DNA from: Terriglobia bacterium | GTDB taxonomy: Bacteria; Acidobacteriota; Terriglobia; Acidiferrales; UBA7541 | DNA length: 64,000 nucleotides | NCBI GenBank assembly: GCA_023512135.1 | Contig: JAIMAG010000010.1 | Location: 1 to 64,000, forward strand | Direction: 5' to 3' | Part shown: positions 1-64,000 of the stretch, in pieces | Layout: each line of letters starts with the position of its first letter | How positions within the stretch are numbered: the first letter of the stretch is position 1 | The notes under the pieces: model-generated | The model's input: the letters and a program-made list of their open reading frames with translations, nothing else | Told to the model about the DNA's origin: nothing | The model's database searches: none | Made by a program: the position numbers and the translations under genes

Positions 1-860
1 GGCTGGTTCGCGAGCTGCTCGACCGGGGCCGCTACATCTACCTCTGCACGAACGGCATGTTCATCCGCAAGCGCCTGGCCGAACTGGTGCCCTCGCCGCA
101 ACTTTTCCTGAACGTGCACTTGGACGGCATGGAGCGCACGCATGACCTGTGCGTGGAACGCGACGGCGTCTTCCGCGAGGCCATCGAGGGCATCCAGGCC
201 GCCAAAGCCGTCGGCTTTCAGGTCACCTCGAACACGACCATCTACAAGGAAACCGACCTGAACGAAATCGCCGAACTGTTCGAATACCTCCAGCAGCTCG
301 GCGTGGACGGCCACATGATCTCCCCGGCGTACTCCTACGCCGCGGTGATGACGAAAGATATTTTCATGTCCCGCGACGAGATCCGGGAAAAATTCCGGCA
401 AGCGTGTGCGTTGCTGGAGCGATACACGCTGATGACCTCGCCGATTTACTTGGAATACTTGCGCGGCGAACGCGAACTGATGTGCACGGCCTGGGGCAAT
501 CCCACCTACAACCCGCGCGGCTGGAAAGGGCCCTGTTACTTGATCACCGATGCGCACTACCCGACGTTCCGCGAATTCCTGGAGAAGACTCGGTGGGAGA
601 AGTACGGCCGCGGCCGCGACCCTCGTTGCGAAGACTGCATGGTGCACGTGGGCTACGAGGCTTCGGCGGTGCTCGGCAGCCAGCGCAAACTCGGCGATAA
701 CTGGAAGCTGCTGAAATGGCAGCTCACTGGCGGTAACGGTCGCCGCAATGGCCAGTCTCCCAACGGAAAGCAGTCGTTCGCTTCGCCGGCCATGCCGGCT
801 ACCCCGCAGGCGTCGCGGCCGGCCTACGACGCCGAAACAGGAGCTTTTCGGATTCTATGA
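1..860 (+). CDS. hpnH: HpnH, adenosyl-hopene transferase (5' end outside window)
   Basis: C-terminal part of the radical-SAM enzyme that joins 5'-deoxyadenosine to diploptene, giving adenosylhopane, the first step of bacteriohopanepolyol side-chain synthesis. The frame is open from base 3 without a start, so the gene begins upstream, and the N-terminal CxxxCxxC cluster motif is outside the window. Visible family signatures are the YLCTNG strand at the left edge, LNVHLDGMERTHD, and a C-terminal pair of cysteines in CEDCMVHVGYEAS. The stop overlaps the start of hpnA by 4 bp. Identification rests on sequence signatures plus the hopanoid genes that follow. Confidence 0.93.
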   Translation, partial: LVRELLDRGRYIYLCTNGMFIRKRLAELVPSPQLFLNVHLDGMERTHDLCVERDGVFREAIEGIQAAKAVGFQVTSNTTIYKETDLNEIAELFEYLQQLGVDGHMISPAYSYAAVMTKDIFMSRDEIREKFRQACALLERYTLMTSPIYLEYLRGERELMCTAWGNPTYNPRGWKGPCYLITDAHYPTFREFLEKTRWEKYGRGRDPRCEDCMVHVGYEASAVLGSQRKLGDNWKLLKWQLTGGNGRRNGQSPNGKQSFASPAMPATPQASRPAYDAETGAFRIL

Positions 861-1906
861 CGGCTCTCGCAACACCTCCGCGCACGCTCGTCACCGGGGC
901 CTCGGGCTTTCTCGGCAGCCATGTCGTCCGACAACTGGTAGCCCGCGGGGAACCCGTGCGCGTGTTGCTGCGACCCTCCAGTCAGCGCAGGGCGCTGGAC
1001 GGTCTCGAGGTGGAATACGCCTGGGGCGACTTGCGCGACCCGGCGGCGCTGCGCGCGGCGTTACGGGGCGTCCGGTATGTTTTTCACGTCGCCGCCGACT
1101 ACCGGCTCTGGGCACGACATCCGCGGGAAATCTACGAATCCAACGTCACCGGAACCCGCAACCTGCTCGCGGCCGCCGCCGAAGCCGGTGTCGAACGCTT
1201 CCTCTACACTTCCAGCGTGGCCACCATTGCCGTGCCGCGTCCGGGGGCGCTGCCGAATGAAGCCACCGAAACGCGCCTGCAGGAAATGATCGGGCACTAC
1301 AAACGGTCGAAATGGCTGGCGGAACAGGAAGCGCGGGCGGCGGCCCAACGTGGCTTGCCGGTGGTGATCGTCAATCCCACCACTCCGGTTGGCCCGGGCG
1401 ACTGGAAACCCACGCCCACCGGCCGCATCATTCTGGATTTTCTGCGCGGGCAGATGCCCGCCTACGTGGATACCGGACTGAATCTGGTGCCGGTCGAAGA
1501 CGTCGCTGCCGGCCATCTGCTGGCCCGGGAACGCGGACGGCCCGGTGAGCGATATATCCTGGGCGGAGAAAATCTGTCGCTCCGCGAAATTCTTTCCATC
1601 CTGGCCCGGATTACTGGCCGGCCGGCGCCGCGGCTGCGGCTGCCGCACTGGGTGGCGATGCTGGTTGCCTGGGTGGATACAGGCTTGGCCGGGTTGGACG
1701 ACCGTGCACCGCGCGTCCCGCTGGAAGGCGTGCGCATGGCGCGGCACCGGATGTTTGTGGACGATTCGCGGGCACGGCGCGAGCTGGGTTTTGCTCCCGG
1801 CTCCGTCGCGGCGGCCCTGGAACGGGCCGTGCGCTGGTATGAACTCCATGGCTATGTGCCGGGCTCGGTGGCGCGTTCGGTTGCGCGCGCCCCTGCTGCG
1901 GCCTGA
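857..1906 (+). CDS. hpnA: HpnA, hopanoid-associated NAD-dependent epimerase/dehydratase
   Basis: 349-residue extended short-chain dehydrogenase/sugar epimerase. The Rossmann motif TGASGFLGSHV lies at about residues 14-24 and the YxxxK catalytic pair is in HYKRSKWLAE near residue 150. HpnA-type proteins are encoded in hopanoid clusters and are thought to act on the polyol side chain, although the exact reaction is not settled. The ATG overlaps the hpnH stop (ATGA), and the stop overlaps the hpnG start, so translation is coupled through the operon. Length is normal for the family. Confidence 0.92.
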   Translation: MTALATPPRTLVTGASGFLGSHVVRQLVARGEPVRVLLRPSSQRRALDGLEVEYAWGDLRDPAALRAALRGVRYVFHVAADYRLWARHPREIYESNVTGTRNLLAAAAEAGVERFLYTSSVATIAVPRPGALPNEATETRLQEMIGHYKRSKWLAEQEARAAAQRGLPVVIVNPTTPVGPGDWKPTPTGRIILDFLRGQMPAYVDTGLNLVPVEDVAAGHLLARERGRPGERYILGGENLSLREILSILARITGRPAPRLRLPHWVAMLVAWVDTGLAGLDDRAPRVPLEGVRMARHRMFVDDSRARRELGFAPGSVAAALERAVRWYELHGYVPGSVARSVARAPAAA

Positions 1907-2706
1907 TGGTGCATGCGGAAGTTGCTGACGTGAATATTCTGGTGACGTTCGCCCTGGAACGAGAATTTGCGCCGTGGCGTGCGCTGCGGACGTTCCGCCG
2001 CGAACAAGATACTTCTTCGGCGCGCTTGCCGGTGCCGGTCTTCTGCAGTGAAGCGGGCAGCGCGCGATTGCGTGTGGCCATCACCGGCATGGGCCCGCAG
2101 GCGGCCGAACAGGCGATGACGTCGCTGCTGACGGAACCACCGGAGGTCTGCATCAGTGCCGGACTGGCCGGAGGACTGCGTGCGCAGCACCGGAGCGGAG
2201 ATGTCTTGCTGGCCCGTGCCGTGCGCGCGCTCGACGCAGACCGTCAGCTCGTCTGTGATTCCGGCCTGCTTTCGGCCTCGCGGTTTCTGAGCTGCCGTAT
2301 CGCCGAGCTGTTCTTGAACAGCCCGCGCATAATTCGCTTTGCCTGGGAGAAGCGCCGGCTGGGACGCCAGGCCGACGCGGTGGAGATGGAGAGCTTGGCG
2401 GTGCTCGAAGCGGCGCGCCGGTGCGGCAGTGCAGTGCTCGCGGTCCGTGCAATTGCCGATACGTGCGATCAAGACCTGCCGTACGACTTCGGCCAGTTCG
2501 TGGATGTGCATGGCCAGCCGAAACCTTCGCGCGCTGTGGCGGCAGTGGCGCGGCAGCCGCTGCGACTGCCAGCGCTGCTGCGGCTGAACCGCCAATCTCG
2601 ACAGGCCGCCGAAGCTCTGTGCCGGTTCCTGGAGGACTATGTGCAGCTTCTACCGCAACTGCTGGCGCACCCGGCAGAGGCACCGGAAGGAGTCGCCGCG
2701 ACGTGA
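1906..2706 (+). CDS. hpnG: HpnG, adenosylhopane nucleosidase/phosphorylase
   Basis: 266 residues of the purine/uridine phosphorylase superfamily. HpnG removes adenine from adenosylhopane to give (phospho)ribosylhopane. Visible motifs are FALEREFAPW at the N-terminus, ITGMGPQAAEQA, SAGLAGGLR and the family's V-E-M-E-S box (DAVEMESLAVLEAA) near residue 160. The ATG at 1906 shares a base with the hpnA stop. A GTG at 1930 (giving MNILVTFALE) is an alternative and would start closer to the usual N-terminus. A strong Shine-Dalgarno sequence for the next gene lies within its 3' end. Confidence 0.9.
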   Translation: MVHAEVADVNILVTFALEREFAPWRALRTFRREQDTSSARLPVPVFCSEAGSARLRVAITGMGPQAAEQAMTSLLTEPPEVCISAGLAGGLRAQHRSGDVLLARAVRALDADRQLVCDSGLLSASRFLSCRIAELFLNSPRIIRFAWEKRRLGRQADAVEMESLAVLEAARRCGSAVLAVRAIADTCDQDLPYDFGQFVDVHGQPKPSRAVAAVARQPLRLPALLRLNRQSRQAAEALCRFLEDYVQLLPQLLAHPAEAPEGVAAT

Positions 2707-3806
2707 ACGGTGCCGGCATGCAAGTTGAACCGACGACCGCTGCGGCACTGCCCGCGCGCAGCATGCGCGCCGGTGTCTATCGCGGCCCGGGTCGGGTCGA
2801 GGTCGAGCAGGTGCCCGTGCCGGAAATCGGGCCCGGCGAAGTGCTGGTGCGTGTGGCTGCCTGCGGCATCTGCGGCACCGACGTGAAAAAGATTCAGCAT
2901 GGTTTTCTGCCGCCACCACAAATCTTCGGGCACGAAATTGCAGGAACCATTGTGGCCGTCGGCCGCAGCGTGGCCCGCTGGCAGCCCGGCGATCGCGTGG
3001 TCAGCTTCCACCACATTCCCTGCGGCGCCTGCTTCTACTGTGCGCGCAAGCTGTTCTCGCAGTGCCCGGTGTACAAGCGCGTGGGGGTCACGGCCGGTTT
3101 TCAACCGAACGGCGGCGGCTTCGCCGAGTACGTGCGTGTGATGCCCTGGGTGGTCGAGCGCGGGCTGGTGGCGATCCCCGCTGGCGTCAGCTTCGAGCTG
3201 GCCACCTGGGTCGAACCCGTCAACACGTGTCTGAAGGCCGTGGAAAAAGCCGGTGTCGCAGCCGGTGAGATCGCAGTGGTCATCGGACAGGGCCCGATCG
3301 GAGTGTTGCTGATGCTGCTGGCTCGCCTGCGCGGGGCTGTCGTTTTGACCACAGACCCGATTGCTGAACGCCGGGCCCGAAGCGTACAGTTAGGGGCAGC
3401 AGCCGCGCTCGACCCGGCCAGCGGGGAGGTCGAGCGGCAGGTACGCCGGGCGACCGACGGCCGTGGCGCTGATGTTGTCCTGGTGGCGGTGCCCAGCGCA
3501 GCACTGGTGCGCGAAGCGCTCGCACTGGCGCGTCCCGGCGGGCGGGTCCTGTTGTTTGCGCACAACGACCCGCAGATGGAGGTCAGCTTTCCGGCCGCAG
3601 CGGTGGGCGTGGAGGAAAAGCTGATTCTGGGCAGCTACAGCGCCGATGTGGACTTGCAGGAAGAGGCCGCGCGGTTGGTGTTCGAACGCCGGCTGCCGCT
3701 CGAAGACCTGATTACAGACCGGTATCCGCTCGAGCAGATCGGGTTCGCTCTGCTGCGAGCTGCCCGGCCGGCTGGTGATTCTTTCAAAGTGGTGATCACA
3801 CCTTGA
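2703..3806 (+). CDS. Zinc-dependent alcohol dehydrogenase (MDR), first of hopanoid-operon pair
   Basis: 367-residue medium-chain dehydrogenase. The catalytic-zinc cysteine is in CGICGTD, the zinc histidine in GHEIAG, and four structural-zinc cysteines are in PCGACFYCARKLFSQC; the nucleotide-binding loop is GQGPIGVLL. I chose the GTG at 2703 because it overlaps the hpnG stop (GTGA) and is preceded by GGAAGGAG at 2685-2692; ATG 2718 or 2763 are alternatives. Its position between hpnG and the squalene genes suggests oxidation or reduction of a hopanoid side-chain alcohol/aldehyde, which is inference. It is a paralogue of the next gene rather than a duplicate. Confidence 0.85.
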   Translation: MNGAGMQVEPTTAAALPARSMRAGVYRGPGRVEVEQVPVPEIGPGEVLVRVAACGICGTDVKKIQHGFLPPPQIFGHEIAGTIVAVGRSVARWQPGDRVVSFHHIPCGACFYCARKLFSQCPVYKRVGVTAGFQPNGGGFAEYVRVMPWVVERGLVAIPAGVSFELATWVEPVNTCLKAVEKAGVAAGEIAVVIGQGPIGVLLMLLARLRGAVVLTTDPIAERRARSVQLGAAAALDPASGEVERQVRRATDGRGADVVLVAVPSAALVREALALARPGGRVLLFAHNDPQMEVSFPAAAVGVEEKLILGSYSADVDLQEEAARLVFERRLPLEDLITDRYPLEQIGFALLRAARPAGDSFKVVITP

Positions 3807-4864
3807 TGAAGACCGATACGAACGGACACATGATCGCGGCCGTGCTCTATGGCCGCGAAAATCTGAAGATCGAGCGCGTGGCCATCCCCGCGCTCGGCGA
3901 CGACGAAGTACTCGTGCGCGTCAAAGTCGCGCTCACCTGCGGCACCGACCTGAAGGTCTGGAAGCAGGGCTCGCATCCGCGGATGATCACGCCACCGGCC
4001 ATCTTCGGCCATGAACTGGCCGGTGTGGTCGAGCGGGTCGGCCCCCGCCTGAACGGACAGCTTCGGCCGGGCATGCGCGTCGTGCCCGCGAATTCGGCAC
4101 CCTGCCGCGCCTGCCTGTACTGCCGCAAGGGCCGCGAGAACCTGTGCGAGGACCTGCTGTTCAACAACGGCGCCTATGCGGAATACATCCGCATCCCGGG
4201 CCGCATCGCGCGCGAAAATCTGCTGGAAATCCCGGAAGGGGTCACGTTTCACGACGCGGCGATGATCGAACCGCTCGCCTGTGTGCTGCGCGGCATCGAA
4301 GAAACCGGCATCCAGGCCGGCGATACGACCGTGGTGATTGGCTGTGGACCGATCGGACTGAAGTTCATCCGCGTGCTTTCCGGACGCGGCGTCCGGGTGA
4401 TTGCGCTCGGCAAGCGGCCGAGCCAGGTCCGCGCGGCCGAACGGCTCGGCGCGCGGGCTGCGTTCGACGTCTCCCGGACGGAAAACGTGATTGCGCGCGT
4501 GCGCGAGCTGACCGATGGGGGCCGGGGCGCCGATGCGGTGATTGAAGCGGTGGGCTCGCCGCTCACCTGGCAGTGGGCGGTGCAGATGGTGCGTCGGGGT
4601 GGCACCGTGAATCTGTTCGGTGGCTGCCCGGCCGGCTCGAAGGTCGAATTCGATCCCGGCGCACTGCACTATTCGGAAATCACGTTGAAGTCCAGCTTCC
4701 ACCACACGCCGCGCCATATTCGGGAAGCGCTCGCGGCCATTGCCCGCGGCGAGGTGCGCGCCAGCGACCTGCTGACCGGCGAAATCCCGCTCGCCGACCT
4801 GCCGGCCATGTTCGAGCACATGAAGCACCGCAACGGCGAGCTGAAAACAGCCGTGATCCCCTGA
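3803..4864 (+). CDS. Zinc-dependent alcohol dehydrogenase (MDR), second of hopanoid-operon pair
   Basis: 353-residue medium-chain dehydrogenase with intact sites: catalytic zinc Cys in TCGTDLKVW, His in GHELAG, structural zinc cysteines in PCRACLYCRKGRENLC, and Rossmann loop GCGPIGLKF. The ATG overlaps the stop of the preceding dehydrogenase (TGATGA). The fold resembles threonine/sorbitol dehydrogenases. Because it lies inside the hopanoid operon, it probably acts on side-chain intermediates such as ribosylhopane or an aldehyde, but the substrate cannot be read from sequence. A 115-bp spacer separates it from the squalene synthase gene. Confidence 0.85.
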   Translation: MMKTDTNGHMIAAVLYGRENLKIERVAIPALGDDEVLVRVKVALTCGTDLKVWKQGSHPRMITPPAIFGHELAGVVERVGPRLNGQLRPGMRVVPANSAPCRACLYCRKGRENLCEDLLFNNGAYAEYIRIPGRIARENLLEIPEGVTFHDAAMIEPLACVLRGIEETGIQAGDTTVVIGCGPIGLKFIRVLSGRGVRVIALGKRPSQVRAAERLGARAAFDVSRTENVIARVRELTDGGRGADAVIEAVGSPLTWQWAVQMVRRGGTVNLFGGCPAGSKVEFDPGALHYSEITLKSSFHHTPRHIREALAAIARGEVRASDLLTGEIPLADLPAMFEHMKHRNGELKTAVIP

Positions 4865-4979
4865 CTTCGCGCCGCGTGCGAGCATCGCCCGGGGCGGACG
4901 GTCTTCGGCAGCCGGCGCCGCGGGTACGTGCCGCGGCTTCCCCGCCTCTTCCACGCAGGGGTAGAGCGTTGCGTCACCG

Positions 4980-6890
4980 ATGAGCTTGGCGGTCGAACTC
5001 GAAATCGCGCGTCATCTGCCTCCGGCGGGTTGCTCGGTGGCGGAAGCCCAGGCCTATACGCGCTGGCTGGCCAGGCATCACTACGAAAACTTCACGGTGG
5101 TGTCCTGGTTGCTGCCGCGCCGGTTGCGTCAGCATTTCTACAACGTCTATGCCTACTGTCGCTGGGCCGATGACCTGGGCGACGAGGTGGCCGATGCCCG
5201 CCGCGCGCTCGTGCTGCTCGACGAATGGGAGGCCGAACTGCGTGCCTGTTACGCGGGCCGGCCCCGCCACCCGGTCTTTGTGGCCCTGCGCAGCACGATC
5301 GAACAGTTCTCCATCCCCATCGAGCCGTTCGCGAACCTGCTGCAGGCGTTCCGCCAGGATCAGTCCGTACACCGGTATCCGAACTGGGAAGCGTTGTATG
5401 GCTACTGTCGCTACTCGGCGAATCCGGTGGGACACCTGGTGCTCTATCTGTGCGGCTATCGGGACGCTGAGCGGCAACAACTGGCCGATGCCACCTGCAC
5501 CGCGCTGCAGCTGGCCAATTTTTGGCAGGATGTCTCCCGCGATCTTGACAAGGGGCGCATCTACATCCCGCTGGATGCGCTGGCGCGGCACGGGCTGAGC
5601 GAAGCCGATCTCGTGGCCCGGCGGTTCGATGCGCGGTACGTCGCGCTGATGCAGGAGCTGATCGCCCACACCCGCGAGCTGTTCGCGCGCGGCCGACCGC
5701 TCGCCGGCCGAGTGGCACCGGAGCTGCGCGTGGATATCGAACTGTTCACGCGGGGCGGCGAAGCCGTGCTCGAAGCGATCGAACGAATCGGATACGACAC
5801 CCTGAACCAGCGGCCTACCGTCAGCCGCCTCACCCGGGCACGACTGCTGGGTCGTGCGCTCCGGTCCCGGCTGCTGACTCCGCTCGTCGCCAACCCGGCT
5901 CCGGAAACGCACCGGCATTCGTCCGCGAAGGCTTCGGCCATCGCGACGGCCGCGGCCGTGCCAGACCTGGATGCTGCTTATGCTCACTGCGAGCGGCAGG
6001 TACGCGCCGCACACACGAATTTCTATGTTGCGTTCCATCTGCTGCCACGTCCGAAGCGCCGCGCCCTCTGCGCTCTGTACGCCTTCATGCGCCGTGCCGA
6101 TGACATCGCCGACGGCCCCGGCCGTGCGGAAGAAAAAACGGATCGGCTGCGCCGGCTCGGCGCCGAGCTGCACTCGGCACTGGCCGACGCGGTGACGCCC
6201 GACCCTGTGCTGGCCGCGCTGGCGGACACGGTGCGCCGCTATGCGATCCCGCCCCGCTGGCTGGAAGACCTGCTGGCCGGTGCGGCCATGGACCTGACCG
6301 TGCGCAGCTATGCCCGCTTTGACGAGCTACGCGAATACTGCTATCGCGTGGCGGGCACGGTGGGTTTGTGTTGCCTGCAGGTGTTTGGCTACGGCGATCC
6401 GCGTGCGCCCGCACTGGCCGAACAGCTCGGCATCGCGTTTCAGTTGACCAACATCCTGCGCGACCTGCGCGAAGATTTCGAACGCGGCCGCATCTACCTG
6501 CCCGAAGAGGACCTGCAGCGGTTCGGGTGGACTGGGGCCGATTTGCCCAGCCACGCCAGCGAACCCGCCTGGCAGGAGCTGATGCGCGGGCAGGCCGAGC
6601 GCGCCTGGCAGTTCTACCGCGCCGGCGCCGAATTACTGCCGCTGGTCAGCGAAGACAGTCGGGCGGCCCTTTGGGCCCTGGTGCGCATCTACAGCCGGCT
6701 GCTCGAACGCATCGAAGCGGGCGGCTATGCTGTGTTCGCTGCGCCGCGGGTCACGGTGCCGACCGCAGAAAAGCTCTGGATTCTGGCGCAGGCCCGGCTC
6801 GGTGCCTGGCGCAGGGGGTTGCCGTTTGAACAGCGTGATCGTGATCGGCGGCGGGCTGGCGGGGCTCTCCTCGGGCGTCGCACTGGCTGA
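4980..6890 (+). CDS. hpnC/hpnD: Fused HpnC-HpnD squalene-synthesis protein
   Basis: 636 residues with two complete trans-isoprenyl-diphosphate-synthase-like domains in one chain. The first (about 1-295) has the HpnC-type HHYENFTV start, aspartate motif RWADDLGDE and second motif FWQDVSRDLDKGR. A linker of about 30 residues follows. The second (about 325-620) has HpnD-type HTNFYVAFHLLPRPKRRA, RRADDIAD and LRDLREDFERGRIYLP. Together with HpnE these convert farnesyl diphosphate to squalene via presqualene diphosphate and hydroxysqualene. HpnC and HpnD are usually separate genes. The last 65 bp overlap hpnE in another frame. Confidence 0.93.
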   Translation: MSLAVELEIARHLPPAGCSVAEAQAYTRWLARHHYENFTVVSWLLPRRLRQHFYNVYAYCRWADDLGDEVADARRALVLLDEWEAELRACYAGRPRHPVFVALRSTIEQFSIPIEPFANLLQAFRQDQSVHRYPNWEALYGYCRYSANPVGHLVLYLCGYRDAERQQLADATCTALQLANFWQDVSRDLDKGRIYIPLDALARHGLSEADLVARRFDARYVALMQELIAHTRELFARGRPLAGRVAPELRVDIELFTRGGEAVLEAIERIGYDTLNQRPTVSRLTRARLLGRALRSRLLTPLVANPAPETHRHSSAKASAIATAAAVPDLDAAYAHCERQVRAAHTNFYVAFHLLPRPKRRALCALYAFMRRADDIADGPGRAEEKTDRLRRLGAELHSALADAVTPDPVLAALADTVRRYAIPPRWLEDLLAGAAMDLTVRSYARFDELREYCYRVAGTVGLCCLQVFGYGDPRAPALAEQLGIAFQLTNILRDLREDFERGRIYLPEEDLQRFGWTGADLPSHASEPAWQELMRGQAERAWQFYRAGAELLPLVSEDSRAALWALVRIYSRLLERIEAGGYAVFAAPRVTVPTAEKLWILAQARLGAWRRGLPFEQRDRDRRRAGGALLGRRTG

Positions 6891-8259
6891 AGCCGGCCTG
6901 CGCGTGCGCCTTTTCGAACTCCGGCAGCATCTGGGCGGCCGTGCGACCTCTTACGATCTGCCGGATGGCACCCACGTAGACAACTGTCAGCACGTCACCC
7001 TGGGTTGCTGCACCAATCTGGACGATTTTTTTCGCCGTACGGGCGCCGCATCCAAAATTCGCTGGTTCGATCGTCTGTATTTTCTCGACCGCCGGGGTCA
7101 GCGGGGCATCATCTCGGCTGCGCCGCTGCCAGCTCCGTTGCATCTGGCGCCGGCGCTGGCGCGGTTCCCTTCGCTCCGCTGGGAAGACCGGCGCGCCATC
7201 CTCCGTGCCCTGCGCGCGATTGTGCGGCATGGTGGTCCACCGCCAGACGCACACGATGTGACCATGCTCGACTGGCTGCGCCGCCACCGCCAGCCTCCCG
7301 GAGCTGTGGAGCGGTTCTGGCGTGTCGTGCTGGTCAGTGCCCTGAATGAGGAACTCGACCGCGCCAGCGCCCGCTACGGCACCGATGTTTTCTGGAAAGC
7401 CTTTCTTGCCCATCGTGAGGGCTTTCGGATGGGCGTGCCCTCTGTGCCGCTGGCCGAGCTCTATACCGGCTGTCGTCGCGCCATCGAACGCGCCGGCGGG
7501 GAGATTCGCACCCGTGCGGCCGTGCGAAAACTCGAAGTCGAGCACGGGCGAATCGTCGGAGCCCGCTTCGACAACGGCGAGCTGGCCACGGCCGATTTCT
7601 ACATTGCCGCGGTGCCACACGACGCACTGCTTGCGCTGCTGCCCGAAGCCGTCGTGGAACGCCATGCGGAGCTGGCCGGCCTGCGTCGGCTGCAGGTGTC
7701 GCCCATCACGGGCGTGCATCTGCTCTACGACCGACCAGTGATGCGCGAGCCGTTCCTGACCCTGCTCGACCGCACCGTGCAGTGGATCTTCAATAAGACC
7801 CTCCTCTACGGCGCGCCCGCAACCCAGAAGGAAGGCGAACAGTACCTGCAGCTCGTCGTCAGCGCATCCTACGACCTGCTGGCGCGCTCGCGACAGCAAA
7901 TCGTTGAGCTGGCCTGTGCCGAACTGGCCGAAGTGCTGCCGGCCACCCACACGGCACGCCTGCTCAAGTCCACGGTGGTGAAGGAAGCTGCCGCCACGTT
8001 TTCGCCGACGCCGGAAGCCGACCGCTGGCGCGTGGGCCCTGCCACCGACATCCCGAATCTATTGCTGGCCGGCGACTGGACAGCGACAGGCTGGCCGGGT
8101 ACGATGGAGGGCGCCGTTCGCAGCGGATATCGCGCCGCCGAGGTGATCTTGGCGCGCTGCGGTCAGCCGCGCAGCCTGCTGCGGGCAGACCTGCCAGCCG
8201 AAGGGTTGGCCGCCTTCTTCTCGCGCACCTCGCGAAACCGCCAAAAGGAGTCATCGTGA
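6826..8259 (+). CDS. hpnE: HpnE, hydroxysqualene dehydroxylase
   Basis: 477-residue flavin amine-oxidase-like protein that reduces hydroxysqualene to squalene. The FAD dinucleotide motif [13 protein letters not shown] is at the N-terminus, and the C-terminal flavin motif [18 protein letters not shown] is at about residue 420. I place the start at TTG 6826, 7 nt after AGGGGG (6813-6818); GTG 6835 is possible, and both give an N-terminus starting just before the FAD motif. The gene overlaps the hpnCD 3' end by 65 bp, so translation is probably coupled. No squalene-hopene cyclase is in the window; it may lie upstream. Confidence 0.9.
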
Positions 8260-9434
8260 GCCAGGTTCGTGTGCTGGTGGGTACAAAGAAAGGTGCTTTC
8301 CTGCTGACTGCCGACGGGAAGCGCCGACAGTGGGAAGTCCAGGGGCCGCTCTTCAATGGCTGGGAGATTTATCACCTGAAGGGTTCCCCGGCCGACCCGA
8401 ACCGCCTCTACGCCTCACAGACCAGCGGCTGGTTCGGGCAGATCATCCAGCGTTCCGACGACGGTGGGCGCACGTGGTTCACACCCGGCGGCGAAAAGCT
8501 GCCGGATCCCTACAGCCCGCCCGCCGGCACCAGCAACCGTTTCGTCTACGATACTTCCCCGGAAACGGGCCGGCCGCTGACCACACATCAGTGGTACGAC
8601 GGCACGCAGCATCCGTGGGAATTCAAGCGCGTCTGGCACCTGGAACCTTCCCTGGACGACCCCGATACGGTCTATGCCGGCGTCGAAGATGCCGCACTGT
8701 TCCGCTCCACCGACGGCGGCCGGAGCTGGCAGGAGCTGGCCGGCCTGCGCGGACATGAAACCGGCGCGCAGTGGCAGCCCGGGGCCGGCGGGCTGTGTCT
8801 GCACACGATTCTGCTCGTGCCCGGCAACCCGGAGCGGTTGTTCGTGGCCATTTCGGCTGCAGGCGTGTTTCGCAGCGACGATGGTGGCCGGAGCTGGAAG
8901 CCGATCAACCGCGGATTGAAGTCGAACTTTCTTCCTGACCCGGACGCCGCCGTCGGACACTGCGTGCACCGCATTGCCCTGCACCCCGCGCGCCCCAATG
9001 TGCTGTTCATGCAGAAACACTGGGATGTGATGCGCTCCGACGATGCAGGAGAATCCTGGCGCGAAGTCAGCGGAAATCTGCCGAGCGACTTCGGATTCCC
9101 CATCGCTGTCCACGCCCACGAACCGGAAACGATCTACGTGGTGCCGATCCACAGCGATGCGGAACATTATCCACCGGAAGGCCGGTTGCGCGTCTATCGC
9201 AGCCGCATCGGTGGCGGCGAATGGGAGCCACTGACGAACGGACTGCCCCAGCGCCACTGCTATGTGAACGTGCTCCGCGGGGCCATGGCCGTAGACCGGC
9301 TGGACCCCTGCGGCGTCTATTTCGGCACGACCGGCGGTCAGGTGTACGCCTCCGCCGATGCGGGCAGCAGCTGGCAGGCCATTGCTGAGCACCTGCCGGC
9401 CGTGCTTTCTGTTGAGGTGCAGACGCTGCCGTGA
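8256..9434 (+). CDS. Asp-box (BNR/sialidase-like) beta-propeller protein
   Basis: 392 residues with five Asp-box repeats of the S-x-D-x-G-x-x-W type: [36 protein letters not shown] and SADAGSSWQ. This predicts a six- or seven-bladed beta-propeller like sialidases and VPS10/Ycf48 proteins. There is no signal peptide, so it is likely cytoplasmic. The GTG start overlaps the hpnE stop and follows AAAAGGAG by 5 nt. The stop overlaps the MoaD-like gene. Databases often call such proteins glycosyl hydrolases or exo-sialidases, but no catalytic residues are evident to me and a role as a binding scaffold is equally possible. Confidence 0.82.
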
Positions 9435-9727
9435 TTCGCGTTGTGTTGCCGCACCCCCTGCGCCGGCTCGCCCGGCTCGGCCCGGAAGTCGAACTGGAGT
9501 GCTGCGAGCCGGTCACGCTGCGCGCCGTGCTCGACGTGCTCGAAGCGCGCTACCCGGTGCTGTCTGGAACCATCCGCGATCACGTCACCGGACAGCGGCG
9601 GCCATTTCTGCGCATCTTCGCCGGTGAAGAAGATCTCTCGCACCTCTCGCCCGATGCGCCACTGCCCACTGCTGTTGCCACCGGTGCGGAACCGCTGCTG
9701 ATCGTCGGAGCCATCGCGGGCGGGTAA
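9431..9727 (+). CDS. MoaD/ThiS family ubiquitin-like sulfur carrier
   Basis: 98 residues ending in ...GAIAGG. The C-terminal Gly-Gly, which is adenylated and thiocarboxylated in MoaD and ThiS, is intact and immediately precedes the stop. The sequence has the beta-grasp features of the family ([23 protein letters not shown], then [11 protein letters not shown]). The GTG start overlaps the stop of the Asp-box gene, so the two are made together. No moaE, thiG or E1-like partner is nearby, so whether it serves molybdopterin, thiamine or another sulfur-transfer pathway is open. Confidence 0.85.
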
Positions 9728-9845
9728 CGGCGGGTTTGCCGATAGCTGCTCGATAGGGTAGCATTTTCACAACCTCGCGTTTTTTTGCTGGTGCCAGCAG
9801 GGAATCGCGGTATCATGGAACTCCCACCTGTGGAGGTTTCTCCCC

Positions 9846-10307
9846 ATGGAACGCAAGTACAGGCAGCGGGGCTATCAGGAGTACGAAAAAGCGGAAAAGG
9901 AAAAGAGCCGGGAGCAGCGTCCCGCGCAGGGCCATCCGCGGCTGGACCGGCTGGGCCCGCGCACGCCGCGCATGGTAGGCACGGTTGTGCGGGCGCGCTG
10001 CGCCAACTGCGGCCACGTGCTCGCTCCGACAGCAGACCTGAACGGTCAGTGCCCGCGCTGCGGCTTCGAACTGCACTCCTGCAAGCAGTGTGTGCACTTC
10101 GATACCAGCGCGCGCTTCGAGTGCACCCAGCCTATCCCGGAACGCATCCCGCGCAAGGATGCTCGCAACGAATGCACGTTCTTCGAATTCCGCATGACGG
10201 TGGAAAAGGATACGGCACCCACGGCACCCAGTCCTTCGCTTTCCGGGCTCGGCAGCCTGTCGCCGCAGGACGCGCGAAAAGCTTTCGAAGACCTGTTCAA
10301 GAAATAG
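9846..10307 (+). CDS. Double zinc-ribbon-like hypothetical protein
   Basis: 153-residue cytoplasmic protein of unknown function. A highly charged N-terminus (about 1-50) is followed by a zinc ribbon, CANCG...CPRCG (about residues 55-80), and then a second four-cysteine module with the pattern SCKQCVHFD, FECTQPIPERIPRKDARNEC and FFEF. The tail SPQDARKAFEDLFKK looks like a short helical binding segment. The start is preceded by GGAGG about 10 nt upstream. It stands alone between the hopanoid operon and a convergent DUF72 gene. The eight cysteines suggest two metal sites; this is inference from spacing. Confidence 0.75.
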   Translation: MERKYRQRGYQEYEKAEKEKSREQRPAQGHPRLDRLGPRTPRMVGTVVRARCANCGHVLAPTADLNGQCPRCGFELHSCKQCVHFDTSARFECTQPIPERIPRKDARNECTFFEFRMTVEKDTAPTAPSPSLSGLGSLSPQDARKAFEDLFKK

Positions 10308-10372
10308 TCCGGCACAGTTCCCCGCACCGCGCAGCGCATAAACGGATGTCCACGGCCTTGGTCTGTCCAAAT

Positions 10373-11308
10373 TTACATGGGTGGCTGGGGAAAGAGTGTC
10401 GGTGCCTGCGCCGGCTGGCGGGCGATTTCCTCCAGCTCGGGGTAGTGGTGACGCAGCAGCTCCGGCACGGACACGCGTTCGCCCTTCAGCAGATAGAGCA
10501 ACTGCAGAGCATTGACCACCGCCTTGCCCCCGAAGTGATTGTTCGTGATCACGAACGTGGTGCGAGTGCGCTCGCGTATGGCTCGGATGCGCTCGACCCA
10601 GCTCTTCAGCTCCGCCAGGCTGTAGAGGTAGTTGTAGCGTTCCTCGGGGGATGCACGGAGCTCGTCGGCAAACCAGGTGTCGTAGCGTCGGCCGTGCAGC
10701 CGCACGTAGCCGATCGGAGCGGTGGCGCGTTGCGAGGGTTGCATGGCGCGACCCAGAATCGGCTGGTCCAGATTGCAGAAGCCCACACCGCGCTTTTCGA
10801 GCAGGTCGTAGAAAGCCGGCTCGTTCCAGCTCGCGTGTCGCACCTCGACGACCAGTGGATAATCAGCGAACCGGTTGAGCAGCGTCCGGAGCTGCTGGCG
10901 GTTTTCTTTGGTGTTGTGGAACGAAAACGGAAACTGCAGCAGCACCGCGCCCAGCCGGCCCGCGGCTTGCAGCACGTCGAAGCCTTCCCGGACGGCCCTT
11001 TCCTCGGCAGTGCCGACCCGCGCCGTCTCGTGCGTGAAGCGCTGCCAGAGCTTGGCGGTGAACAGAAAATTTGGATTTCGCTGCACCTGCTCGATCCACT
11101 GTCGGACTGACGCAGCCCGCAGTGGCTGATAGAACGAAGTGTTGATCTCGATCGTATCGAAAAATTCGGCCAGGTAGGCGGCTTCGTGAAAGCCGCGCGG
11201 TCGGCGTGCGGGATAAACTACGCCAGCCCAATCGGGGTACGACCAACCCGCCGGCCCCACCAGCACGCGGCCCTGCGCGCGGTCAGTCTGCGCAGCCGAA
11301 GCGCTCAT
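10373..11308 (-). CDS. DUF72 (YecE-like) family protein
   Basis: 311 residues with the TIM-barrel DUF72 signatures VGPAGWSYPDW near the N-terminus, TIEINTSFYQP, a region FLFTAKLWQRFTHE, and VVEVRHASWNEPAFYDLLEK. Members are widespread but of uncertain biochemical role; structural resemblance to endonuclease IV-type barrels has been noted. The gene is convergent with the zinc-ribbon gene (65 bp between stops) and divergent from hpf. Length is slightly above the typical 240-300 residues because of a short N-terminal extension that could be removed by a later start. Confidence 0.85.
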   Translation of the reverse strand: MSASAAQTDRAQGRVLVGPAGWSYPDWAGVVYPARRPRGFHEAAYLAEFFDTIEINTSFYQPLRAASVRQWIEQVQRNPNFLFTAKLWQRFTHETARVGTAEERAVREGFDVLQAAGRLGAVLLQFPFSFHNTKENRQQLRTLLNRFADYPLVVEVRHASWNEPAFYDLLEKRGVGFCNLDQPILGRAMQPSQRATAPIGYVRLHGRRYDTWFADELRASPEERYNYLYSLAELKSWVERIRAIRERTRTTFVITNNHFGGKAVVNALQLLYLLKGERVSVPELLRHHYPELEEIARQPAQAPTLFPQPPM

Positions 11309-11376
11309 GCAAAAATGCCCTAGGCAGTATTCTGCGCGCGCCGAAATGAAAAGACAATCCAGCGCTGCCGGCTGGG

Positions 11377-11405
11377 TTGCAGGAAACCGGACGAATTGCT
11401 ATTCT
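11377..11405 (+). promoter_or_regulatory. Predicted promoter of hpf
   Basis: TTGCAG at 11377-11382, a 17-nt spacer and TATTCT at 11400-11405 with a TGC extension in front of the -10. It lies 65 bp upstream of the hpf start and points towards it. Confidence 0.55.
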
Positions 11406-11469
11406 GACTCGCGCGGTTCAACAGGAGCCACGCCGAAGCCGATGGCAGTTTTCCCGGAACAGGTGAAGG

Positions 11470-11817
11470 ATGAACATCACGCTCAGCTACAAAGACGTGG
11501 AACACCGCGAACCGGTCGAACGCGAAATTGCACGGCACAAAACAAAACTCTCCCGCCTGCTGAAGCGCTATGCGCCGGACCTGGTGCAGGTGCACGGGGC
11601 CTTCGAGAAACATCCGCGCCGGGCACAGTATGAATTTTCGCTGAACCTGTCGCTGCCCACCGGTACCTTGCACGCCAACGCACAGGGGCCCGACCTGCGC
11701 ACCAGCGTGAAGGAAGCTTTTGCGGAGCTAGTCCGCCAGCTCCACAAGCATCAGGGCAAGCTGCGTCGCGAGCACGAGTGGAAACGCAAACGCAGCCGCC
11801 GCGCCGCCGGCGACTGA
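11470..11817 (+). CDS. hpf: Short ribosome hibernation promoting factor (HPF/RaiA family)
   Basis: 115 residues starting MNITLSYKDVEHREPVE, with helix ...EREIARHKTKLSRLLKRY and the conserved strand-helix FEFSLNLSLP/DLRTSVKEAFAELVRQLHKHQGKL of the HPF/RaiA fold. Such proteins bind the 30S subunit near the tRNA path and promote inactive ribosomes in stationary phase. The chain lacks the long C-terminal dimerisation domain and ends in a basic tail (KRKRSRRAAG). It has its own predicted promoter and no operon partner. Confidence 0.83.
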   Translation: MNITLSYKDVEHREPVEREIARHKTKLSRLLKRYAPDLVQVHGAFEKHPRRAQYEFSLNLSLPTGTLHANAQGPDLRTSVKEAFAELVRQLHKHQGKLRREHEWKRKRSRRAAGD

Positions 11818-12333
11818 TGCTTCTGCGCCGGCCACTCGCCTCCACACGCCAGCACGGAGCCATGGACGGGCAGGCGTGCACCGCCGATAGACTCCCCTCG
11901 CGAGCTGTCCGGCCAGACCCACAAGCCTGTTATGAAGAGACAGCGCTTGCTGAACAACGTTGCGTGGCTGCCTCATGCGCAACAGAGGTGGTGCGGCTTC
12001 GTTGCCGGCTGAGCGCCGACGAGTGCATGGCTACAAGCAGGGATGTAGCTTGGGTGTAGAGCAGAAACCTTAAAAGCTGTTTTCCGTTTCGTGTATCATC
12101 CAACGAAGCGAGGTTGACGCAACTCCATGGAGGCGCAGCCCTTCGGCCCGATTACCGTGAGAGCCATAAACGGAAAAATGTAACTGAAACTCAACGCAAA
12201 GTTCGGACAGACCTCCCACCTCTTGTGGCATCAAGGAAATCCTGAGCGCTCTTTTTCTCCCGAGGGTATGCTCAAATCAAGATGTTCGACCTCCTCAGGC
12301 ACACGACGTTTCCACGGGGTACATTGTCGTGGC
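11818..12333 (+). other. Non-coding stretch at edge of accessory region
   Basis: I see no credible reading frame on either strand. The sequence becomes visibly more A/T-rich from about 12060. No recognisable structured RNA or terminator was found. It may be degraded accessory DNA. Confidence 0.5.
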
Positions 12334-12696
12334 TCAGTTTTTAGCTCGCGGATCGTCCGCAGCCTCTTCCTGTCCGTGACCTAGTTCGGTGGTCGTTAAC
12401 GCTTTTTCGCAGCAGAAATCCTTAAACTCCCTGAACTTCTCCCTGGCGTTATCGATCTTCTGGCGGATGGGTGGATAAGATTCGTAAGCCATGGGACCTT
12501 CTTGAACCTGAATTGTGTCTTCCCTGAATTCTCTCACCTCAAAAACGTGTGGAATCCCACCAAAGTGCAGCAGATAGCCTGGACGCTTCTTTTTGCCAGC
12601 AATTTGTGGCTCGTATTCCCAGTCGTTGATTCCCTGAGAACGGAGATATTCCTCGAAAAGAACTTCGGACTCATTTTTTTGTTTCTTGACGGGCAT
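12334..12696 (-). pseudogene. Truncated nuclease-like gene (PD-(D/E)xK-like N-terminal domain)
   Basis: 120 residues. The N-terminal 95 resemble a family of stand-alone restriction-endonuclease-like proteins: ESEVLFEEYLRSQG, EYEPQ, KRPGYLLHFGG and HVFEVREF, followed by PPIRQKIDNAREKFREFKD. The expected active-site D of K-R-P-D is G40 here, and E-x-K is E53-V-R55, so the site looks degenerate. After residue 96 the family-like sequence stops abruptly and a short unrelated tail (EKALTTTELG...) leads to the stop. I interpret it as 3'-truncated and probably inactive. Base composition is lower in G+C than the neighbours. Confidence 0.55.
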
Positions 12697-13237
12697 AATT
12701 CCTGTCCCGAGCGTATTTGAAACGGGTGGCTCGTGACAGAGAGTACTTTAGGCCGACTGAGCTGCGGAATGCAAAGCCGATGCTTTCTGCCCATGCCGCT
12801 GACAGCTCAGGGAAGAGAAATCATCGATCCACATCAGAGCCGGTCGGGGCTGCTCTGCGCCGGCTGGACTGCACGGGAAGCTGAAATTCAAAGGTTGCTT
12901 CGTAGCCAGGCTTTTGGTTTCCTGTAGCTGCTCGGCTCGCTGAGTTCCTCTCCCCGACGATTTCGTTCGGGACGGTCCGCCGCACGCAGTGGTTGTCGCC
13001 CTGCCAATGTTCACGTAGCGTGCCACGTGGCGCAGCTTCGAAAGCTGCGACTGGATGAAGTTGGTCGTGGCCGAACTGCGGCGCAATGGTGGCCCGAGGA
13101 TCAGCCGGTGCAAGATGAGGCTTTGCTCCTTTGCTTTCTTCGGGCTGTGCGCCGTGGATCCGGAAACGCCCGGATTCAAAACTGACTTCGGCCCGCAGAA
13201 GCAAAAATGCGGGGTGCTGTCAGTGGAGTCAAGGTTC
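12697..13237 (+). other. Non-coding stretch left of the island
   Basis: Short open frames on both strands lack family resemblance, consistent starts or ribosome-binding sites. This would be the original sequence upstream of tRNA-Sec if the 69-bp repeat marks the left end of an insertion. Confidence 0.45.
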
Positions 13238-13306
13238 GTGCTATCTTGCACGGAGCAGGCGGCGGAGGCGCAACGGGTCCGGTGACCCGCCCGGCCTTCA
13301 AAGCCG
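13238..13306 (+). repeat. Left 69-bp direct repeat (attachment-site-like, partial tRNA-Sec)
   Basis: Identical over 69 bp to 16861-16929. It contains the -10 hexamer TATCTT and the 5' half of tRNA-Sec through the anticodon loop (tRNA part 13264-13306), then diverges, so this copy cannot fold into a tRNA. Confidence 0.9.
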
Positions 13307-13525
13307 TTTTCAGGGTTCGCGCACTATTCCGCACCGAAGCGCCGAGTGCCGCATAACCCCTGTGTTCGCAGGTGGTTCTACCGTTTCCGTCTGCGTAGCG
13401 CCCTGCACGCGCCCGCACGAAATTGCAAAACCAACTGACACCAAAACTGACACCGCTTTACAGCGCAAAGTGGGGGCCTTCGATCATGCGGCGGCCTCCT
13501 CCAGGGGCGGTGCAGCTGAAGGGCA

Positions 13526-13555
13526 TGTACAAGAACGAGTACCCAAGTCTATAAT
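13526..13555 (+). promoter_or_regulatory. Predicted promoter for a leaderless island gene
   Basis: TGTACA (13526-13531), 18-nt spacer, consensus TATAAT (13550-13555). The first codon of the next gene begins 8 nt after the -10, leaving no room for a Shine-Dalgarno sequence. Confidence 0.5.
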
Positions 13556-13563
13556 CCCGGTCC

Positions 13564-13965
13564 ATGCATCCTGACGACAGATTCCACGTGGTAGGGTTCA
13601 CCAGGGACCAAGTTCGGGATGGTGCCTTGTTCCGTGTGATGGCGCTCTCTGACCACGTGCTGCGTAGGATGGCAGAACTGCACCAGCAATTGGGTGCCCT
13701 CCAAGACGCGGTTGCGCAGGGTCAGGTCGTGCGCGAGTTGGTGGAGATCTATTTCGTGATCCCGTTCGAGCGGGATGCCGCGCAGGAGTTGCTTGGCCGA
13801 TTGAATCAGGACTACTTCGCCGTGTACCTGCTGAACGATTCCGCGCTGCGGGTGTGCCAGCAGTACGGCATCCCTCTGCCGCCTGTCGCTGCCGAGATCA
13901 CCAGGGCTGGAATCCCCGCGCCCATCGGCACGGTCATGCAGTTTCCCAGTTTCGAGTTGGCCTGA
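13564..13965 (+). CDS. Hypothetical island protein, 133 aa
   Basis: No family recognised. The protein is soluble and mostly helical, with an N-terminal segment FHVVGFTRDQVRDGALFRVMALSDH and a hydrophobic C-terminal stretch rich in proline (GIPLPPVAAEITRAGIPAPIG). Codon use and the absence of long repeats look like real coding sequence. There is no ribosome-binding site, but a consensus -10 element ends 8 nt before the ATG, which suggests a leaderless transcript. It is the first gene inside the island and reads towards the membrane-protein gene. Function unknown. Confidence 0.55.
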   Translation: MHPDDRFHVVGFTRDQVRDGALFRVMALSDHVLRRMAELHQQLGALQDAVAQGQVVRELVEIYFVIPFERDAAQELLGRLNQDYFAVYLLNDSALRVCQQYGIPLPPVAAEITRAGIPAPIGTVMQFPSFELA

Positions 13966-14004
13966 TTGGCCTTCAAACCAGCTTGGGCAAAGAACCCATC
14001 AGGT

Positions 14005-14033
14005 TGCACAAATACCACTATTCATGCTAGAAT
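14005..14033 (+). promoter_or_regulatory. Predicted promoter for a second leaderless island gene
   Basis: TGCACA (14005-14010), 17-nt spacer and TAGAAT (14028-14033) with a TGC extension. The ATG at 14040 falls 6 nt after the -10, at the expected transcription start. Confidence 0.5.
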
Positions 14034-14039
14034 CTGCGC

Positions 14040-14519
14040 ATGTTCCCAGTGTTTTTCCTGCTCGCCGTCATTGTCCCGCTGGTGGGACTCTATTCTTTCT
14101 GGCGTGATGCGCAGACCAAGGGATGGGATTGGATCTCTGCCGATAGTCTGAAGATGTATGTGGACGCCTCGAAAACTTTCCTCACTGCGTCGGGGATCGC
14201 TGTAGCCATCGTCGTTGGGTCGCTTGGAGGAAAGCTTTCACCACCTTCATGGATTGTCCAGCGAGCGGTCGCCGGACTCGTAACCTGTGTGGTCTTTGCG
14301 CCCATCACAGTCTTGCTGCTCTATCGCCTATATGAGAGGGCGAGTGCCCGCCACCAGGAAGCCGAACCAGAAGGCGTTCACGGCCAGGGAAAACTGACCC
14401 GCATTGAACTGGCCCTACTTTTGGTGATGGCGTATGTCACGCTGGAGGGGTTCATCCTCGGGTTTCTGTACCTCGCTCGCGCCCCGTTTCACATGACCCT
14501 TAGTGACGTTTGGCGGTGA
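14040..14519 (+). CDS. Hypothetical island membrane protein, 159 aa
   Basis: No family recognised. Four hydrophobic segments are visible: residues about 1-18 (MFPVFFLLAVIVPLVGLY), 48-62 (TASGIAVAIVVGSLG), 75-97 (VAGLVTCVVFAPITVLLLY) and 123-147 (ALLLVMAYVTLEGFILGFLYLA). The loop between segments 3 and 4 is charged. The transcript is probably leaderless (see the promoter just upstream). The 3' end overlaps the convergent gene by 20 bp. As a small membrane protein beside unknown cargo genes it could be a membrane-acting effector or a helper of a neighbour, but nothing in the sequence proves this. Confidence 0.6.
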   Translation: MFPVFFLLAVIVPLVGLYSFWRDAQTKGWDWISADSLKMYVDASKTFLTASGIAVAIVVGSLGGKLSPPSWIVQRAVAGLVTCVVFAPITVLLLYRLYERASARHQEAEPEGVHGQGKLTRIELALLLVMAYVTLEGFILGFLYLARAPFHMTLSDVWR

Positions 14520-14865
14520 GCAGGGCTTGAAAGTGCTCCATCACCGCGTCGCGCAGCCGCAGGGCGTCTTTCACCATCTTGGCAGGCGCGCCAGGATGCA
14601 GGCGGGCAAACTCCAGCGGACGGGCGCGGACTTCCTGCTCCATGCCGATTGCTTCCTGGGCTACCCGCGCCGTCATCTTGCCCGCGCGCACCAAGCCTGC
14701 GAAGAAAGCGGCCTCGGCCTGCGCCTGGCGCTTCAGCAGCGCACCGTCGAGCGCTCCCAACAGCGGATCGCCGTCTATTTTCCTGCGGGAGTTCGCCACG
14801 CGAGGGCGACGCCGCCAATCAAGCGGTGGTGGGGGTGTGGTGATCAGCAGAGTCTGTGTTGCCAC
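14500..14865 (-). CDS. Hypothetical island protein, about 121 aa
   Basis: No family recognised. The C-terminal 90 residues look like real coding sequence and predict helices: DGDPLLGALDGALLKRQAQA, EAAFFAGLVRAGKMTARVAQ and KMVKDALRLRDAVMEHF. The start is uncertain; I use a GTG at 14865, because the frame upstream of it reads as basic low-complexity sequence. There is no clear ribosome-binding site. The gene is convergent with the membrane-protein gene (20-bp overlap) and divergent from the nuclease-like gene. A small phage-type helical protein is plausible but unproven. Confidence 0.5.
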   Translation of the reverse strand: MATQTLLITTPPPPLDWRRRPRVANSRRKIDGDPLLGALDGALLKRQAQAEAAFFAGLVRAGKMTARVAQEAIGMEQEVRARPLEFARLHPGAPAKMVKDALRLRDAVMEHFQALLTAKRH

Positions 14866-15005
14866 GGCGGCGAGAGTGCCAGACTCATTCGAAGTGCGCA
14901 AGTGGAAAGTACCTATTTGGGTATTCCTTCTCTGATTTTTCCTGTGCCTGCGGTCAGCGACGGTGCTAGACTTCGCCCCGACAACCTCCCAGGAGCTTAA
15001 CCGCA

Positions 15006-15626
15006 ATGGCCAAACGAAGCATTGAGTTGGTCTCGCCAGCATCAGTCTATAACCGCGTCGTTTTCGGCCTCTTGATTTCCGTGGTTGCCTACCTGTGGCC
15101 GGTTCAAACACAGGACGCGGCCAATGTTCGCATCATCGCTATCGCCGTTGGGATTGTGATGTTCCTGTCCGGTTGGACAGCGGTGAAGAACCCCATGCAG
15201 GCTGTCCGCTACGCGGCCAATCCCCGCCGCACAGTCCTGCGCCTGATCGAGGAATGGAAGCCTGAGCCGGCGCGGCTCGAATCCGAATACGAAAAATCTC
15301 TGCACCGCTTTCTCAAGGAGCGCCTTCCGTTCGTGAAGGTCACGCGGCAGTATGGGTCAGCCAGGGTGAAGTGCGACCTGGCTACCGGACAGGATGTGAT
15401 GATCGAACTGAAGGCAGGCTTACGCTCCACGCAGAAACTACAGCGGCTCATCGGCCAGATCGAACTGTTCACAAGAGAATGGGACAAGCCCGTGATCGTC
15501 GTCTTGCTTGGGGAGACGGAGGAGGATTTGCTCCACGACCTGCACCGTAGCCTGCGCCAGTACACCCGCGTGGACGTGGTGACGAAGCCGGTTGAGGCCC
15601 GTGTTGAAGAAGAAGGGCAAGGCTGA
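15006..15626 (+). CDS. Two-helix membrane protein with PD-(D/E)xK nuclease-like domain
   Basis: 206 residues. Two transmembrane helices lie at about residues 17-33 and 41-57. The cytoplasmic part (about 88-195) contains YEKSLHRFLKERLPF, then VKCDL (D124) and MIELKAG (E134-x-K136), followed by LQRLIGQIELF and the hydrophobic strand PVIVVLLGE. The D-x9-E-x-K spacing, the following helix with a conserved-looking Gln and the alternating strands match the restriction-endonuclease-like core. ATG 15006 has AGGAG 10 nt upstream. The fold is my inference from motifs; no named family is claimed. A role in defence or DNA processing is possible. Confidence 0.6.
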   Translation: MAKRSIELVSPASVYNRVVFGLLISVVAYLWPVQTQDAANVRIIAIAVGIVMFLSGWTAVKNPMQAVRYAANPRRTVLRLIEEWKPEPARLESEYEKSLHRFLKERLPFVKVTRQYGSARVKCDLATGQDVMIELKAGLRSTQKLQRLIGQIELFTREWDKPVIVVLLGETEEDLLHDLHRSLRQYTRVDVVTKPVEARVEEEGQG

Positions 15627-16057
15627 AGGGCTCCGTGCTGAGCGATGAGGTACCAAACCCAGTTCAACCGGATTCTGGACAAGCTCTGTCAGCGGCGCAC
15701 CGAATAGCCACTTGCGCGGCCTCGGTAGTCTGCGTCCCGCTATCCAAACAGAAACTGCATGTTGGGTGAGTATGCGTACTGCCCAAGAAAGCCCAGGGAG
15801 TGGACCTCAAGCAGGCCCAGGGGGAAGGAGACATCGGGCATTTCGAGCCTCCACTGTCTTGGCAACCGGAGAATGCTGCCATCGGGTGAGGCAGGGCCAT
15901 TCTCAGCGGGGTAAGAACACCACTCAGTAAAAATTCATGCAGCGAAAGATTGTGTGTAGCTTTTGCATCCCGCTCACAGTGGCATGTCCCGAGGCGTGCC
16001 GTTCGGGTTCGCCTTCCCCGCCCAGCCTTGCCGCGATAAATTCCTATAGCGCGTTAA
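15627..16057 (+). other. Non-coding stretch inside the island
   Basis: No convincing gene on either strand. It separates the nuclease-like gene from the convergent terminase-like gene, where a large terminase subunit might have been expected. No hairpin followed by a T-run stands out. Confidence 0.45.
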
Positions 16058-16567
16058 TCAATTTGCCCCACTTCGAGCCTCAGCCCGCAGACCCTCGGCC
16101 AGGGCCGCCAGCGCCCCCCGTAGGGCTTGGTCCAGCTTGGCCTCGATCACATCGCGGGACTCGCCTTCCAGCTGGTGCGCTATGCGGCTGGGCAGCATAA
16201 GGATTCTCTGGCGTACCGTGCTGTTGTGCGAGCTCATGTACTCGCGCACGACGGAGATTTCCACCAAGCCGCCGCGCTTCTGGTCACGCTCCGTTTCGAG
16301 CAAATCAGCGGCGGCCTTCGCATGACGAAGGCGCTCACGCCTGATCTCGCGGCTCAATTCACGGGCTTGAGGGTCGTCGCCGCCATCGCGCCGTTCGAGC
16401 AGTGTTCGATAATGCCGCACGCACCACACCAGGGCCTCAGCAAGTGGGAACTCACCCCTGGCAGTTTTCGGCAATCCCAATTCCACCAGCTTCAGAACGT
16501 AGCGCTCACTGACGCCTAGAATCCGCGCCAACTTGCCTGTTCCAACCGTCACGACCTTTTTCTTCAT
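16058..16567 (-). CDS. Phage terminase small subunit-like (Nu1-type) protein
   Basis: 169 residues. The N-terminal region (about 8-45) reads as a winged-helix/MerR-like DNA-binding unit: TGKLARILGVSERYVLKLVELGLP, then GEFPLAEALVWCVRHYR. A charged helix follows (LSREIRRERLRHAKAAADLLE), and the C-terminal half has the STVRQRILMLPSRIAHQLEG pattern typical of Nu1-type DNA-packaging proteins. Such proteins recognise phage DNA for packaging. ATG 16567 has GAGGG about 9 nt upstream; the open frame continues further upstream only through antisense of the integrase and tRNA and I exclude that. No large terminase or capsid genes are present. Confidence 0.62.
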   Translation of the reverse strand: MKKKVVTVGTGKLARILGVSERYVLKLVELGLPKTARGEFPLAEALVWCVRHYRTLLERRDGGDDPQARELSREIRRERLRHAKAAADLLETERDQKRGGLVEISVVREYMSSHNSTVRQRILMLPSRIAHQLEGESRDVIEAKLDQALRGALAALAEGLRAEARSGAN

Positions 16568-16570
16568 CGC

Positions 16571-16855
16571 TTGCGCCCTCAATCGGAAGCGGTGCGCGAG
16601 GCAGGAATTGAGGACTTCCGCTGGCACGATCTCCGTCACACGTTCGCCACGCGCCTGCGCGAGAAGGGCGTGCCGCTCGAGGACATTGCTGATCTGCTCG
16701 GGCACAAAGGGCTGGCGATGACGCGGCGGTACGCTCACACCAACCTGGAGCGGCTGCATCAGGCTGTGGGCCGCCTGGCCAGAAAACCATTTGGCACCAA
16801 AACTGACACCGGCCAGTCTAGGCGCAGAAGCAGGCGCGCTGTTGGTGCAGCCTAA
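16571..16855 (+). pseudogene. Tyrosine recombinase (integrase) C-terminal remnant
   Basis: An in-frame stretch of about 94 residues encodes only the end of a phage-type integrase catalytic domain: AVREAGIEDFRWHDLRHTFA (HxxR box), LLGHKGLAMTRRYAHT with the second catalytic His and the nucleophilic Tyr, then a tail. The N-terminal arm/core-binding domains and the first catalytic Arg are missing; the sequence immediately upstream is the antisense start of the terminase-like gene. It ends a few bases before the repeat that carries the tRNA-Sec promoter, the usual place for an integrase beside its attachment site. Non-functional as it stands. Confidence 0.75.
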
Positions 16856-16870
16856 GTTCTGTGCTATCTT
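16842..16870 (+). promoter_or_regulatory. Predicted promoter of tRNA-Sec
   Basis: TTGGTG (16842-16847), 17-nt spacer, TATCTT (16865-16870) with a TGC extension; the tRNA begins 17 nt after the -10. The -10 lies within the 69-bp repeat, the -35 outside it. Confidence 0.6.
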
Positions 16871-16929
16871 GCACGGAGCAGGCGGCGGAGGCGCAACGGG
16901 TCCGGTGACCCGCCCGGCCTTCAAAGCCG
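16861..16929 (+). repeat. Right 69-bp direct repeat (promoter -10 and 5' half of tRNA-Sec)
   Basis: Identical to 13238-13306. It runs from the -10 region to the 3' side of the anticodon stem of the intact tRNA-Sec gene. The presumed crossover lies inside this shared block. Confidence 0.9.
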
Positions 16930-16981
16930 GTGATCCCGACTCAGTCGGGGTGGTGGGTTCGACTCCCACACGCTTCCGCCA
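16887..16981 (+). tRNA. selC: tRNA-Sec (anticodon TCA)
   Basis: 95 nt with an encoded CCA. The fold matches bacterial selenocysteine tRNA: 8-bp acceptor GGAGGCGC against ACGCTTCC (one G-T pair and a C-A mismatch at the eighth position), a long 6-bp D stem CGGGTC/GACCCG with loop CGGT, anticodon stem CCGGC/GCCGG around CTTCAAA, a long variable arm CCCGAC-TCA-GTCGGG and T arm GTGGG-TTCGACT-CCCAC. It decodes UGA as selenocysteine with SelA, SelB and SelD, none of which is in the window. Confidence 0.93.
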
Positions 16982-17037
16982 GCTTCTGGGGTGCAGGCGC
17001 GGTGGATACGGGGCCGGGGAAGCCTTGCAGAGACATC

Positions 17038-17196
17038 ATGGCTGGAAGCAAAACACGGAAGATCGATCCGGCACGCGAGGCGCGCCGCCGCGCTCGTGAA
17101 AAGCTCGGGCTGCCGCCCCGCGAGCGGGTCATCGCCGACAAGCGCCGCAAGCTACCCAAGCACAAGAAGCAATTGCTGGAGGAACAGCTCGTCTGA
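17038..17196 (+). CDS. Small basic hypothetical protein, 52 aa
   Basis: MAGSKTRKIDPAREARRRAR at the start, then LGLPPRERVIADKRRKLPKH and an acidic end LLEEQLV. It is very rich in Lys and Arg and lacks hydrophobic segments, which suggests nucleic-acid binding. It begins 56 nt downstream of the tRNA-Sec gene, so it might be expressed from the same promoter. No clear ribosome-binding site was seen. The even composition and basic/acidic layout argue for a real gene, but I do not recognise a characterised family. Confidence 0.5.
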   Translation: MAGSKTRKIDPAREARRRAREKLGLPPRERVIADKRRKLPKHKKQLLEEQLV

Positions 17197-17606
17197 TATC
17201 GCGGAATCTCCCCGGCAATGGCACCGGTGTGCAGCGTGGACATAGAGCAAACAAGTCCTTTCTGTCTCCGACCAGCGAAGTCTTTCGACTTCTCGTCCAC
17301 GGGCTCAGGAACGTCCTCCAAACCGAGCGGGTCTTCCACCTAACCTTGATAACTATTGGTGAACAGCAGCCGGACAAACGTCCCGCTCGCACGAATACGA
17401 CTTTTATGTGTATTCGCAATCGATTCCGACCGCCACACGATGTCATTCTGTGGGTCGCACTGTTTTGACCGGCTGCGGGTGTTCCCCAACCAGTGTGCGA
17501 ATTTGTCTCGTTTTAGAAGCGCATGCGCCAACTTTGGAGCCGGTAGTGCCGGTTGTCGCCGTTCGCGATGGTCGGCGGGTTCGCCCGGAACCTAGTTCTT
17601 CGAGCC
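17197..17606 (+). other. Non-coding stretch right of tRNA-Sec
   Basis: No convincing gene. The sequence is more A/T-rich than its surroundings between about 17340 and 17520. No structured RNA or terminator was recognised. Confidence 0.45.
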
Positions 17607-18098
17607 TCAACCGGGCTTGAAATCCGGCACCAGCTCATGCGGATGGAAGACAGTGACGGGTTTGCTGGCGGTCTGCCGAGCCAGTTCCGCAGCGATTTGT
17701 TCGAATCCTTCTTTGGTGAAGCCGTGAAAACTGATGGTGGCGGTGCCATCGGGAGCGATCAGGATCAATGTGGGCACGTTGGTCAGGCCGTACAGATTCG
17801 ACACCGGATAGCCGTCCTCGTCCAGCAGCAGCGGGAAGCTCAGGCCGAATTCTTCACGGAATTCTTCGGTGTCACGGGCATCGTCTTGCGAGATGCCCCA
17901 GATCGAGGCGGCGTGGCCGTAGCCTTCCTGCAGCCGGTTCAGAAACGGCAGGGCGAGCTGGCATGTGGGACAACTGACCTTGAAAAACGCAGCGAGCACG
18001 GGACCATGCTTCAGTGCTTCTTGCAGCGCGTATTCGCGGCCGTCCAGCCCGCGCAACGCGAATACAGGAGCTTTTTTCCCTGCTGCGACCGTGGTCAT
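17607..18098 (-). CDS. TlpA/AhpC-like thioredoxin-fold protein
   Basis: 163 residues of the redoxin superfamily. The redox motif is KVSCPTCQ (about residues 40-47) and the cis-proline is in TNVPTLILIAPDG. There is no signal peptide, so it should act in the cytoplasm as a thiol-disulfide oxidoreductase or peroxiredoxin-like enzyme. The start is preceded by GGGAGG, and a possible -10 (TACAAT on the minus strand) lies at 18141-18146. It is encoded just downstream of the CoA-disulfide-reductase-like flavoprotein on the same strand, which supports a thiol redox role. Confidence 0.82.
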   Translation of the reverse strand: MTTVAAGKKAPVFALRGLDGREYALQEALKHGPVLAAFFKVSCPTCQLALPFLNRLQEGYGHAASIWGISQDDARDTEEFREEFGLSFPLLLDEDGYPVSNLYGLTNVPTLILIAPDGTATISFHGFTKEGFEQIAAELARQTASKPVTVFHPHELVPDFKPG

Positions 18099-18188
18099 GC
18101 CGGCCTCCCGATGTACTTTCCGTCTTCCTGCAAGCTGAAAATTGTAGCCGATTCGGCGGGGCAGAGAACATGTCCGTGCTGCGGGGAG

Positions 18189-19547
18189 CTAGGCGCGGCG
18201 CCTCTGCTTGCGTGCTTCGTTGGCCGCGACCAGCAACGCTTCCCAGACTGGAGCGAACGGGGGCGCATAGCTCAGGTCCACGTAAAGCAAGTCCTCGATG
18301 CGCATCCGTGCGTGCAGGGCCATCGCGGCTGTATCAATTCGTTTGGCTGCGTCGTCTTCGCCCGCGATCTGGCAGCCGAGCACCCGTTCGGAATCTTGAT
18401 CCCAGATGAGCGTCAGCAGAAATTTTTTCCCGCCGAAATATTTGGCCCGCGTGTAAGCGCTCACGGTTACCTGCGTGGCGGCGAACCCGTGTGCACGCGC
18501 CTGGGCCACGCTCAATCCGGTTCGGGCCAGCCCCAGCTCGAAAAATCGCGTCACCAGCGTGCCCACCACGCCATCGAAGCGTGCGGCAGAGCCCGCGGCG
18601 TTTTCTCCGGCCACGCGGCCCTGTTTGTTCGCGGTGGTGCCCAGCGGCAGATAATCCGGCTTACCGGTGACCAGGTTGCGCACTTCGGCGCAGTCGCCGG
18701 CAGCGTAGTGGCCGGGGAGATTGGTCTGCATTCGCTCGTCAGTGGCGATGGCGCCGGTGGGACCGATGGCAATGCCGGCTTCCGCAGCCAGTTCGGTGCG
18801 CGGACGAATGCCGGCGGAGAACACGACCAGGTCCGCCCGTTCATTGCCACTCAGCCCGTAGGCAACACTCTGGGCAGGTCCTTCTCCGGTCCCCAGGATG
18901 CTCTTCGCTTCGGCGCCTTTGCGCAGCTTCACGCCGTGGGCGGCCAGTGCCTGCTCCAGTTTCTGTTCGATTTCCGGCTCGATTCCATCGAGCACTGCGT
19001 TCGAACGTTCCAGAATCGTCACTTCGAGCCCGCGGCGAGCCAGCGCTTCGGCCACCTCCAGTCCAATGTAGCCCGAGCCGATGATCACAGCCCGCTGGGG
19101 TCGGTGTTCTTCGAGGAATCGTCGCAGTCGGATGGCTTCGGCGAGCGTGTTGCAATGGAATACATTCGGTCGCTTGCTCCCGGGCAATTCCATGACCGGC
19201 GCGGCGCCGGTGGCGAGGATCAGTTTGTCGTAGCGCACGGCCACCGGTTGCGAGCCTCCACGCAGTGCATGGACCGTTTTCTTTCCGGGTTCGATCGCAA
19301 TGGCCTCGTGTTCCAGCCGGACGTCTATGTTGCGCTTTTCGCGGAAGAATTGCGCATCGTAGACGACCAGCTCTTCCGGGCGGGCCACCAGTCCGGCCAC
19401 GAAGTACGGCAGCCCGCACGCACCGTAGGAGACGTCGCGGCCCTTCTCCAGGACAACGATTTCCATCTCCGGACGCAGTTTGCGTGCGCGGCTGGCCGCG
19501 CTCATGCCCGCGGCGACACCGCCGATGACCACCAGCCGTTCCGGCAT
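18189..19547 (-). CDS. CoA-disulfide reductase/NADH oxidase-like flavoprotein
   Basis: 452-residue pyridine nucleotide-disulfide oxidoreductase. N-terminal FAD motif VVIGGVAAGMSAASRARK; single redox cysteine in SYGACGLPY (about Cys 44), typical of CoA-disulfide reductases, NADH oxidases and peroxidases that use one Cys; NAD motif VIIGSGYIGLEVAEAL near residue 155; second FAD motif AAGDCAEV. No rhodanese domain is fused at the C-terminus. It may keep CoA or another low-molecular-weight thiol reduced. The TlpA-like gene follows after 90 bp. Confidence 0.85.
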   Translation of the reverse strand: MPERLVVIGGVAAGMSAASRARKLRPEMEIVVLEKGRDVSYGACGLPYFVAGLVARPEELVVYDAQFFREKRNIDVRLEHEAIAIEPGKKTVHALRGGSQPVAVRYDKLILATGAAPVMELPGSKRPNVFHCNTLAEAIRLRRFLEEHRPQRAVIIGSGYIGLEVAEALARRGLEVTILERSNAVLDGIEPEIEQKLEQALAAHGVKLRKGAEAKSILGTGEGPAQSVAYGLSGNERADLVVFSAGIRPRTELAAEAGIAIGPTGAIATDERMQTNLPGHYAAGDCAEVRNLVTGKPDYLPLGTTANKQGRVAGENAAGSAARFDGVVGTLVTRFFELGLARTGLSVAQARAHGFAATQVTVSAYTRAKYFGGKKFLLTLIWDQDSERVLGCQIAGEDDAAKRIDTAAMALHARMRIEDLLYVDLSYAPPFAPVWEALLVAANEARKQRRRA

Positions 19548-19677
19548 CGGTACTCCTCGCGGGCCATCTTAAGCGAATTGTCCGGGGCCGCAAAGGGTCG
19601 GCTGACAGGGACAGGCACGACTTCGTGGGCGCGGTGTCGAAAGGCCGCCGCTTTGCGAGGCGGCGCGTCCGGTCGCG

Positions 19678-20940
19678 TCAATGGATATGTCGGGTTTTCC
19701 GATTCAGGTAATCGAGCAGCAGGTAGTGGCCGAGGTTGTGCGGAGTGGCAAAATACGCCTTGCCACGACAGATTTCCGTCACCTTCTGTACGAAGTGCAC
19801 CAGGCTGTAATCGGAAGCCAGCATGAAGGTGTTGATCAGAATCCCTGCTCGGCGGCAGATCGCCACTTCGCGCAGGGTTTCGCTCACGACGAGCGGGTCC
19901 AGGCCGAAGGCGTTTTTGTAGATGCGGTTGTCCTCCAGCGTCAGCGCCGATGGTTTTCCGTCGGTGATCATAATGATCTGCCGCATATCTTTTTTCTGGC
20001 GCAGCAGCAGCCGGCGTGCCAGCCGGAGGCCTTCGCGGGTGTTCGTGTAGTACGGTCCCACCTGCACGCGGGCGAGCTGGCTGAGCGGCACTTCCTCGGC
20101 CGAATCGTGAAACAGCACCAGAGCGAGCGTATCGCCCGGATACTGCGTGCGGAGTAAATGCGCGAGCGCCAGGGCAACTTTTTTCGCCGGCGTGAAGCGA
20201 TCTTCGCCGTAGAGAATCATCGAGTGGCTGCAGTCGAGCAGCAGTACGGTGGCGCACGAGCTCTGGTATTCGCACTGATGGACAGCCAGGTCGGGATAAT
20301 CGAGCTCGATGGGGACGCGTGCCCCCTGCCGGCGCACTGCGCTGAACAGGGTGGCGCTGATGTCTAGGTTCAACGTGTCGCCGAATTCGTAAGGTTTGGT
20401 GGCGCCGCCCGATTCGATGCCGGTGGCGAGGTCGCGCGTGTCGTGCCGGCCAAAACTAGAGCGCCCGAGCGAGCCGAGCAAATCTTTCAGCGTCTGGAAG
20501 CCGAGGAAGTCGAGGGCTTTGTCCGTGATTTCGAACCGAACCTGAGTCTGCTCCGGGCCAGCGGCGCCGAGCTGGCGTCCGGGCGTCTGCTCCGGGGGCG
20601 GTGTCACCTGGGGCAGGGGAGCATTCAGGTAGCCTTCCTCGACCATCCGCTCGATCAGCCGGTCGATCAGTTCGCGCAGGGCCTGATTCTGGTGGAGGTC
20701 AGGATTTTGCAGCAGTTCTTCAGTGAGTTCTTCCGGGAGCAACTCGCCCGATTCGATCGCACGCAGGACGGCCTGGCGGAGCGCTTCGAGCGAGCGTTCC
20801 GGATCGAGCTCGTAGATGCCGTAGTACGGAGAAGGGAAGCCGCTGTAGAGAAAGAAATCCGCCAGGCGGCGCATCAGCTCCGAAAGATCAACATCGTCGG
20901 CCGGCTCGCCCACATAGCGGGAGTAACGGATGTATTTCAT
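19678..20940 (-). CDS. VWA domain protein, partner of MoxR-like ATPase
   Basis: 420 residues. The C-terminal half is a von Willebrand factor A domain with the metal-ion MIDAS motif D-x-S-x-S ([20 protein letters not shown]), a Thr in YYTNTREGL and the downstream [11 protein letters not shown] strand. The N-terminal half is acidic and helical ([20 protein letters not shown]). The ATG at 20940 lies 2 nt after the ATPase stop. MoxR-type AAA+ ATPases and VWA proteins work as chaperone pairs that insert metals or remodel complexes; the client here is unknown. Confidence 0.87.
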
Positions 20941-20942
20941 GT

Positions 20943-22427
20943 TCAGTTGTACTGCCGCCGCGGCGGGCGCCCGGGCTGTTCGCGTGTTTCGCGCGGCTCC
21001 GCCAGCCGAGGTTTTTCTGCATAGAAGCCACGTTCTTCGCTGCGCTGGATGCGCCGGGTGGCCCACAGGCCCTCGAGAATGAATTCCGCCGCCGCGGCCA
21101 CAAATGGCGGTTCGCCTCGCGGCGAGGTGCCCAGCCGTTCCACCTGCTCCAGCAAGCCCTGAATCTTGCCGAACCGCTGAACGAGTTCCCGGGCCGGGGC
21201 ATTGGCCGGCAGTTTCAGCTCGCCGCCCATCTCGAACCACTGCACGATGGGCTGCAGGTTGACGTCGGCAAAATACCGGCCGAACGTTTTCCCCACGGCG
21301 GCGCGAATCAGTTCGGCGGCAATCGCTTCCGCGCCTTTCAGTTCGCCTTCGTATTCCAGCTCCAGCTTGCCGGTGATGGCCGGGATAGCGGCGTAGATAT
21401 CCGCCACGCGCGCGACCACCTGCGGTTCGCGGTTGCGCACGGCGCGCTGCTCGGCATTGCTGAGCACAGTTTCGAGCGTAGAAATGGGCAGCCGCTGGCT
21501 GACGCCGGAGCGCCGGTCCACGCGCTTGTCGCTGCGGGCCTGGAAAGCGATTTCCTCGATGGCCTCGCGAACAAACTCCGGGACGAACACCGGCCGGCCA
21601 TCCCGCTCGACCCAGGCTTCCTGAGCGGTGATAGCCATCGCTTCCTGCAGCGTAGTCGGGTAATGAGTGCGAATTTCCGATCCGATGCGGTCTTTCAATG
21701 GCGTGATAATCTTCCCGCGCGCCGTGTAATCTTCCGGGTTGGCCGTGAACACCAGCAGGACATCGAGCGGCAGACGCACCGGATAGCCTTTGATCTGCAC
21801 ATCGCCTTCCTGCATGATGTTGAACAAGCCCACCTGAATTTTGCCCGCCAGATCCGGCAGTTCGTTGATGGCGAAGATGCCGCGGTTGGCGCGGGGCAGC
21901 AGGCCGTAGTGGATGGTCAGCTCGTCGGACAGGTCGCGACCGCCGCGGGCGGCTTTGATCGGGTCCACGTCGCCGATGATATCGGCAATGGTGACGTCGG
22001 GTGTGGCCAGCTTCTCGACATAGCGGTTCTGCCGGTCCAGCCAGGCGATCGGAGTGGCATCGCCCAGCGTGGCGATCTGCTCCCGGCAGGCGCGGCAGAT
22101 CGGTCGGTACGGATTGTCGTTGATTTCGCAACCGGCCACCACCGGGATGGCTTCGTCGAGAAAATTCACCAGGCTGCGCAGGATGCGGCTTTTAGCCTGG
22201 CCGCGCAGGCCCAGCAGAATGAAGTTGTGCCGGGCCAGAATGGCGTTGACGATTTGCGGCACCACGGTGTCTTCGTAGCCGTGGATGCCAGGAAAGAGGG
22301 TTTCGCCCGCTTCGATCTTTGCCAGCAGGTTTTCGCGCATTTCCTGCTTGACGCTGCGGTGGGCCAGGCGGGCTTCAGACCATTGGCTGCGACGGAGTTC
22401 TCCCAGGGTGGCGGGACGCTGGCTCAT
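20943..22427 (-). CDS. MoxR/magnesium chelatase-like AAA+ ATPase
   Basis: 494 residues. Walker A is GLRGQAKSR near residue 65, and the Walker B strand reads GIFAINELPDL, with Asn where Asp is usual; sensor-type region VFTANPEDYTARGKIITPLK follows. A cysteine pair CRAC sits near residue 95. I start at ATG 22427 (MSQRPATLGELRR) because the open frame further upstream reads as non-coding and a promoter lies at 22480-22508. The VWA gene follows directly, so the two form an operon. It resembles Mg-chelatase ChlI/MoxR ATPases, but no chlorophyll genes are present. Confidence 0.87.
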   Translation of the reverse strand: MSQRPATLGELRRSQWSEARLAHRSVKQEMRENLLAKIEAGETLFPGIHGYEDTVVPQIVNAILARHNFILLGLRGQAKSRILRSLVNFLDEAIPVVAGCEINDNPYRPICRACREQIATLGDATPIAWLDRQNRYVEKLATPDVTIADIIGDVDPIKAARGGRDLSDELTIHYGLLPRANRGIFAINELPDLAGKIQVGLFNIMQEGDVQIKGYPVRLPLDVLLVFTANPEDYTARGKIITPLKDRIGSEIRTHYPTTLQEAMAITAQEAWVERDGRPVFVPEFVREAIEEIAFQARSDKRVDRRSGVSQRLPISTLETVLSNAEQRAVRNREPQVVARVADIYAAIPAITGKLELEYEGELKGAEAIAAELIRAAVGKTFGRYFADVNLQPIVQWFEMGGELKLPANAPARELVQRFGKIQGLLEQVERLGTSPRGEPPFVAAAAEFILEGLWATRRIQRSEERGFYAEKPRLAEPRETREQPGRPPRRQYN

Positions 22428-22479
22428 CGTTCTCTGACTTTCTGTGCGCCCCGGCGCGGTGGCCGACGCGGCAGCTCCC

Positions 22480-22508
22480 ATTATATGACGTTGCCGCCCC
22501 CGCCCCAA
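22480..22508 (-). promoter_or_regulatory. Predicted promoter of the MoxR-VWA operon
   Basis: On the minus strand: TTGGGG (22508-22503), 17-nt spacer, perfect TATAAT (22485-22480), about 53 bp before the ATPase ATG. Confidence 0.55.
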
Positions 22509-22551
22509 ACCGTTCTGTACAGAAGACGAAGCGGGTCCGACACCCCGCGGT

Positions 22552-23187
22552 TCATTGCGGCCGCCCGAGCGCGGCACCGCGACCGTTGCTGCCAGCTTTC
22601 CGCCGCGTCCGGTCAATTTGCTCGAGCTCGGGCAGCCACTGTCGGAGTCGCGCCAGCAGCCAGCGCTGTCGTTCGGCTTCGCTGCGCGATTCGAGCAGCT
22701 TCTGTTTGAAGTCCAGCTCCAGCGGCAGCGCCGCCGCAATTTGCATGGACACGGAAAGCTCCGGCTGCGGGGGCGTGAATTCGCCGCGGGCGCCCGTCAG
22801 CAGGCGAACAGATTTTTCGTACAGCGCAATCAGCTCGGCCTGTCCGGGCAGCTCTGGCGTCGACTCTTCGTCGTCGAAAAATTCGGGCCGGGCCTGCAGG
22901 TAAGGTTCGTCCTCGAACACCTGCAAAATGCGAAACCGTTCCATGCCCACGGTCAGGATGTCCAGCCGGCCATCGGGGTGGCGCCGCACAATGCGTTCGA
23001 TTCGTGCCGTGCAGCCCACCGCTGCCAGCCGGCGTCCGCGGGCCAGCACCACACCGAAATCCGAGGATTGTTCCAGGCAGCGCCCGATCATCAGCTTGTA
23101 GCGCGGCTCGAAGATATGCAGCGGGAGCCCCATCGCGGGGAACAGAACGACTTCCAGTGGAAACAGGGGGAGATGCGGTGACTCCAT
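22552..23187 (-). CDS. Lon substrate-binding (LON N-terminal) domain protein
   Basis: 211 residues made only of the N-terminal domain of Lon protease: PLFPLEVVLFPAMGLPLHIFEPRY at the start, then FGVVLA, VGCTARIERI and GMERFRILQV. There is no AAA+ or protease domain. Such free LON domains are common and are thought to bind misfolded or regulatory proteins; function is not defined. It lies upstream of, and on the same strand as, the MoxR promoter and is followed by 124 bp of intergenic DNA. Confidence 0.87.
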   Translation of the reverse strand: MESPHLPLFPLEVVLFPAMGLPLHIFEPRYKLMIGRCLEQSSDFGVVLARGRRLAAVGCTARIERIVRRHPDGRLDILTVGMERFRILQVFEDEPYLQARPEFFDDEESTPELPGQAELIALYEKSVRLLTGARGEFTPPQPELSVSMQIAAALPLELDFKQKLLESRSEAERQRWLLARLRQWLPELEQIDRTRRKAGSNGRGAALGRPQ

Positions 23188-23262
23188 CGTGCCCTGCCGG
23201 TTCCATCTTACCAGAGAGCCTGCCCGGGCAGCTCGCCGGGAAGGTGCTGCCTGCGAGGCAGA

Positions 23263-23589
23263 TTAGCTGTCCAGCTCCTGCAAGGCCTGTTGCATCTCTT
23301 CCATGGCACGCTGCTCGCCGGCGGCCCGCGCCAGGGCGATACCCCGGGTGAAGATCTCCCGGGCCTCCTCCTTCTGCCCGAGCCGGGCGAGCAGTTGGCC
23401 TAACTGCTGGAAGCCGGGGACATATTTCGGATTCGTTTCGATCAGTTTGCGGAAGTGTGCCAGGGCTGCTTCGTGGTCGCCGGAGCTGGCACACTCCATC
23501 GCCAGCCCGTATCGTGCGAAGGCATCCTGCGGATGCTGCGCAACGAATTCTTCCAGCATCTGCCGCCGGCTTTTCTGGATTTGGGTCAT
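23263..23589 (-). CDS. Small TPR protein, 108 aa
   Basis: Two to three tetratricopeptide repeats: DAFARYGLAMECASSGDHEA, KYVPGFQQLGQLLARLGQKE, AREIFTRGIALARAAGE. I start at ATG 23589 (MTQIQKSRRQ) because the predicted promoter at 23605-23633 lies inside any longer frame. Probably a small protein-interaction module; the partner is not known. It is divergent from the thioesterase gene and ends 75 bp before the LON-domain gene. Confidence 0.75.
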   Translation of the reverse strand: MTQIQKSRRQMLEEFVAQHPQDAFARYGLAMECASSGDHEAALAHFRKLIETNPKYVPGFQQLGQLLARLGQKEEAREIFTRGIALARAAGEQRAMEEMQQALQELDS

Positions 23590-23604
23590 CGGGACAAGCC
23601 GCGT

Positions 23605-23633
23605 ATTATATCTGCCGTTGTTCGAGTTCCCAA
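23605..23633 (-). promoter_or_regulatory. Predicted promoter of the TPR gene
   Basis: Minus strand TTGGGA (23633-23628), 17-nt spacer, perfect TATAAT (23610-23605), giving a short leader of about 9 nt. Confidence 0.5.
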
Positions 23634-23651
23634 ATCCGGAGCCTGCTACCG

Positions 23652-24182
23652 ATGGCCAAGCGCAAACCGCGTACCGTTCCTGGCGTCCGGGCCGCCGCAC
23701 CGGGTGCGGCCAAGCCGGTCAGCTATTCTCGTGCGGAGATGACGGAAATCGTTCTGCCGAACGACGCCAACCCGCTCGGCAATATTCTCGGCGGGCGCGT
23801 CATGCATCTGATCGACATCGCCGCAGCCATTGCCGCGCATCGGCATTCGAACCGCTACGTCGTCACCGCTTCGGTCGACTACGTGGATTTTCGCAGTCCG
23901 ATCAAGGTCGGCGAACTGATCATTCTGAAATCGAGCGTGAACCGCGTGTTCCACACTTCGATGGAAGTGGGTGTGAAGGTGTTTTCGGAAAATGTGCTCA
24001 CGGGCGAACGCAAGCATTGCTCGAGTGCCTATGTCACCTTCGTGGCACTCGATGAGCAGGGGCGGCCGCATCCGGTGCCACCGCTGATTCTGGAAACGGC
24101 CGAAGATCGCCGTCGCTGGCGCGAGGCCGCGGCACGGCGGCGCATCCGCTTGGCGCATCGCTACAAACGTCCGCACCGCTGA
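23652..24182 (+). CDS. Acyl-CoA thioesterase, hotdog fold
   Basis: 176 residues of the cytosolic acyl-CoA hydrolase (YciA/BACH-like) family. The signature NPLGNILGGRVMHLIDIAAA, with the active-site region N-x-x-G-x-x-x-G-G, is at about residues 40-60, followed by YVVTASVDYVDFRSPIKVGE. Members hydrolyse long- or short-chain acyl-CoA to free acid and CoA. The tail is basic (RRRIRLAHRYKRPHR). The ATG at 23652 was chosen because the longer open frame runs through the divergent promoter region. Confidence 0.85.
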   Translation: MAKRKPRTVPGVRAAAPGAAKPVSYSRAEMTEIVLPNDANPLGNILGGRVMHLIDIAAAIAAHRHSNRYVVTASVDYVDFRSPIKVGELIILKSSVNRVFHTSMEVGVKVFSENVLTGERKHCSSAYVTFVALDEQGRPHPVPPLILETAEDRRRWREAAARRRIRLAHRYKRPHR

Positions 24183-24202
24183 CCCCCGGACGGGCTGCTC
24201 CA

Positions 24203-25621
24203 TCAGGGGGACTTCTGAAATTCGCCGGTGCCGGAGCGGCGTGCGGTCGTTTCTGTGCCGAAAAATTCGGCCACCGCGGCGGCCGTACGAAACGCGACGT
24301 CCACGCAGTTGCCGATCGAGGGGCCCTCCAGATAGTTCCCGGCCAAAAATACGCCAGGCAACCGGGCCAAATCTTCCCGGATGGTCTGCAGCCGCTGCGT
24401 GTGGCCCAGGTTGTACTGGGGCAGCGCGCGCGCGTAGCGCTCCAGGTGGTGCACCACCGGCGCGCCGCTGATACCCAGCACAGCAGCATTCTCCTGACTC
24501 ACGGTGCCGAGCAGTTCCTCATCGCGTGCGTGCTGGGCCTCCGGGTCGGTCGCCCCTCCCACGAAACTGGCCAGCGCTACGCAGCCCTGCGGCGCGCGAC
24601 CGGCAAACAGCGAGGAGTTCCAGACCGTGCCGAGTGTGCGCAGCCCTTCACTGCGGGGCACCAGAAACCCGAACCCGTTCAGGGGATGAGCTACCTGCTC
24701 GCGCCGGTAGCCGGTGCTGACCACATTGACGGCCGCGTAGGCGATGCCGGCCAGCTGTTCTGCTGCGCGCGGGGCGACTCCGGCCAGCAGCGCGGCGGCG
24801 GCGTAGGCGGGCGTGGCCACGACCACGGCTTCGGCCGCGAGCAAGTCGTTCAAGCCATTGCGGACGACGCGCACGGTGATGCTCGGCCTGCCGTTGGCCT
24901 GACGGGCTTCGATGGCCTGCACGGTCGTGCCGGTGTGCACGACATCGCCCAGCGCACGGTGCAGGGCAGCAGGCAGCGTGCGCAAGCCGTTGCGAAAATT
25001 CGCCAGCACCGGCCGCGTCTTCGGATTGGATGGTTTCGTTTTCCGGCGGGACTGCATGGCTCCGCGGATCACACTGCCGTAGTTCCGCTCCCAGTCATAC
25101 AGCATCGGAAACGCGGCGCGCAGGCTGAGCCGTTCCGGGTCGCCGGCGTAAATGCCGGAAACGAACGGCCCCACCAGTCGCTCCAACAGTTCAGATCCGA
25201 ATTTTCTTCGCGTGAACGCCGCTACGGATTCGTCCGGCTCCGGCGGCACGGATTTGCGGGCCCATTCGGTCAGGAGGCGCCAGCGTGCCCGCAGCGGCAA
25301 CAACGGACTGGTCAGCAGCGCGGGAGGCGCCATCGGAACCCGGTACAGCCGGCCTCGCACCAGCACAAAACGAGGCGCGCGCCGGTTCGCTTCCAGCAAC
25401 TCTTCGCTCAGGCGCAGCGCAGCGATCAGCTCGAGCAGGCTCGCGTTCGCAAGGAAGCTCTGCGGCCCGCGCTCGAACAGAAAGCCATCGGCTTCCAGAC
25501 TATCGATGACGCCGCCGACTCTTTCGGTTTGCTCCAGCAGCAGCACCTCGGCTCCGAGGCGCTGCAGGCGCCAAGTGCAGGCCAGCCCACAGATGCCTCC
25601 GCCGACGACTACGACGCGCAT
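24203..25621 (-). CDS. hemG: Protoporphyrinogen/coproporphyrinogen oxidase (HemG/HemY type)
   Basis: 472-residue flavoprotein that oxidises protoporphyrinogen IX (or coproporphyrinogen III) to the aromatic porphyrin. FAD motif VVVGGGICGLACTWRLQRLG at the N-terminus, family motif ERGPQSFLAN, the PFVSGIYAGDPERLSLRAAFP block at about residues 155-175, and C-terminal FLAGNYLEGPSIGNCVD. This is the oxygen-dependent HemY class, not the flavodoxin-like E. coli HemG. It is last in the leftward hemE-hemN-hemG operon, 32 bp after hemN. Confidence 0.9.
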   Translation of the reverse strand: MRVVVVGGGICGLACTWRLQRLGAEVLLLEQTERVGGVIDSLEADGFLFERGPQSFLANASLLELIAALRLSEELLEANRRAPRFVLVRGRLYRVPMAPPALLTSPLLPLRARWRLLTEWARKSVPPEPDESVAAFTRRKFGSELLERLVGPFVSGIYAGDPERLSLRAAFPMLYDWERNYGSVIRGAMQSRRKTKPSNPKTRPVLANFRNGLRTLPAALHRALGDVVHTGTTVQAIEARQANGRPSITVRVVRNGLNDLLAAEAVVVATPAYAAAALLAGVAPRAAEQLAGIAYAAVNVVSTGYRREQVAHPLNGFGFLVPRSEGLRTLGTVWNSSLFAGRAPQGCVALASFVGGATDPEAQHARDEELLGTVSQENAAVLGISGAPVVHHLERYARALPQYNLGHTQRLQTIREDLARLPGVFLAGNYLEGPSIGNCVDVAFRTAAAVAEFFGTETTARRSGTGEFQKSP

Positions 25622-25653
25622 AGCTGTTTCCTCCGGGCGGAAGGTGTCGAGTC

Positions 25654-27069
25654 TTACAGCGTTTTGGAGAACAGGGGGCGGCTTGCGAGCTGCTGTTGCT
25701 CCAGGTACGGATCGAACACCATGGCGACATTCCGGATGAAAATGCGTCCCAGCATGGTCACCGAGAGCATATCGGGCTGCAATTCCACCAGTCCGTCGGC
25801 GCGGAACGACTCCAGCCGTTCGAGCTCAGGTGCGAAATATTCATCGAAGCAGATGCCGAACTCCTGCTCGATTTCCTGCTTCGGCACGACCGTGTGGCAG
25901 AGCAGGCGACTGATCACGGCTCGCCGCACCAGATCGTCTGCAGACAGGCGGTAGCCGCGCATGGTGGCCAGCCCGCCGGCGCGAATGCGCTGCTGATAGG
26001 TGGTCACGTCGCGGTGATTCTGGGCATAGGTGGGCCCCAGGCTGCTGATGGCGCTGACGCCCATCCCGTACAGGTCAGCGCCGGCCTTCGTCGTGTAGCC
26101 CTGGAAATTGCGATGCAGCGTGCGGTTCCGCTGTGCCAGCGCCAGTTCGTCGTCGGGGCGCGCGAAGTGGTCCATGCCGATGTAGAGATAGCCGGCATCC
26201 AGAAATGCCTGCAAACCGGTGCGAAAGATGCGGAACTTTTCCATCCCTTCCGGCAGCACTTTAGCGAACGAGCCTTGCTGCTTCTTCAGCCAGGGAACGT
26301 GGGCATAGCTGAACATCGCCACGCGATCGGGTTCCAGGGCGATCACCTGCTCCACGGTTGTGCGGAAACTTTCGGCGGTCTGGTAGGGCAGGCCGTAGAT
26401 CAAGTCCACGTTGATGCTTTCGAAGCCCAGCGCGCGCGCCGCCAGGATCAGCTCGCGGGTCAGCTCGTAGGGCTGGATGCGGTGCACCGTCTTTTGCACG
26501 ACCGGGTTGAAGTCCTGAATCCCCATACTCAGGCGGTTGAAGCCCAGCCGCCGCACTGTTTCCAGATGTTCGTGGGTGGTGACGCGCGGATCCACTTCGA
26601 TGCCGATTTCGGCGTCCGGAGCGAAGGTAAAGCGCTCGCGTGTGTAGCGGAACAGATCTTCGAGCTGCTCGGGTGAAAGATACGTCGGCGTGCCACCGCC
26701 CCAGTGAAACTGAATGACCGGTCGACGGCGCGAGACGTAACGGCTGATCTGTTCCACCTCGCGCTTCAAAGCCTCCAGATAGGGCGGCGCAACCTGCTTG
26801 TTTTTGCTGATCACCACATTGCAGGCGCAGAACAGGCACAGACTTTCACAGAAAGGGAGGTGCTGGTAGAGCGAAACGGGTGTGCCCGCTTCGTCGGCTG
26901 CGCGTGCAGCCGCCTCGAATTCCGCCGGCCCGAAATCTTCCCGCCACACGGGGGCCGTCGGATAGCTCGTATAGCGCGGGCCGGGGCGGTTGTACCGCTC
27001 GAGGAACTCTTCGCTGATCTCGAACCGCAACCCGCCCGCCACCGAAATCTGTACAGGGATCTCAGACAT
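25654..27069 (-). CDS. hemN: Oxygen-independent coproporphyrinogen III oxidase HemN
   Basis: 471-residue radical-SAM enzyme converting coproporphyrinogen III to protoporphyrinogen IX. The cluster-binding motif CxxxCxxC plus a further Cys is in FCESLCLFCAC (about residues 65-75); YNRPGPRYTSYPTAPVW precedes it, and FHWGGGTPTYLSPEQ and EVDPR follow. These are HemN rather than HemW features, including the long C-terminal domain. The ATG at 27069 overlaps the hemE stop by 8 bp (ATGTCTGA); upstream in-frame starts would run deep into hemE. Confidence 0.92.
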   Translation of the reverse strand: MSEIPVQISVAGGLRFEISEEFLERYNRPGPRYTSYPTAPVWREDFGPAEFEAAARAADEAGTPVSLYQHLPFCESLCLFCACNVVISKNKQVAPPYLEALKREVEQISRYVSRRRPVIQFHWGGGTPTYLSPEQLEDLFRYTRERFTFAPDAEIGIEVDPRVTTHEHLETVRRLGFNRLSMGIQDFNPVVQKTVHRIQPYELTRELILAARALGFESINVDLIYGLPYQTAESFRTTVEQVIALEPDRVAMFSYAHVPWLKKQQGSFAKVLPEGMEKFRIFRTGLQAFLDAGYLYIGMDHFARPDDELALAQRNRTLHRNFQGYTTKAGADLYGMGVSAISSLGPTYAQNHRDVTTYQQRIRAGGLATMRGYRLSADDLVRRAVISRLLCHTVVPKQEIEQEFGICFDEYFAPELERLESFRADGLVELQPDMLSVTMLGRIFIRNVAMVFDPYLEQQQLASRPLFSKTL

Positions 27070-28147
27070 TGACTCGACGACCTCCGGCCATCGGTTTCCA
27101 GGCCGCCACGGGTGCCTGCTGGCCGGCCCGGACAAAAGCGCATGCGTTTTCCACCGGCGTCTGCGGCAGGATGCCGTGTCCCAGATTCAGGATGTGTCCG
27201 ATGCCGCCCGTTTTGGCCACTGCGGTGCGGGCCGCGGATTCGATGTTTTCCTGTGGGCCCAGCAGCACGCAGGGATCCACGTTGCCTTGCAGGGCCAGTT
27301 GTGGCCAGCGCTGGCGTGCTTCCGCCAGATCCACGCGCCAGTCCACGCTCAGCACGTCGGCGCCGGCCCGCACCGCGCTTTCGAGCAGGTGGTTGGCGGC
27401 TTTCACGTAGATAATCACCGGCGCGGCCCGCGCCCGCGGATCGGCGCGCAGCTCTTCGATCAGGCGCTGCAGCGCCGGCAAGGCGAAGCTGTCGAATTCC
27501 TCGCGCGCCAGCTCCCCGGCCCAGGTGTCGAACAGTTGCACGGCAGTGGCTCCGGCGGCAATTTGCGCCTGCAAGTAGCGCGCCGTGGTGTGGGCCACCT
27601 GCTCCAGCAGACGCCGGAGTGTTCCCGGATCGGCGTACAGCATCTGTTTGACCGTGGCGAAGCCGGCCTTCGTCTGTCCTTCCACCAGGTAGCAGACCAG
27701 CGTCCAGGGGGCACCGGCAAAGCCCAGCACCGGCACCCGCCCGTCGGTTTCGCGGACGAGTTGCCGAAGCGTCTCCATCAGAAATCGGGTTTCGGTTTCC
27801 GGGTCGAAATCGCGCAGACGGGCCACGTCGGCCGCCGAGCGGACTGGCGCGGACAAGACTGGGCCCTGGTCGCTCAGCTCGAGCGCCACCCCCATGGCTT
27901 CGGCGGGAATCAGGATATCGCTGAAAACAATGATGGCATCCACACCGAGCCGACGATAAGGCTGCAGGGAAACCTCCACGGCCAGCTCCGGCGTTTTGCA
28001 CACTTCCAGGAACGAGTGTTTCGCGCGAAGGGCACGATATTCAGGCAGATAGCGGCCCGCCTGGCGCATGATCCAGACGGGAACACGCTCGACGGGTTCG
28101 CCCCGGCAGGCACTCAGAAACAGGGTTTTGCGGTCTTCCGTGGTCAT
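27062..28147 (-). CDS. hemE: Uroporphyrinogen decarboxylase HemE
   Basis: 361 residues. Substrate-binding motif WIMRQAGRYLPEYR near residue 27, catalytic Asp in FSDIL, FDTWAGEL, GNVDPCVLL and C-terminal NLGHGILPQTP are all intact. It removes four carboxyl groups from uroporphyrinogen III to give coproporphyrinogen III. It is the first gene of the leftward heme operon, with a promoter at 28177-28205, divergent from the ccsA/hemX-hemA operon. The start MTTEDRKT has the standard length for the family. Confidence 0.95.
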   Translation of the reverse strand: MTTEDRKTLFLSACRGEPVERVPVWIMRQAGRYLPEYRALRAKHSFLEVCKTPELAVEVSLQPYRRLGVDAIIVFSDILIPAEAMGVALELSDQGPVLSAPVRSAADVARLRDFDPETETRFLMETLRQLVRETDGRVPVLGFAGAPWTLVCYLVEGQTKAGFATVKQMLYADPGTLRRLLEQVAHTTARYLQAQIAAGATAVQLFDTWAGELAREEFDSFALPALQRLIEELRADPRARAAPVIIYVKAANHLLESAVRAGADVLSVDWRVDLAEARQRWPQLALQGNVDPCVLLGPQENIESAARTAVAKTGGIGHILNLGHGILPQTPVENACAFVRAGQQAPVAAWKPMAGGRRVNV

Positions 28148-28176
28148 CGGCAGCGGGCGTTGCGTGTTCCGCTGCC

Positions 28177-28205
28177 ATGATAGCAAAGATATCCGCGCTT
28201 GGCAT
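28177..28205 (-). promoter_or_regulatory. Predicted promoter of hemE-hemN-hemG
   Basis: Minus strand ATGCCA (28205-28200), 17-nt spacer, TATCAT (28182-28177) with a TGC extension, 29 bp before hemE. Confidence 0.5.
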
Positions 28206-28235
28206 CGTCCGCCCGTCCTACCCATGGAGCGGTGG

Positions 28236-28264
28236 TACGCATCCACTTCGTGTTCCGCTATAAT
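28236..28264 (+). promoter_or_regulatory. Predicted promoter of the ccsA/hemX-hemA-hemCDBL operon
   Basis: Perfect TATAAT at 28259-28264; the -35 at 17 nt (TACGCA, 28236-28241) is weak. About 110 nt of leader precedes the first gene. Confidence 0.45.
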
Positions 28265-28373
28265 TGCGGGGGCACGGGAAGGACTTGTCGCCGCCAACCC
28301 TTCCGCCGCCAAAGGCCGGCAGGATTCAGTTCCGCGTGCGGGCTGCACCGGGCCGGCGTACACCGAAACGGCT

Positions 28374-29183
28374 ATGCCCACCAGTATCGCAGCGCTGCTG
28401 CTCTACGCGATCAGCCTGGTGCTGTACCTCTGGCTGCTGTACACGAATCGGCCATGGGTCGGTGTCAGTGCCACCACGCTGCTGGCCGGCGGTCTGCTGG
28501 TGCACTACTTCAGCCTGATGGAACGGGCCCGCGCACTCGATTCTGTTCCGTACCAGGACCTGTCCGGCTCGCTTTCGTTGTTCGCCTGGTTGCTTGCGCT
28601 GACCTATCTGGGGCTCGAGATGTTCCACCGGCAGCGGTCGGTGGGAGCGTTCGTGGTGCCGGTGGTATTCGTGCTGGCGCTGTTCAGCACCGTGTTTACG
28701 CCCCACCAGCCGCCGGCGCCACCGGAAGCGCACAGCACGGTGTTCGCGCTGCACGTCACCCTGAACGTTCTGGCATACTCGGCCTTCGCCATCGCTTTCG
28801 TGCTCAGCGTGATTTTTCTGCTGCAGAACCGCATGTTGCGAGACCGCGCCCCGGGGCGAACCTTCTGGCGTTTTCCCGCTCTGGAGCTGCTCGAACGGAT
28901 GAGTCGCAGCAGCGTGGCGGTCGGCTTGCTCGCCCTGTCGGTGGGAATTGTGCTGGGCCTGATCGTTTCGCGCGATGTGCGCGGGCGGTTCTGGTCGAAT
29001 GATCCGAAGGAGCTCATCTCGGTCCTCATTCTGCTGGGGTACACGGCCTATCTTTGGCTCAGCCGCACGACCAGATGGCGCGGAGCCCGAGCCTCGTGGT
29101 TGTGTGTCATCAATTTTGTTGTTGTGCTGTTCAGCCTGACCATTGTCAATCTCTATCTGTCGGAGTTTCATCGGTATTTTTGA
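28374..29183 (+). CDS. CcsA/HemX-family membrane protein
   Basis: 269 residues with about eight hydrophobic helices, for example AALLLYAISLVLYLWLLY at the N-terminus and VINFVVVLFSLTIVNLYL at the end. The loop GRFWSNDPKELISVL corresponds to the WxxDPKE region of cytochrome c assembly proteins (CcsA/CcmC/CcmF). HemX-type homologues precede hemA in many genomes and influence glutamyl-tRNA reductase level or heme handling. Its position, 58 bp before hemA, supports the HemX assignment; a role in cytochrome c maturation cannot be excluded. Confidence 0.83.
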   Translation: MPTSIAALLLYAISLVLYLWLLYTNRPWVGVSATTLLAGGLLVHYFSLMERARALDSVPYQDLSGSLSLFAWLLALTYLGLEMFHRQRSVGAFVVPVVFVLALFSTVFTPHQPPAPPEAHSTVFALHVTLNVLAYSAFAIAFVLSVIFLLQNRMLRDRAPGRTFWRFPALELLERMSRSSVAVGLLALSVGIVLGLIVSRDVRGRFWSNDPKELISVLILLGYTAYLWLSRTTRWRGARASWLCVINFVVVLFSLTIVNLYLSEFHRYF

Positions 29184-29241
29184 GGGTTATGGTTCGTCCG
29201 GACCAACGGGAATCCGCCCGGGAGAAGGAGTGGACAGGGCT

Positions 29242-30534
29242 GTGCGCATCCTGGTGATGGGCATCAATCACCGCACCGCCCCGGTCGAGCTGCGCGAGCG
29301 CGTGGCTTTCGACCCCGAGCAGGCCCGTCGCGCGGCTGCGGAACTCACCCGTTCGGCGCATGTTGGCCAGCCCTTGCTCCGCGAAGCAGCGGTGCTCTCC
29401 ACCTGCAATCGCAGTGAGCTCTACGCGGTGCCCGACCATAATGCGGCGGAGACGATTCCTGCGTTGCGCGACTACTTCGCGGCCTTCCACCGTTTGCCTC
29501 TGGCCGTGCTCGAGCCGAGCCTGTACGTCTACCAGGATGCTGGTGCCGTGCGACACCTGTTCCGGGTCGCGGCGGGACTGGACTCGATGCTCCTGGGAGA
29601 AGCAGAAATCCTGGGTCAGGTGCGCGAAGCCTATCAGCGAGCTTTTGCCAACGGCACTACGGGTCCGGTGCTGAACCGGATGTTTCAGGGCGCGCTGGAG
29701 GCTGGCCGGAGGGTTCGCTCGCAAACCGCTCTGGGTGCCGGACCGATGTCGGTGGCCTTAGCTGCCGTCAAGCTCGCCGAGCAGATCTTTGGCCGGCTGC
29801 GCGAGCGCACGGCACTGATCGTCGGCGCCGGCACGGTGGGCGAACAACTGGTCGAACATTTGCGCAATCGCAAAATCCAGCACCTGCTGGTGGCGAATCG
29901 TTCCTGGGAGCGCGCCAGCGGCCTGGCCGCCCGTTTCCACGGGGAGGCGGTACGCTGGGAGGAGCTGTCGCGGGTCTGGGCCCGGCCGGACATTGTGGTT
30001 ACCTCGCTGGCGGTTCAGGAGCCGTGGCTGACCCGCGCAGAACTGGAAAAGGCCATGGCCGCCCGCGGCAATCGCCCGCTGTTTGTGATCGACCTGGGTG
30101 TGCCTCGAAATGTCGAAGCGGCTGCCGGCACGCTCTACAACGTTTACCTGTACAACCTGGACAGCCTGGCCGAAATCGTGGAGCAGAATCGTCGTGCCCG
30201 GCAGCAGGAAATTCCCCGCGCCGAGCAGATTGTCGAAGAGCACGTGGCCCGGTTCGAGGCGTGGTGGGCTGCGGCGGAGATGGTCGAGCTGTTGCGGACG
30301 CTGCGGCACCAGGGCACGGTCCCGGATGCGGCGGCGCTCGAGCAACGCCTCGAACGCATGCACGAACTCTCCCCGCAGGAGCGCCGCGATCTACGGCGCA
30401 CCGCGGAAGAGCTGCTGGCCCTGGCCCGTCTCGAGCCGGAAGCTCAGCTCCGACAGGTGCCCGCTCTGCGCGAACGGGTGCGCCGGCTCGACCTGGTGCG
30501 CGATTTGTTCGGCATCACGAAAGGCACGGTGTGA
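29242..30534 (+). CDS. hemA: Glutamyl-tRNA reductase HemA
   Basis: 430 residues; first enzyme of the C5 route, reducing glutamyl-tRNA to glutamate-1-semialdehyde. MGINHRTAPVELRERVAF at the N-terminus, catalytic Cys in LSTCNRSELYA (about residue 52), GEAEILGQVREAY, NADPH-binding IVGAGTVGEQLVEHL and ANRS. I start at GTG 29242, 11 nt after AGGAG (29226-29230); GTG 29230 would overlap that site. The stop overlaps the hemC start (GTGTGA). Confidence 0.94.
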   Translation: MRILVMGINHRTAPVELRERVAFDPEQARRAAAELTRSAHVGQPLLREAAVLSTCNRSELYAVPDHNAAETIPALRDYFAAFHRLPLAVLEPSLYVYQDAGAVRHLFRVAAGLDSMLLGEAEILGQVREAYQRAFANGTTGPVLNRMFQGALEAGRRVRSQTALGAGPMSVALAAVKLAEQIFGRLRERTALIVGAGTVGEQLVEHLRNRKIQHLLVANRSWERASGLAARFHGEAVRWEELSRVWARPDIVVTSLAVQEPWLTRAELEKAMAARGNRPLFVIDLGVPRNVEAAAGTLYNVYLYNLDSLAEIVEQNRRARQQEIPRAEQIVEEHVARFEAWWAAAEMVELLRTLRHQGTVPDAAALEQRLERMHELSPQERRDLRRTAEELLALARLEPEAQLRQVPALRERVRRLDLVRDLFGITKGTV

Positions 30535-31463
30535 AGACGCTCCGCATCGGGACCCGCGGCAGTGCGCTGGCGCTCTGGCAGGCTCAGCATGTTCGCGCAC
30601 GCCTGGCCCGCCTGGGGGTGGAGGCCGAACTCGTCGTCATCAAAACATCTGGTGACCAGTTCCAGTCTGCACAGCTTGCCACCATCGGGTTGAAGGGCGT
30701 ATTCATAAAGGAACTGGAAGATGCGCTGCTCAGCGGGCGCGTGGACCTGGCCGTGCACAGCATGAAAGATGTGCCCACGGAAATTCCGGAGGGACTGGTG
30801 ATCGCAGCCGTCTGCGAGCGAGAGGACGTCCGGGATGCGCTGGTCTCCCGCAACGGCGCTGACCTGCGTACGCTGCCCGATGGCGCGCGCATCGGGACGA
30901 GCAGCTTGCGCCGGCAGGCGCAGTTGCTCTGGTTCCGGCGCAGCCTGAGTGTGGTGCCCCTGCGCGGCAACGTGGATACGCGCCTGCGCAAACTCTCCGC
31001 CGGTGAAGTAGACGCCATCGTCGTGGCCAAAGCCGGCCTGGATCGGCTCGGCGCCAGCGAACGGATCACGGAAGTCCTGTCCCCAGAAATCAGCCTGCCT
31101 GCGGTCGGGCAGGGCGCACTCGGCATCGAATGTCGCGCCGACGATCGGTCGGTGTGCGAGCTGCTGGAGGCTCTGGATCACCCGGAAACCCGCGCAGCCA
31201 TCACTGCGGAACGCGCCCTGCTGGCGGCGCTGCAGGGGGGCTGCCAGGTGCCTGTGGGCGCCTGGGGACGCATCCAGGATGGGCGTCTGGTGCTGGATGC
31301 TGCCGTATTGGCTTCGGACGGCAGCGCCTGCATCCGCCAGCAAGTCGCGGACCAGCCGGAGAACGCAGTCGCGATGGGGCGCCGCCTGGCGCAGAGCCTG
31401 CTGGAAGCCGGTGCCGACCGGCTGCTGCAGCTTGCGGGGCGGGACCTCAGGAGCCGCTCATGA
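30531..31463 (+). CDS. hemC: Hydroxymethylbilane synthase (porphobilinogen deaminase) HemC
   Basis: 310 residues. RIGTRGSALALWQAQ at the N-terminus, VHSMKDVPTEIPEGL, GTSSLRRQAQL and RGNVDTRLRKL are intact, and the dipyrromethane-cofactor cysteine is in LQGGCQVPVGAW (about residue 240). It joins four porphobilinogens into hydroxymethylbilane. The GTG start overlaps the hemA stop by 4 bp, and the end overlaps hemD by 4 bp. Confidence 0.95.
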   Translation: MKTLRIGTRGSALALWQAQHVRARLARLGVEAELVVIKTSGDQFQSAQLATIGLKGVFIKELEDALLSGRVDLAVHSMKDVPTEIPEGLVIAAVCEREDVRDALVSRNGADLRTLPDGARIGTSSLRRQAQLLWFRRSLSVVPLRGNVDTRLRKLSAGEVDAIVVAKAGLDRLGASERITEVLSPEISLPAVGQGALGIECRADDRSVCELLEALDHPETRAAITAERALLAALQGGCQVPVGAWGRIQDGRLVLDAAVLASDGSACIRQQVADQPENAVAMGRRLAQSLLEAGADRLLQLAGRDLRSRS

Positions 31464-32275
31464 GCGCCTCGCAACCCTTGCTCGGCAAACGCGTGGTGGT
31501 GACGCGCGCTCCGGAGCAGGCCCAGGAGTTGATCACGCGGCTTGCGGAGGCTGGTGCTGAAGTACTGCTGCTGCCCACGCTGGCCTTCCATCCGCCGGCG
31601 GATCCGACGCCGCTCGATCAGGCGATCCGCAACCTGAACCAGTTCGACTGGATTTTGTTCACCAGCCGCAACGCTGTGCGCTTTTTCTGCGAACGCTGCC
31701 GCGCTTTGGGCCTGGAGCTACCTTCCGGGTACACGACGCGGCCGCAGATTGCCGCTGTGGGTCCGGCCACGGCCGACGCAGTGCGGCAGCAGGGAATTCG
31801 AGTTGCCCGGGTCGCCTCGCGGTTTCTGGGTGCCGGCCTGGCGGAAGAGCTGCGCAGCGAGGTCGCCGGCGCGAAGATTCTGTTGCCCCGCAGCGATCGC
31901 GCGCGGGAAGAGCTGCCCGTGGCTCTGCGCGCGCTGGGTGCCGTGGTGACCGAAGTGATTGCCTACCAGACCGGTGCGCCGGCCGCGGCCGACCGCCGGG
32001 TGTTGGATCGGATTTTGGTCGGCGAAGTGGATGTGGTCACGTTCACCAGCCCCACCGCATTCGAGCACTTTTTCGAGCTGGCGGGCGGAGATCGCCTCCG
32101 GCGCCTTTCCGGCTCGGTGTTGCTGGCGGCGATCGGTCCCGTGACTGCTGCTGCCATCCGGGATGCCGGCTTTTCCGTCGCCATCGAAGCCGAAACCTCC
32201 ACGGCCGAAGGCCTGGTCGCCGCCCTGATGGCCTATTTTGCGGAAGGCAAATCTACAGGAGCGAAAGCGCCATGA
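31460..32275 (+). CDS. hemD: Uroporphyrinogen-III synthase HemD
   Basis: 271 residues of a poorly conserved two-domain family: [19 protein letters not shown] at the start, [29 protein letters not shown], then [19 protein letters not shown] and [16 protein letters not shown]. It cyclises hydroxymethylbilane with inversion of ring D. ATG at 31460 overlaps the hemC stop and follows AGGAG by 6 nt; its stop overlaps hemB. Neighbour context makes the call secure. Confidence 0.92.
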
Positions 32276-33249
32276 GCTTTCCTGTTCACCGGCCCCGACG
32301 ACTGCGTCGGAATGAATTGCTGCGCAGTTTTGTCCGGGAGACCCGTCTGGGCACCGAAGGCCTCGTCTATCCGATGTTCGTCGGCCCCGGGACACGCGTG
32401 CGCAACGAAGTCCGCTCGATGCCCGGCATCTATCAACAGTCCGTGGACCAGCTCCTCGAAGAATGCCGCGAAGTGGAACAACTGGGTATCCCCGCCGTGA
32501 TTCTTTTTGGACTGCCCGAGCGGAAAGACGAACGCGGAACGGAAGCCCATGCCGCCACCGGAACGGTGCAGCGCGCCATCGAAGCCATCCGCCGGGCCAA
32601 CCTGAAACTGCTGGTCATCACGGACGTCTGCCTGTGCGAATACACCAGCCATGGCCACTGCGGTGTCGTCGAAGAGGGAGAAGTGCTGAACGACCCGACT
32701 CTGGAAATCCTCGCCGAAACGGCACTCTCGCATGCTCGCGCTGGCGCCGACATCGTGGCTCCTTCCGACATGATGGACGGCCGGGTCGGAGCGATTCGCC
32801 GCAAACTGGATGCGCATGGCTTTGCGCAGGTGGCGATTCTTTCCTACGCGGCCAAGTACTGCTCCGGATTTTACGGGCCATTCCGCGAAGCGGCGCAGTC
32901 GGCTCCGCAGTTCGGCGACCGGCGCAGCTACCAGATGGACCCGGCCAACGCAAGGGAGGCGTTGCGCGAAGTGGCGCTCGACCTGGAAGAAGGCGCTGAC
33001 CTGGTCATGGTGAAGCCCGCACTGCCGTATCTCGACGTCATCCGGCTGGTGCGCGAACGGTTTGCCGTGCCCGTGGCGGCCTACAACGTCAGCGGGGAAT
33101 ATGCCATGGTGAAAGCGGCGGCGCAGAATGGCTGGCTTGATGAGCAGCGCGTCGTACTGGAAATCCTGACCGGGATTCGCCGCGCCGGCGCCGATATCAT
33201 TCTCACCTACCACGCCAAGGATGTGGCGCGCTGGTTGAAAGCCTGCTAG
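32272..33249 (+). CDS. hemB: Delta-aminolevulinic acid dehydratase (porphobilinogen synthase) HemB
   Basis: 325 residues. The metal site [16 protein letters not shown] carries the three zinc cysteines, so this is the zinc-dependent type. Schiff-base lysines are in [17 protein letters not shown] and [12 protein letters not shown]. It condenses two aminolevulinates into porphobilinogen. The start overlaps the hemD stop (ATGA). Confidence 0.96.
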
Positions 33250-33270
33250 CAGCCCGCCGGGGAGACAACA

Positions 33271-34584
33271 TTGACACGACCGGAACGCCCATCCCTCCGC
33301 ACTCAATCCCGCGAAATCTTCCGCAAAGCCCAGCAGGTTCTGGTCGGCGGGGTCAACAGTCCGGTGCGCGCGTTTCAGGCCGTCGGCGGCGACCCGCTGA
33401 TCGTGGAGCGCGGCCAGGGCGCCTACCTCTGGGATGCAGATGGTAACCGCTATATCGACTACGTAGGCTCCTGGGGCGCGATGATTCTGGGACACGCGCA
33501 TCCTGCCGTCGTGGAAGCCATTCGCGACCAGGCCGGCCGGGGAAGCAGCTACGGCATGACTTCGGCGTTGGAGGTCGAGCTGGCGCAGCGGATTCAACAG
33601 GCGCTGCCGACCATGGAGCGCATCCGCTTGGTCAGCTCGGGCACAGAAGCCACCATGAGCGCGGTGCGCGCGGCACGAGCCTTCACCGGCCGGGAACTGC
33701 TGCTGAAATTCGACGGCTGCTATCACGGCCACGCCGATAGTTTTCTTGTTCAGGCCGGCTCCGGCTTGGCCACCCTCGGCATCGCCGCCAGCCCGGGTGT
33801 GCCCGAGTCGCTCGCCCGGCTCACCCTGAGTGTGCCGTACAACGATCTCCAGGCCGTGGATCAGGCCTTCTTCCGATACCCGGATCAGATTGCCGCCGTC
33901 CTTGTCGAGCCGCTGGCTGCCAACATGGGCGTGGTTCTGCCGGCGGCGGGTTTTCTTGCCTCGCTGCGTGCACTGACGCGGCGGCACGGCGCGCTTTTGA
34001 TTTTCGACGAGGTCATCACCGGATTCCGTGTCGCCTACGGAGGCATGCAAACGTTGCTCGGGATTCAGCCGGACCTGACCACTCTCGGCAAGATCATTGG
34101 CGGTGGCCTGCCCGTGGCGGCTTACGGTGGCCGCGCCGATGTGATGGAACGCATCGCCCCGCTGGGGCCGGTCTATCAAGCGGGCACGCTGTCCGGCAAC
34201 CCCCTGGCCATGCGTGCCGGCATCGAAACACTGACGCAGCTCAGTCGCCCCGGTTTTTATGAGGAGCTGAATCGCACCGCCGAGGTTTTGCACCGCGGTC
34301 TCCGCGAAGCCGTGCGTGCTGCCGACATTCCGGCTCAGGTCAGTGCATTCGGATCCCTGCTGACGCTGTTTTTCACTGCTGAGCCGGTGCGGAATTATGA
34401 TGCCGTGAAAACGGCGAATACACAGCAATTTGCTGCCTTCTTCCAGCAGATGCTCGACCGCGGTGTGCTGCTGCCGCCTTCCCAGTTTGAGGCTTGGTTT
34501 GTTTCCGCGGCGCACACGGCGGAAGATATCCAGCAGACTCTGGCCGCAGTTCGCGAAAGCCTGGGAGCCCTCGGCGCAAGCTAG
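33271..34584 (+). CDS. hemL: Glutamate-1-semialdehyde 2,1-aminomutase HemL
   Basis: 437-residue PLP enzyme making 5-aminolevulinate. GGVNSPVRAFQAVGGDP at the N-terminus, SSGTEATMSAVRAAR, FDEVITGFR, and the PLP lysine in TTLGKIIGGGLPV are intact. The start is TTG at 33271 with GGGGAG 6-7 nt upstream; the next in-frame ATG lies far into the fold. Final gene of the rightward heme operon, 21 bp after hemB. Confidence 0.95.
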   Translation: MTRPERPSLRTQSREIFRKAQQVLVGGVNSPVRAFQAVGGDPLIVERGQGAYLWDADGNRYIDYVGSWGAMILGHAHPAVVEAIRDQAGRGSSYGMTSALEVELAQRIQQALPTMERIRLVSSGTEATMSAVRAARAFTGRELLLKFDGCYHGHADSFLVQAGSGLATLGIAASPGVPESLARLTLSVPYNDLQAVDQAFFRYPDQIAAVLVEPLAANMGVVLPAAGFLASLRALTRRHGALLIFDEVITGFRVAYGGMQTLLGIQPDLTTLGKIIGGGLPVAAYGGRADVMERIAPLGPVYQAGTLSGNPLAMRAGIETLTQLSRPGFYEELNRTAEVLHRGLREAVRAADIPAQVSAFGSLLTLFFTAEPVRNYDAVKTANTQQFAAFFQQMLDRGVLLPPSQFEAWFVSAAHTAEDIQQTLAAVRESLGALGAS

Positions 34585-34768
34585 CTTTTTCGAATCGGCT
34601 CCTTTCTTTCTGCCCTCGCATCACTGTCACGGACAGAATTTGGAGACCGGCGATTCGGTCTGTGTGCCGGCGGTGCGAATCAGTGCGGCTGCGTGATGCG
34701 GTCGCCGATTTCAGCATGAAACAAGCTGCAGCCGGCCCGGCCCGCACCGGGGGACGTCCGTGCCGCAA

Positions 34769-36529
34769 CTACTTTCGAGTGTGGCTGTACACGATGCGGC
34801 CGTCGTAGATGGTGTAGAGCACCTGCGTTTCCAGCAGTTCTCGGGGCGGGCGGGTGCGAATGTCGCGGTCGAGAACCACTAGGTCGGCCAGTTTGCCGCG
34901 CTGGATGGTGCCGCGGTCGTTTTCTTCGAACGTGGCCCAGGCGTTGTTCACGGTGAAGTAGCGCACAGCTTCTTCCAGCGAGATGCGCTCCTGGGGATAC
35001 CAGCCGTCAGCCGGCTCGCCTTTCAACGTCTGCCGCGTTACGGCGGCGTAGATGCCCAGCAGCGGATTGATGGGGTAGTAGGAGGCGTTCGTACCCGGCC
35101 AGTCGGAACCGAAGCTCAGCACCGCACCGTGCTCTGCGAGCGAACGAAACGCATACGCCCAGCGGGCACGTGCGCCGATGCGTTCTTCCATCCAGCGCAT
35201 GTCGTCGATGCAGTGATAAGGCTGCACCTCGGCAATGAGTTGCAACTGGCCGAATCGCGGCAGGTCGTCCGGATGCACAACCTGCGCGTGGACAACGCGG
35301 TGCCGTCGCTCGCGCGGAGGATTTTCGCGGAACACGCGTTCGAAGGTGTCCAGCAGGATGCGGTTGGCCGCGTCGCCGATGGCGTGCACGGTGATGGTGA
35401 AGCCGGCGGCGTCCGCGCCTTTCATCAGCCGGTACAGGTTGCCTTCCGGGAACATCACGTCACGCAGCCGGCCACGGTTTTCCGGCTGATGGTGGTACGG
35501 CTCAAAAAACAGCGCCGTGGAATTGCCCATGATGCCGTCCACCCAGGCCTTCAACCCGCCCAGGCGCACGGAGCCGTCCGCCCAGCCCCCGGGCACGGCC
35601 GGCAGATTGTGACGCTGGATGTATTCACGCACGGCTTCCCATTCGGAAAGCCACATGCGCGCCCAGATGCGCGCGGTCAGCTCGCCCGAGCGCTGCAGCT
35701 CGCGCAGCAGTTCGAGCTGTTCGAAGCTGGCCACGTTGTCGTGCAGGCCGGTCACGCCCCAGCGGCGCGCTTCTTCCAGTGCCCGGAGCGCTTCCCGGCG
35801 GCGCTGGGCATGGGAGGGCGGGGGAATCACGCGTCGCACCAGCTCTGCGGCGGTGCCTCGGAGCAGACCGTTGGGACGCCCCTGTTCGTCGCGGAGAATT
35901 TCTCCACCTTCCGGGTCGGGGGTGTCGCGCGTGATGCCGGCGGCTTTCAAGGCCAGCGAGTTCGCGAGAAAGAGCTGCTGGTCGAAGCGGCTGATCAGCG
36001 CGGGATGGTCGCCGGTGACCGGGTCGATCAAATCTTTCGTGGGCAGGAACAGCGCGGCCTTCTGTTGTTGTTCTTGCTTGCCGGCTGAGGCAATGGCCCA
36101 CTGGGCATACGCGCCCCAGTCTCCGCCCACCAGCCAGGCGCCAGCCGGCAGCCGTTGCGCTGCCTCCTGGACCCGTTTGCGGAACTCCACCGGCTCGTTC
36201 ACATCGAGCAGATTCAGCCCGAGCAGAAGACGACCGGCCTGAGCAAAGTGCACGTGATTGTCAATGAAGCCGGGCAGCACCAGCGCACCTTTCACGTTCA
36301 GCACCTGCGTGTGTCCGTCGCGAATCAGGCTCTGGACGTCCCGGTTGCTGCCCACGCGCACGATGCGGTTGCCGCGGATGGCCACCGCGGACGCATCGGT
36401 TTTGTTCGGCTCGAGCGTCCAGACGTGTCCGCCGAGCAGGACCAGGTCCGCCGCCGGTGCGGTCTGCTCGGGAGCAGCTGCCAGGCAGCACACGATCGAC
36501 AGACAGAAAAGCAACCGGCGCAGACGCAT
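34769..36529 (-). CDS. Exported amidohydrolase family protein (YtcJ-like)
   Basis: 586 residues. A signal peptide covers about residues 1-27 (basic RLRR, hydrophobic LLFCLSIVCCLAAA). Metal-binding motifs of amidohydrolase family 3 are present: GFIDNHVHF, VHAIGDAANRI, HRVVHAQVVHPDDLPRF and SFGSDWPGTN. Members hydrolyse amides or related bonds with a metal-activated water; the substrate here is unknown. Start ATG 36529 follows GAGGAGG; a promoter is predicted at 36565-36593. Divergent from the S9 peptidase, also exported. Confidence 0.87.
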   Translation of the reverse strand: MRLRRLLFCLSIVCCLAAAPEQTAPAADLVLLGGHVWTLEPNKTDASAVAIRGNRIVRVGSNRDVQSLIRDGHTQVLNVKGALVLPGFIDNHVHFAQAGRLLLGLNLLDVNEPVEFRKRVQEAAQRLPAGAWLVGGDWGAYAQWAIASAGKQEQQQKAALFLPTKDLIDPVTGDHPALISRFDQQLFLANSLALKAAGITRDTPDPEGGEILRDEQGRPNGLLRGTAAELVRRVIPPPSHAQRRREALRALEEARRWGVTGLHDNVASFEQLELLRELQRSGELTARIWARMWLSEWEAVREYIQRHNLPAVPGGWADGSVRLGGLKAWVDGIMGNSTALFFEPYHHQPENRGRLRDVMFPEGNLYRLMKGADAAGFTITVHAIGDAANRILLDTFERVFRENPPRERRHRVVHAQVVHPDDLPRFGQLQLIAEVQPYHCIDDMRWMEERIGARARWAYAFRSLAEHGAVLSFGSDWPGTNASYYPINPLLGIYAAVTRQTLKGEPADGWYPQERISLEEAVRYFTVNNAWATFEENDRGTIQRGKLADLVVLDRDIRTRPPRELLETQVLYTIYDGRIVYSHTRK

Positions 36530-36564
36530 GGACGGCCTCCTCGGTACCCTCGACGTCTGGCCGG

Positions 36565-36593
36565 ATTATAGCGGCCCGAGCGAGCGGTGACCA
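36565..36593 (-). promoter_or_regulatory. Predicted promoter of the amidohydrolase gene
   Basis: Minus strand TGGTCA (36593-36588), 17-nt spacer, perfect TATAAT (36570-36565). Confidence 0.5.
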
Positions 36594-36608
36594 TGCGAAT
36601 GGTTTGGC

Positions 36609-36637
36609 TTGCTTGCGCTGCTGCGACTGGCTACAAT
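36609..36637 (+). promoter_or_regulatory. Predicted promoter of the S9 peptidase gene
   Basis: TTGCTT (36609-36614), 17-nt spacer, TACAAT (36632-36637). It is divergent from, and 15 bp away from, the amidohydrolase promoter. Confidence 0.5.
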
Positions 36638-36720
36638 CCGCCCGCCCGAGGGCCCTGGGCCACACCGTGCTGGACCGCACACGACTTCGAATCCCCATGC
36701 CTATTCCCGAAGGAGGAGCC

Positions 36721-38802
36721 ATGCGCCATCTTTGGTGCCGCGTGTTTCTGATTGTTCTGCTGCTGCCGCTGAGCGCAGCCGCACAGGAAAAAGGAATCAA
36801 GAAGCTGACCCTGGAAATGTATCTGGAGATGGAAACCGTCTCGGACCCGCAGATTTCACCCGATGGAACCCAGATTGTCTACACCCGAGGTTGGATCGAC
36901 AAAGTGAACGACCGGCGCGAATCTGCCATCTGGATCATGAATGCTGATGGCACGAAGAACCGCTTCCTGGTCGACGGCAGCTCGCCACGGTGGTCGCCCG
37001 ACGGCACGCGCATCGCCTACATCGCTCAGGGTGAACCGCGCGGATCGCAGATTTTCGTGCGCTGGATGGATGCGGAAGGGGCCACCACGCAGATTACTCG
37101 GCTGGAAAATACGCCGTCGAACATCACCTGGATGCCCGATGGCAAGAGCATTGCGTTCACCATGCTGGTGCCCAAGCGCGAGACCTGGAACATCCGCATG
37201 CCACGCGCGCCGGAAGGGGCTCGCTGGACGCAGCCGCCGCGCATCATCGAACGGCCGGTCTACCGCCGCGACCGTATCGGTTTCCTGGAGGAAGGCTACA
37301 CGCATATTTTTGTCGTGCCCGCCGAAGGAGGTACGCCCCGGCAGATCACTTCCGGCGATTACAATCACGGCGGTGGCTTTGCCGGCGGCGGTTTTTCCAT
37401 TACTCCGGACGGGAAGGAAATTCTGTTCAGTTCGCTGCGCACCGAAGACTGGGAGTATGCCTGGCGGGAATCGGAAATCTATGCCGTGGACGTGGCCACC
37501 GGTGCCGTCCGTCAGCTCACGACACGCAAGGGGCCCGACAACAGTCCCGAGGTTTCGCCGGACGGCAAGTGGGTCGCCTACACCGGTTACGATTTTACCG
37601 ACGATACCTACATCGATGCCAAGCTCTACGTGATGGGCATCGATGGCTCGAATCCGCGTGTGCTTACCGCGCAGCTTGACCGCACGCCGCGCGACCTGCG
37701 CTGGGCGCCCGATTCGAGCGGCGTCTATTTCGAAATCGAAGACCGGGGCACGATGAACCTCTACTTTGCTTCTCTCGCCGGTCAGGTGCGCCAGGTCACC
37801 CGCGGCACCCACATGCTCTCGGTCAGCGATATTAACCGGAACGGCCAGGCCGTGGGCACTCTCTCCAGCTTCCACCAGCCAGGGGATGTGGTCAGCTTCA
37901 GCCTGGCGAATCCGACGCAAATTCGTCAGCTCACCCGCGTCAACGAAGATGTGCTCGCCGGCATTACCCTGGGCGAGGTCGAGGAACTCTGGTACACCTC
38001 CACAGACAATTTCCGCATTCAAGGCTGGTTGATCAAGCCGCCGGATTTTCAACCGGGCAAGAAATACCCGCTGATTCTGACGATTCATGGTGGCCCGCAC
38101 GCGATGTACAACGTCGGCTTCAATTTTGCCTGGCAGCATCACGCCGCTGAAGGTTACCTGGTGCTCTACACGAACCCGCGCGGCTCTTCCGGGTACGGCA
38201 GCGCCTTCGGCAATGCGATCAAGAACGCCTACCCGGGTAAGGATTTCGATGATCTGATGAACGGTGTCGACCAGGTGATTGCCAAGGGCATCGTGGACGA
38301 GCAGAACATGTTTGTGTATGGCTGCAGCGGCGGCGGCGTGCTGACCGCCTGGATTGTCGGTCACACGGATCGCTTTGCGGCCGCTTCGTCGAACTGTCCG
38401 GTGATCAACTGGCTCTCGTTCGTGGGCACGACCGATGGCATCGGTTGGTATCGCAACTTTGCCAAACTGCCGTGGGAAGACCCGAGCGAGCACCTGCGCC
38501 GCTCGCCCTTGATGTATGTGGGCAACGTAAAAACACCGACGATGCTGATGACCGGTGTGAACGACCTGCGCACGCCCATCTCGCAAACCGAGGAGTTCTA
38601 TGCCGCGTTGAAAATGCGCAGGGTGCCCACCGCGATGGTGCGCTTCAACGACGAATACCACGGCACCACCTCGCGGCCTTCCAATTTCCTGCGCACTCAG
38701 CTCTATCTCCACTACTGGTTCCAGAAACATGCGCGCAAACCCGGCGCCCAACGGGCCGGGGAACCAGCCGCAGCGGAAACGTCCGGTGCGGGCGTGCCGT
38801 GA
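36721..38802 (+). CDS. Exported S9 family peptidase (prolyl oligopeptidase-like)
   Basis: 693 residues. Signal peptide at about 1-21 (VFLIVLLLPLSAAAQ). Residues about 40-400 carry WD40-like propeller repeats (SPDGTQIVYTRG, SPDGTRIAYIA, SPDGKWVAYTG). The C-terminal alpha/beta-hydrolase has nucleophile Ser in YGCSGGGVLTAW, Asp in TGVNDLRTP and His in DEYHGTT. Probably a periplasmic dipeptidyl- or oligopeptidase. ATG 36721 follows a strong GGAGGAG. Longer upstream frames run through the divergent promoters and are rejected. Confidence 0.92.
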   Translation: MRHLWCRVFLIVLLLPLSAAAQEKGIKKLTLEMYLEMETVSDPQISPDGTQIVYTRGWIDKVNDRRESAIWIMNADGTKNRFLVDGSSPRWSPDGTRIAYIAQGEPRGSQIFVRWMDAEGATTQITRLENTPSNITWMPDGKSIAFTMLVPKRETWNIRMPRAPEGARWTQPPRIIERPVYRRDRIGFLEEGYTHIFVVPAEGGTPRQITSGDYNHGGGFAGGGFSITPDGKEILFSSLRTEDWEYAWRESEIYAVDVATGAVRQLTTRKGPDNSPEVSPDGKWVAYTGYDFTDDTYIDAKLYVMGIDGSNPRVLTAQLDRTPRDLRWAPDSSGVYFEIEDRGTMNLYFASLAGQVRQVTRGTHMLSVSDINRNGQAVGTLSSFHQPGDVVSFSLANPTQIRQLTRVNEDVLAGITLGEVEELWYTSTDNFRIQGWLIKPPDFQPGKKYPLILTIHGGPHAMYNVGFNFAWQHHAAEGYLVLYTNPRGSSGYGSAFGNAIKNAYPGKDFDDLMNGVDQVIAKGIVDEQNMFVYGCSGGGVLTAWIVGHTDRFAAASSNCPVINWLSFVGTTDGIGWYRNFAKLPWEDPSEHLRRSPLMYVGNVKTPTMLMTGVNDLRTPISQTEEFYAALKMRRVPTAMVRFNDEYHGTTSRPSNFLRTQLYLHYWFQKHARKPGAQRAGEPAAAETSGAGVP

Positions 38803-38904
38803 AACTGGTTGATATCGGGTGGCCGCAGCCGGCGAACTGCTGTACGATGTGAAACGCGGGTTGCGGCCCCCGCGTCCAAAAATTTGTGTAGTTCCAGGTG
38901 CCTC

Positions 38905-40152
38905 ATGACGACCGATCGCCCCCGCATCGAAAGCCGCAGTGCTGGACCAGTGGTTTTGCTCGGGCTGCTCGTGCTGCTGACGACCGGCTGCGGCCGTTCG
39001 CAGCAGGCCAAAGCTGGCGATGGCAGCGCTCCGCTGGAGGTGCGGATTCACACCGTCGAGGAACGCGTGGTGCATCGGCCGGTCGAGGCGGTCGGTTCGC
39101 TGTACGCGCTCGAAGAAAGCACCATCAGCGCGGAAGTCGAAGGGCGCGTCGAGCAGGTGCTGGCCGACGTGGGCGATACGGTCCGCCAGGGCCAGGTGCT
39201 GGTCGTGCTCTCGCCGGTCGAATTGGAGTACGAACTGCAGCGCCAGCAGGCCGCCGTGCAGCAGGTGCGCGCGCGGTTGGGCCTGCGCCCGGGCGACCCG
39301 CTGCCGCGCAACCCGCAAGAGGTCGCGTTCGTGCAGCGCGCTGCCGCAGAATTTTTCGAAGCGCAGCAGAACTACCACCGCGCCCAGCAGCTCTTCCGCG
39401 ACCAGCTCATCTCGCAGCAGCAGCTCGACGAAGCCGCCACACGCTTCAAAGCAGCCCAGGCCGCACATGAGCTGGCCTTGCAGGAAGTGGAACAACTGAA
39501 AGCGCAGTTGAAATCCAGTGAAGCCGCCCTCGCGCTGGCAGAAAAAAAGCTGGCCGATGCCTCCATCCGTGCCCCTTTCCCCGGAGCGGTGAAAGAGCGT
39601 CGCGTCGCCCTCGGCGAATTCGTCCGCGTGCAAACGCCGGTCGCCGTAATCGTTCGCACCGACCGGCTGCGAGCGCGGCTCGACGTGCCAGAAAAGTGGG
39701 CCAGCGTGGTGACCGTCGGAGTTCCGGTCGAGTTGCGCCTGGAAGCGTATCCCGGCGAAGTGTTCACCGGACGCGTCGTGCGCATCAATCCGACCGTTGC
39801 CGCCGAAACGCGAACCTTCGAAGTCGAAGCACTGATCCCCAACCCGGACGGCCGGTTGAAGCCCGGGTTTTTTGTTCAGGCGACCCTTTCGAGCCAGCTC
39901 GAAGAGCGCGTGCTCACGATTCCGGAGTCGGCGGCGTACTACCGCTATGGCCTCTACAAGGTCTACCGGGTCAATGGCGACCGCGTCGAAGAACGCGATA
40001 TCCAGGTGGGCGGGCGGTTTGCCGGGCGCGTGGAAGTGGTCCAGGGGCTGGCGGCCGGCGACCGCATTGCCGAAGCGGTTCAGGGTGTGCTGCAGCATGG
40101 AGCCGCCATTCGGGCCGCGGCAAACGAACAGCGGACTCCGGGACAGGATTGA
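38905..40152 (+). CDS. RND efflux pump periplasmic adaptor (membrane fusion protein)
   Basis: 415 residues. N-terminal membrane segment ending in a lipobox (LLVLLTTGC), so likely a lipoprotein. Lipoyl-like half motifs flank a long coiled-coil hairpin (about 110-215), followed by a beta-barrel (RIRAPFPGAVKERRVALGEF, VGVPVELRLEAYPGEVFTG) and a membrane-proximal domain (VLTIPESAAYYR). It links the inner-membrane pump to an outer-membrane channel, which is not encoded here. The permease gene starts 3 bp after the stop. Confidence 0.91.
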   Translation: MTTDRPRIESRSAGPVVLLGLLVLLTTGCGRSQQAKAGDGSAPLEVRIHTVEERVVHRPVEAVGSLYALEESTISAEVEGRVEQVLADVGDTVRQGQVLVVLSPVELEYELQRQQAAVQQVRARLGLRPGDPLPRNPQEVAFVQRAAAEFFEAQQNYHRAQQLFRDQLISQQQLDEAATRFKAAQAAHELALQEVEQLKAQLKSSEAALALAEKKLADASIRAPFPGAVKERRVALGEFVRVQTPVAVIVRTDRLRARLDVPEKWASVVTVGVPVELRLEAYPGEVFTGRVVRINPTVAAETRTFEVEALIPNPDGRLKPGFFVQATLSSQLEERVLTIPESAAYYRYGLYKVYRVNGDRVEERDIQVGGRFAGRVEVVQGLAAGDRIAEAVQGVLQHGAAIRAAANEQRTPGQD

Positions 40153-40155
40153 ACG

Positions 40156-43100
40156 ATGAAACTCGCAGAAATTTGTGTTCGGCGTCCCGTCTTCGCGGTG
40201 ATGCTGATTGCCTTCCTGGTTACGCTGGGCATTTTCAGCTATCGCGAACTGGGCGTGGATTTGTTCCCCAAGGCCGACCCCGCCACGGTGTTCGTCGGTG
40301 TTTCACTGCCCGGGGCCAGTCCGGAGGAAATGATCTCCAGTGTGGTTCTGCCGCTGGAAGATGCCATCTCTTCGGTCAACGGACTCGAAGAGATGAACGT
40401 ATGGGCCTTCGAGGGCAACGCGCGCATCGTCTGCACGTTTGTGCTCGAGCGCGACATCGAAGGAGCCGCCCAGGATGTGCGCGAAAAGGTGGCCGGCGCG
40501 CTGAACCGGCTTCCCCCGGGTGTGCTCCCGCCGGTGATTCGCAAAGCCGATCCGGATTCGGACCCGATTCTGACCTTGCTGGTCAGCGGCCCGATGAGCC
40601 GTCGCGAACTGACGGAAATCGCCGACAAACAGGTGCGCCGCGCCATCCAAACCGTCAACGGCGTCGGCGAAGTGAGCCTGAATGGTGGCCAGGGACGACA
40701 GATTCGACTGCTGGTCGATGCGGAACGACTGACGGCGCACAACCTGACGGTTCTGGATGTGCGCAATGCCATCCGCAGTGAAAACGTGGAGCTGCCCGGC
40801 GGGCGCGTCATTCACGGAGCCGAAGAGCTCGGCCTGCGCACCCTGGGACGGGTGAGCTCGGTCGAGCAGTTTGCCGACGTCATCCTTGCGAATCGCGGAG
40901 GGACACCGATTCGCGTGCGCGATGTCGCCCGGGTCGAGGACGGCGCCGAGGAGTTGCGGAGCTGGTCTGCCCTGCGAGGCAAAGATGTGGTTTCCGTGGA
41001 AATCCGGCGGCAGTCGGGCATGAACACAGTGCGCGTGGCCGATGCGGTCAAGCAGCGCATTGCCGAGCTGCGCCGGGAATTGCCCGCAGGCGTCGAACTG
41101 CAGATCATCAGCGATGCCTCGGTGTTCATTCGAGCCTCCGTCAACTCCCTGCTCGAGCATCTGATCCTGGGCAGCATCCTGGCCAGCCTGATTGTGCTGC
41201 TGTTCATTCGCAACTGGCGTGCGGTGTTCATTGCCGCGCTGGCGATTCCCACTTCCATCATCGCCACCTTTACGCTGATGCGGGCGATGGATTTCACGCT
41301 GAACAACATGACCTTGCTCGCGCTGACCCTGGCGGTGGGCATCGTGATCGACGACGCCATCATTGTGCTCGAAAACATCTTCCGCTACATGGAAGAAAAG
41401 GGCGTGCCCCCGCTGCAGGCGGCCGTGGAAGCCACCCGCGAGATCGGCCCGGCCGTAATGGCCACGACCCTCTCGCTCGTGATCATCTTCCTGCCCATCG
41501 CCTTTATGACCGGGTATGCCCGGCGTTATGTGAACGAGTTCGGCTGGACGATGGCCATGGCCATCCTGGTCTCGTTGCTGGTCAGCTTCACGCTGACGCC
41601 CATGCTCAGCTCAAAATATCTGCGGGTACGCCGCGAGGCTGGCCATGTCCATTCCCGGGAGTCGAAATTTGCCCGCAGGGTGGAGTCCGGCTACCTGCGG
41701 ATTCTGAACTGGTCGCTCGAGCATCGGCCGGCGGTCCTGCTAATCTGTGCGCTCACCTTTGCTTCCACGTTCGTTTTCTATCGGTTGATTGGTCGGGACT
41801 GGATCCCACCCGACGACCAGAGCGAGTTGAACAGTTCGATTGACCTGCCCGAGGGCACGGCGCTTTCGATCACCTCAGCGACGATGAACGATATGGCGCA
41901 GCGCCTCGAAGCCATGCCGGAAGTGGAATTCGTTCATGCCTACACCCACGGCATGCCCAACCATGGACACCTCTACATCCGGCTGGTCGAGCCGGGCCAG
42001 CGCAAGCGCAATCACGAACAGATGGCCGAGGCCATCCGCCAGGTGCTCGGCTCCTATCGCAACGTCACCTACAATGTGCGCCTCCCCTCGACCCTGGGTG
42101 GCGAGAACTGGTATCCGATTCGAGCCATCATCCGCGGGCCGGATGTCTCCCGGCTGGTGGAAATCTCCAAGCAGGTTGCGGCCGAAATGTCCCGCTTCCC
42201 GGGCCTGGTGGACGTCAACCCCATGATCAATCTGAACACGCCGGAGCTGCAGGTGAAGGTGGACCGTCAGCGGGCCGCCGACCTCGGCGTGCGCATGACC
42301 GACATCGGAGCCACCGTGCGGCTGCTGTTTTCCGGGCAGGACGAAATCTCCACGTACAAAGAAGGTGCCGAACAGTATCCCGTCACGATGCAGTTGCTGC
42401 CGGAGCAGCGCGACAACCCGGCCATCCTGGGACGGCTGATGGTGCCCTCGGCGAAGGTCGGCCAGGTTCGGCTGGACAACATCGCCACCATCCAGCGCGG
42501 CGGCGGGCCGGACCGGCTCCAGCGCTACAACCGTGAATTTCAGGTCTCCGTCGGCGCGAACCTGGCCCCGGGAACCCCGCTCGATGCGGCGGCCGCACAT
42601 ACGATCGCATCCATCCGCAAGGTCGGGTTGCCTCCGGGGTACTCGTTTGTTTTCGCTGGCCAGGTTCGCCTGCTGGAACAGACCACCTACAACATGCTGC
42701 TCGCCATGCTGCTCGCTTCGATTTTCATGTACATGGTGTTGGCCGCACAGTTCGAAAGCTTCAAGGATCCGTTCATCATCCTGCTCACGCTGCCGCTCAG
42801 CATTCCGTTTGCGCTGTTTTCGTTGTGGATCACCGGCCGCTCGCTGAGCCTGTGGAGTGCGTTGGGCGTGTTCCTGCTGCTGGGCATCGTGAAAAAGAAC
42901 GGCATCCTGCAGGTGGACTACACGAATCAGCTCCGGCGCGAAGGCGTGCCGCTGCGCGAAGCGATCCTGGAAGCGAATCGCGTGCGGCTGCGTCCGATTT
43001 TGATGACGACGTTTTCGATTGTGGCCGGCTTGATCCCGGTGGCGGTGGGTATCGGCGCGGGCAGCGAGCAGCGCGCCTCGATTGCCGTGACCATCATCGG

Positions 43101-43257
43101 CGGGCAGACGCTCTGTCTGCTGCTCACCCTGCTCGTCGTGCCGGTGGCCTATTCTTACTTTGCCGAATGGCAGGCAGCGTTCGCGACGGTCGGCGCACGC
43201 ACCCCTTGGGGACGGTGGCGCACGGCAGTGGCCCGTCGCTTCGGCCTGTTCAGCTAG
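40156..43257 (+). CDS. RND efflux transporter permease (AcrB/HAE1-type)
   Basis: 1033 residues, the usual size for trimeric RND pumps. N-terminal RRPVFAVMLIAFLVTLGIFS helix; TM4 has the proton-relay aspartates in AVGIVIDDAIIVLENIFRYM; large periplasmic loops lie between TM1-2 and TM7-8; the C-terminal half repeats the fold (FMYMVLAAQFESFKDPFIIL, FLLLGIVKKNGILQVDYTN). It exports drugs or other hydrophobic compounds by proton antiport. Its 3' end overlaps the convergent phhB gene by 8 bp. Confidence 0.94.
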   Translation: MKLAEICVRRPVFAVMLIAFLVTLGIFSYRELGVDLFPKADPATVFVGVSLPGASPEEMISSVVLPLEDAISSVNGLEEMNVWAFEGNARIVCTFVLERDIEGAAQDVREKVAGALNRLPPGVLPPVIRKADPDSDPILTLLVSGPMSRRELTEIADKQVRRAIQTVNGVGEVSLNGGQGRQIRLLVDAERLTAHNLTVLDVRNAIRSENVELPGGRVIHGAEELGLRTLGRVSSVEQFADVILANRGGTPIRVRDVARVEDGAEELRSWSALRGKDVVSVEIRRQSGMNTVRVADAVKQRIAELRRELPAGVELQIISDASVFIRASVNSLLEHLILGSILASLIVLLFIRNWRAVFIAALAIPTSIIATFTLMRAMDFTLNNMTLLALTLAVGIVIDDAIIVLENIFRYMEEKGVPPLQAAVEATREIGPAVMATTLSLVIIFLPIAFMTGYARRYVNEFGWTMAMAILVSLLVSFTLTPMLSSKYLRVRREAGHVHSRESKFARRVESGYLRILNWSLEHRPAVLLICALTFASTFVFYRLIGRDWIPPDDQSELNSSIDLPEGTALSITSATMNDMAQRLEAMPEVEFVHAYTHGMPNHGHLYIRLVEPGQRKRNHEQMAEAIRQVLGSYRNVTYNVRLPSTLGGENWYPIRAIIRGPDVSRLVEISKQVAAEMSRFPGLVDVNPMINLNTPELQVKVDRQRAADLGVRMTDIGATVRLLFSGQDEISTYKEGAEQYPVTMQLLPEQRDNPAILGRLMVPSAKVGQVRLDNIATIQRGGGPDRLQRYNREFQVSVGANLAPGTPLDAAAAHTIASIRKVGLPPGYSFVFAGQVRLLEQTTYNMLLAMLLASIFMYMVLAAQFESFKDPFIILLTLPLSIPFALFSLWITGRSLSLWSALGVFLLLGIVKKNGILQVDYTNQLRREGVPLREAILEANRVRLRPILMTTFSIVAGLIPVAVGIGAGSEQRASIAVTIIGGQTLCLLLTLLVVPVAYSYFAEWQAAFATVGARTPWGRWRTAVARRFGLFS

Positions 43258-43600
43258 CGGACGCGGTTTTCTCCTGCGCCAGGGCGTCGATCTTGGCCGC
43301 GAGAATGAAATCGCTCTCCGTCAGCCCGTCGATTTTGTGCGTCCAGATTTTGATGTCCACCCGGCCCCAGGTCAGATAGATGTCCGGGTGATGTCCCTGC
43401 TCCTCGGCGAGCTGACCGACTCGATTCGTGAACGCGAGCGCCTGAACAAAATCCGGGAAGTGAAAGGATTTTTCCAGGTGATGCTCGTTGACCACCTGCC
43501 AGCCGGGCAGTTGCCGGTGGAGCGCCTCCAGCTCGGCGCCCTTCAGTGGGGGCACGCCGCCGCGGCACGGCACACACTGTTTGCTTGCCAGATCCGACAT
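43250..43600 (-). CDS. phhB: 4a-hydroxytetrahydrobiopterin dehydratase (pterin carbinolamine dehydratase)
   Basis: 116 residues. Family motif EQGHHPDIYLTWGRVDIKIW with the catalytic histidines, plus LPGWQVVNEHHLEKSFHF at the N-terminal side and THKIDGLTESDFILAAKID at the end. It recycles the pterin cofactor of aromatic hydroxylases, or may have another role where such hydroxylases are lacking. A Cys pair CVPCRGG sits near the N-terminus, common in bacterial members. ATG 43600 follows AGGAG by 8 nt, better than the TTG at 43606. Confidence 0.92.
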   Translation of the reverse strand: MSDLASKQCVPCRGGVPPLKGAELEALHRQLPGWQVVNEHHLEKSFHFPDFVQALAFTNRVGQLAEEQGHHPDIYLTWGRVDIKIWTHKIDGLTESDFILAAKIDALAQEKTASAS

Positions 43601-43698
43601 CGCCAAATCTCCTGAGCGCCTTTTTCGGTCGCCGGGATTACCTTACCTGATTGTTCCGCGCTTGCCAAATCCCCGCGGTCTCCGCCCGGCATGCCTGC

Positions 43699-45057
43699 TC
43701 AGCCGGTCGAAGCGGGTGAACCGGAGTGCGTCTTTTCGGCTTCGATGGCGGCGAGCATGCTTTCGTTGTCGGCAAATTTAAACGAGGCCAGCCCGCGCTC
43801 GCGCGCCTGCTTTTCTTCCGCGCGGCTCAGAAAGTTCAGATCGTTTTTGTCGACCACCTGCAGCCCCTGGCGTGCAAAACTGCGCGCGATCTCTTCCGCC
43901 GTGGCGGCTGGCTGCTCCGACACGTTTTCCAGGTACTTCAGCACATGCACCGCACCTCGTTCGGCATCCTGCCGGGCGATGCCGACCAGTCCTTCGCTGG
44001 CGCGGCGGGCCCAGCCGACCACATAAGTGCCGGCCAGCACTTGCCCGCGCTGGGGATCAAACACTTCGTAGAGCCCGCTTTCATTTCCGTTGCCGGCGGG
44101 ATTGGTCACGTAGGAACCGGATTGATAGGGCAGGCCGACCCGCGGATCGGCTACGTCGCCGATGGCGAAGATCATGGTGTCGACGTCGAGCGTAAACGTT
44201 CGGTCAGTGGGCTTCGCCGCGGTGCCGCCGTCCCTGGCGACCAGCAGATTCTCGGTCAGCACCAGCCGTTCGATTCGCCCGTCGGCACCGACCTTGATTT
44301 CGCAGGGCGAGCTCAGAAAGCGGAAGCGCAGTCGCGGCATGCGAGCGCCCGGGTCGGGCTTGGCCAGCACGGGGAATGTTGCCTCGGCCACCTTGGAAAT
44401 GTCCTGTCCGACGGCCGCCAGGCGGTCGCGGATGCGTTTCAACTCGTCCTGGAAATCGGCGCGGTCCAGGTAGTCTTCGATGTAGACGAATTCCTTCTCG
44501 TCGAACTTGGCTTCGAAAGGCCCCCGGCGAGCGACCACGTACACTTCTTCCGTTTGCCGGTTGGGATCGTCCAGCATCAACCAGCGCGCGATGTCGACCA
44601 TCACGTTGCCCATCCCGACGATGGCAATCCGCTTGCCGGTCGAAAAATCCATTTTGGAGAACGGGGGCAGCAGGTTGTAGTGATAGACGAAGTCCTTTGC
44701 GGAGTAGACGCCGCGGGCGTCTTCTCCGGGCAGGCCCAGTTTTTTCGTGCCCTGGGCACCCACGGCGAAGATCATGGCGGCCGGACGAAATTCCTGCAGC
44801 AGCTCAATGGGTACGTCGTACTCCTTGCCTACGGGTACATGGCCGAAGTAGTGGACGTTCGGATGACTGAGAATCTTGGCGAACTGCTTGCGCAGTCCGC
44901 TCTTCATTTTTTCCTTGACCGGATAGATGCCGTATTCGGCCAAGCCGCCGGGTTTGATGTCGCGATTGAAAATGAGCACCTGGTGGCCAGCCTGCGCCAG
45001 TTTATTGGCCGCGAAGAGTCCCGCCGGGCCTGCGCCGATTACGAAAACCGTTTTCAC
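43699..45057 (-). CDS. FAD-dependent oxidoreductase, ferredoxin-NADP reductase-like
   Basis: 452 residues resembling adrenodoxin-reductase/glutamate-synthase small-subunit flavoproteins. FAD motif VIGAGPAGLFAANKLAQAGH; IKPGGLAEYGIYP; NADP-binding motif AIVGMGNVMVDIARWLM near residue 150; C-terminal YVVGWARRASEGLVGIARQD as in NADPH-ferredoxin reductases. It likely transfers electrons between NADP(H) and ferredoxin. No iron-sulfur domain is fused. GTG start at 45057 follows GAGGAGG. Stands alone between phhB and the tRNA pair. Confidence 0.83.
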   Translation of the reverse strand: MKTVFVIGAGPAGLFAANKLAQAGHQVLIFNRDIKPGGLAEYGIYPVKEKMKSGLRKQFAKILSHPNVHYFGHVPVGKEYDVPIELLQEFRPAAMIFAVGAQGTKKLGLPGEDARGVYSAKDFVYHYNLLPPFSKMDFSTGKRIAIVGMGNVMVDIARWLMLDDPNRQTEEVYVVARRGPFEAKFDEKEFVYIEDYLDRADFQDELKRIRDRLAAVGQDISKVAEATFPVLAKPDPGARMPRLRFRFLSSPCEIKVGADGRIERLVLTENLLVARDGGTAAKPTDRTFTLDVDTMIFAIGDVADPRVGLPYQSGSYVTNPAGNGNESGLYEVFDPQRGQVLAGTYVVGWARRASEGLVGIARQDAERGAVHVLKYLENVSEQPAATAEEIARSFARQGLQVVDKNDLNFLSRAEEKQARERGLASFKFADNESMLAAIEAEKTHSGSPASTG

Positions 45058-45428
45058 TGCGCCTCCTCATAAGCGGCGATGATGGAGCTTCGGTATTACA
45101 TCACGCACTGGCAAAGCACATTGCGGGCCGTTCTGCAGACCCCCGCAGCCAATCCTAACACATTGATCCGTAAAGAGTTCCGGAAGTTTTTTCGAGGCGT
45201 TTCCCGAGGTTGCGACCGCCGGGTGCGCAACCTGCCCCAGAGGTCTGCCCACCCAGGCCGGAATCTCGCTGACCACTCCGGGATGCTGTCTGCGCTTAGC
45301 TGGTGGTTCCAGCAGAGCTTGCGTGGTTAAGAAATCGAACAGCTCTGGCGCGGGGGAAGACAAGACAGCAAAGCTAAGCCCTAAGGTTCCCAGTCCCGGT
45401 GAGCACAAAGGCGTGGGCGTCAAAGCGA
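45058..45428 (-). other. Intergenic stretch between flavoprotein and tRNA genes
   Basis: No convincing gene on either strand. It should hold the promoter of the flavoprotein gene, but no good -35/-10 pair was found, and no SRP RNA, RNase P or tmRNA signature was seen. Confidence 0.4.
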
Positions 45429-45505
45429 TGGCGGGGACGACGGGACTCGAACCCGCGGCCTCTGCCGTGACAGGGCAGCGTTCTAACCAACTGAACTACG
45501 TCCCC
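45429..45505 (-). tRNA. tRNA-Asp (anticodon GTC)
   Basis: 77 nt including encoded CCA. Acceptor GGGGACG/CGTCCCC, anticodon loop CTGTCAC, T loop TTCGAGT. It follows tRNA-Val in the same direction with a 35-bp gap. Confidence 0.95.
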
Positions 45506-45540
45506 GCGTGCTTGGCCGACACATCGGACACACAAACAAC

Positions 45541-45616
45541 TGGTGGGCAGTGTCCGATTCGAACGGACGACCTTCCGGGTGTAAACCGGACGCTCTGACC
45601 GCTGAGCTAACCGCCC
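45541..45616 (-). tRNA. tRNA-Val (anticodon TAC)
   Basis: 76 nt including encoded CCA. Acceptor GGGCGGT/ACTGCCC with one G-T pair, anticodon stem TCCGG/CCGGA around TTTACAC, T loop TTCGAAT. First of a two-tRNA transcription unit. Confidence 0.95.
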
Positions 45617-45623
45617 CCGCATC

Positions 45624-45652
45624 ATCGTAGCCGAATCGCACCGCAGCGTCAA
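45624..45652 (-). promoter_or_regulatory. Predicted promoter of tRNA-Val/tRNA-Asp
   Basis: Minus strand TTGACG (45652-45647), 17-nt spacer, TACGAT (45629-45624), ending 7 bp before tRNA-Val. Confidence 0.65.
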
Positions 45653-45665
45653 TCGAGCCGCTTGC

Positions 45666-45694
45666 TTGACGGGCCGCATGCCCGACAGTAGACT
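45666..45694 (+). promoter_or_regulatory. Predicted promoter of the DUF507 pair
   Basis: TTGACG (45666-45671), 17-nt spacer, TAGACT (45689-45694), 34 bp before the first DUF507 ATG. Confidence 0.6.
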
Positions 45695-45728
45695 CGGAAG
45701 CGGAGAGGAAGGCGTTTTCAGAAAGGGC

Positions 45729-46010
45729 ATGATTCTTTCGCGGGATTTCATAGCTTACATGGCGCGCGAGCTGGTCAAGCGCCTCACTGCATCCCAGATG
45801 TTCGAGACCCGGACACCGGAAGCGCTCGTCGAGCGCATTCGCCTGGCCCTGCTCGAAGAGCTGAGCATCGAGGACCGGGTGAACGAAGAGGTGCGCCAGA
45901 TCCTCAGCCAGTACTCCGATGAAATGCGCCGCAGCGGCGTCTCCTATCAGGAGATGTTCAAGAAGGTGAAAAACCAGATCGCCCGCGAGCGAAAACTGAT
46001 TCTCCGCTGA
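45729..46010 (+). CDS. DUF507 family protein (first of pair)
   Basis: 93 residues, all helical and charged: MILSRDFIAYMARELVKRL, RIRLALLEELSIEDRVNEEV, QILSQYSDEMRRSGVSYQEM and FKKVKNQIARERKLILR. DUF507 proteins are small, of unknown function, and often occur as adjacent paralogues. ATG 45729 is 34 bp from a good promoter. The stop overlaps the next ATG (TGATG). It belongs to the same family as its neighbour, so the two may form a heterodimer (inference). Confidence 0.83.
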   Translation: MILSRDFIAYMARELVKRLTASQMFETRTPEALVERIRLALLEELSIEDRVNEEVRQILSQYSDEMRRSGVSYQEMFKKVKNQIARERKLILR

Positions 46011-46297
46011 TGCGTCTGAGCCGCGAAAAAACTGTTCGTCTCTCCCACGTCGTCACCAAAGTGCTGGTGGAAAGCGACGACGTGGAATTCATCGAAGATC
46101 GCGACACCATCCGCCAGGAAATCTTCCAGGTGCTGCAGGCGCTGCTCCGCGAAGAGGAAAAAGTCGATGCCGAAGCGCGCCGGAAAATCGCCTCCCAGAA
46201 AAAAGACATCCCCGAAGGCAGCGCGGAATGGGACATCCTCTACCGCAAGTATTATGCGGAGGAGCTGAAGCGGATGGGGGTCGGCGAGTCGAGCTGA
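46010..46297 (+). CDS. DUF507 family protein (second of pair)
   Basis: 95 residues: MRLSREKTVRLSHVVTKVLV, EFIEDRDTIRQEIFQVLQAL, REEEKVDAEARRKIASQKKD and ILYRKYYAEELKRMG. Same DUF507 architecture as the upstream gene and translationally coupled with it. The shared IRQE.../REEE segments suggest divergence from a duplication. Function unknown. Confidence 0.83.
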   Translation: MRLSREKTVRLSHVVTKVLVESDDVEFIEDRDTIRQEIFQVLQALLREEEKVDAEARRKIASQKKDIPEGSAEWDILYRKYYAEELKRMGVGESS

Positions 46298-46453
46298 CCC
46301 GGACAAGCCCGAGCAGAGCAACTCACCAGACGTTTTACCTCACGTGCCCGTATCGTTCGGCTCCGCGGAATGCAACGTGGCGAGCCTCGAAAAACGATGC
46401 GGGTGGATTTGCCTTGAACTTGCGGAACGAGAACGGTTTTCGCAAAATGCTGC

Positions 46454-46489
46454 AAAGAAAAACGGGCGATTCGTAGCGAATCGCCCGTT
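46454..46489 (-). terminator. Rho-independent terminator of the M48 peptidase gene
   Basis: Perfect 13-bp inverted repeat (46461-46473 with 46477-46489) around a 3-nt loop, followed on the minus strand by a TTTCTTT tract. It begins 22 bp past the peptidase stop. It could also slow readthrough from the DUF507 side, but lacks a T-run on that strand. Confidence 0.85.
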
Positions 46490-46510
46490 CCCGTGTTTGT
46501 AACCGAACCT

Positions 46511-47512
46511 TTATGGACGTCGCTTCAGCACGGGACGATCGTCGTCCTCCTCGGTCTTCGTCTCGCTCTTTTCCGTGCGACGGCGCAGGGTGGGCTTGTT
46601 TTCATCCGGCTCCTGCGCCTGCCGCTGAGCCTGTAACTGCCGCAGCCGCGCCTTGATCTGATCGAACTCGGACGTGCTGACAATGTATTCGTCGCGCCCG
46701 GGCAGGATTTCGGCAATGGCTTTCTGCGTGTTTTCGATGCGGTCTTCGGTCGGTGGATGCGAGCGGAAAGCTGTCGGCACGCTCCCGGGCCGGCGCTTCT
46801 CTTCGGCCTGAATCTTTTCGAAGAAACTGACGTAGGCGTTCGGGTCGTAGCCGGCCTTGTACATGTATTGCAGGCCCAGGTAATCCGCTTCCGCTTCGAA
46901 CCCGCGCGAGAATTTCAAGAAGGTCAACGGAACCGCAACGTTCATCGCCTGATAGATGCCGTAGCCGGCCCAGCCGCCGGGCAGGAAGATCAACGCGGGG
47001 ATCATCAGCAACTGGGCGAGTTCGCCGCGGGTAGCGTTGCGGGTGCCATGACGGGCCGTCACATGCGCGATTTCGTGAGCCATCACGCCGGCCAGTTCGG
47101 CCTCTTCCTCGGCCGCCAGAATCAGGCCCGTGTTGATGTAGAAGAACCCGCCGGGCAGCGCAAAGGCGTTGATTTCGTCCGAGTCGATCACTTTGATCGT
47201 GAACGGCACGCGCGCGTCGGAATTTCGAACCAGATTCTGGCCCACCCGGTTGACGTACTCATTGATCACGGGATCGTCGACCAGCCGAACCGATCGCTCC
47301 ACTTCCTGGGCCAATCGCTTGCCGATGGCCACTTCCCGTTCCAGCGAATACCAGTTCAGGTTGCCGTCCACATCACGGTTGCCGATCTGCTCGACGTCGT
47401 CTTTAGGATTCTTTTTCTTATCTTTCTGCTGCTGCGCCAGTACAGTGGAAGGCCCCCACACCAGCATCCCAGCCAGCAGTGTCGTCAGAAGTCGTTTGGC
47501 CAGCCCTGCCAT
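46511..47512 (-). CDS. Exported M48 family metalloprotease
   Basis: 333 residues. Signal peptide at about 1-26 (LLTTLLAGMLVWGPSTVLAQ). Zinc site HEIAH in VMAHEIAHVTARHG and third ligand Glu in FEAEADYLGLQYMYKAGYD. The C-terminal tail is charged and glutamine-rich with many K/E/D residues. It resembles periplasmic BepA/LoiP-type proteases that handle misassembled outer-membrane proteins. ATG 47512 has GGAGG close upstream (minus strand). It ends at a strong terminator. Confidence 0.9.
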   Translation of the reverse strand: MAGLAKRLLTTLLAGMLVWGPSTVLAQQQKDKKKNPKDDVEQIGNRDVDGNLNWYSLEREVAIGKRLAQEVERSVRLVDDPVINEYVNRVGQNLVRNSDARVPFTIKVIDSDEINAFALPGGFFYINTGLILAAEEEAELAGVMAHEIAHVTARHGTRNATRGELAQLLMIPALIFLPGGWAGYGIYQAMNVAVPLTFLKFSRGFEAEADYLGLQYMYKAGYDPNAYVSFFEKIQAEEKRRPGSVPTAFRSHPPTEDRIENTQKAIAEILPGRDEYIVSTSEFDQIKARLRQLQAQRQAQEPDENKPTLRRRTEKSETKTEEDDDRPVLKRRP

Positions 47513-47667
47513 GGCCCCTCCTTGCGGAACGCTTGCTGCCAGTATACACCCCTTCACCAATGCCCAGCGGTCTTTTTCATCTATTTTCGATGCCCCGTCT
47601 CTCGGAAGGGTTTCACTGCTGCGGGCGTTGAACGGGTGGTTGCCTGGAAACAGTCAGCGCGTGCGCG

Positions 47668-47696
47668 TGGACGCCTTCGGGTGGCTGGGCTAGAAT
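47668..47696 (+). promoter_or_regulatory. Predicted promoter of the YqaA/DedA-like gene
   Basis: TGGACG (47668-47673), 17-nt spacer, TAGAAT (47691-47696), about 25 bp before the first start candidate. Confidence 0.45.
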
Positions 47697-47720
47697 CCGG
47701 ACTGGAAAGCTGGGGTTGCG

Positions 47721-48377
47721 TTGGGTAACGCAGTGAACTCCACGACGAAGGCAAAAGTTACGGTCCTGGGGGTTGGGAGCATCTTTGCCGGGTTGCGTCG
47801 GCTCTATGACTGGACGCTCTCCTGGGCCGAAGGCCGCTTTGGCCCGGCAGCACTGGGAGTTTTGGCATTCACGGAGTCTTCTTTTTTTCCGATTCCACCT
47901 GACCCCCTGCTGATGGCCTTGGCGCTGGGCAAACCGCGCCGCAGCTTCTGGTTTGCGACCGTGTGTACAGTGTGTTCCGTACTCGGTGGGCTGCTGGGCT
48001 ATCTGCTGGGCCTGTTCCTCTGGCAATCACTCGATCAGTTCTTTTTTGCCTACGTCCCGGGTTTCACGGAGGAAAATTTCCGGATTGTGCAGGCCAAATT
48101 CGAGCAGAATGCTTTTCTGGCCATTTTCGCCGCTGCGTTCACACCCATCCCGTACAAGGTGTTTACCGTCGGCAGCGGAGTGTTTCAAATTCCGCTGGAC
48201 GCGTTCGTGGTGGCCAGCGTGCTCGGGCGCGGCCTGCGATTTTATGGCGAAGCGGCACTGCTGTGGCGGTGGGGCGCGGCCGCGAAAGATTTTATCGACC
48301 GCTACTTCAATCTGCTCACGGTGATTTTTTTCCTGCTGTTGGTGCTGGGATTCTGGGTCGTTGGGCGGACGTTGTAA
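47721..48377 (+). CDS. YqaA/DedA-like (SNARE-associated) membrane protein
   Basis: 218 residues with four to five hydrophobic segments. The family core is FFPIPPDPLLMALALGKP (about 55-72), the re-entrant-loop glycines VLGGLLGYLLGLFLW, AAFTPIPYKVFTVGSG and a final helix VIFFLLLVLGFWVVG. DedA/YqaA proteins act as lipid flippases or scramblases in the inner membrane. TTG 47721 or GTG 47733 could start translation. A small gene follows 4 bp after the stop. Confidence 0.83.
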   Translation: MGNAVNSTTKAKVTVLGVGSIFAGLRRLYDWTLSWAEGRFGPAALGVLAFTESSFFPIPPDPLLMALALGKPRRSFWFATVCTVCSVLGGLLGYLLGLFLWQSLDQFFFAYVPGFTEENFRIVQAKFEQNAFLAIFAAAFTPIPYKVFTVGSGVFQIPLDAFVVASVLGRGLRFYGEAALLWRWGAAAKDFIDRYFNLLTVIFFLLLVLGFWVVGRTL

Positions 48378-48381
48378 ACCG

Positions 48382-48603
48382 ATGGCGTGGCGCCGCATCC
48401 AGGTCGGTCAGATTTGGAAGAAGATGGATACGGGAGAAAACTACATCGTCACCAAGGTTTTCACCGAAGCCCTGACGACCTACGCGGTGTTGCGGAAGGC
48501 CGGTGCGGAGACGGAATCCCGCCTGCGCGTGCGGGTAACCCATACGGGCGAAGGCCAGGTGCTCGTGGGATTCACGCTCGCCACCAACGTGGAAGAACTC
48601 TGA
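48382..48603 (+). CDS. Small conserved-looking hypothetical protein, 73 aa
   Basis: MAWRRIQVGQIWKKMDTGEN, then VTKVFTEALTTYAVLRKAGA and a beta-rich end with LRVRVTHTGEGQVLVGFTLA. The pattern of alternating strands suggests a small beta-barrel, perhaps SH3-like. The ATG is 4 bp past the YqaA stop, so it is probably co-transcribed. I do not recognise a family. Confidence 0.6.
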   Translation: MAWRRIQVGQIWKKMDTGENYIVTKVFTEALTTYAVLRKAGAETESRLRVRVTHTGEGQVLVGFTLATNVEEL

Positions 48604-48615
48604 GCCGGCTTTGCA

Positions 48616-49335
48616 TCAGAAGGAACGCACGGGCAGCCGCACCACATCGTCCACTTGCAGGACCTCCTTGACCAGAAACGGCTCTCCATAGGCGACCCCG
48701 ATCATCTGGCCAAAGTAGCGCGCCAGCAGGTCCATCCGTGATTCGAGCTGGTCGAGCGGCAGGGGCACGCGAGATGGCTTCTGTGTTCTGGGACGAAACT
48801 GTGAGGCGTAGCAGAGGATCGCCCGTCGCCGCTGTTCGTACTCCGCGCTGATGTCCACTACGAACGTCGGGCGGACATTCGCATCGTAGAGAGTGGCGTA
48901 GAGGACTTTGAACGGGCGAAATGGCTGACCGCGCAGTCCGCGCAGCCGCTTCAGCCCGGCCAGAAAACAGCCTTCGTAGGCCAGCCGGGCCGCATGGTAG
49001 TGATCCGGGTGGCGTCCTTCCCAGTAGGGCAGAATCACCGTGTGAGGCTCCAGCTCGCGAATTTTCTCCGCCACTGCCAGTTTGTTGGCTTCGTTCACGT
49101 CCAGCCGCGCATCGGGCAGGCGGAGGTTGCCGCGGTAGTCCACGCCCAGCACGCGAGCGGCGGCTTGTGCTTCGCGCAGGCGGATGGCCGCTGAGCCGCG
49201 CGTTCCCGATTCTCCGCGGGTCAGGTCCAGGATGCCGGTGCGATATCCGCGCTTTTTCATTTTGATCAGTGTGCCGCCGCAGCTCAGCTCCACATCGTCC
49301 GGATGCGCAGCGATGGCCAGCAGGTCGAGGGGCAT
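48616..49335 (-). CDS. bshB1: PIG-L deacetylase, bacillithiol biosynthesis type (BshB1)
   Basis: 239 residues. Zinc motif AHPDD in LLAIAAHPDDVELSCGGTLI, TRGESGTRGS, and HPDHYHAARLAY with the third metal histidine. The sequence fits BshB1, which deacetylates GlcNAc-malate on the way to bacillithiol. bshA and bshC are not in the window, so the pathway is not proven. ATG 49335 (MPLDLLAIAAHPDD) places the metal motif near the N-terminus, as usual. Confidence 0.85.
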   Translation of the reverse strand: MPLDLLAIAAHPDDVELSCGGTLIKMKKRGYRTGILDLTRGESGTRGSAAIRLREAQAAARVLGVDYRGNLRLPDARLDVNEANKLAVAEKIRELEPHTVILPYWEGRHPDHYHAARLAYEGCFLAGLKRLRGLRGQPFRPFKVLYATLYDANVRPTFVVDISAEYEQRRRAILCYASQFRPRTQKPSRVPLPLDQLESRMDLLARYFGQMIGVAYGEPFLVKEVLQVDDVVRLPVRSF

Positions 49336-49505
49336 TTCGCCTCCAGGGCAATGCGATACGTGAACGGAAATTCTAACAGCTTGGCCGGGATGGAGCACAT
49401 GGGTCGAGCCGACGGGGCCCGAGATGGAGATTCCGTGCAAGATTTCGCACCTGCCTCCGACGTGCTACCCTGATGGGCCCGAGACCATAGCGGTTGTGAG
49501 GGGCT

Positions 49506-50240
49506 ATGCGAACTGTCAAACCCTTGCACGGCCAGGTGGCCCTGGTCACCGGAGCGGCCCGACGAATCGGACGCAGCATCGTCCAGAAGCTGGCCGCGGA
49601 AGGCGCAGCCGTGGTGATCAACTATGCGACTTCGCGCCAGGATGCGGAAGCGCTGGTGGCCGAGCTTGCGGCGGCGGGCTGTCGGGCTCTGGCCTGTGAG
49701 GCCGACGTCTCCCGCCGCGCCGACGTCGAGCGCATGTTCGAGCTCGTCCGCCGCGAATTGGGCCGACTGGATATTCTGGTGAACAATGCCGGCATATTCT
49801 TCCCAGCGCGCTTCGATGAACTGACCGAAGAACAGTGGGACCGCATCCACGGCGTGAACCTGAAGGCGCAGTTTCTCTGCGCCCAGGCAGCCGCGCGGCT
49901 GATGCGGCACAGCGGCCGCGGTCGCATCGTGAACATCGCCTCGCTCGGCGGCCTGCTTCCCTGGCCGGAGTATACGCACTACTGCACGTCGAAGGCGGGC
50001 GTGATCATGCTTACGCGCTGTCTGGCGCGCGCACTGGCTCCGGAGATCACGGTCAATTGCGTGGCCCCCGGGACGATCCAATTCCCCGACGAAACTCCGG
50101 ATGCAGAGTACATTCGCCGGGCCCCGCTGCAAAAAACCGGCCGGGGAGAAGATATCGCCGAAGCCGTTTTCTATCTGGTGCAGGCGGAATTCGTCACCGG
50201 CCAGGTGCTGGTGGTGGATGGCGGCCGCTCGCTCGTTTGA
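49506..50240 (+). CDS. Short-chain dehydrogenase/reductase
   Basis: 244 residues. Cofactor motif VTGAARRIGRSIVQKLAAEG, NNAG in DILVNNAGIFFPA, catalytic Ser in NIASLGG and YxxxK in HYCTSKAGV. The ARRIGR motif with an Arg pair resembles pteridine reductase/FolM-like and FabG-like enzymes that prefer NADPH. Substrate not identifiable. Convergent with the Nudix gene 44 bp downstream. Confidence 0.88.
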   Translation: MRTVKPLHGQVALVTGAARRIGRSIVQKLAAEGAAVVINYATSRQDAEALVAELAAAGCRALACEADVSRRADVERMFELVRRELGRLDILVNNAGIFFPARFDELTEEQWDRIHGVNLKAQFLCAQAAARLMRHSGRGRIVNIASLGGLLPWPEYTHYCTSKAGVIMLTRCLARALAPEITVNCVAPGTIQFPDETPDAEYIRRAPLQKTGRGEDIAEAVFYLVQAEFVTGQVLVVDGGRSLV

Positions 50241-50284
50241 GCCGCGTTGCCTTCCCGTCCGGGTGTGAGCGCGGCGCGTTTGCC

Positions 50285-50713
50285 TCAAGGTGCGCTGGAG
50301 GGTTTCCAGTCGGTTCGGAGTCGGCCTTCAGCCAGCCGAGCGATCAATTCGCGATCGGCAGGCAAGAATTCCATCGCCGGCAGATCTTGCGGTCGCACCC
50401 AGGCAATCTGCTCGAAGGCAAGATTCCGCGGCGCGCCGGAAACAATGTGCGCGGCGAAGAAGCGCAGCTCGATCTCTTCGGGCAGCTCCGGATAGCGGTG
50501 GCGTGTGCGGTACAGCTCCGGCCCCACGCAGACCGTGATGTCGAGTTCTTCGGCTAGCTCGCGCACCAGTGCCTGCTCCGGGAGCTCGCCGTCGTGAACT
50601 TTTCCGCCCGGGAATTCCCAGAGCAGCGGGAAAATCGCGGTTCGCTTCCGCTGGCAGACCAGCAGGTGACCTTCGCGTTCGATCAGCGCCGCAACCACCG
50701 TGATTCTGTTCAT
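50285..50713 (-). CDS. Nudix hydrolase, MutT-like
   Basis: 142 residues with the Nudix box from GGKVHDGELPEQALVRELAE to ELDI, and WEFPGGK in front as in 8-oxo-dGTP diphosphatases. It probably sanitises oxidised nucleotides. ATG 50713 overlaps the stop of the upstream BtuF-like gene by 4 bp (ATGA), so the two are co-transcribed. Confidence 0.86.
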   Translation of the reverse strand: MNRITVVAALIEREGHLLVCQRKRTAIFPLLWEFPGGKVHDGELPEQALVRELAEELDITVCVGPELYRTRHRYPELPEEIELRFFAAHIVSGAPRNLAFEQIAWVRPQDLPAMEFLPADRELIARLAEGRLRTDWKPSSAP

Positions 50714-51513
50714 TGTGAATCCGCCGCAGCGGAGCCCAGAATTTTCTGCAGTGCTCGTGCGCCGTGGAGCAGAGGTGGCCCGGGCGTGTTCAGCCATTCG
50801 TCGCGCACCACGTAGACACGGCGGTTGCGGATGGCAGGCAGCTCGCGCCAACCGGGCCGGGACGCCATCCGTTCGGCTTCCCGCTGGGCCCGGGGACGAT
50901 CCCCGGCAGCCGCCCACGCCAGAAGGATCACTTCCGGCTGTGCACGGACAATTTGTTCATCGGTCACTTTCTCTCCGGCAGGCACCACCATTTCGCCGCC
51001 CAGCAGAGAAATCAGTTCGGCGACCCAGGGCGGGGAGCTGATGCGGGGATTGGGCCAGGCCTCCGCGTAGACGCGTGGGCGCCGGTGCCGTTTGTCTGCC
51101 TGCCGGGCAAGGCGAGCGAACTTTTGTTTCATGCGACGGACCAGTCGGGCGGCGGCCCGCGTTCGGCCGACGATGCTTCCCAGCAGTTGAATCTCTCTGT
51201 AGATATCCTCGAGTGTGCGGGGATTGGTGGCCAGGAAGGGCACCGGAGCACGCAACAGGCTGGCGATCAGTTCCGCTTTGTACGGCACCGAACCGATCAC
51301 CAGCGTCGGGTTCAAACGCAGCACCTGCTCTGCGTCGAAGTTCCAGCAATCGCCGAGCTCCGGCAGGCCGCGCACCGCGGATGGGGCAACCACGTCCTTA
51401 CACCATTTCGTCACCCCGACCAGACGGTCTTTTGCGCCCAGCGCCACCAGGATGGAGGTTACGCTCGGACCCAGCGAGACGACGCGCAGGCCGCTGGATT
51501 TTTCTTTCTGCAT
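50710..51513 (-). CDS. Cobalamin/metal-chelate substrate-binding protein (BtuF-like)
   Basis: 267 residues of the helical-backbone ABC binding-protein family: LRVVSLGPSVTSILVALGAK, VTKWCKD, LVIGSVPYKAELI and a C-terminal NTPGPPLLHGARAL. There is no obvious signal peptide or lipobox, which is odd for a periplasmic binding protein; the annotated start may lack it, or the protein is cytoplasmic. No permease or ATPase gene is adjacent, and no cobalamin riboswitch was seen in the 84-bp upstream gap. Confidence 0.78.
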   Translation of the reverse strand: MQKEKSSGLRVVSLGPSVTSILVALGAKDRLVGVTKWCKDVVAPSAVRGLPELGDCWNFDAEQVLRLNPTLVIGSVPYKAELIASLLRAPVPFLATNPRTLEDIYREIQLLGSIVGRTRAAARLVRRMKQKFARLARQADKRHRRPRVYAEAWPNPRISSPPWVAELISLLGGEMVVPAGEKVTDEQIVRAQPEVILLAWAAAGDRPRAQREAERMASRPGWRELPAIRNRRVYVVRDEWLNTPGPPLLHGARALQKILGSAAADSQ

Positions 51514-51597
51514 CGGGGCACGATTCTAGCAGGAGCGTAGGCCGGAGTGCACCGCAGGAATTGCCTGTCCCGCGCTCTGTTTGCCATACTGATGCGG

Positions 51598-51957
51598 ATG
51601 TACAGCGCGACGGTCCTCGATCACTTTCAGAATCCGCGCAATGCGGGCGAGCTGGAAAACGCAACGGCCGCGGTCGAAGTCGACAATCCGGTCTGCGGAG
51701 ACGTGTTGCGGCTGGCGGCACGGGTCGCGGAAGGACGCATCGCCGAGGTGCGCTTTCAGGCGCGCGGTTGCGTGACCACCATCGCCTGCGCGTCGTTGCT
51801 GACAGAGCTGATGCGCGGCCGCCGCCTGGACGAGCTGCAGCAGATTACGCCGGCCAGCCTGGCCGCTGCGCTCGGCGGGCTGCCGCCGGCCACCGCACAC
51901 GGCAGCCAGCTTGCCTGGGATGCGCTGCAGGCGCTGCTGTCGGTCCTCGCCCGCTGA
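51598..51957 (+). CDS. IscU/NifU-like iron-sulfur scaffold lacking third cysteine
   Basis: 119 residues: MYSATVLDHFQNPRNAGELE, first Cys in NPVCGD, second Cys in ARGCVTTIACASLL. The IscU block around the third ligand (normally H-C-S-x-L-A-x-D-A) reads AHGSQLAWDAL, so the Cys is Gly. ATG 51598 fits the family N-terminus; ATG 51592 is just upstream. It may bind clusters differently or serve another role. Divergent from the BtuF-like gene; convergent with the MobA-like gene. Confidence 0.8.
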   Translation: MYSATVLDHFQNPRNAGELENATAAVEVDNPVCGDVLRLAARVAEGRIAEVRFQARGCVTTIACASLLTELMRGRRLDELQQITPASLAAALGGLPPATAHGSQLAWDALQALLSVLAR

Positions 51958-51979
51958 GCCGCGCCTCGGCACGTCGCGC

Positions 51980-52591
51980 TCAGACGTTCCGAATCAATTG
52001 CTCATAGGTCTCCGGATCGTTCACGTTCAGGATGACGCCTTGCTGGTCGGTGGGTACCTCGAGGACTTCGTTGGCGTGCTCCCAGACAACGGCGCGCGCA
52101 CCCAGCTCCTGGGGGGCGGTGAGCAGTGCTCCATACAGCTTGCTCGAAAAGATCACCGGGTGTCCGCGCCGTCCGTGGAAGGTGGGAATCACAATCAGCT
52201 TTCCGGAGCGGTAGAAGGCTGTGACCAGCTCGTCGACGAGCTCGGCAGTGATCATCGGATGGTCCACCGGGCAAAGCAGCAGACCGTCGGTCGCGCCGAC
52301 GGGCAGACTGCCGAGGGCCACTTGAATCGAAGACAGTTGACCGCGCTGCCATTCATGATTGATCACCACGCTTTCCGGTTCCAGCGGCACCCGGCGACGG
52401 ATTTCGTCTGCGTTCGCCCCCAGGACAACCCGCCGCATGCCGATTTGGGGATGGCGCACGACGGCCAGCAAGTGCTCCAGCAAGGTGCACGGTGGGCCTT
52501 CGCTGGTCATGCGGCCCGGGAAGGGAAGCAGGGCCTTCGGTTGCCCCATTCGGCGTGATTCGCCCGCGGCAAGAATGACAGCGGCGAGCAT
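51980..52591 (-). CDS. MobA/MocA-like nucleotidyltransferase
   Basis: 203 residues. NTP-binding motif AAVILAAGESRRMGQPKALL at the N-terminus, CPVDHPMIT metal site, RRGHPVIFSSKLY. This is the MobA-like family (MocA/CoxI-associated) that adds CMP or GMP to molybdopterin for Mo-hydroxylases. The ATG lies 4 bp after the xdhC stop, so it is an operon with that maturation factor. No Mo-hydroxylase subunits are in the window. Confidence 0.85.
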   Translation of the reverse strand: MLAAVILAAGESRRMGQPKALLPFPGRMTSEGPPCTLLEHLLAVVRHPQIGMRRVVLGANADEIRRRVPLEPESVVINHEWQRGQLSSIQVALGSLPVGATDGLLLCPVDHPMITAELVDELVTAFYRSGKLIVIPTFHGRRGHPVIFSSKLYGALLTAPQELGARAVVWEHANEVLEVPTDQQGVILNVNDPETYEQLIRNV

Positions 52592-52595
52592 GGAA

Positions 52596-53423
52596 TCATT
52601 CGGTGCCGACCGTAGCGGCGCGATCCACCCAGAGTGATTTGTGCGGCAGCGCCGCGGCGGCGTTGCGGCGTACCGCAATCAGTTCGGCAGCGATGCTGAT
52701 GGCGATCTCTTCCGGGGTGAGCGCACCGATCTCCAGCCCGATCGGGGCGTGCACCCGGCGGAAACGCTCGGCAGGAATCCCTTCGGCTTCCAGGGCTTTG
52801 TAGACCGAAAGCACCTTGCGCTTGCTGCCGATCATGCCGATGTAACGCGCTTCGGTGCCCACGGCCCAGCGCAGCACTCGCATGTCGTCTTTGTGGCCGC
52901 GGGTGACGATCACCAGATAGGTCGAAGCATTGGGCCGGAGCGCAGCGAAAGCTTCTTCGAAACTGGTGTAGATCTGCTGCGCCATCGGGAACCGTTCCGG
53001 ATTGGCAAAGGTTTCGCGGTCGTCCACGACCCCGATGGCAAATCCAGCAGCGTGAGCCACCCTGGCCAGCGCCATGGCAATGTGACCACCGCCGAACAGG
53101 TACAGTACCGGCTGCGGCAGGATGGGCTCCACAAAAATTTCCAGTGTGCCACCGCAGATCAGACCGTTGTCGTAGCTGGCGTCGTGGTTCAGGTGAAAAG
53201 TCAGCTTGCGCGGGGCTTCTGTGCGCAGGACTTCCTTCGCCGCGGCCCAAACTTCGGCTTCCACGCAGCCGCCGCCGACTGTACCGGCAATCGAGCCGTC
53301 TTCGTAGACCAGCATCCGCGAGCTTTCGAAGCTCGGGATGGACCCGTTGGTGTGGACGATGGTGGCCAGCGCGGCGCGCTTGCCTTCCTTCCGCAGCCGC
53401 ACGATTTCTTCGAACAGATCCAT
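52596..53423 (-). CDS. xdhC: XdhC/CoxI family molybdenum-hydroxylase maturation factor
   Basis: 275 residues. The N-terminal XdhC/CoxI domain has SMARTVGGGCVEAEVW-type features (TVGGGCVEAEVW here) and the C-terminal Rossmann domain begins YLFGGGHIAMALARVA, ending in HAPIGLEIGALTPEEIAISI. XdhC binds molybdenum cofactor and assists insertion or sulfuration into xanthine dehydrogenase and relatives. Followed by the MobA-like gene. Confidence 0.88.
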   Translation of the reverse strand: MDLFEEIVRLRKEGKRAALATIVHTNGSIPSFESSRMLVYEDGSIAGTVGGGCVEAEVWAAAKEVLRTEAPRKLTFHLNHDASYDNGLICGGTLEIFVEPILPQPVLYLFGGGHIAMALARVAHAAGFAIGVVDDRETFANPERFPMAQQIYTSFEEAFAALRPNASTYLVIVTRGHKDDMRVLRWAVGTEARYIGMIGSKRKVLSVYKALEAEGIPAERFRRVHAPIGLEIGALTPEEIAISIAAELIAVRRNAAAALPHKSLWVDRAATVGTE

Positions 53424-53540
53424 CGCTGTCCTTGCCTACAGGGTATGGCGCGGCTCCGTCGGTGTCAATTGCGTGCGCACGGTAGACACTCTTGCAGCGC
53501 GGTGCTAAGGTAGTGCGTCGAATTTGCGGTCGAGGCCTGC

Positions 53541-54569
53541 ATGAAAGCCATCGTCTTCCACGAACACGGCGACCCGAGCGTGCTGCGATACACCGAAGTG
53601 GCCGAACCGAAGATCGGCCCGGCCGAAGTGTTGGTGCGTGTGCGCGCCTGTGCGCTGAATCACCTGGACCTGTGGGTACGGCGCGGCCTGCCGGGTATTT
53701 CCATCCCCCTGCCCCACATCCCGGGCAGCGACATCTCCGGCGAAGTGGCTCGGGTCGGCGAATCCGTCACGCGCGTGAAGGTGGGGCAGCGCGTCTTGCT
53801 GGCTCCGGGGATCAGTTGCGGGCAGTGTCCGCAGTGCCTGGCCGGCGAAGACAATCTGTGTCGCCGCTACACTCTGTTTGGCTACATGGTGGATGGCGGC
53901 TGCGCGGAATACGTGAAATCGCCGGAAGTGAACGTCATTCCGATTCCCGGCGATCTGTCTTTCGAAGAAGCCGCTGCGGTGCCGCTGGTGTTTCTGACCG
54001 CCTGGCACATGCTGATCACACGGGCAAAGCTTCGTCCGGGTGAAGACCTGCTCGTACTGGGTGCCGGCAGCGGTGTGGGCAGCGCGGCGGTGCAGATCGG
54101 TAAGCTGATCGGCGCGCGCGTGTTGGCCACCGCAGGCAGCGATGCCAAGCTGGCCAAGGCCCGCGAGCTGGGCGCAGATGAAGTGATCAACCACAGCCGG
54201 CAGAAAATTGCCGACGAAGTGAAACGGCTGACCGACCGGCGCGGCGTAGACGTCGTCTTCGAACACGTCGGCACAGCCACCTGGGATGCCAGCCTGATGA
54301 GCCTGGCGCCCAGCGGCCGGCTGGTCACCTGCGGCGCCACGACCGGCTACCAGGCGCACGTGGACATCCGCTACCTGTTCAGCCGCAACCTCTCCATCCT
54401 GGGTTCCTACATGGGCAGCAAGGCGGAGTTGTACGACGTGCTGCATTTGGTTGCTCAGCGCAAACTCCGCGCGGTGATCGACCGCACCATGCCCCTCGAG
54501 GAGTGCGCCCTCGCGCACGAGCTGATGGAGCGTCGCGAGCAGTTTGGCAAAATCGTCCTGCTGCCCTGA
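53541..54569 (+). CDS. Zinc-binding MDR alcohol dehydrogenase/quinone oxidoreductase-like
   Basis: 342 residues. N-terminal GroES fold, with Asn replacing the catalytic-zinc Cys (ALNHLDLWVRRG), as in quinone oxidoreductases, but four structural-zinc cysteines in SCGQCPQCLAGEDNLC. Cofactor loop GAGSGVGSAAVQIGKLI. Probably an NADPH-dependent reductase of enoyl or quinone substrates. The mixed zinc content is common in this MDR subgroup. Good start at ATG 53541. Confidence 0.85.
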   Translation: MKAIVFHEHGDPSVLRYTEVAEPKIGPAEVLVRVRACALNHLDLWVRRGLPGISIPLPHIPGSDISGEVARVGESVTRVKVGQRVLLAPGISCGQCPQCLAGEDNLCRRYTLFGYMVDGGCAEYVKSPEVNVIPIPGDLSFEEAAAVPLVFLTAWHMLITRAKLRPGEDLLVLGAGSGVGSAAVQIGKLIGARVLATAGSDAKLAKARELGADEVINHSRQKIADEVKRLTDRRGVDVVFEHVGTATWDASLMSLAPSGRLVTCGATTGYQAHVDIRYLFSRNLSILGSYMGSKAELYDVLHLVAQRKLRAVIDRTMPLEECALAHELMERREQFGKIVLLP

Positions 54570-54700
54570 GAACAGGCGATCGCTCGCTTTCACACGGTAC
54601 AATGGGTTTTGCTGTGCCTCCGCCGCCACGGGCGAACGTTCTTCTGCGGGCTTGGTCGGCCACGAGAGTTGTGCCAGAATAGGGAGCGAGGACAGGCAGT

Positions 54701-55240
54701 ATGAGCCGTATTCTCAGTCCCAGCATCACCCTTGAACAGCCCGGCCAGGATGGCCACGCATTGGTGCGCGACAGCATCCTGTTCGCCGTGCTGGACAAAG
54801 CCGTCAACTGGGCGCGCAAAAATTCTCTCTGGCCGATGACCTTCGGCCTGGCCTGCTGTGCAATCGAGATGATGTCCATGGCCGCTTCGCGCTGGGACGT
54901 GGCCCGTTTCGGTGCCGAAGTTTTCCGCGGCTCGCCGCGGCAGGCCGACCTGATGATTGTGGCGGGTCGCGTTTCGCAGAAAATGGCGCCGGTCGTGCGG
55001 CAACTCTACGAGCAGATGCCCGAGCCCAAGTGGGTCATTTCCATGGGAGTCTGTGCGACGTCCGGCGGCGTGTTCAACAACTACGCGCTGGTCCAGGGGG
55101 TCAATCAGGTGATCCCTGTGGATGTGTACGTGCCTGGCTGTCCACCCCGGCCGGAAATGCTGATCTACGGCATCCTGCAGTTGCAGAAGAAAATCGAAAG
55201 CGAACGCGGCAGCTTCCGTCGCGCGCTGAACCTCAGTTAA
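54701..55240 (+). CDS. nuoB: NADH-quinone oxidoreductase subunit B (NuoB), isolated
   Basis: 179 residues. All four cluster N2 cysteines are present: tandem pair in [11 protein letters not shown], one in MGVCATSGG and one in VPGCPPRPE. It carries the terminal iron-sulfur cluster next to the quinone site of complex I. No other nuo gene lies nearby, although in most genomes nuoB sits between nuoA and nuoC. A possible -10 (TACAAT, 54598-54603) lies about 98 bp upstream. Function presumed with subunits encoded elsewhere. Confidence 0.9.
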
Positions 55241-55415
55241 TCCGCAGCAGCAAAATCTGCGAAGAAAAGAACAAACTGGGCGATGGTCATGCTCCACGTC
55301 TGCGTCGAAGCCGGCCTCGCGCGGGGTAGCGTTCTCTGCCAGAAGGGCCCGGGGCCCGAGCCGGCTGGTACCTTTCGTCTGCTGCGACCCATGTGGGCAA
55401 GTGGGCACAGGTTCG

Positions 55416-56492
55416 CTATGTCCGCAGCGGAAGTTCTATGACTTCCGCGATGCCGCCGGACCATTCCAGCCGGCTGCCGGGAGCAAAATGCTCCTGCCGC
55501 ACGTACCCCATGCCCACGGCAGCGGAGAGGGCGGGCGACGGCGCCGCACTGGTTACCTGGCCCACCGCTTTTCCGCCGGCCTGCAAGGTTTCTTTGGCGC
55601 CGGGGATACCGCCTTCGATTTTCAGGCTCACCCGTTTGCGGCGGATGTGGCCGCGCGAACGCACACGCTCGACGATTTCCTGTCCGGTGTAGCAACCTTT
55701 CGAAAAGCTGATGTGGGTGGACTCTAGGGCTGCCTCGTGGGGAATGACAGTGTCGTCGAAGTCGTAGCCGAACCAGGGCACGCCCGCTTCCAGGCGCAGG
55801 GAATTCAAAGCCGCGTAGCCGGCCGGGCCACCCCCATGCTGTCGCACTGCAGTGAGTGCGGCCTGCCACACCGCTTCGGCCTGTGCTGCCGGGACGAGCA
55901 GACGTACGCCCGTCCCGCGAAATTCAGACCGGTGGATCAGCAGACAATTGGCGCCGGCAATTTCGACATGCTGATGAGCGAACTCAGGCCCGGGAGGTGC
56001 GTCGAAGCCGCACAGCTCCTTCAGGATGCCCGGGGTCGCCGGGCCCTCGATGGCCATCGCAACGAACTGGTCGCTGACGTCGCTGAGTGTGGCATCGTCC
56101 ATGATGATGTATCGGTCGAGCGTCTGCAATGTCCGCTCCCGCACGGGTGCATGGCAACTGATTAAGTAGCGTTCCGGGAACGCGAACGCTTCCAGTTCCG
56201 CCAGAATATGTCCCTGCGGATTCAACAGCAGGGCCACGGTGCCCTGGCCGGGTGCGAGCGCCTGCGTGTCGTTGCTGACGACGGCATTCAGGTAGCGGAT
56301 GCGATCTGGCCCGGTCAACTCGAACCAGGCACGGTAGCTCACGTCCAGCACGACAGCGGCTTCGCGCGCCATTCGGTACTCAGCGGCAAAGCTGGTGTAG
56401 TGCTCCGGCAGCGCGAGGCCGAACCACGCGCCGAATGTTGCCCCCAGCGCCTGATGGGCGCTTTGCAGCAAAACCTTCGAGCTCATCGGCAT
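55416..56492 (-). CDS. ygfZ: YgfZ/GcvT-like folate-binding protein
   Basis: 358 residues of the aminomethyltransferase fold. The YgfZ motif K-G-C-Y-x-G-Q-E is present in SFSKGCYTGQEIVER (about residue 270), with TGPDRIRYLNAVVSND at the N-terminal side. YgfZ uses folate in repair or assembly of iron-sulfur enzymes such as MiaB. ATG 56492 or 56486 begin the protein. Divergent from the metallo-hydrolase gene with a 68-bp gap. Confidence 0.87.
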   Translation of the reverse strand: MPMSSKVLLQSAHQALGATFGAWFGLALPEHYTSFAAEYRMAREAAVVLDVSYRAWFELTGPDRIRYLNAVVSNDTQALAPGQGTVALLLNPQGHILAELEAFAFPERYLISCHAPVRERTLQTLDRYIIMDDATLSDVSDQFVAMAIEGPATPGILKELCGFDAPPGPEFAHQHVEIAGANCLLIHRSEFRGTGVRLLVPAAQAEAVWQAALTAVRQHGGGPAGYAALNSLRLEAGVPWFGYDFDDTVIPHEAALESTHISFSKGCYTGQEIVERVRSRGHIRRKRVSLKIEGGIPGAKETLQAGGKAVGQVTSAAPSPALSAAVGMGYVRQEHFAPGSRLEWSGGIAEVIELPLRT

Positions 56493-56547
56493 CCATGTTA
56501 GCAGATGCCTGTCGTCTCGGCGGCCCGAGCCGATGTTGGGTGCGTGG

Positions 56548-56553
56548 TATACT
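56548..56553 (+). promoter_or_regulatory. Predicted -10 element giving a near-leaderless mRNA
   Basis: TATACT with a TGG extension, 7 nt before the ATG of the metallo-hydrolase gene; no ribosome-binding site fits. The -35 at 17 nt is not recognisable. Confidence 0.4.
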
Positions 56554-56560
56554 GCCGCAG

Positions 56561-57256
56561 ATGAGCCATCCGAACCCGTCGTCCCTGGTACACGAAATCC
56601 TTCCGGTGGGCTGGTTGCAATGCAACTGTTCCATCCTGGGCGATCCTGTAACCGGAGAGGCGGTGGTCGTGGATCCAGGGGACGAGGTCGAGCGGATCCT
56701 CGCCATCCTCCGCCAGCACAACTGGAGCGTGCGTGCGATTCTCAACACCCACGCGCACATCGACCACGTCGGCGGCCTGCGGAAACTGCAGGAAGCGACC
56801 GGTGCGCCGGTGCTGATGCATCCCGACGACCTGGAGCTCTATCGGATGCTCGATGTACAGGCGCAGATGATCGGTGTTCCGCTGCCGCCGATGGCCCGTG
56901 TGGATGGCGCGCTTCGAGAAGGCGACACCGTGCGCTGGGGCGGTTATGTCTTCCATGTGCTGCACACGCCCGGACACACCCCCGGCAGCATCAGCTTGTA
57001 TCTGCCCGCTGATCTTCCGACCGGTTCGGCGCCGGCTACAGAGGCTGCGCCGAGGCTCCTTGCAGGCGACACGCTCTTTGCCGGCAGCATCGGTCGCACG
57101 GACCTGTGGGGCGGCTCGTTCGACCAGATCATGCGCTCTCTGCGGGAAAAGCTGCTGACCTTGCCCGAACAGACCGTGGTGATCCCCGGCCATGGCCCGC
57201 TGACCACCATCGGGCAAGAGAAGGAAACGAATCCGTTTCTGCGCCAGGGGCGCTAG
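56561..57256 (+). CDS. Metallo-beta-lactamase fold hydrolase (glyoxalase II-like)
   Basis: 231 residues. Metal motif THAHIDHVGG (T-H-x-H-x-D-H) near residue 65, third His in HTPGHTPGS, Asp in AGDTLFAGSIGRTDL and final His in IPGHGPLTT. This is the hydroxyacylglutathione-hydrolase-like YcbL type; it may hydrolyse thioesters. The ATG was chosen because the -10 lies just before it. Confidence 0.88.
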   Translation: MSHPNPSSLVHEILPVGWLQCNCSILGDPVTGEAVVVDPGDEVERILAILRQHNWSVRAILNTHAHIDHVGGLRKLQEATGAPVLMHPDDLELYRMLDVQAQMIGVPLPPMARVDGALREGDTVRWGGYVFHVLHTPGHTPGSISLYLPADLPTGSAPATEAAPRLLAGDTLFAGSIGRTDLWGGSFDQIMRSLREKLLTLPEQTVVIPGHGPLTTIGQEKETNPFLRQGR

Positions 57257-57307
57257 CCCTTCCGGAAAGGCTCGCCACTTCGGCGGTGCTCAGCTGGTTG
57301 CGGCTGC

Positions 57308-57571
57308 TTATCGCGCTTCCCGCTCCCGTCGCAGTTCTTCCATGACGTGCTGGATCAGTTCTTTCGCTTTGGTCAGCTCGGCCGTGATCAGCTGGATGTC
57401 CAGTTTTGGTTTTTCCGGGTCGCGGGCGAGGTGGCAGTAGACACCATGCTGCCCCACCAGCAGCAACGCATTGGTCACCAGATCCAGGCTGACCGCCAGC
57501 CGTCCGCGTTGTGGACCCAGCATCTGTTCGTAGTATTCGAGTTCAGCGCGGTGCTCTTCAAAGGCCGACAT
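57308..57571 (-). CDS. Small hypothetical helical protein, 87 aa
   Basis: Family not recognised. EEHRAELEYYEQMLGPQRGR, LAVSLDLVTNALLLVGQHGV, LDIQLITAELTKAKELIQHV, EELRREREAR: three amphipathic helices with a charged end, probably oligomeric. No membrane segment. Convergent with the metallo-hydrolase gene and without an operon partner. Confidence 0.6.
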   Translation of the reverse strand: MSAFEEHRAELEYYEQMLGPQRGRLAVSLDLVTNALLLVGQHGVYCHLARDPEKPKLDIQLITAELTKAKELIQHVMEELRREREAR

Positions 57572-57809
57572 AAGGTTTCCTCGTCTGATTGCGCAGATTC
57601 CTGAGCACGGCTTTCATGCCCGGGGTGCCCGTTGCGTCGCGGCAGTTCGGGTAAAGCGCGCCGGCAGCCGGGGCTTCGTGTCCACCATAGCGGGATATTG
57701 GCGAATTCTCAACTCCGTGCGGACTGGCTTTCGGGACGGCGAAGCCGCTCCGTCTGTCCGTTCAGGGACAGATGGATTCGGAAAAAACCCCCTGCGTCTT
57801 GTTGCAGGG

Positions 57810-58211
57810 ATGGAACAATTCCCTCTGCGTCAACTTTACTCGCCCGACCCGCCATCCCATAATTCCGCCTTGAGGTACGAGCCGCAATATGAACGCTTTG
57901 CGGCCCGCAGCCCCGCGGGGGAGCAGCACCGGGTGGAATTCATCCGGGCAGGCTGGCTGACGGCGGGAGATCATCCGGAGCTGTATTTTTTCAAGGTGGA
58001 TGGAAAAGACGTGGTGGTGGGCATTTCGGGTAGCGCGCTGCAATTCCTGCAGAAGGGCCGCCGATATTTGAGTCGCGAAGAAAAGCTGGACATTGCCGGA
58101 CTGTACCTGAAGAAGCAGCTCGAAGCCGGACGACCGCTCCAGGCTGAAAACCTGTTTGTCCAAGCCGACGAGCTGTCTGCACTGCTTCGGGAATTAGGCA
58201 TCAACATGTGA
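57810..58211 (+). CDS. Hypothetical protein, 133 aa (start uncertain)
   Basis: Family not recognised. The C-terminal 110 residues look reliably coding: RVEFIRAGWLTAGDHPELYF, VDGKDVVVGISGSALQFLQK, LSREEKLDIAGLYLKKQLEA. The start is unclear: ATG 57810 has no spaced ribosome-binding site, whereas TTG 57870 follows a plausible promoter (TTTACT 57835-57840, 17 nt, CATAAT 57858-57863) and would give 113 residues. The LRV-repeat gene follows 7 bp after the stop, suggesting co-expression. Confidence 0.6.
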   Translation: MEQFPLRQLYSPDPPSHNSALRYEPQYERFAARSPAGEQHRVEFIRAGWLTAGDHPELYFFKVDGKDVVVGISGSALQFLQKGRRYLSREEKLDIAGLYLKKQLEAGRPLQAENLFVQADELSALLRELGINM

Positions 58212-58218
58212 GGCCTGC

Positions 58219-58776
58219 ATGAGACGCGCCGACCTGGTTCGCATTCCCTCGAAAGGTAAAACGGCCAGAACCACGCAGATTATTTTTGGAGAACGCCAGC
58301 ACCTGCTGCGGGTGCTGGATTCGCTGGAACGCACCGTCGTCCCCAAGGCACGGTTCGAGCAGGAATGTCGGGTTCTGGAAGAGCTGATCCATGCCCGCAC
58401 GGTCGAGCTGAACCAGATCAATCCCACCTGGGATCAGAAAGTGGGCACCGTGCTCAGCGCCAATGTGCGTCCGGAAACGCTTGACCAGCTCGCCCGCGAA
58501 GCGCCCGAAGAAGATTACTACCTGCTCCGGTTGATCAGCGAACACCCGAAAGCTTCGGCGAAGACGCTGGCCCGGCTGGCCAAACATCCGTATCCGGCGA
58601 TTCGCGAAAACGTAGCTCGGCACCCGAATGCCGACCCGAAAACACTGGCCGAGCTGAGCAAAGATCGCAGTCAGCCGCTCTGGTATCTGGTGGCCTTCAA
58701 TCCGAATACGCCAGCCAACCTGCGTCGGAAACTGCAAGAGCGCATGCGCAAACTCGGCCAGGTAGCCGCAAAATAG
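58219..58776 (+). CDS. Hypothetical protein with leucine-rich-variant-like repeats, 185 aa
   Basis: The C-terminal half has two to three LRV/HEAT-like repeats: ISEHPKASAKTLARLAKHPY, IRENVARHPNADPKTLAELS and VAFNPNTPANLRRKLQERM, each with H-P/N-P-x-T-P features. The N-terminal half is basic then helical. Likely a scaffold for protein binding; partner unknown, perhaps the preceding gene product. RBS weak. Confidence 0.65.
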   Translation: MRRADLVRIPSKGKTARTTQIIFGERQHLLRVLDSLERTVVPKARFEQECRVLEELIHARTVELNQINPTWDQKVGTVLSANVRPETLDQLAREAPEEDYYLLRLISEHPKASAKTLARLAKHPYPAIRENVARHPNADPKTLAELSKDRSQPLWYLVAFNPNTPANLRRKLQERMRKLGQVAAK

Positions 58777-58856
58777 TTTTCCGGCGCGACTGCGAGGCCG
58801 GGTGGGTAGTGTATTGTCCTTGCGTTGTGCGTCCACCGCGATAGAATCCTGCGCCG

Positions 58857-60413
58857 ATGGGCGTTTTCGTTCCTCGAGAATTCAATGCCGCAGAGTATTT
58901 TCTGGACCGGCTGGCCCGCCAGCATCCCCAGCGGGTAGCCATTTGCGGGGAGCCGGTTGCGGTTCGTTACGGTGAGCTGGCCGGCTTAGCCAACCGCTTC
59001 GGCAACACCCTGCGCGCCGCGGGCTGCCGGCCGGGCGACCGGGTGCTGATTGTGCTGCCCGATTCGGCCGAGTTTGTGGCTGCGTTTTTCGGTGCGGTGA
59101 AGGTCGGTGCCATCGCCGTGCCGGTGAATCCCTTCACGCGGGCCGGAGACTATGCCTATTACCTGTCCGACTGCGCCCCGCGGGTCGCCGTTGTGCATGC
59201 CGTCGCACTCGCGGAATTCCAGCAGGCCCTGCAGACGGCCCAACCGGCGTTGCTGATCGTTGTCGGCGCCTCGCCGCCCGCCGGGTATGACCGGCCTGCC
59301 GTCACGTGGGAAACGTTGCTTCGGGAAGCGTCAGACCAGCTTGCTGTCCATCACACTGCAGCCACCGATGCGGCGTTTTTCCTCTACACTTCGGGCAGCG
59401 GTGGTGCTCCCAAGGCGGCCATCCATCAGCACAAAGACATGCTGGTGACGACAGAAAGCTTTGCGCGCGGCGTGCTCGGCCTGCACACCGGCGACATCAC
59501 GTTTTCTGTCTCCAAACTGTTTTTCGCCTACGGGCTGGGCAACGGCATGTATTTTCCGTTTGCTGTTGGTGCCCAGACTGTCTATCTAGCCGGGCGGCCG
59601 CAGCCGGAGTCCGTGCTGGAATTGGTGGCCCGGCACCGTCCGACCGTGTTTTTCTCAGTTCCTACGTTCTATGCAGCTCTGCTGCGTGCTGCCGAGGCCG
59701 GTGCACGGGCCGATTTTTCTTCCGTTCGCCTGGCGGTTTCGGCTGGAGAGGCGCTGCCGGCGGAACTGTTCGAACAGTTTCGACAGCGATTCGGAATCGA
59801 GATTCTCGACGGCATCGGTTCGACGGAGATGCTGCACATGTTCATTGCCAACCGCCCCGGTGCCGCGCGGCCGGGCACCTGCGGCGTGCCGGTGCCGAAC
59901 TACGACGCCCGCATCGTCGACGAAGCGGGGCAGGATGTTCGCACCGGTGAAATCGGCAGCCTGTGGGTGCGCGGCGCCAGTGCCTTTGTCGGGTACTGGA
60001 ACAAACCGGAGCTGACGGCACGCGCCCGGGTCAACGACTGGGTCGTCACGGGAGACAAATTCTTCCGCGATGCCGAGGGTTACTACCACTACTGCGGTCG
60101 GACGGACGACATGCTGAAAGTTGCCGGCATGTGGGTCTCACCGGCTGAAGTGGAAAACGTGCTGTTGGGCCATCCGCAGGTGGCCGAAGCGGCTGTCGTG
60201 GGGAAAAGTGAACAGGGCCTGACGCGTCCGGTCGCTTTTGTGGTGCTCCGCGACGGCGTCGTTCCCTCGCGGGAGCTGTCCGGGCAGTTGCAGGAATTCG
60301 TCCGCACGCGCCTGCCTTCCTACAAAGTTCCTCAGCAGATTCACTTCGTTCCCGAGCTGCCGAAGACGGCGACCGGCAAGATTCAGCGCTACCGCCTCCG
60401 ACAGCAAGCTTGA
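58857..60413 (+). CDS. Benzoate-CoA ligase-like acyl-CoA synthetase
   Basis: 518-residue adenylate-forming enzyme. AMP motif FLYTSGSGGAPKAAIHQHKD, GIGSTEMLHMF, GYWNKPELTA, and C-terminal catalytic Lys in PKTATGKIQRYRLR. Similarity to the benzoate-CoA ligase family is indicated by FNAAEYFLDRL at the N-terminus and GSTEMLHMFI. It would activate an aromatic or fatty acid; exact substrate unknown. Stands alone, with short spacers on both sides. Confidence 0.83.
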   Translation: MGVFVPREFNAAEYFLDRLARQHPQRVAICGEPVAVRYGELAGLANRFGNTLRAAGCRPGDRVLIVLPDSAEFVAAFFGAVKVGAIAVPVNPFTRAGDYAYYLSDCAPRVAVVHAVALAEFQQALQTAQPALLIVVGASPPAGYDRPAVTWETLLREASDQLAVHHTAATDAAFFLYTSGSGGAPKAAIHQHKDMLVTTESFARGVLGLHTGDITFSVSKLFFAYGLGNGMYFPFAVGAQTVYLAGRPQPESVLELVARHRPTVFFSVPTFYAALLRAAEAGARADFSSVRLAVSAGEALPAELFEQFRQRFGIEILDGIGSTEMLHMFIANRPGAARPGTCGVPVPNYDARIVDEAGQDVRTGEIGSLWVRGASAFVGYWNKPELTARARVNDWVVTGDKFFRDAEGYYHYCGRTDDMLKVAGMWVSPAEVENVLLGHPQVAEAAVVGKSEQGLTRPVAFVVLRDGVVPSRELSGQLQEFVRTRLPSYKVPQQIHFVPELPKTATGKIQRYRLRQQA

Positions 60414-60557
60414 TCCCGCGAGCGGGGCAGCCGGGGAGTCGGCTGCGAACCGCCTCGGGTTTTCATGCCCCGGGTTCCGAACCTGTCCGGCAAAAAAGAC
60501 AATTTGGCTGTTTTCAGGGAGCAAATTCGGTATATATTGGCCTGTGGGATAAGGCCA

Positions 60558-62105
60558 ATGTTGCCGCTGCAACTGCATCCGGAAAGCCACGTCCCGCTCT
60601 ACATTCAGATCCGGGATCAGTTGCGGTCCCTGGTTTTCTCTGGAGTGTTGCGACCCGGGGATCGCATCCCGGCCAGCCGCGACCTGGCCCGACAGCTTGG
60701 CGTTCACCGCACGACCGTGGCCAATGCCTATGCCGAGCTGGAAGCCGAAGGGCTGATCCACGGACATGTAGGTCGGGGAACCTTCATCACTGGCGCGGCC
60801 GCGAGGACACCGCAGCCGCCGGCTCCGGCCACCGCAGCGGGCAGCGACGGCGTGCGCTGGGAATCGTTGTTTGCCGACGAGCGCGGCGAAGAAGCCCTGA
60901 GCCGGCTCCTGCCGCAGATTCCCAGCGGAGCGATTTCCTTCGTCGCCGCCAAGCCTTCGGCCGAGCACTTCCCGCTGGACGAGATGCGCGCCTGTGCGCA
61001 GTCGGTTCTGCGCAGCGATGGCCAGAGAATTCTCCAACTGGGCTCTTCCGATGGATACGGACCGCTCCGGCAGGCCCTGCTCGAATTTCTTCGCAGCGAA
61101 GGGCTGGCCGTGCGCGAAGAGCAGTTGCTGATCACCGATGGTGGCCAGCAGTCTCTGGATCTGCTTTGCAAAGCGTTTCTGCGTCCGGGCGATGCCGTGC
61201 TGATGGAAAACCCCACCTATCCCGGGGCCATCGCCATCTTCGCTAGTGCACGCGTGCGAACGATTGCTGTCCCGGTCAGCGCCGTCGGTGGCAACGATGC
61301 CCGGCCGCGCGAGCCCGGTCTGGACCTGGGTGCGCTGGAAGCTGCCCTGGTGCAGAACCGGGCGAAACTCATTCTGCTGACCCCGGATTTTCAGAATCCC
61401 ACCGGCCTGACGATGTCGATCGCGGCCCGCCGTCGGGTGCTCGAGCTGGCCGCGCAGTATCAGGTGCCGGTGGTGGAAGACCACATCTATGCGCGTCTTC
61501 GTTTCACCGGAACACCACTGCCTTCCCTGAAGGCACTGGACCGTGTCGGCACGGTGATCCAGCTCGACAGTTTTTCGAAGGTGGGCTTCCCCGGTCTGCG
61601 CGTTGGCTGGTGCCTGGCTCCGGAGCGCGTGATCGAGCGGCTGCGACTGGTCAAGCAGATCACCGATCTGCACACCGACCAGCTCGCTCAGGCCGTGCTG
61701 GCCGAGTTCACGCGCCGGGGAGGGTTTGCCAGGCATCTGGCACGGATGCGACGGGTGTACGCCGCGCGGCTGGCCGCGCTGGAAGCGGCCATGGAACGCC
61801 ATATGCCCGAGGGAGTGCACTGGACCCGCCCGCAGGGTGGCATGTGTGTCTGGGTCACCCTGCCGCCCGGAATGGATTCGAGCGAGCTGCTCATTCACGC
61901 GCGGGAACGCGGAGTCCTGTTCGCCCCGGGACGCTATTTCTTCTTTCAAAGTCCGCAGCCGAACACGCTGCGTCTGGGCTTTGCCGCGGTCGAGGAACGC
62001 AAGATTGCGCGTGGAGTCGCGGTGCTGGGCGAAGTCTTGCGCCAGCAGATGCGCAGGCAGGAACGCAGCCGGCGAGAGAGCGGTGCCCGCGTGTCGCTGG
62101 TTTGA
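60558..62105 (+). CDS. MocR-type (GntR-PLP aminotransferase) regulator
   Basis: 515 residues. N-terminal GntR winged helix (about 13-75): YIQIRDQLRSLVFSGVLRPG, DRIPASRDLARQLGVHRTTV, GHVGRGTFI. The rest is a fold-type I aminotransferase with the PLP lysine in LDSFSKVGFPGLRVGW. It precedes pdxS-pdxT in the same direction; MocR members named PdxR control pyridoxal phosphate synthesis, so such a role is plausible but not shown. ATG 60558. Confidence 0.87.
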   Translation: MLPLQLHPESHVPLYIQIRDQLRSLVFSGVLRPGDRIPASRDLARQLGVHRTTVANAYAELEAEGLIHGHVGRGTFITGAAARTPQPPAPATAAGSDGVRWESLFADERGEEALSRLLPQIPSGAISFVAAKPSAEHFPLDEMRACAQSVLRSDGQRILQLGSSDGYGPLRQALLEFLRSEGLAVREEQLLITDGGQQSLDLLCKAFLRPGDAVLMENPTYPGAIAIFASARVRTIAVPVSAVGGNDARPREPGLDLGALEAALVQNRAKLILLTPDFQNPTGLTMSIAARRRVLELAAQYQVPVVEDHIYARLRFTGTPLPSLKALDRVGTVIQLDSFSKVGFPGLRVGWCLAPERVIERLRLVKQITDLHTDQLAQAVLAEFTRRGGFARHLARMRRVYAARLAALEAAMERHMPEGVHWTRPQGGMCVWVTLPPGMDSSELLIHARERGVLFAPGRYFFFQSPQPNTLRLGFAAVEERKIARGVAVLGEVLRQQMRRQERSRRESGARVSLV

Positions 62106-62134
62106 CGCAGGCCGCGTTGCGGGAGGTTTGCATC

Positions 62135-62638
62135 ATGGTCGAGGAGCAGAACAACGGGGCGGTGCCGGACCTGATGCCGCTGCCCCCGAGGCCGGACAAC
62201 CGGTGTTTCGGCTGCGGTGGCGCCAATGACCGCGGGATGCACCTTGCCTTCGTGCAGGACAGAACCCGTCGGCGGATCGTGGGTCGGTTCACGCTGGGTG
62301 AGGAGTATCAGGGTGGCCCCGGCTTTCTCCATGGCGGGGTCATCGCCACGGTGCTCGATGAAGCCATGGGCAAGCTGAACCGGTTCCATGATCTCCGCGC
62401 CGTGACGGCGGAGCTGCGGGTGGAATATCTCCGTCCGGTGCCCATCGGCGAAGAATTTGTGGTGGAAGCGTTCGAAGTGCAGCGCAGCGGAAGAAATTCG
62501 ATCCATGCTGCTGAGCTTCGCAGTCGCACGGGACAGTTGCTGGCCCGCGGCCGGGCACGATTTGTCGCCGTGGATGAAGCTCGCTACCGGCAGCCGCCCC
62601 GCGAGTCGAAGTCAGCAGCAGATCGCACCGGGAGGTAG
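62135..62638 (+). CDS. PaaI-like hotdog-fold thioesterase
   Basis: 167 residues with a Cys pair near the N-terminus ([15 protein letters not shown]), then [16 protein letters not shown], the catalytic hotdog helix, and [19 protein letters not shown]. Likely an acyl-CoA thioesterase. ATG follows GGGAGG by 8 nt. The gene lies 29 bp after the MocR gene and 2 bp before pdxS, so it is in the same operon, with no obvious link to pyridoxal phosphate. Confidence 0.8.
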
Positions 62639-62640
62639 CC

Positions 62641-63531
62641 ATGCAATTCATGGAAAGCAACACCTGGCGGGTCAAGGTTGGACTCGCAGAAATGCTGAAG
62701 GGCGGCGTGATTATGGACGTCACCAGCGTCGAACAGGCCCGGATTGCCGAGCGTGCCGGCGCCTGCGCCGTGATGGCTCTTGAGCGGGTGCCCGCAGACA
62801 TCCGCAAAGAGGGCGGTGTCGCGCGGATGGCTTCGCCCAAAATCATTCGCGAGATTATGGCCGCCGTCTCCATCCCGGTCATGGCCAAGGTGCGCATCGG
62901 CCATTTCGCCGAGGCACAGGTCCTGGAAGCCCTCGAAGTGGACTTCATCGACGAAAGCGAGGTGCTCACCCCCGCCGATGAGCAGCACCATATCTGGAAA
63001 CACGATTTCCGGGTGCCGTTTGTCTGCGGTGCGCGGAATCTGGGGGAGGCACTGCGGCGCATCGCGGAAGGCGCAGCCATGATTCGCACCAAGGGCGAAG
63101 CCGGTTCCGGGAATATCGTCGAGGCTGTGCGCCACCTCCGCGCCATTACCAGCGAGATTCGGCGGCTGACCACGCTGCGGCGCGAGGCCCTGGTCCACGC
63201 GGCCAAAGAACTGCAGGCACCGCTCGAGCTGGTCGAGTGGGTAGCGCAACACGGTCGGCTGCCGGTGCCTAACTTTTCCGCCGGCGGGATTGCCACACCG
63301 GCCGATGCGGCGCTGGTGATGCAGCTCGGGGCCGAGGCCGTGTTTGTCGGTTCCGGCATTTTCAAGTCCGCCGATCCGGAGCAGCGCGCCCGCGCCATCG
63401 TCAAGGCCACCACGCACTACAACGACCCGAAGATCGTTCTGGAAGCTTCCGAAGAGCTGGGCGAAGCCATGAGGGGCATCGACATCCGGCAACTGGAAGA
63501 AAAGGAGCTGCTGCAGACACGTGGCTGGTGA
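62641..63531 (+). CDS. pdxS: Pyridoxal 5'-phosphate synthase subunit PdxS
   Basis: 296 residues. Catalytic lysines are in VMAKVRIGH and [32 protein letters not shown] near the N-terminus holds the first-strand Asp. PdxS condenses ribose 5-phosphate, glyceraldehyde 3-phosphate and ammonia (delivered by PdxT) into pyridoxal phosphate. High conservation makes the call safe. Confidence 0.97.
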
Positions 63532-63564
63532 GAGAGCTTCGTTGTTCTGGACAGAAAGGAAGCC

Positions 63565-64000
63565 ATGAAAGTCGGCATTCTGGCGGTACAGGGCGACTTC
63601 GAAGCCCATGCGAAGATGCTGACCCGTCTCGGAGTCGAGCCGCGATTCGTGCGCACCGTGGCCGATCTTTCGGGCCTGGCGGCGCTGATTTTGCCCGGCG
63701 GGGAAAGCACCACGCATCTGAAGTTTCTGCTCGAAGAAGGCCTGCGGGATCCGATTCGCCAGTTCGCTCAGGCGGGTGGTGCGTTGTTCGGCACCTGTGC
63801 CGGTGCCATCCTGCTGGCGCGCGAGGTGAAAAATCCGTCGCAGGAATCCTTGGGTCTGGCGGATCTGACTGTCGTCCGCAATGCCTACGGCCGCCAGTTG
63901 GCCAGCGACGTTCGCTTTGGCCCGACCAGGCTCCGGGCCCAGCCGCTGGAAATGGTGTTCATCCGCGCGCCCATCATCGAACGGGTCGGGCTCGGCGTGG
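63565..64000 (+). CDS. pdxT: Pyridoxal 5'-phosphate synthase glutaminase subunit PdxT (3' end outside window)
   Basis: First 145 codons of PdxT, open to the window edge; the family is about 190-200 residues, so the end is cut. MKVGILAVQGDFEAHAKML, LILPGGESTTHLKF with the GGEST motif, and nucleophilic Cys in GTCAGAILLA. It releases ammonia from glutamine for PdxS. ATG 63565 follows AAAGGA by 5 nt, 33 bp after pdxS. Confidence 0.95.
   Translation, partial: MKVGILAVQGDFEAHAKMLTRLGVEPRFVRTVADLSGLAALILPGGESTTHLKFLLEEGLRDPIRQFAQAGGALFGTCAGAILLAREVKNPSQESLGLADLTVVRNAYGRQLASDVRFGPTRLRAQPLEMVFIRAPIIERVGLGV

Follow-up and report, generated by a model that had tools for sequence, protein, structure and literature searches.

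The closest described counterparts of the locus analysed here are the PICIs, which the account in PMC6092414 characterizes by an integrase, a replication module, a master transcriptional regulator, att sites of their own that are never occupied by prophages, the absence of structural genes, a size of around 12-15 kb, and induction and packaging by a helper phage. According to the same account, some PICIs carry a homologue of the terminase small subunit (TerS) and others cos sequences; several are without TerS, making it a frequent but not an obligatory component. A related type, the cfPICIs, is described as producing its own capsids (PMC11389934; reference title in PMC10803314). Further, the Pseudomonas satellite Phi-AH14b is reported as a 16.8-kb element with an integrase, an AlpA-like regulator and a primase that is packaged in helper capsids (PMC4936722), and interference with tail assembly is reported to be carried by PICIs and minimal satellites (PMC11364771, PMC10803314). 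A literature search conducted mostly without subscription journals turned up no report of phage satellites from Acidobacteriota, nor of any satellite with a tape measure.

The window, a 64,000-nucleotide stretch of a Terriglobia genome (2.83 Mb in 51 contigs), contains on contig C13 a 3.7-kb remnant (13231-16929) lying between 76-nt direct repeats of tRNA-Sec. A genome scan placed its relatives in Terriglobia / Candidatus Acidiferrales, the group to which the host is assigned. The left att repeat (13231..13306, + strand) copies the 33 nt upstream and the first 43 nt of tRNA-Sec; the right repeat (16854..16929, +) overlaps the functional tRNA-Sec gene that served as the integration target (16887..16981, +; anticodon tca, ARAGORN). 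The two repeats share 96% identity and are separated by 3623 nt from start to start. Reading into the tRNA-Sec is the C-terminal part of a tyrosine recombinase (16571..16855, +), which covers positions 116-170 of the 172 positions of the Pfam Phage_integrase profile (PF00589, E 1.1e-16). It is 69% identical over 75 residues to the integrase of a tRNA-Sec element from another genus (G010) and 51% identical to that of a second island in the same genome (on contig C39, see below). On the opposite strand, with its start 3 bases from that of the open frame of the integrase fragment, is terS (16058..16567, -; coding 16061-16567, with the stop extending to 16058), encoding a Nu1-type terminase small subunit of 169 aa. 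Neither the large subunit (TerL) nor portal or capsid genes were recovered from the island in searches with Pfam, PHROGs and further profiles. Thus, the initial annotation, which had drawn attention to a Nu1-like TerS unaccompanied by TerL, portal or capsid and to an integrase remnant flanked by att-like repeats, described the locus correctly.

The remaining contents are less informative. A 133-aa ORF (13564..13965, +) and a hydrophobic 159-aa ORF (14040..14519, +) have positive coding scores and no convincing match in Pfam, PHROGs or PADLOC. Another 133-aa ORF (14500..14901, -) also has a positive coding score and is without a PADLOC match, and a longer ORF sharing its frame gives no convincing match in PHROGs or Pfam. 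A 206-aa ORF with a hydrophobic N-terminal part (15006..15626, +) is a possible nuclease (phrog_28707, E 1.4e-4) with no relatives in the other 88 genomes of the bacterial family. As none of these ORFs had a PADLOC match better than E 0.0075, we dropped a defence function for them. No replication gene was found in the remnant with Pfam and PHROGs, nor was a master transcriptional regulator. Proposed arm sites for the integrase are present at both ends, on the left at 13427..13455 (core 13435-13454, +; exact motif) and on the right at 16783..16811 (core 16791-16810, +), within the 3' end of the integrase gene and with 2 mismatches relative to the left copy. With up to 3 mismatches allowed, this repeat, CTGACACCAAAACTGACACC, has 6 matches in the genome and 0 in the control, occurring once at each end of the window remnant, of the C39 island and of an island on contig C44.

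The profile search that the initial annotation had suggested for the 169-aa protein retrieved phrog_57, 'terminase small subunit', over residues 1-162 (E 6.4e-23), with no Pfam match up to E 1. A profile of six relatives searched against the PDB yielded only two matches, both weak (E 0.11 and 0.23) and both terminase small subunits. The AlphaFold model (pLDDT 83, pTM 0.40) placed the TerS DNA-binding domains 7lw0, 6hn7 and 1j9i (Nu1) among the top structures of a fold search, none below E 0.3. Judged by its sequence, the protein is a true lambda/Nu1-type phage TerS. The length of the ORF was rejected as evidence because shuffles of this GC-rich DNA reach it: when the 3.5-kb stretch was shuffled 200 times with dinucleotides preserved, a frame of at least 169 codons was present in 177 cases. 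A search with the single protein found no near relatives in the phage collection or among viral contigs, and relatives were recovered only with a six-row alignment. In a tree of 62 TerS sequences, the window protein sits on a long branch and pairs with the TerS of a TerL-less element in genome G268a (ultrafast bootstrap 96, SH-aLRT 63).

In all 37 IMG/VR loci with a related TerS retrieved by this alignment search, a TerL homologue lies beside it, whereas the 26 loci examined from bacterial genomes comprise 16 with TerL (L039, L205, L206, L208-L213, L215-L221), 9 without it and one that is unassignable at a contig end; the two sets were not drawn alike, as the viral collection was chosen by phage hallmark genes. 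The TerL-less loci are that of the window, C39 of the same genome, and those of G067, G070, G072, G088, G268a, G113 and G207. The unassignable locus, in G138 (L045), was counted neither way because its contig stops about 360 bases past TerS; L222 and L223, in which the local profile finds no TerS, and about a dozen weak places were left out of the count. A single clade of TerL-less TerS was not supported: they are scattered in the tree, requiring 7 changes, a number as low in 144 of 500 shuffles. Lambda-type TerL was found in only 1 of 89 genomes of one bacterial family, that of G073, which represents one lysogen of a lambda-type phage within this family. Between the TerS of G072 and that of the G073 prophage, dN is 0.089 and dS 0.638, pointing to selection along the path joining them, which includes the phage side.

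The phages keep a pattern of the form GGGTCCT-N(13-22)-CGCGGGTGACGGCG upstream of TerS. Allowing up to 3 substitutions in its second part, we found 42 matches in 240 overlapping loci versus 3 in reversed sequences. Of the 37 viral TerS loci, 23 have it, and so does the G073 prophage; several of the viral contigs start too near TerS to show the site. In lambda, GGGTCCT lies near the right end, a GC-rich stretch with GGCGA lies at the very left end and Nu1 begins at base 191; we call the site cos-like on the strength of likeness and position. Four of the nine TerL-less loci (C39, G067, G070 and G072) possess it, with that of G072 about 8 kb from TerS and the C39 island bearing an exact copy of the site conserved in the phages. 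It was not found in the window, G088, G268a, G113 or G207. Across 399 genomes of the class, the exact form has 9 matches in 6 genomes, against 1 in the control: the genome containing C39, G067, G070, G072, G268b, whose element has TerL, and G164. In the last, the site lies beside a common gene on four short contigs (L251-L254). An integrase is encoded on two of them and a PrimPol on one; neither TerS nor TerL is present on these contigs.

The C39 island (G000:C39:1456-21486; L044, L230) is a TerL-less element of 19.9 kb at a tRNA-Leu. Its 105-nt att repeat (99% identity) comprises the tRNA-Leu 5' half and upstream DNA, and the geometry is as at tRNA-Sec. It encodes a full-length integrase, a 754-aa protein whose N-terminal 180 residues match phage primase/helicase, an S49 head-maturation protease and a short or truncated TerS-like protein retaining only the DNA-binding half. 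Its defence genes, as detected by PADLOC, are a type III restriction-modification pair and a PD-Lambda-4-like gene; one more candidate defence protein is matched less strongly. Only the integrase and att-proximal DNA are common to it and the window remnant; at their far ends, an alignment of about 190 nt contains a core of 31 identical nt.

Comparable TerL-less islands with exact direct repeats are found in well-assembled genomes: that of G268a measures 18.4 kb and lies at tRNA-Arg (first 40 nt), that of G113 20.4 kb at tRNA-Asn and that of G207 17.2 kb at tRNA-Ser. The elements of G070 and G072 have 11 gene families in common and are nearly collinear despite lying at different tRNAs (Lys and Phe, respectively), which favours a single evolving lineage over a pair of prophages in decay. 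Several TerL-less loci thus appear to be mobile islands and go beyond orphan genes. Speaking against an intact lineage, in G070 the TerS match is split over two frames and the tape measure is shortened, which may reflect decay or an assembly error. The G070, G072 and G268a elements have helix-turn-helix genes in common that, judged from their sequence, look AlpA-like. A ClpP-like gene of the G070 and G072 elements was discarded as a marker, as it also occurs elsewhere without TerS. The G072 element (L058:8782-10521) is at a tRNA-Phe beside a putative ftsK gene, so named from its translation; G088 has a broken TerS remnant at tRNA-Phe (L043:2272-2951) in a neighbourhood resembling that of G072, as if the same insertion had decayed. 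The genome of G268a also harbours a 17.4-kb element (G268b) that resembles the G268a island but carries TerL.

Several of these TerL-less elements contain virion genes. Tape-measure genes are present in those of G070, G072, G268a and G113, and the G268a element additionally encodes an S49 head protease and a tail protein (phrog_1101; Pfam Phage-tail_3). TerL, portal and the phrog_617 head protein were not detectable in the TerL-less regions searched, with the proviso that unrelated capsids could be missed by these profiles. The initial annotation had named two outcomes contrary to its satellite reading, namely a non-phage family for the 169-aa protein and full morphogenesis modules in related islands, and neither was encountered.

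The TerL-less elements resemble PICIs in their terminal integrase, att repeats, replication gene, and own TerS or copy of the phage cos, as well as in the AlpA-like regulator of several relatives and in a size that is PICI-like to slightly larger. They differ in that a tape measure is encoded by several relatives and either a tail protein or a head protease by some, in their Terriglobia host, in an att site within the tRNA 5' half in some, and in the mere 3.7 kb of the window copy. Taking the PICI features individually, a replication module is lacking in the window remnant, while C39 has its primase/helicase-like protein; structural genes are absent from the remnant but present in C39, G268a, G070, G072 and G113; the 3.7 kb of the remnant and the 17-20 kb of its relatives both fall outside 12-15 kb; and either a TerS (remnant) or a cos-like site (C39, G067, G070, G072) is present. 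The elements are akin to the cfPICIs in being satellites with some virion genes of their own. However, cfPICIs as described make capsids and take tails, whereas the elements studied here are without portal and head protein and some of them have tail genes; portal or phrog_617, marking capsid genes of their own, were not found in the window or the searched TerL-less elements. Phi-AH14b differs in having, per its authors, no terminase and no head-neck-tail genes (PMC4936722).

We consider that 13231-16929 is probably a decayed cos-type, PICI-like phage satellite whose integration site was the 5' half of tRNA-Sec. Beyond the contents of the remnant itself, this reading draws on the lack of TerL in 9 of 26 bacterial loci as opposed to its presence throughout the viral set, on the att-bounded TerL-less islands, on the arm repeats that pair the remnant with C39, on the grouping of its TerS with that of G268a, and on the cos-like site of four TerL-less elements. 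Before decay, the island would probably have possessed an integrase and a replication gene, together with a cos site and a TerS of the window type. Upon infection by a lambda-type Terriglobia phage, such an island would excise and replicate, and, by combining its own TerS with the TerL and capsid of the helper, would package itself. A deletion of about 7 kb (about 7.4 kb when measured on the C39 layout) would later have brought the integrase end directly up to the terS start, taking with it the N-terminal part of the integrase along with the replication gene and cos site; with these lost, the window copy would no longer be self-mobile. The integrase of C39 faces its tRNA, with primase, protease, cos-like site and TerS all directed the other way. 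Orientations in the window agree with this, and the integrase match there begins at the equivalent of C39 residue 296, abutting TerS. A single deletion in a C39-like layout would thus yield the structure seen in the window and would remove the cos-like site, although C39 can serve only as a stand-in for the ancestor. We infer that the element lived as a satellite, relied on a helper and answered to an induction signal, and likewise that it suffered the deletion; the TerS family, att repeats, integrase remnant, missing TerL, portal and capsid genes, sister islands and the cos-like site in some of these are observations. The relic is ordinary in itself, and its interest comes through its relatives.

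The proposal of a decayed satellite by the initial annotation is therefore upheld in part. In its favour are the TerL-less tRNA islands of 17-20 kb, some with a cos-like site; support stays partial because the window has lost the replication gene, cos-like site and full integrase that would separate the readings, no matching helper was found, and several relatives carry tail genes. It had suggested a search for related islands of 8-15 kb at the same tRNA; the TerL-less islands found, in relatives and in the same genome, are of 17-20 kb and at other tRNAs. No helper prophage with a matching TerL, for which it had also suggested a search, was found in the genome: lambda-type TerL (phrog_15) is absent from the whole genome, and the sole match to portal phrog_21 is the C39 head protease. 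The genome does contain, at C49:65295-81685 (L055, L056), a head-tail cluster with a TerL (phrog_2), a portal and a head-tail adaptor, in which most other tested ORFs are without a PHROG match; it may be a gene-transfer-agent-like cluster or a defective prophage. We rejected its TerL as that of a helper, since it belongs to another TerL family and lies in a different head-tail cluster.

Besides the missing cos-like site, replication gene and helper, the long branch of the window TerS, the scatter of TerL-less TerS in the tree, the truncation of the C39 TerS, the small overlap between C39 and the window and the 206-aa ORF without relatives in the family all count against a satellite, and the integrase family of the window is also used by phages. 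The main rival reading is a decayed lambda-type prophage: a temperate phage, about 40 kb in size, would have entered tRNA-Sec and kept no more than terS, the integrase end and a few ORFs. Lambda-type Terriglobia phages (the G073 prophage and those of IMG/VR) resemble the elements in their TerS, integrase and tape-measure families and cos-like site; their TerS is accompanied by TerL throughout the viral set, one of them is established as a lysogen in the bacterial family, and a heavily deleted copy looks alike whatever its source. Yet these phages have TerL directly after TerS, usually with portal and head protein beside it, whereas the frame downstream of TerS in the window is unrelated and on the other strand. 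The lambda-type marks (TerL, portal and major head protein) are absent from the window remnant, and deletion could account for this. Moreover, the sister island C39, in the same genome and with the same integrase type, is TerL-less, and the nearest TerS belongs to a TerL-less element. On balance, we regard a prophage origin as unlikely.

Considerably more improbable, in our estimate, is that TerS is cargo of a defence or other genomic island, acting as a lone protein that hinders lambda-type packaging through competition for the cos site. TerS is the only recognizable packaging gene remaining and its frame is open, and C39 keeps the DNA-binding half of TerS by a cos-like site, near defence genes. 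The C44 island, with the same arm repeats, also has no recognizable morphogenesis genes among its called ORFs, as read from their translations. Against cargo, the relatives join TerS with replication genes and cos-like sites in the manner of mobile satellites, and the window ORFs are without a good PADLOC match. The C44 island (G000:C44:221387-253709; L238, L239) is itself a 32-kb element, flanked by 59-nt repeats that copy the 3' part of a different tRNA-Leu. Its integrase is broken up into several frames, and it has large genes of putative defence function, again read from translations.

Returning to the satellite reading, a broader version of it can be put forward tentatively, as one that is possible rather than probable: a lineage of cos-type satellites in Terriglobia would bring TerS and the tape measure with its partner, in some cases also a tail protein and a head protease, and take TerL, portal and capsid from the helper, with the window as a worn-out relative. 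The tape measure and its upstream partner would have putative roles in tail length and DNA injection, and the lineage would be a mirror image of the cfPICIs. If these genes are functional, the elements would contribute the parts for packaging, tail and entry while obtaining the capsid from elsewhere; and if the tape-measure genes act in satellite particles, this would constitute a novel kind of parasitism, with the satellite replacing tail and entry components of the helper virion. The TerL carried by G268b, an element resembling that of G268a in the same genome, and the capsid families that the profiles could miss call for caution here. With exact att ends and a cos-like site in common with a defined phage family, the islands offer a concrete handle for testing.

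The tRNA-Sec gene is also used by other elements. In G010, an element at the same tRNA-Sec 5' half (L134:5375-6904, L133:4994-5055) has a full integrase, on contigs that break off. In G001, of the same genus as the window genome, tRNA-Sec is without the window island; its left flank could not be matched to the window because its upstream genes differ. In G006 (contig C2), two tRNA-Sec-like copies (1112064-1112162 and 1115713-1115811) lie 3.6 kb apart, perhaps as a result of another insertion at tRNA-Sec. Finally, immediately left of the left att repeat in the window, a stretch of lower GC (12334-13230) contains a 120-aa ORF that belongs to no known family. A short segment there, 13177-13193, duplicates some of the 3' end of the integrase gene, and together these hint at an older insertion at the same tRNA-Sec.
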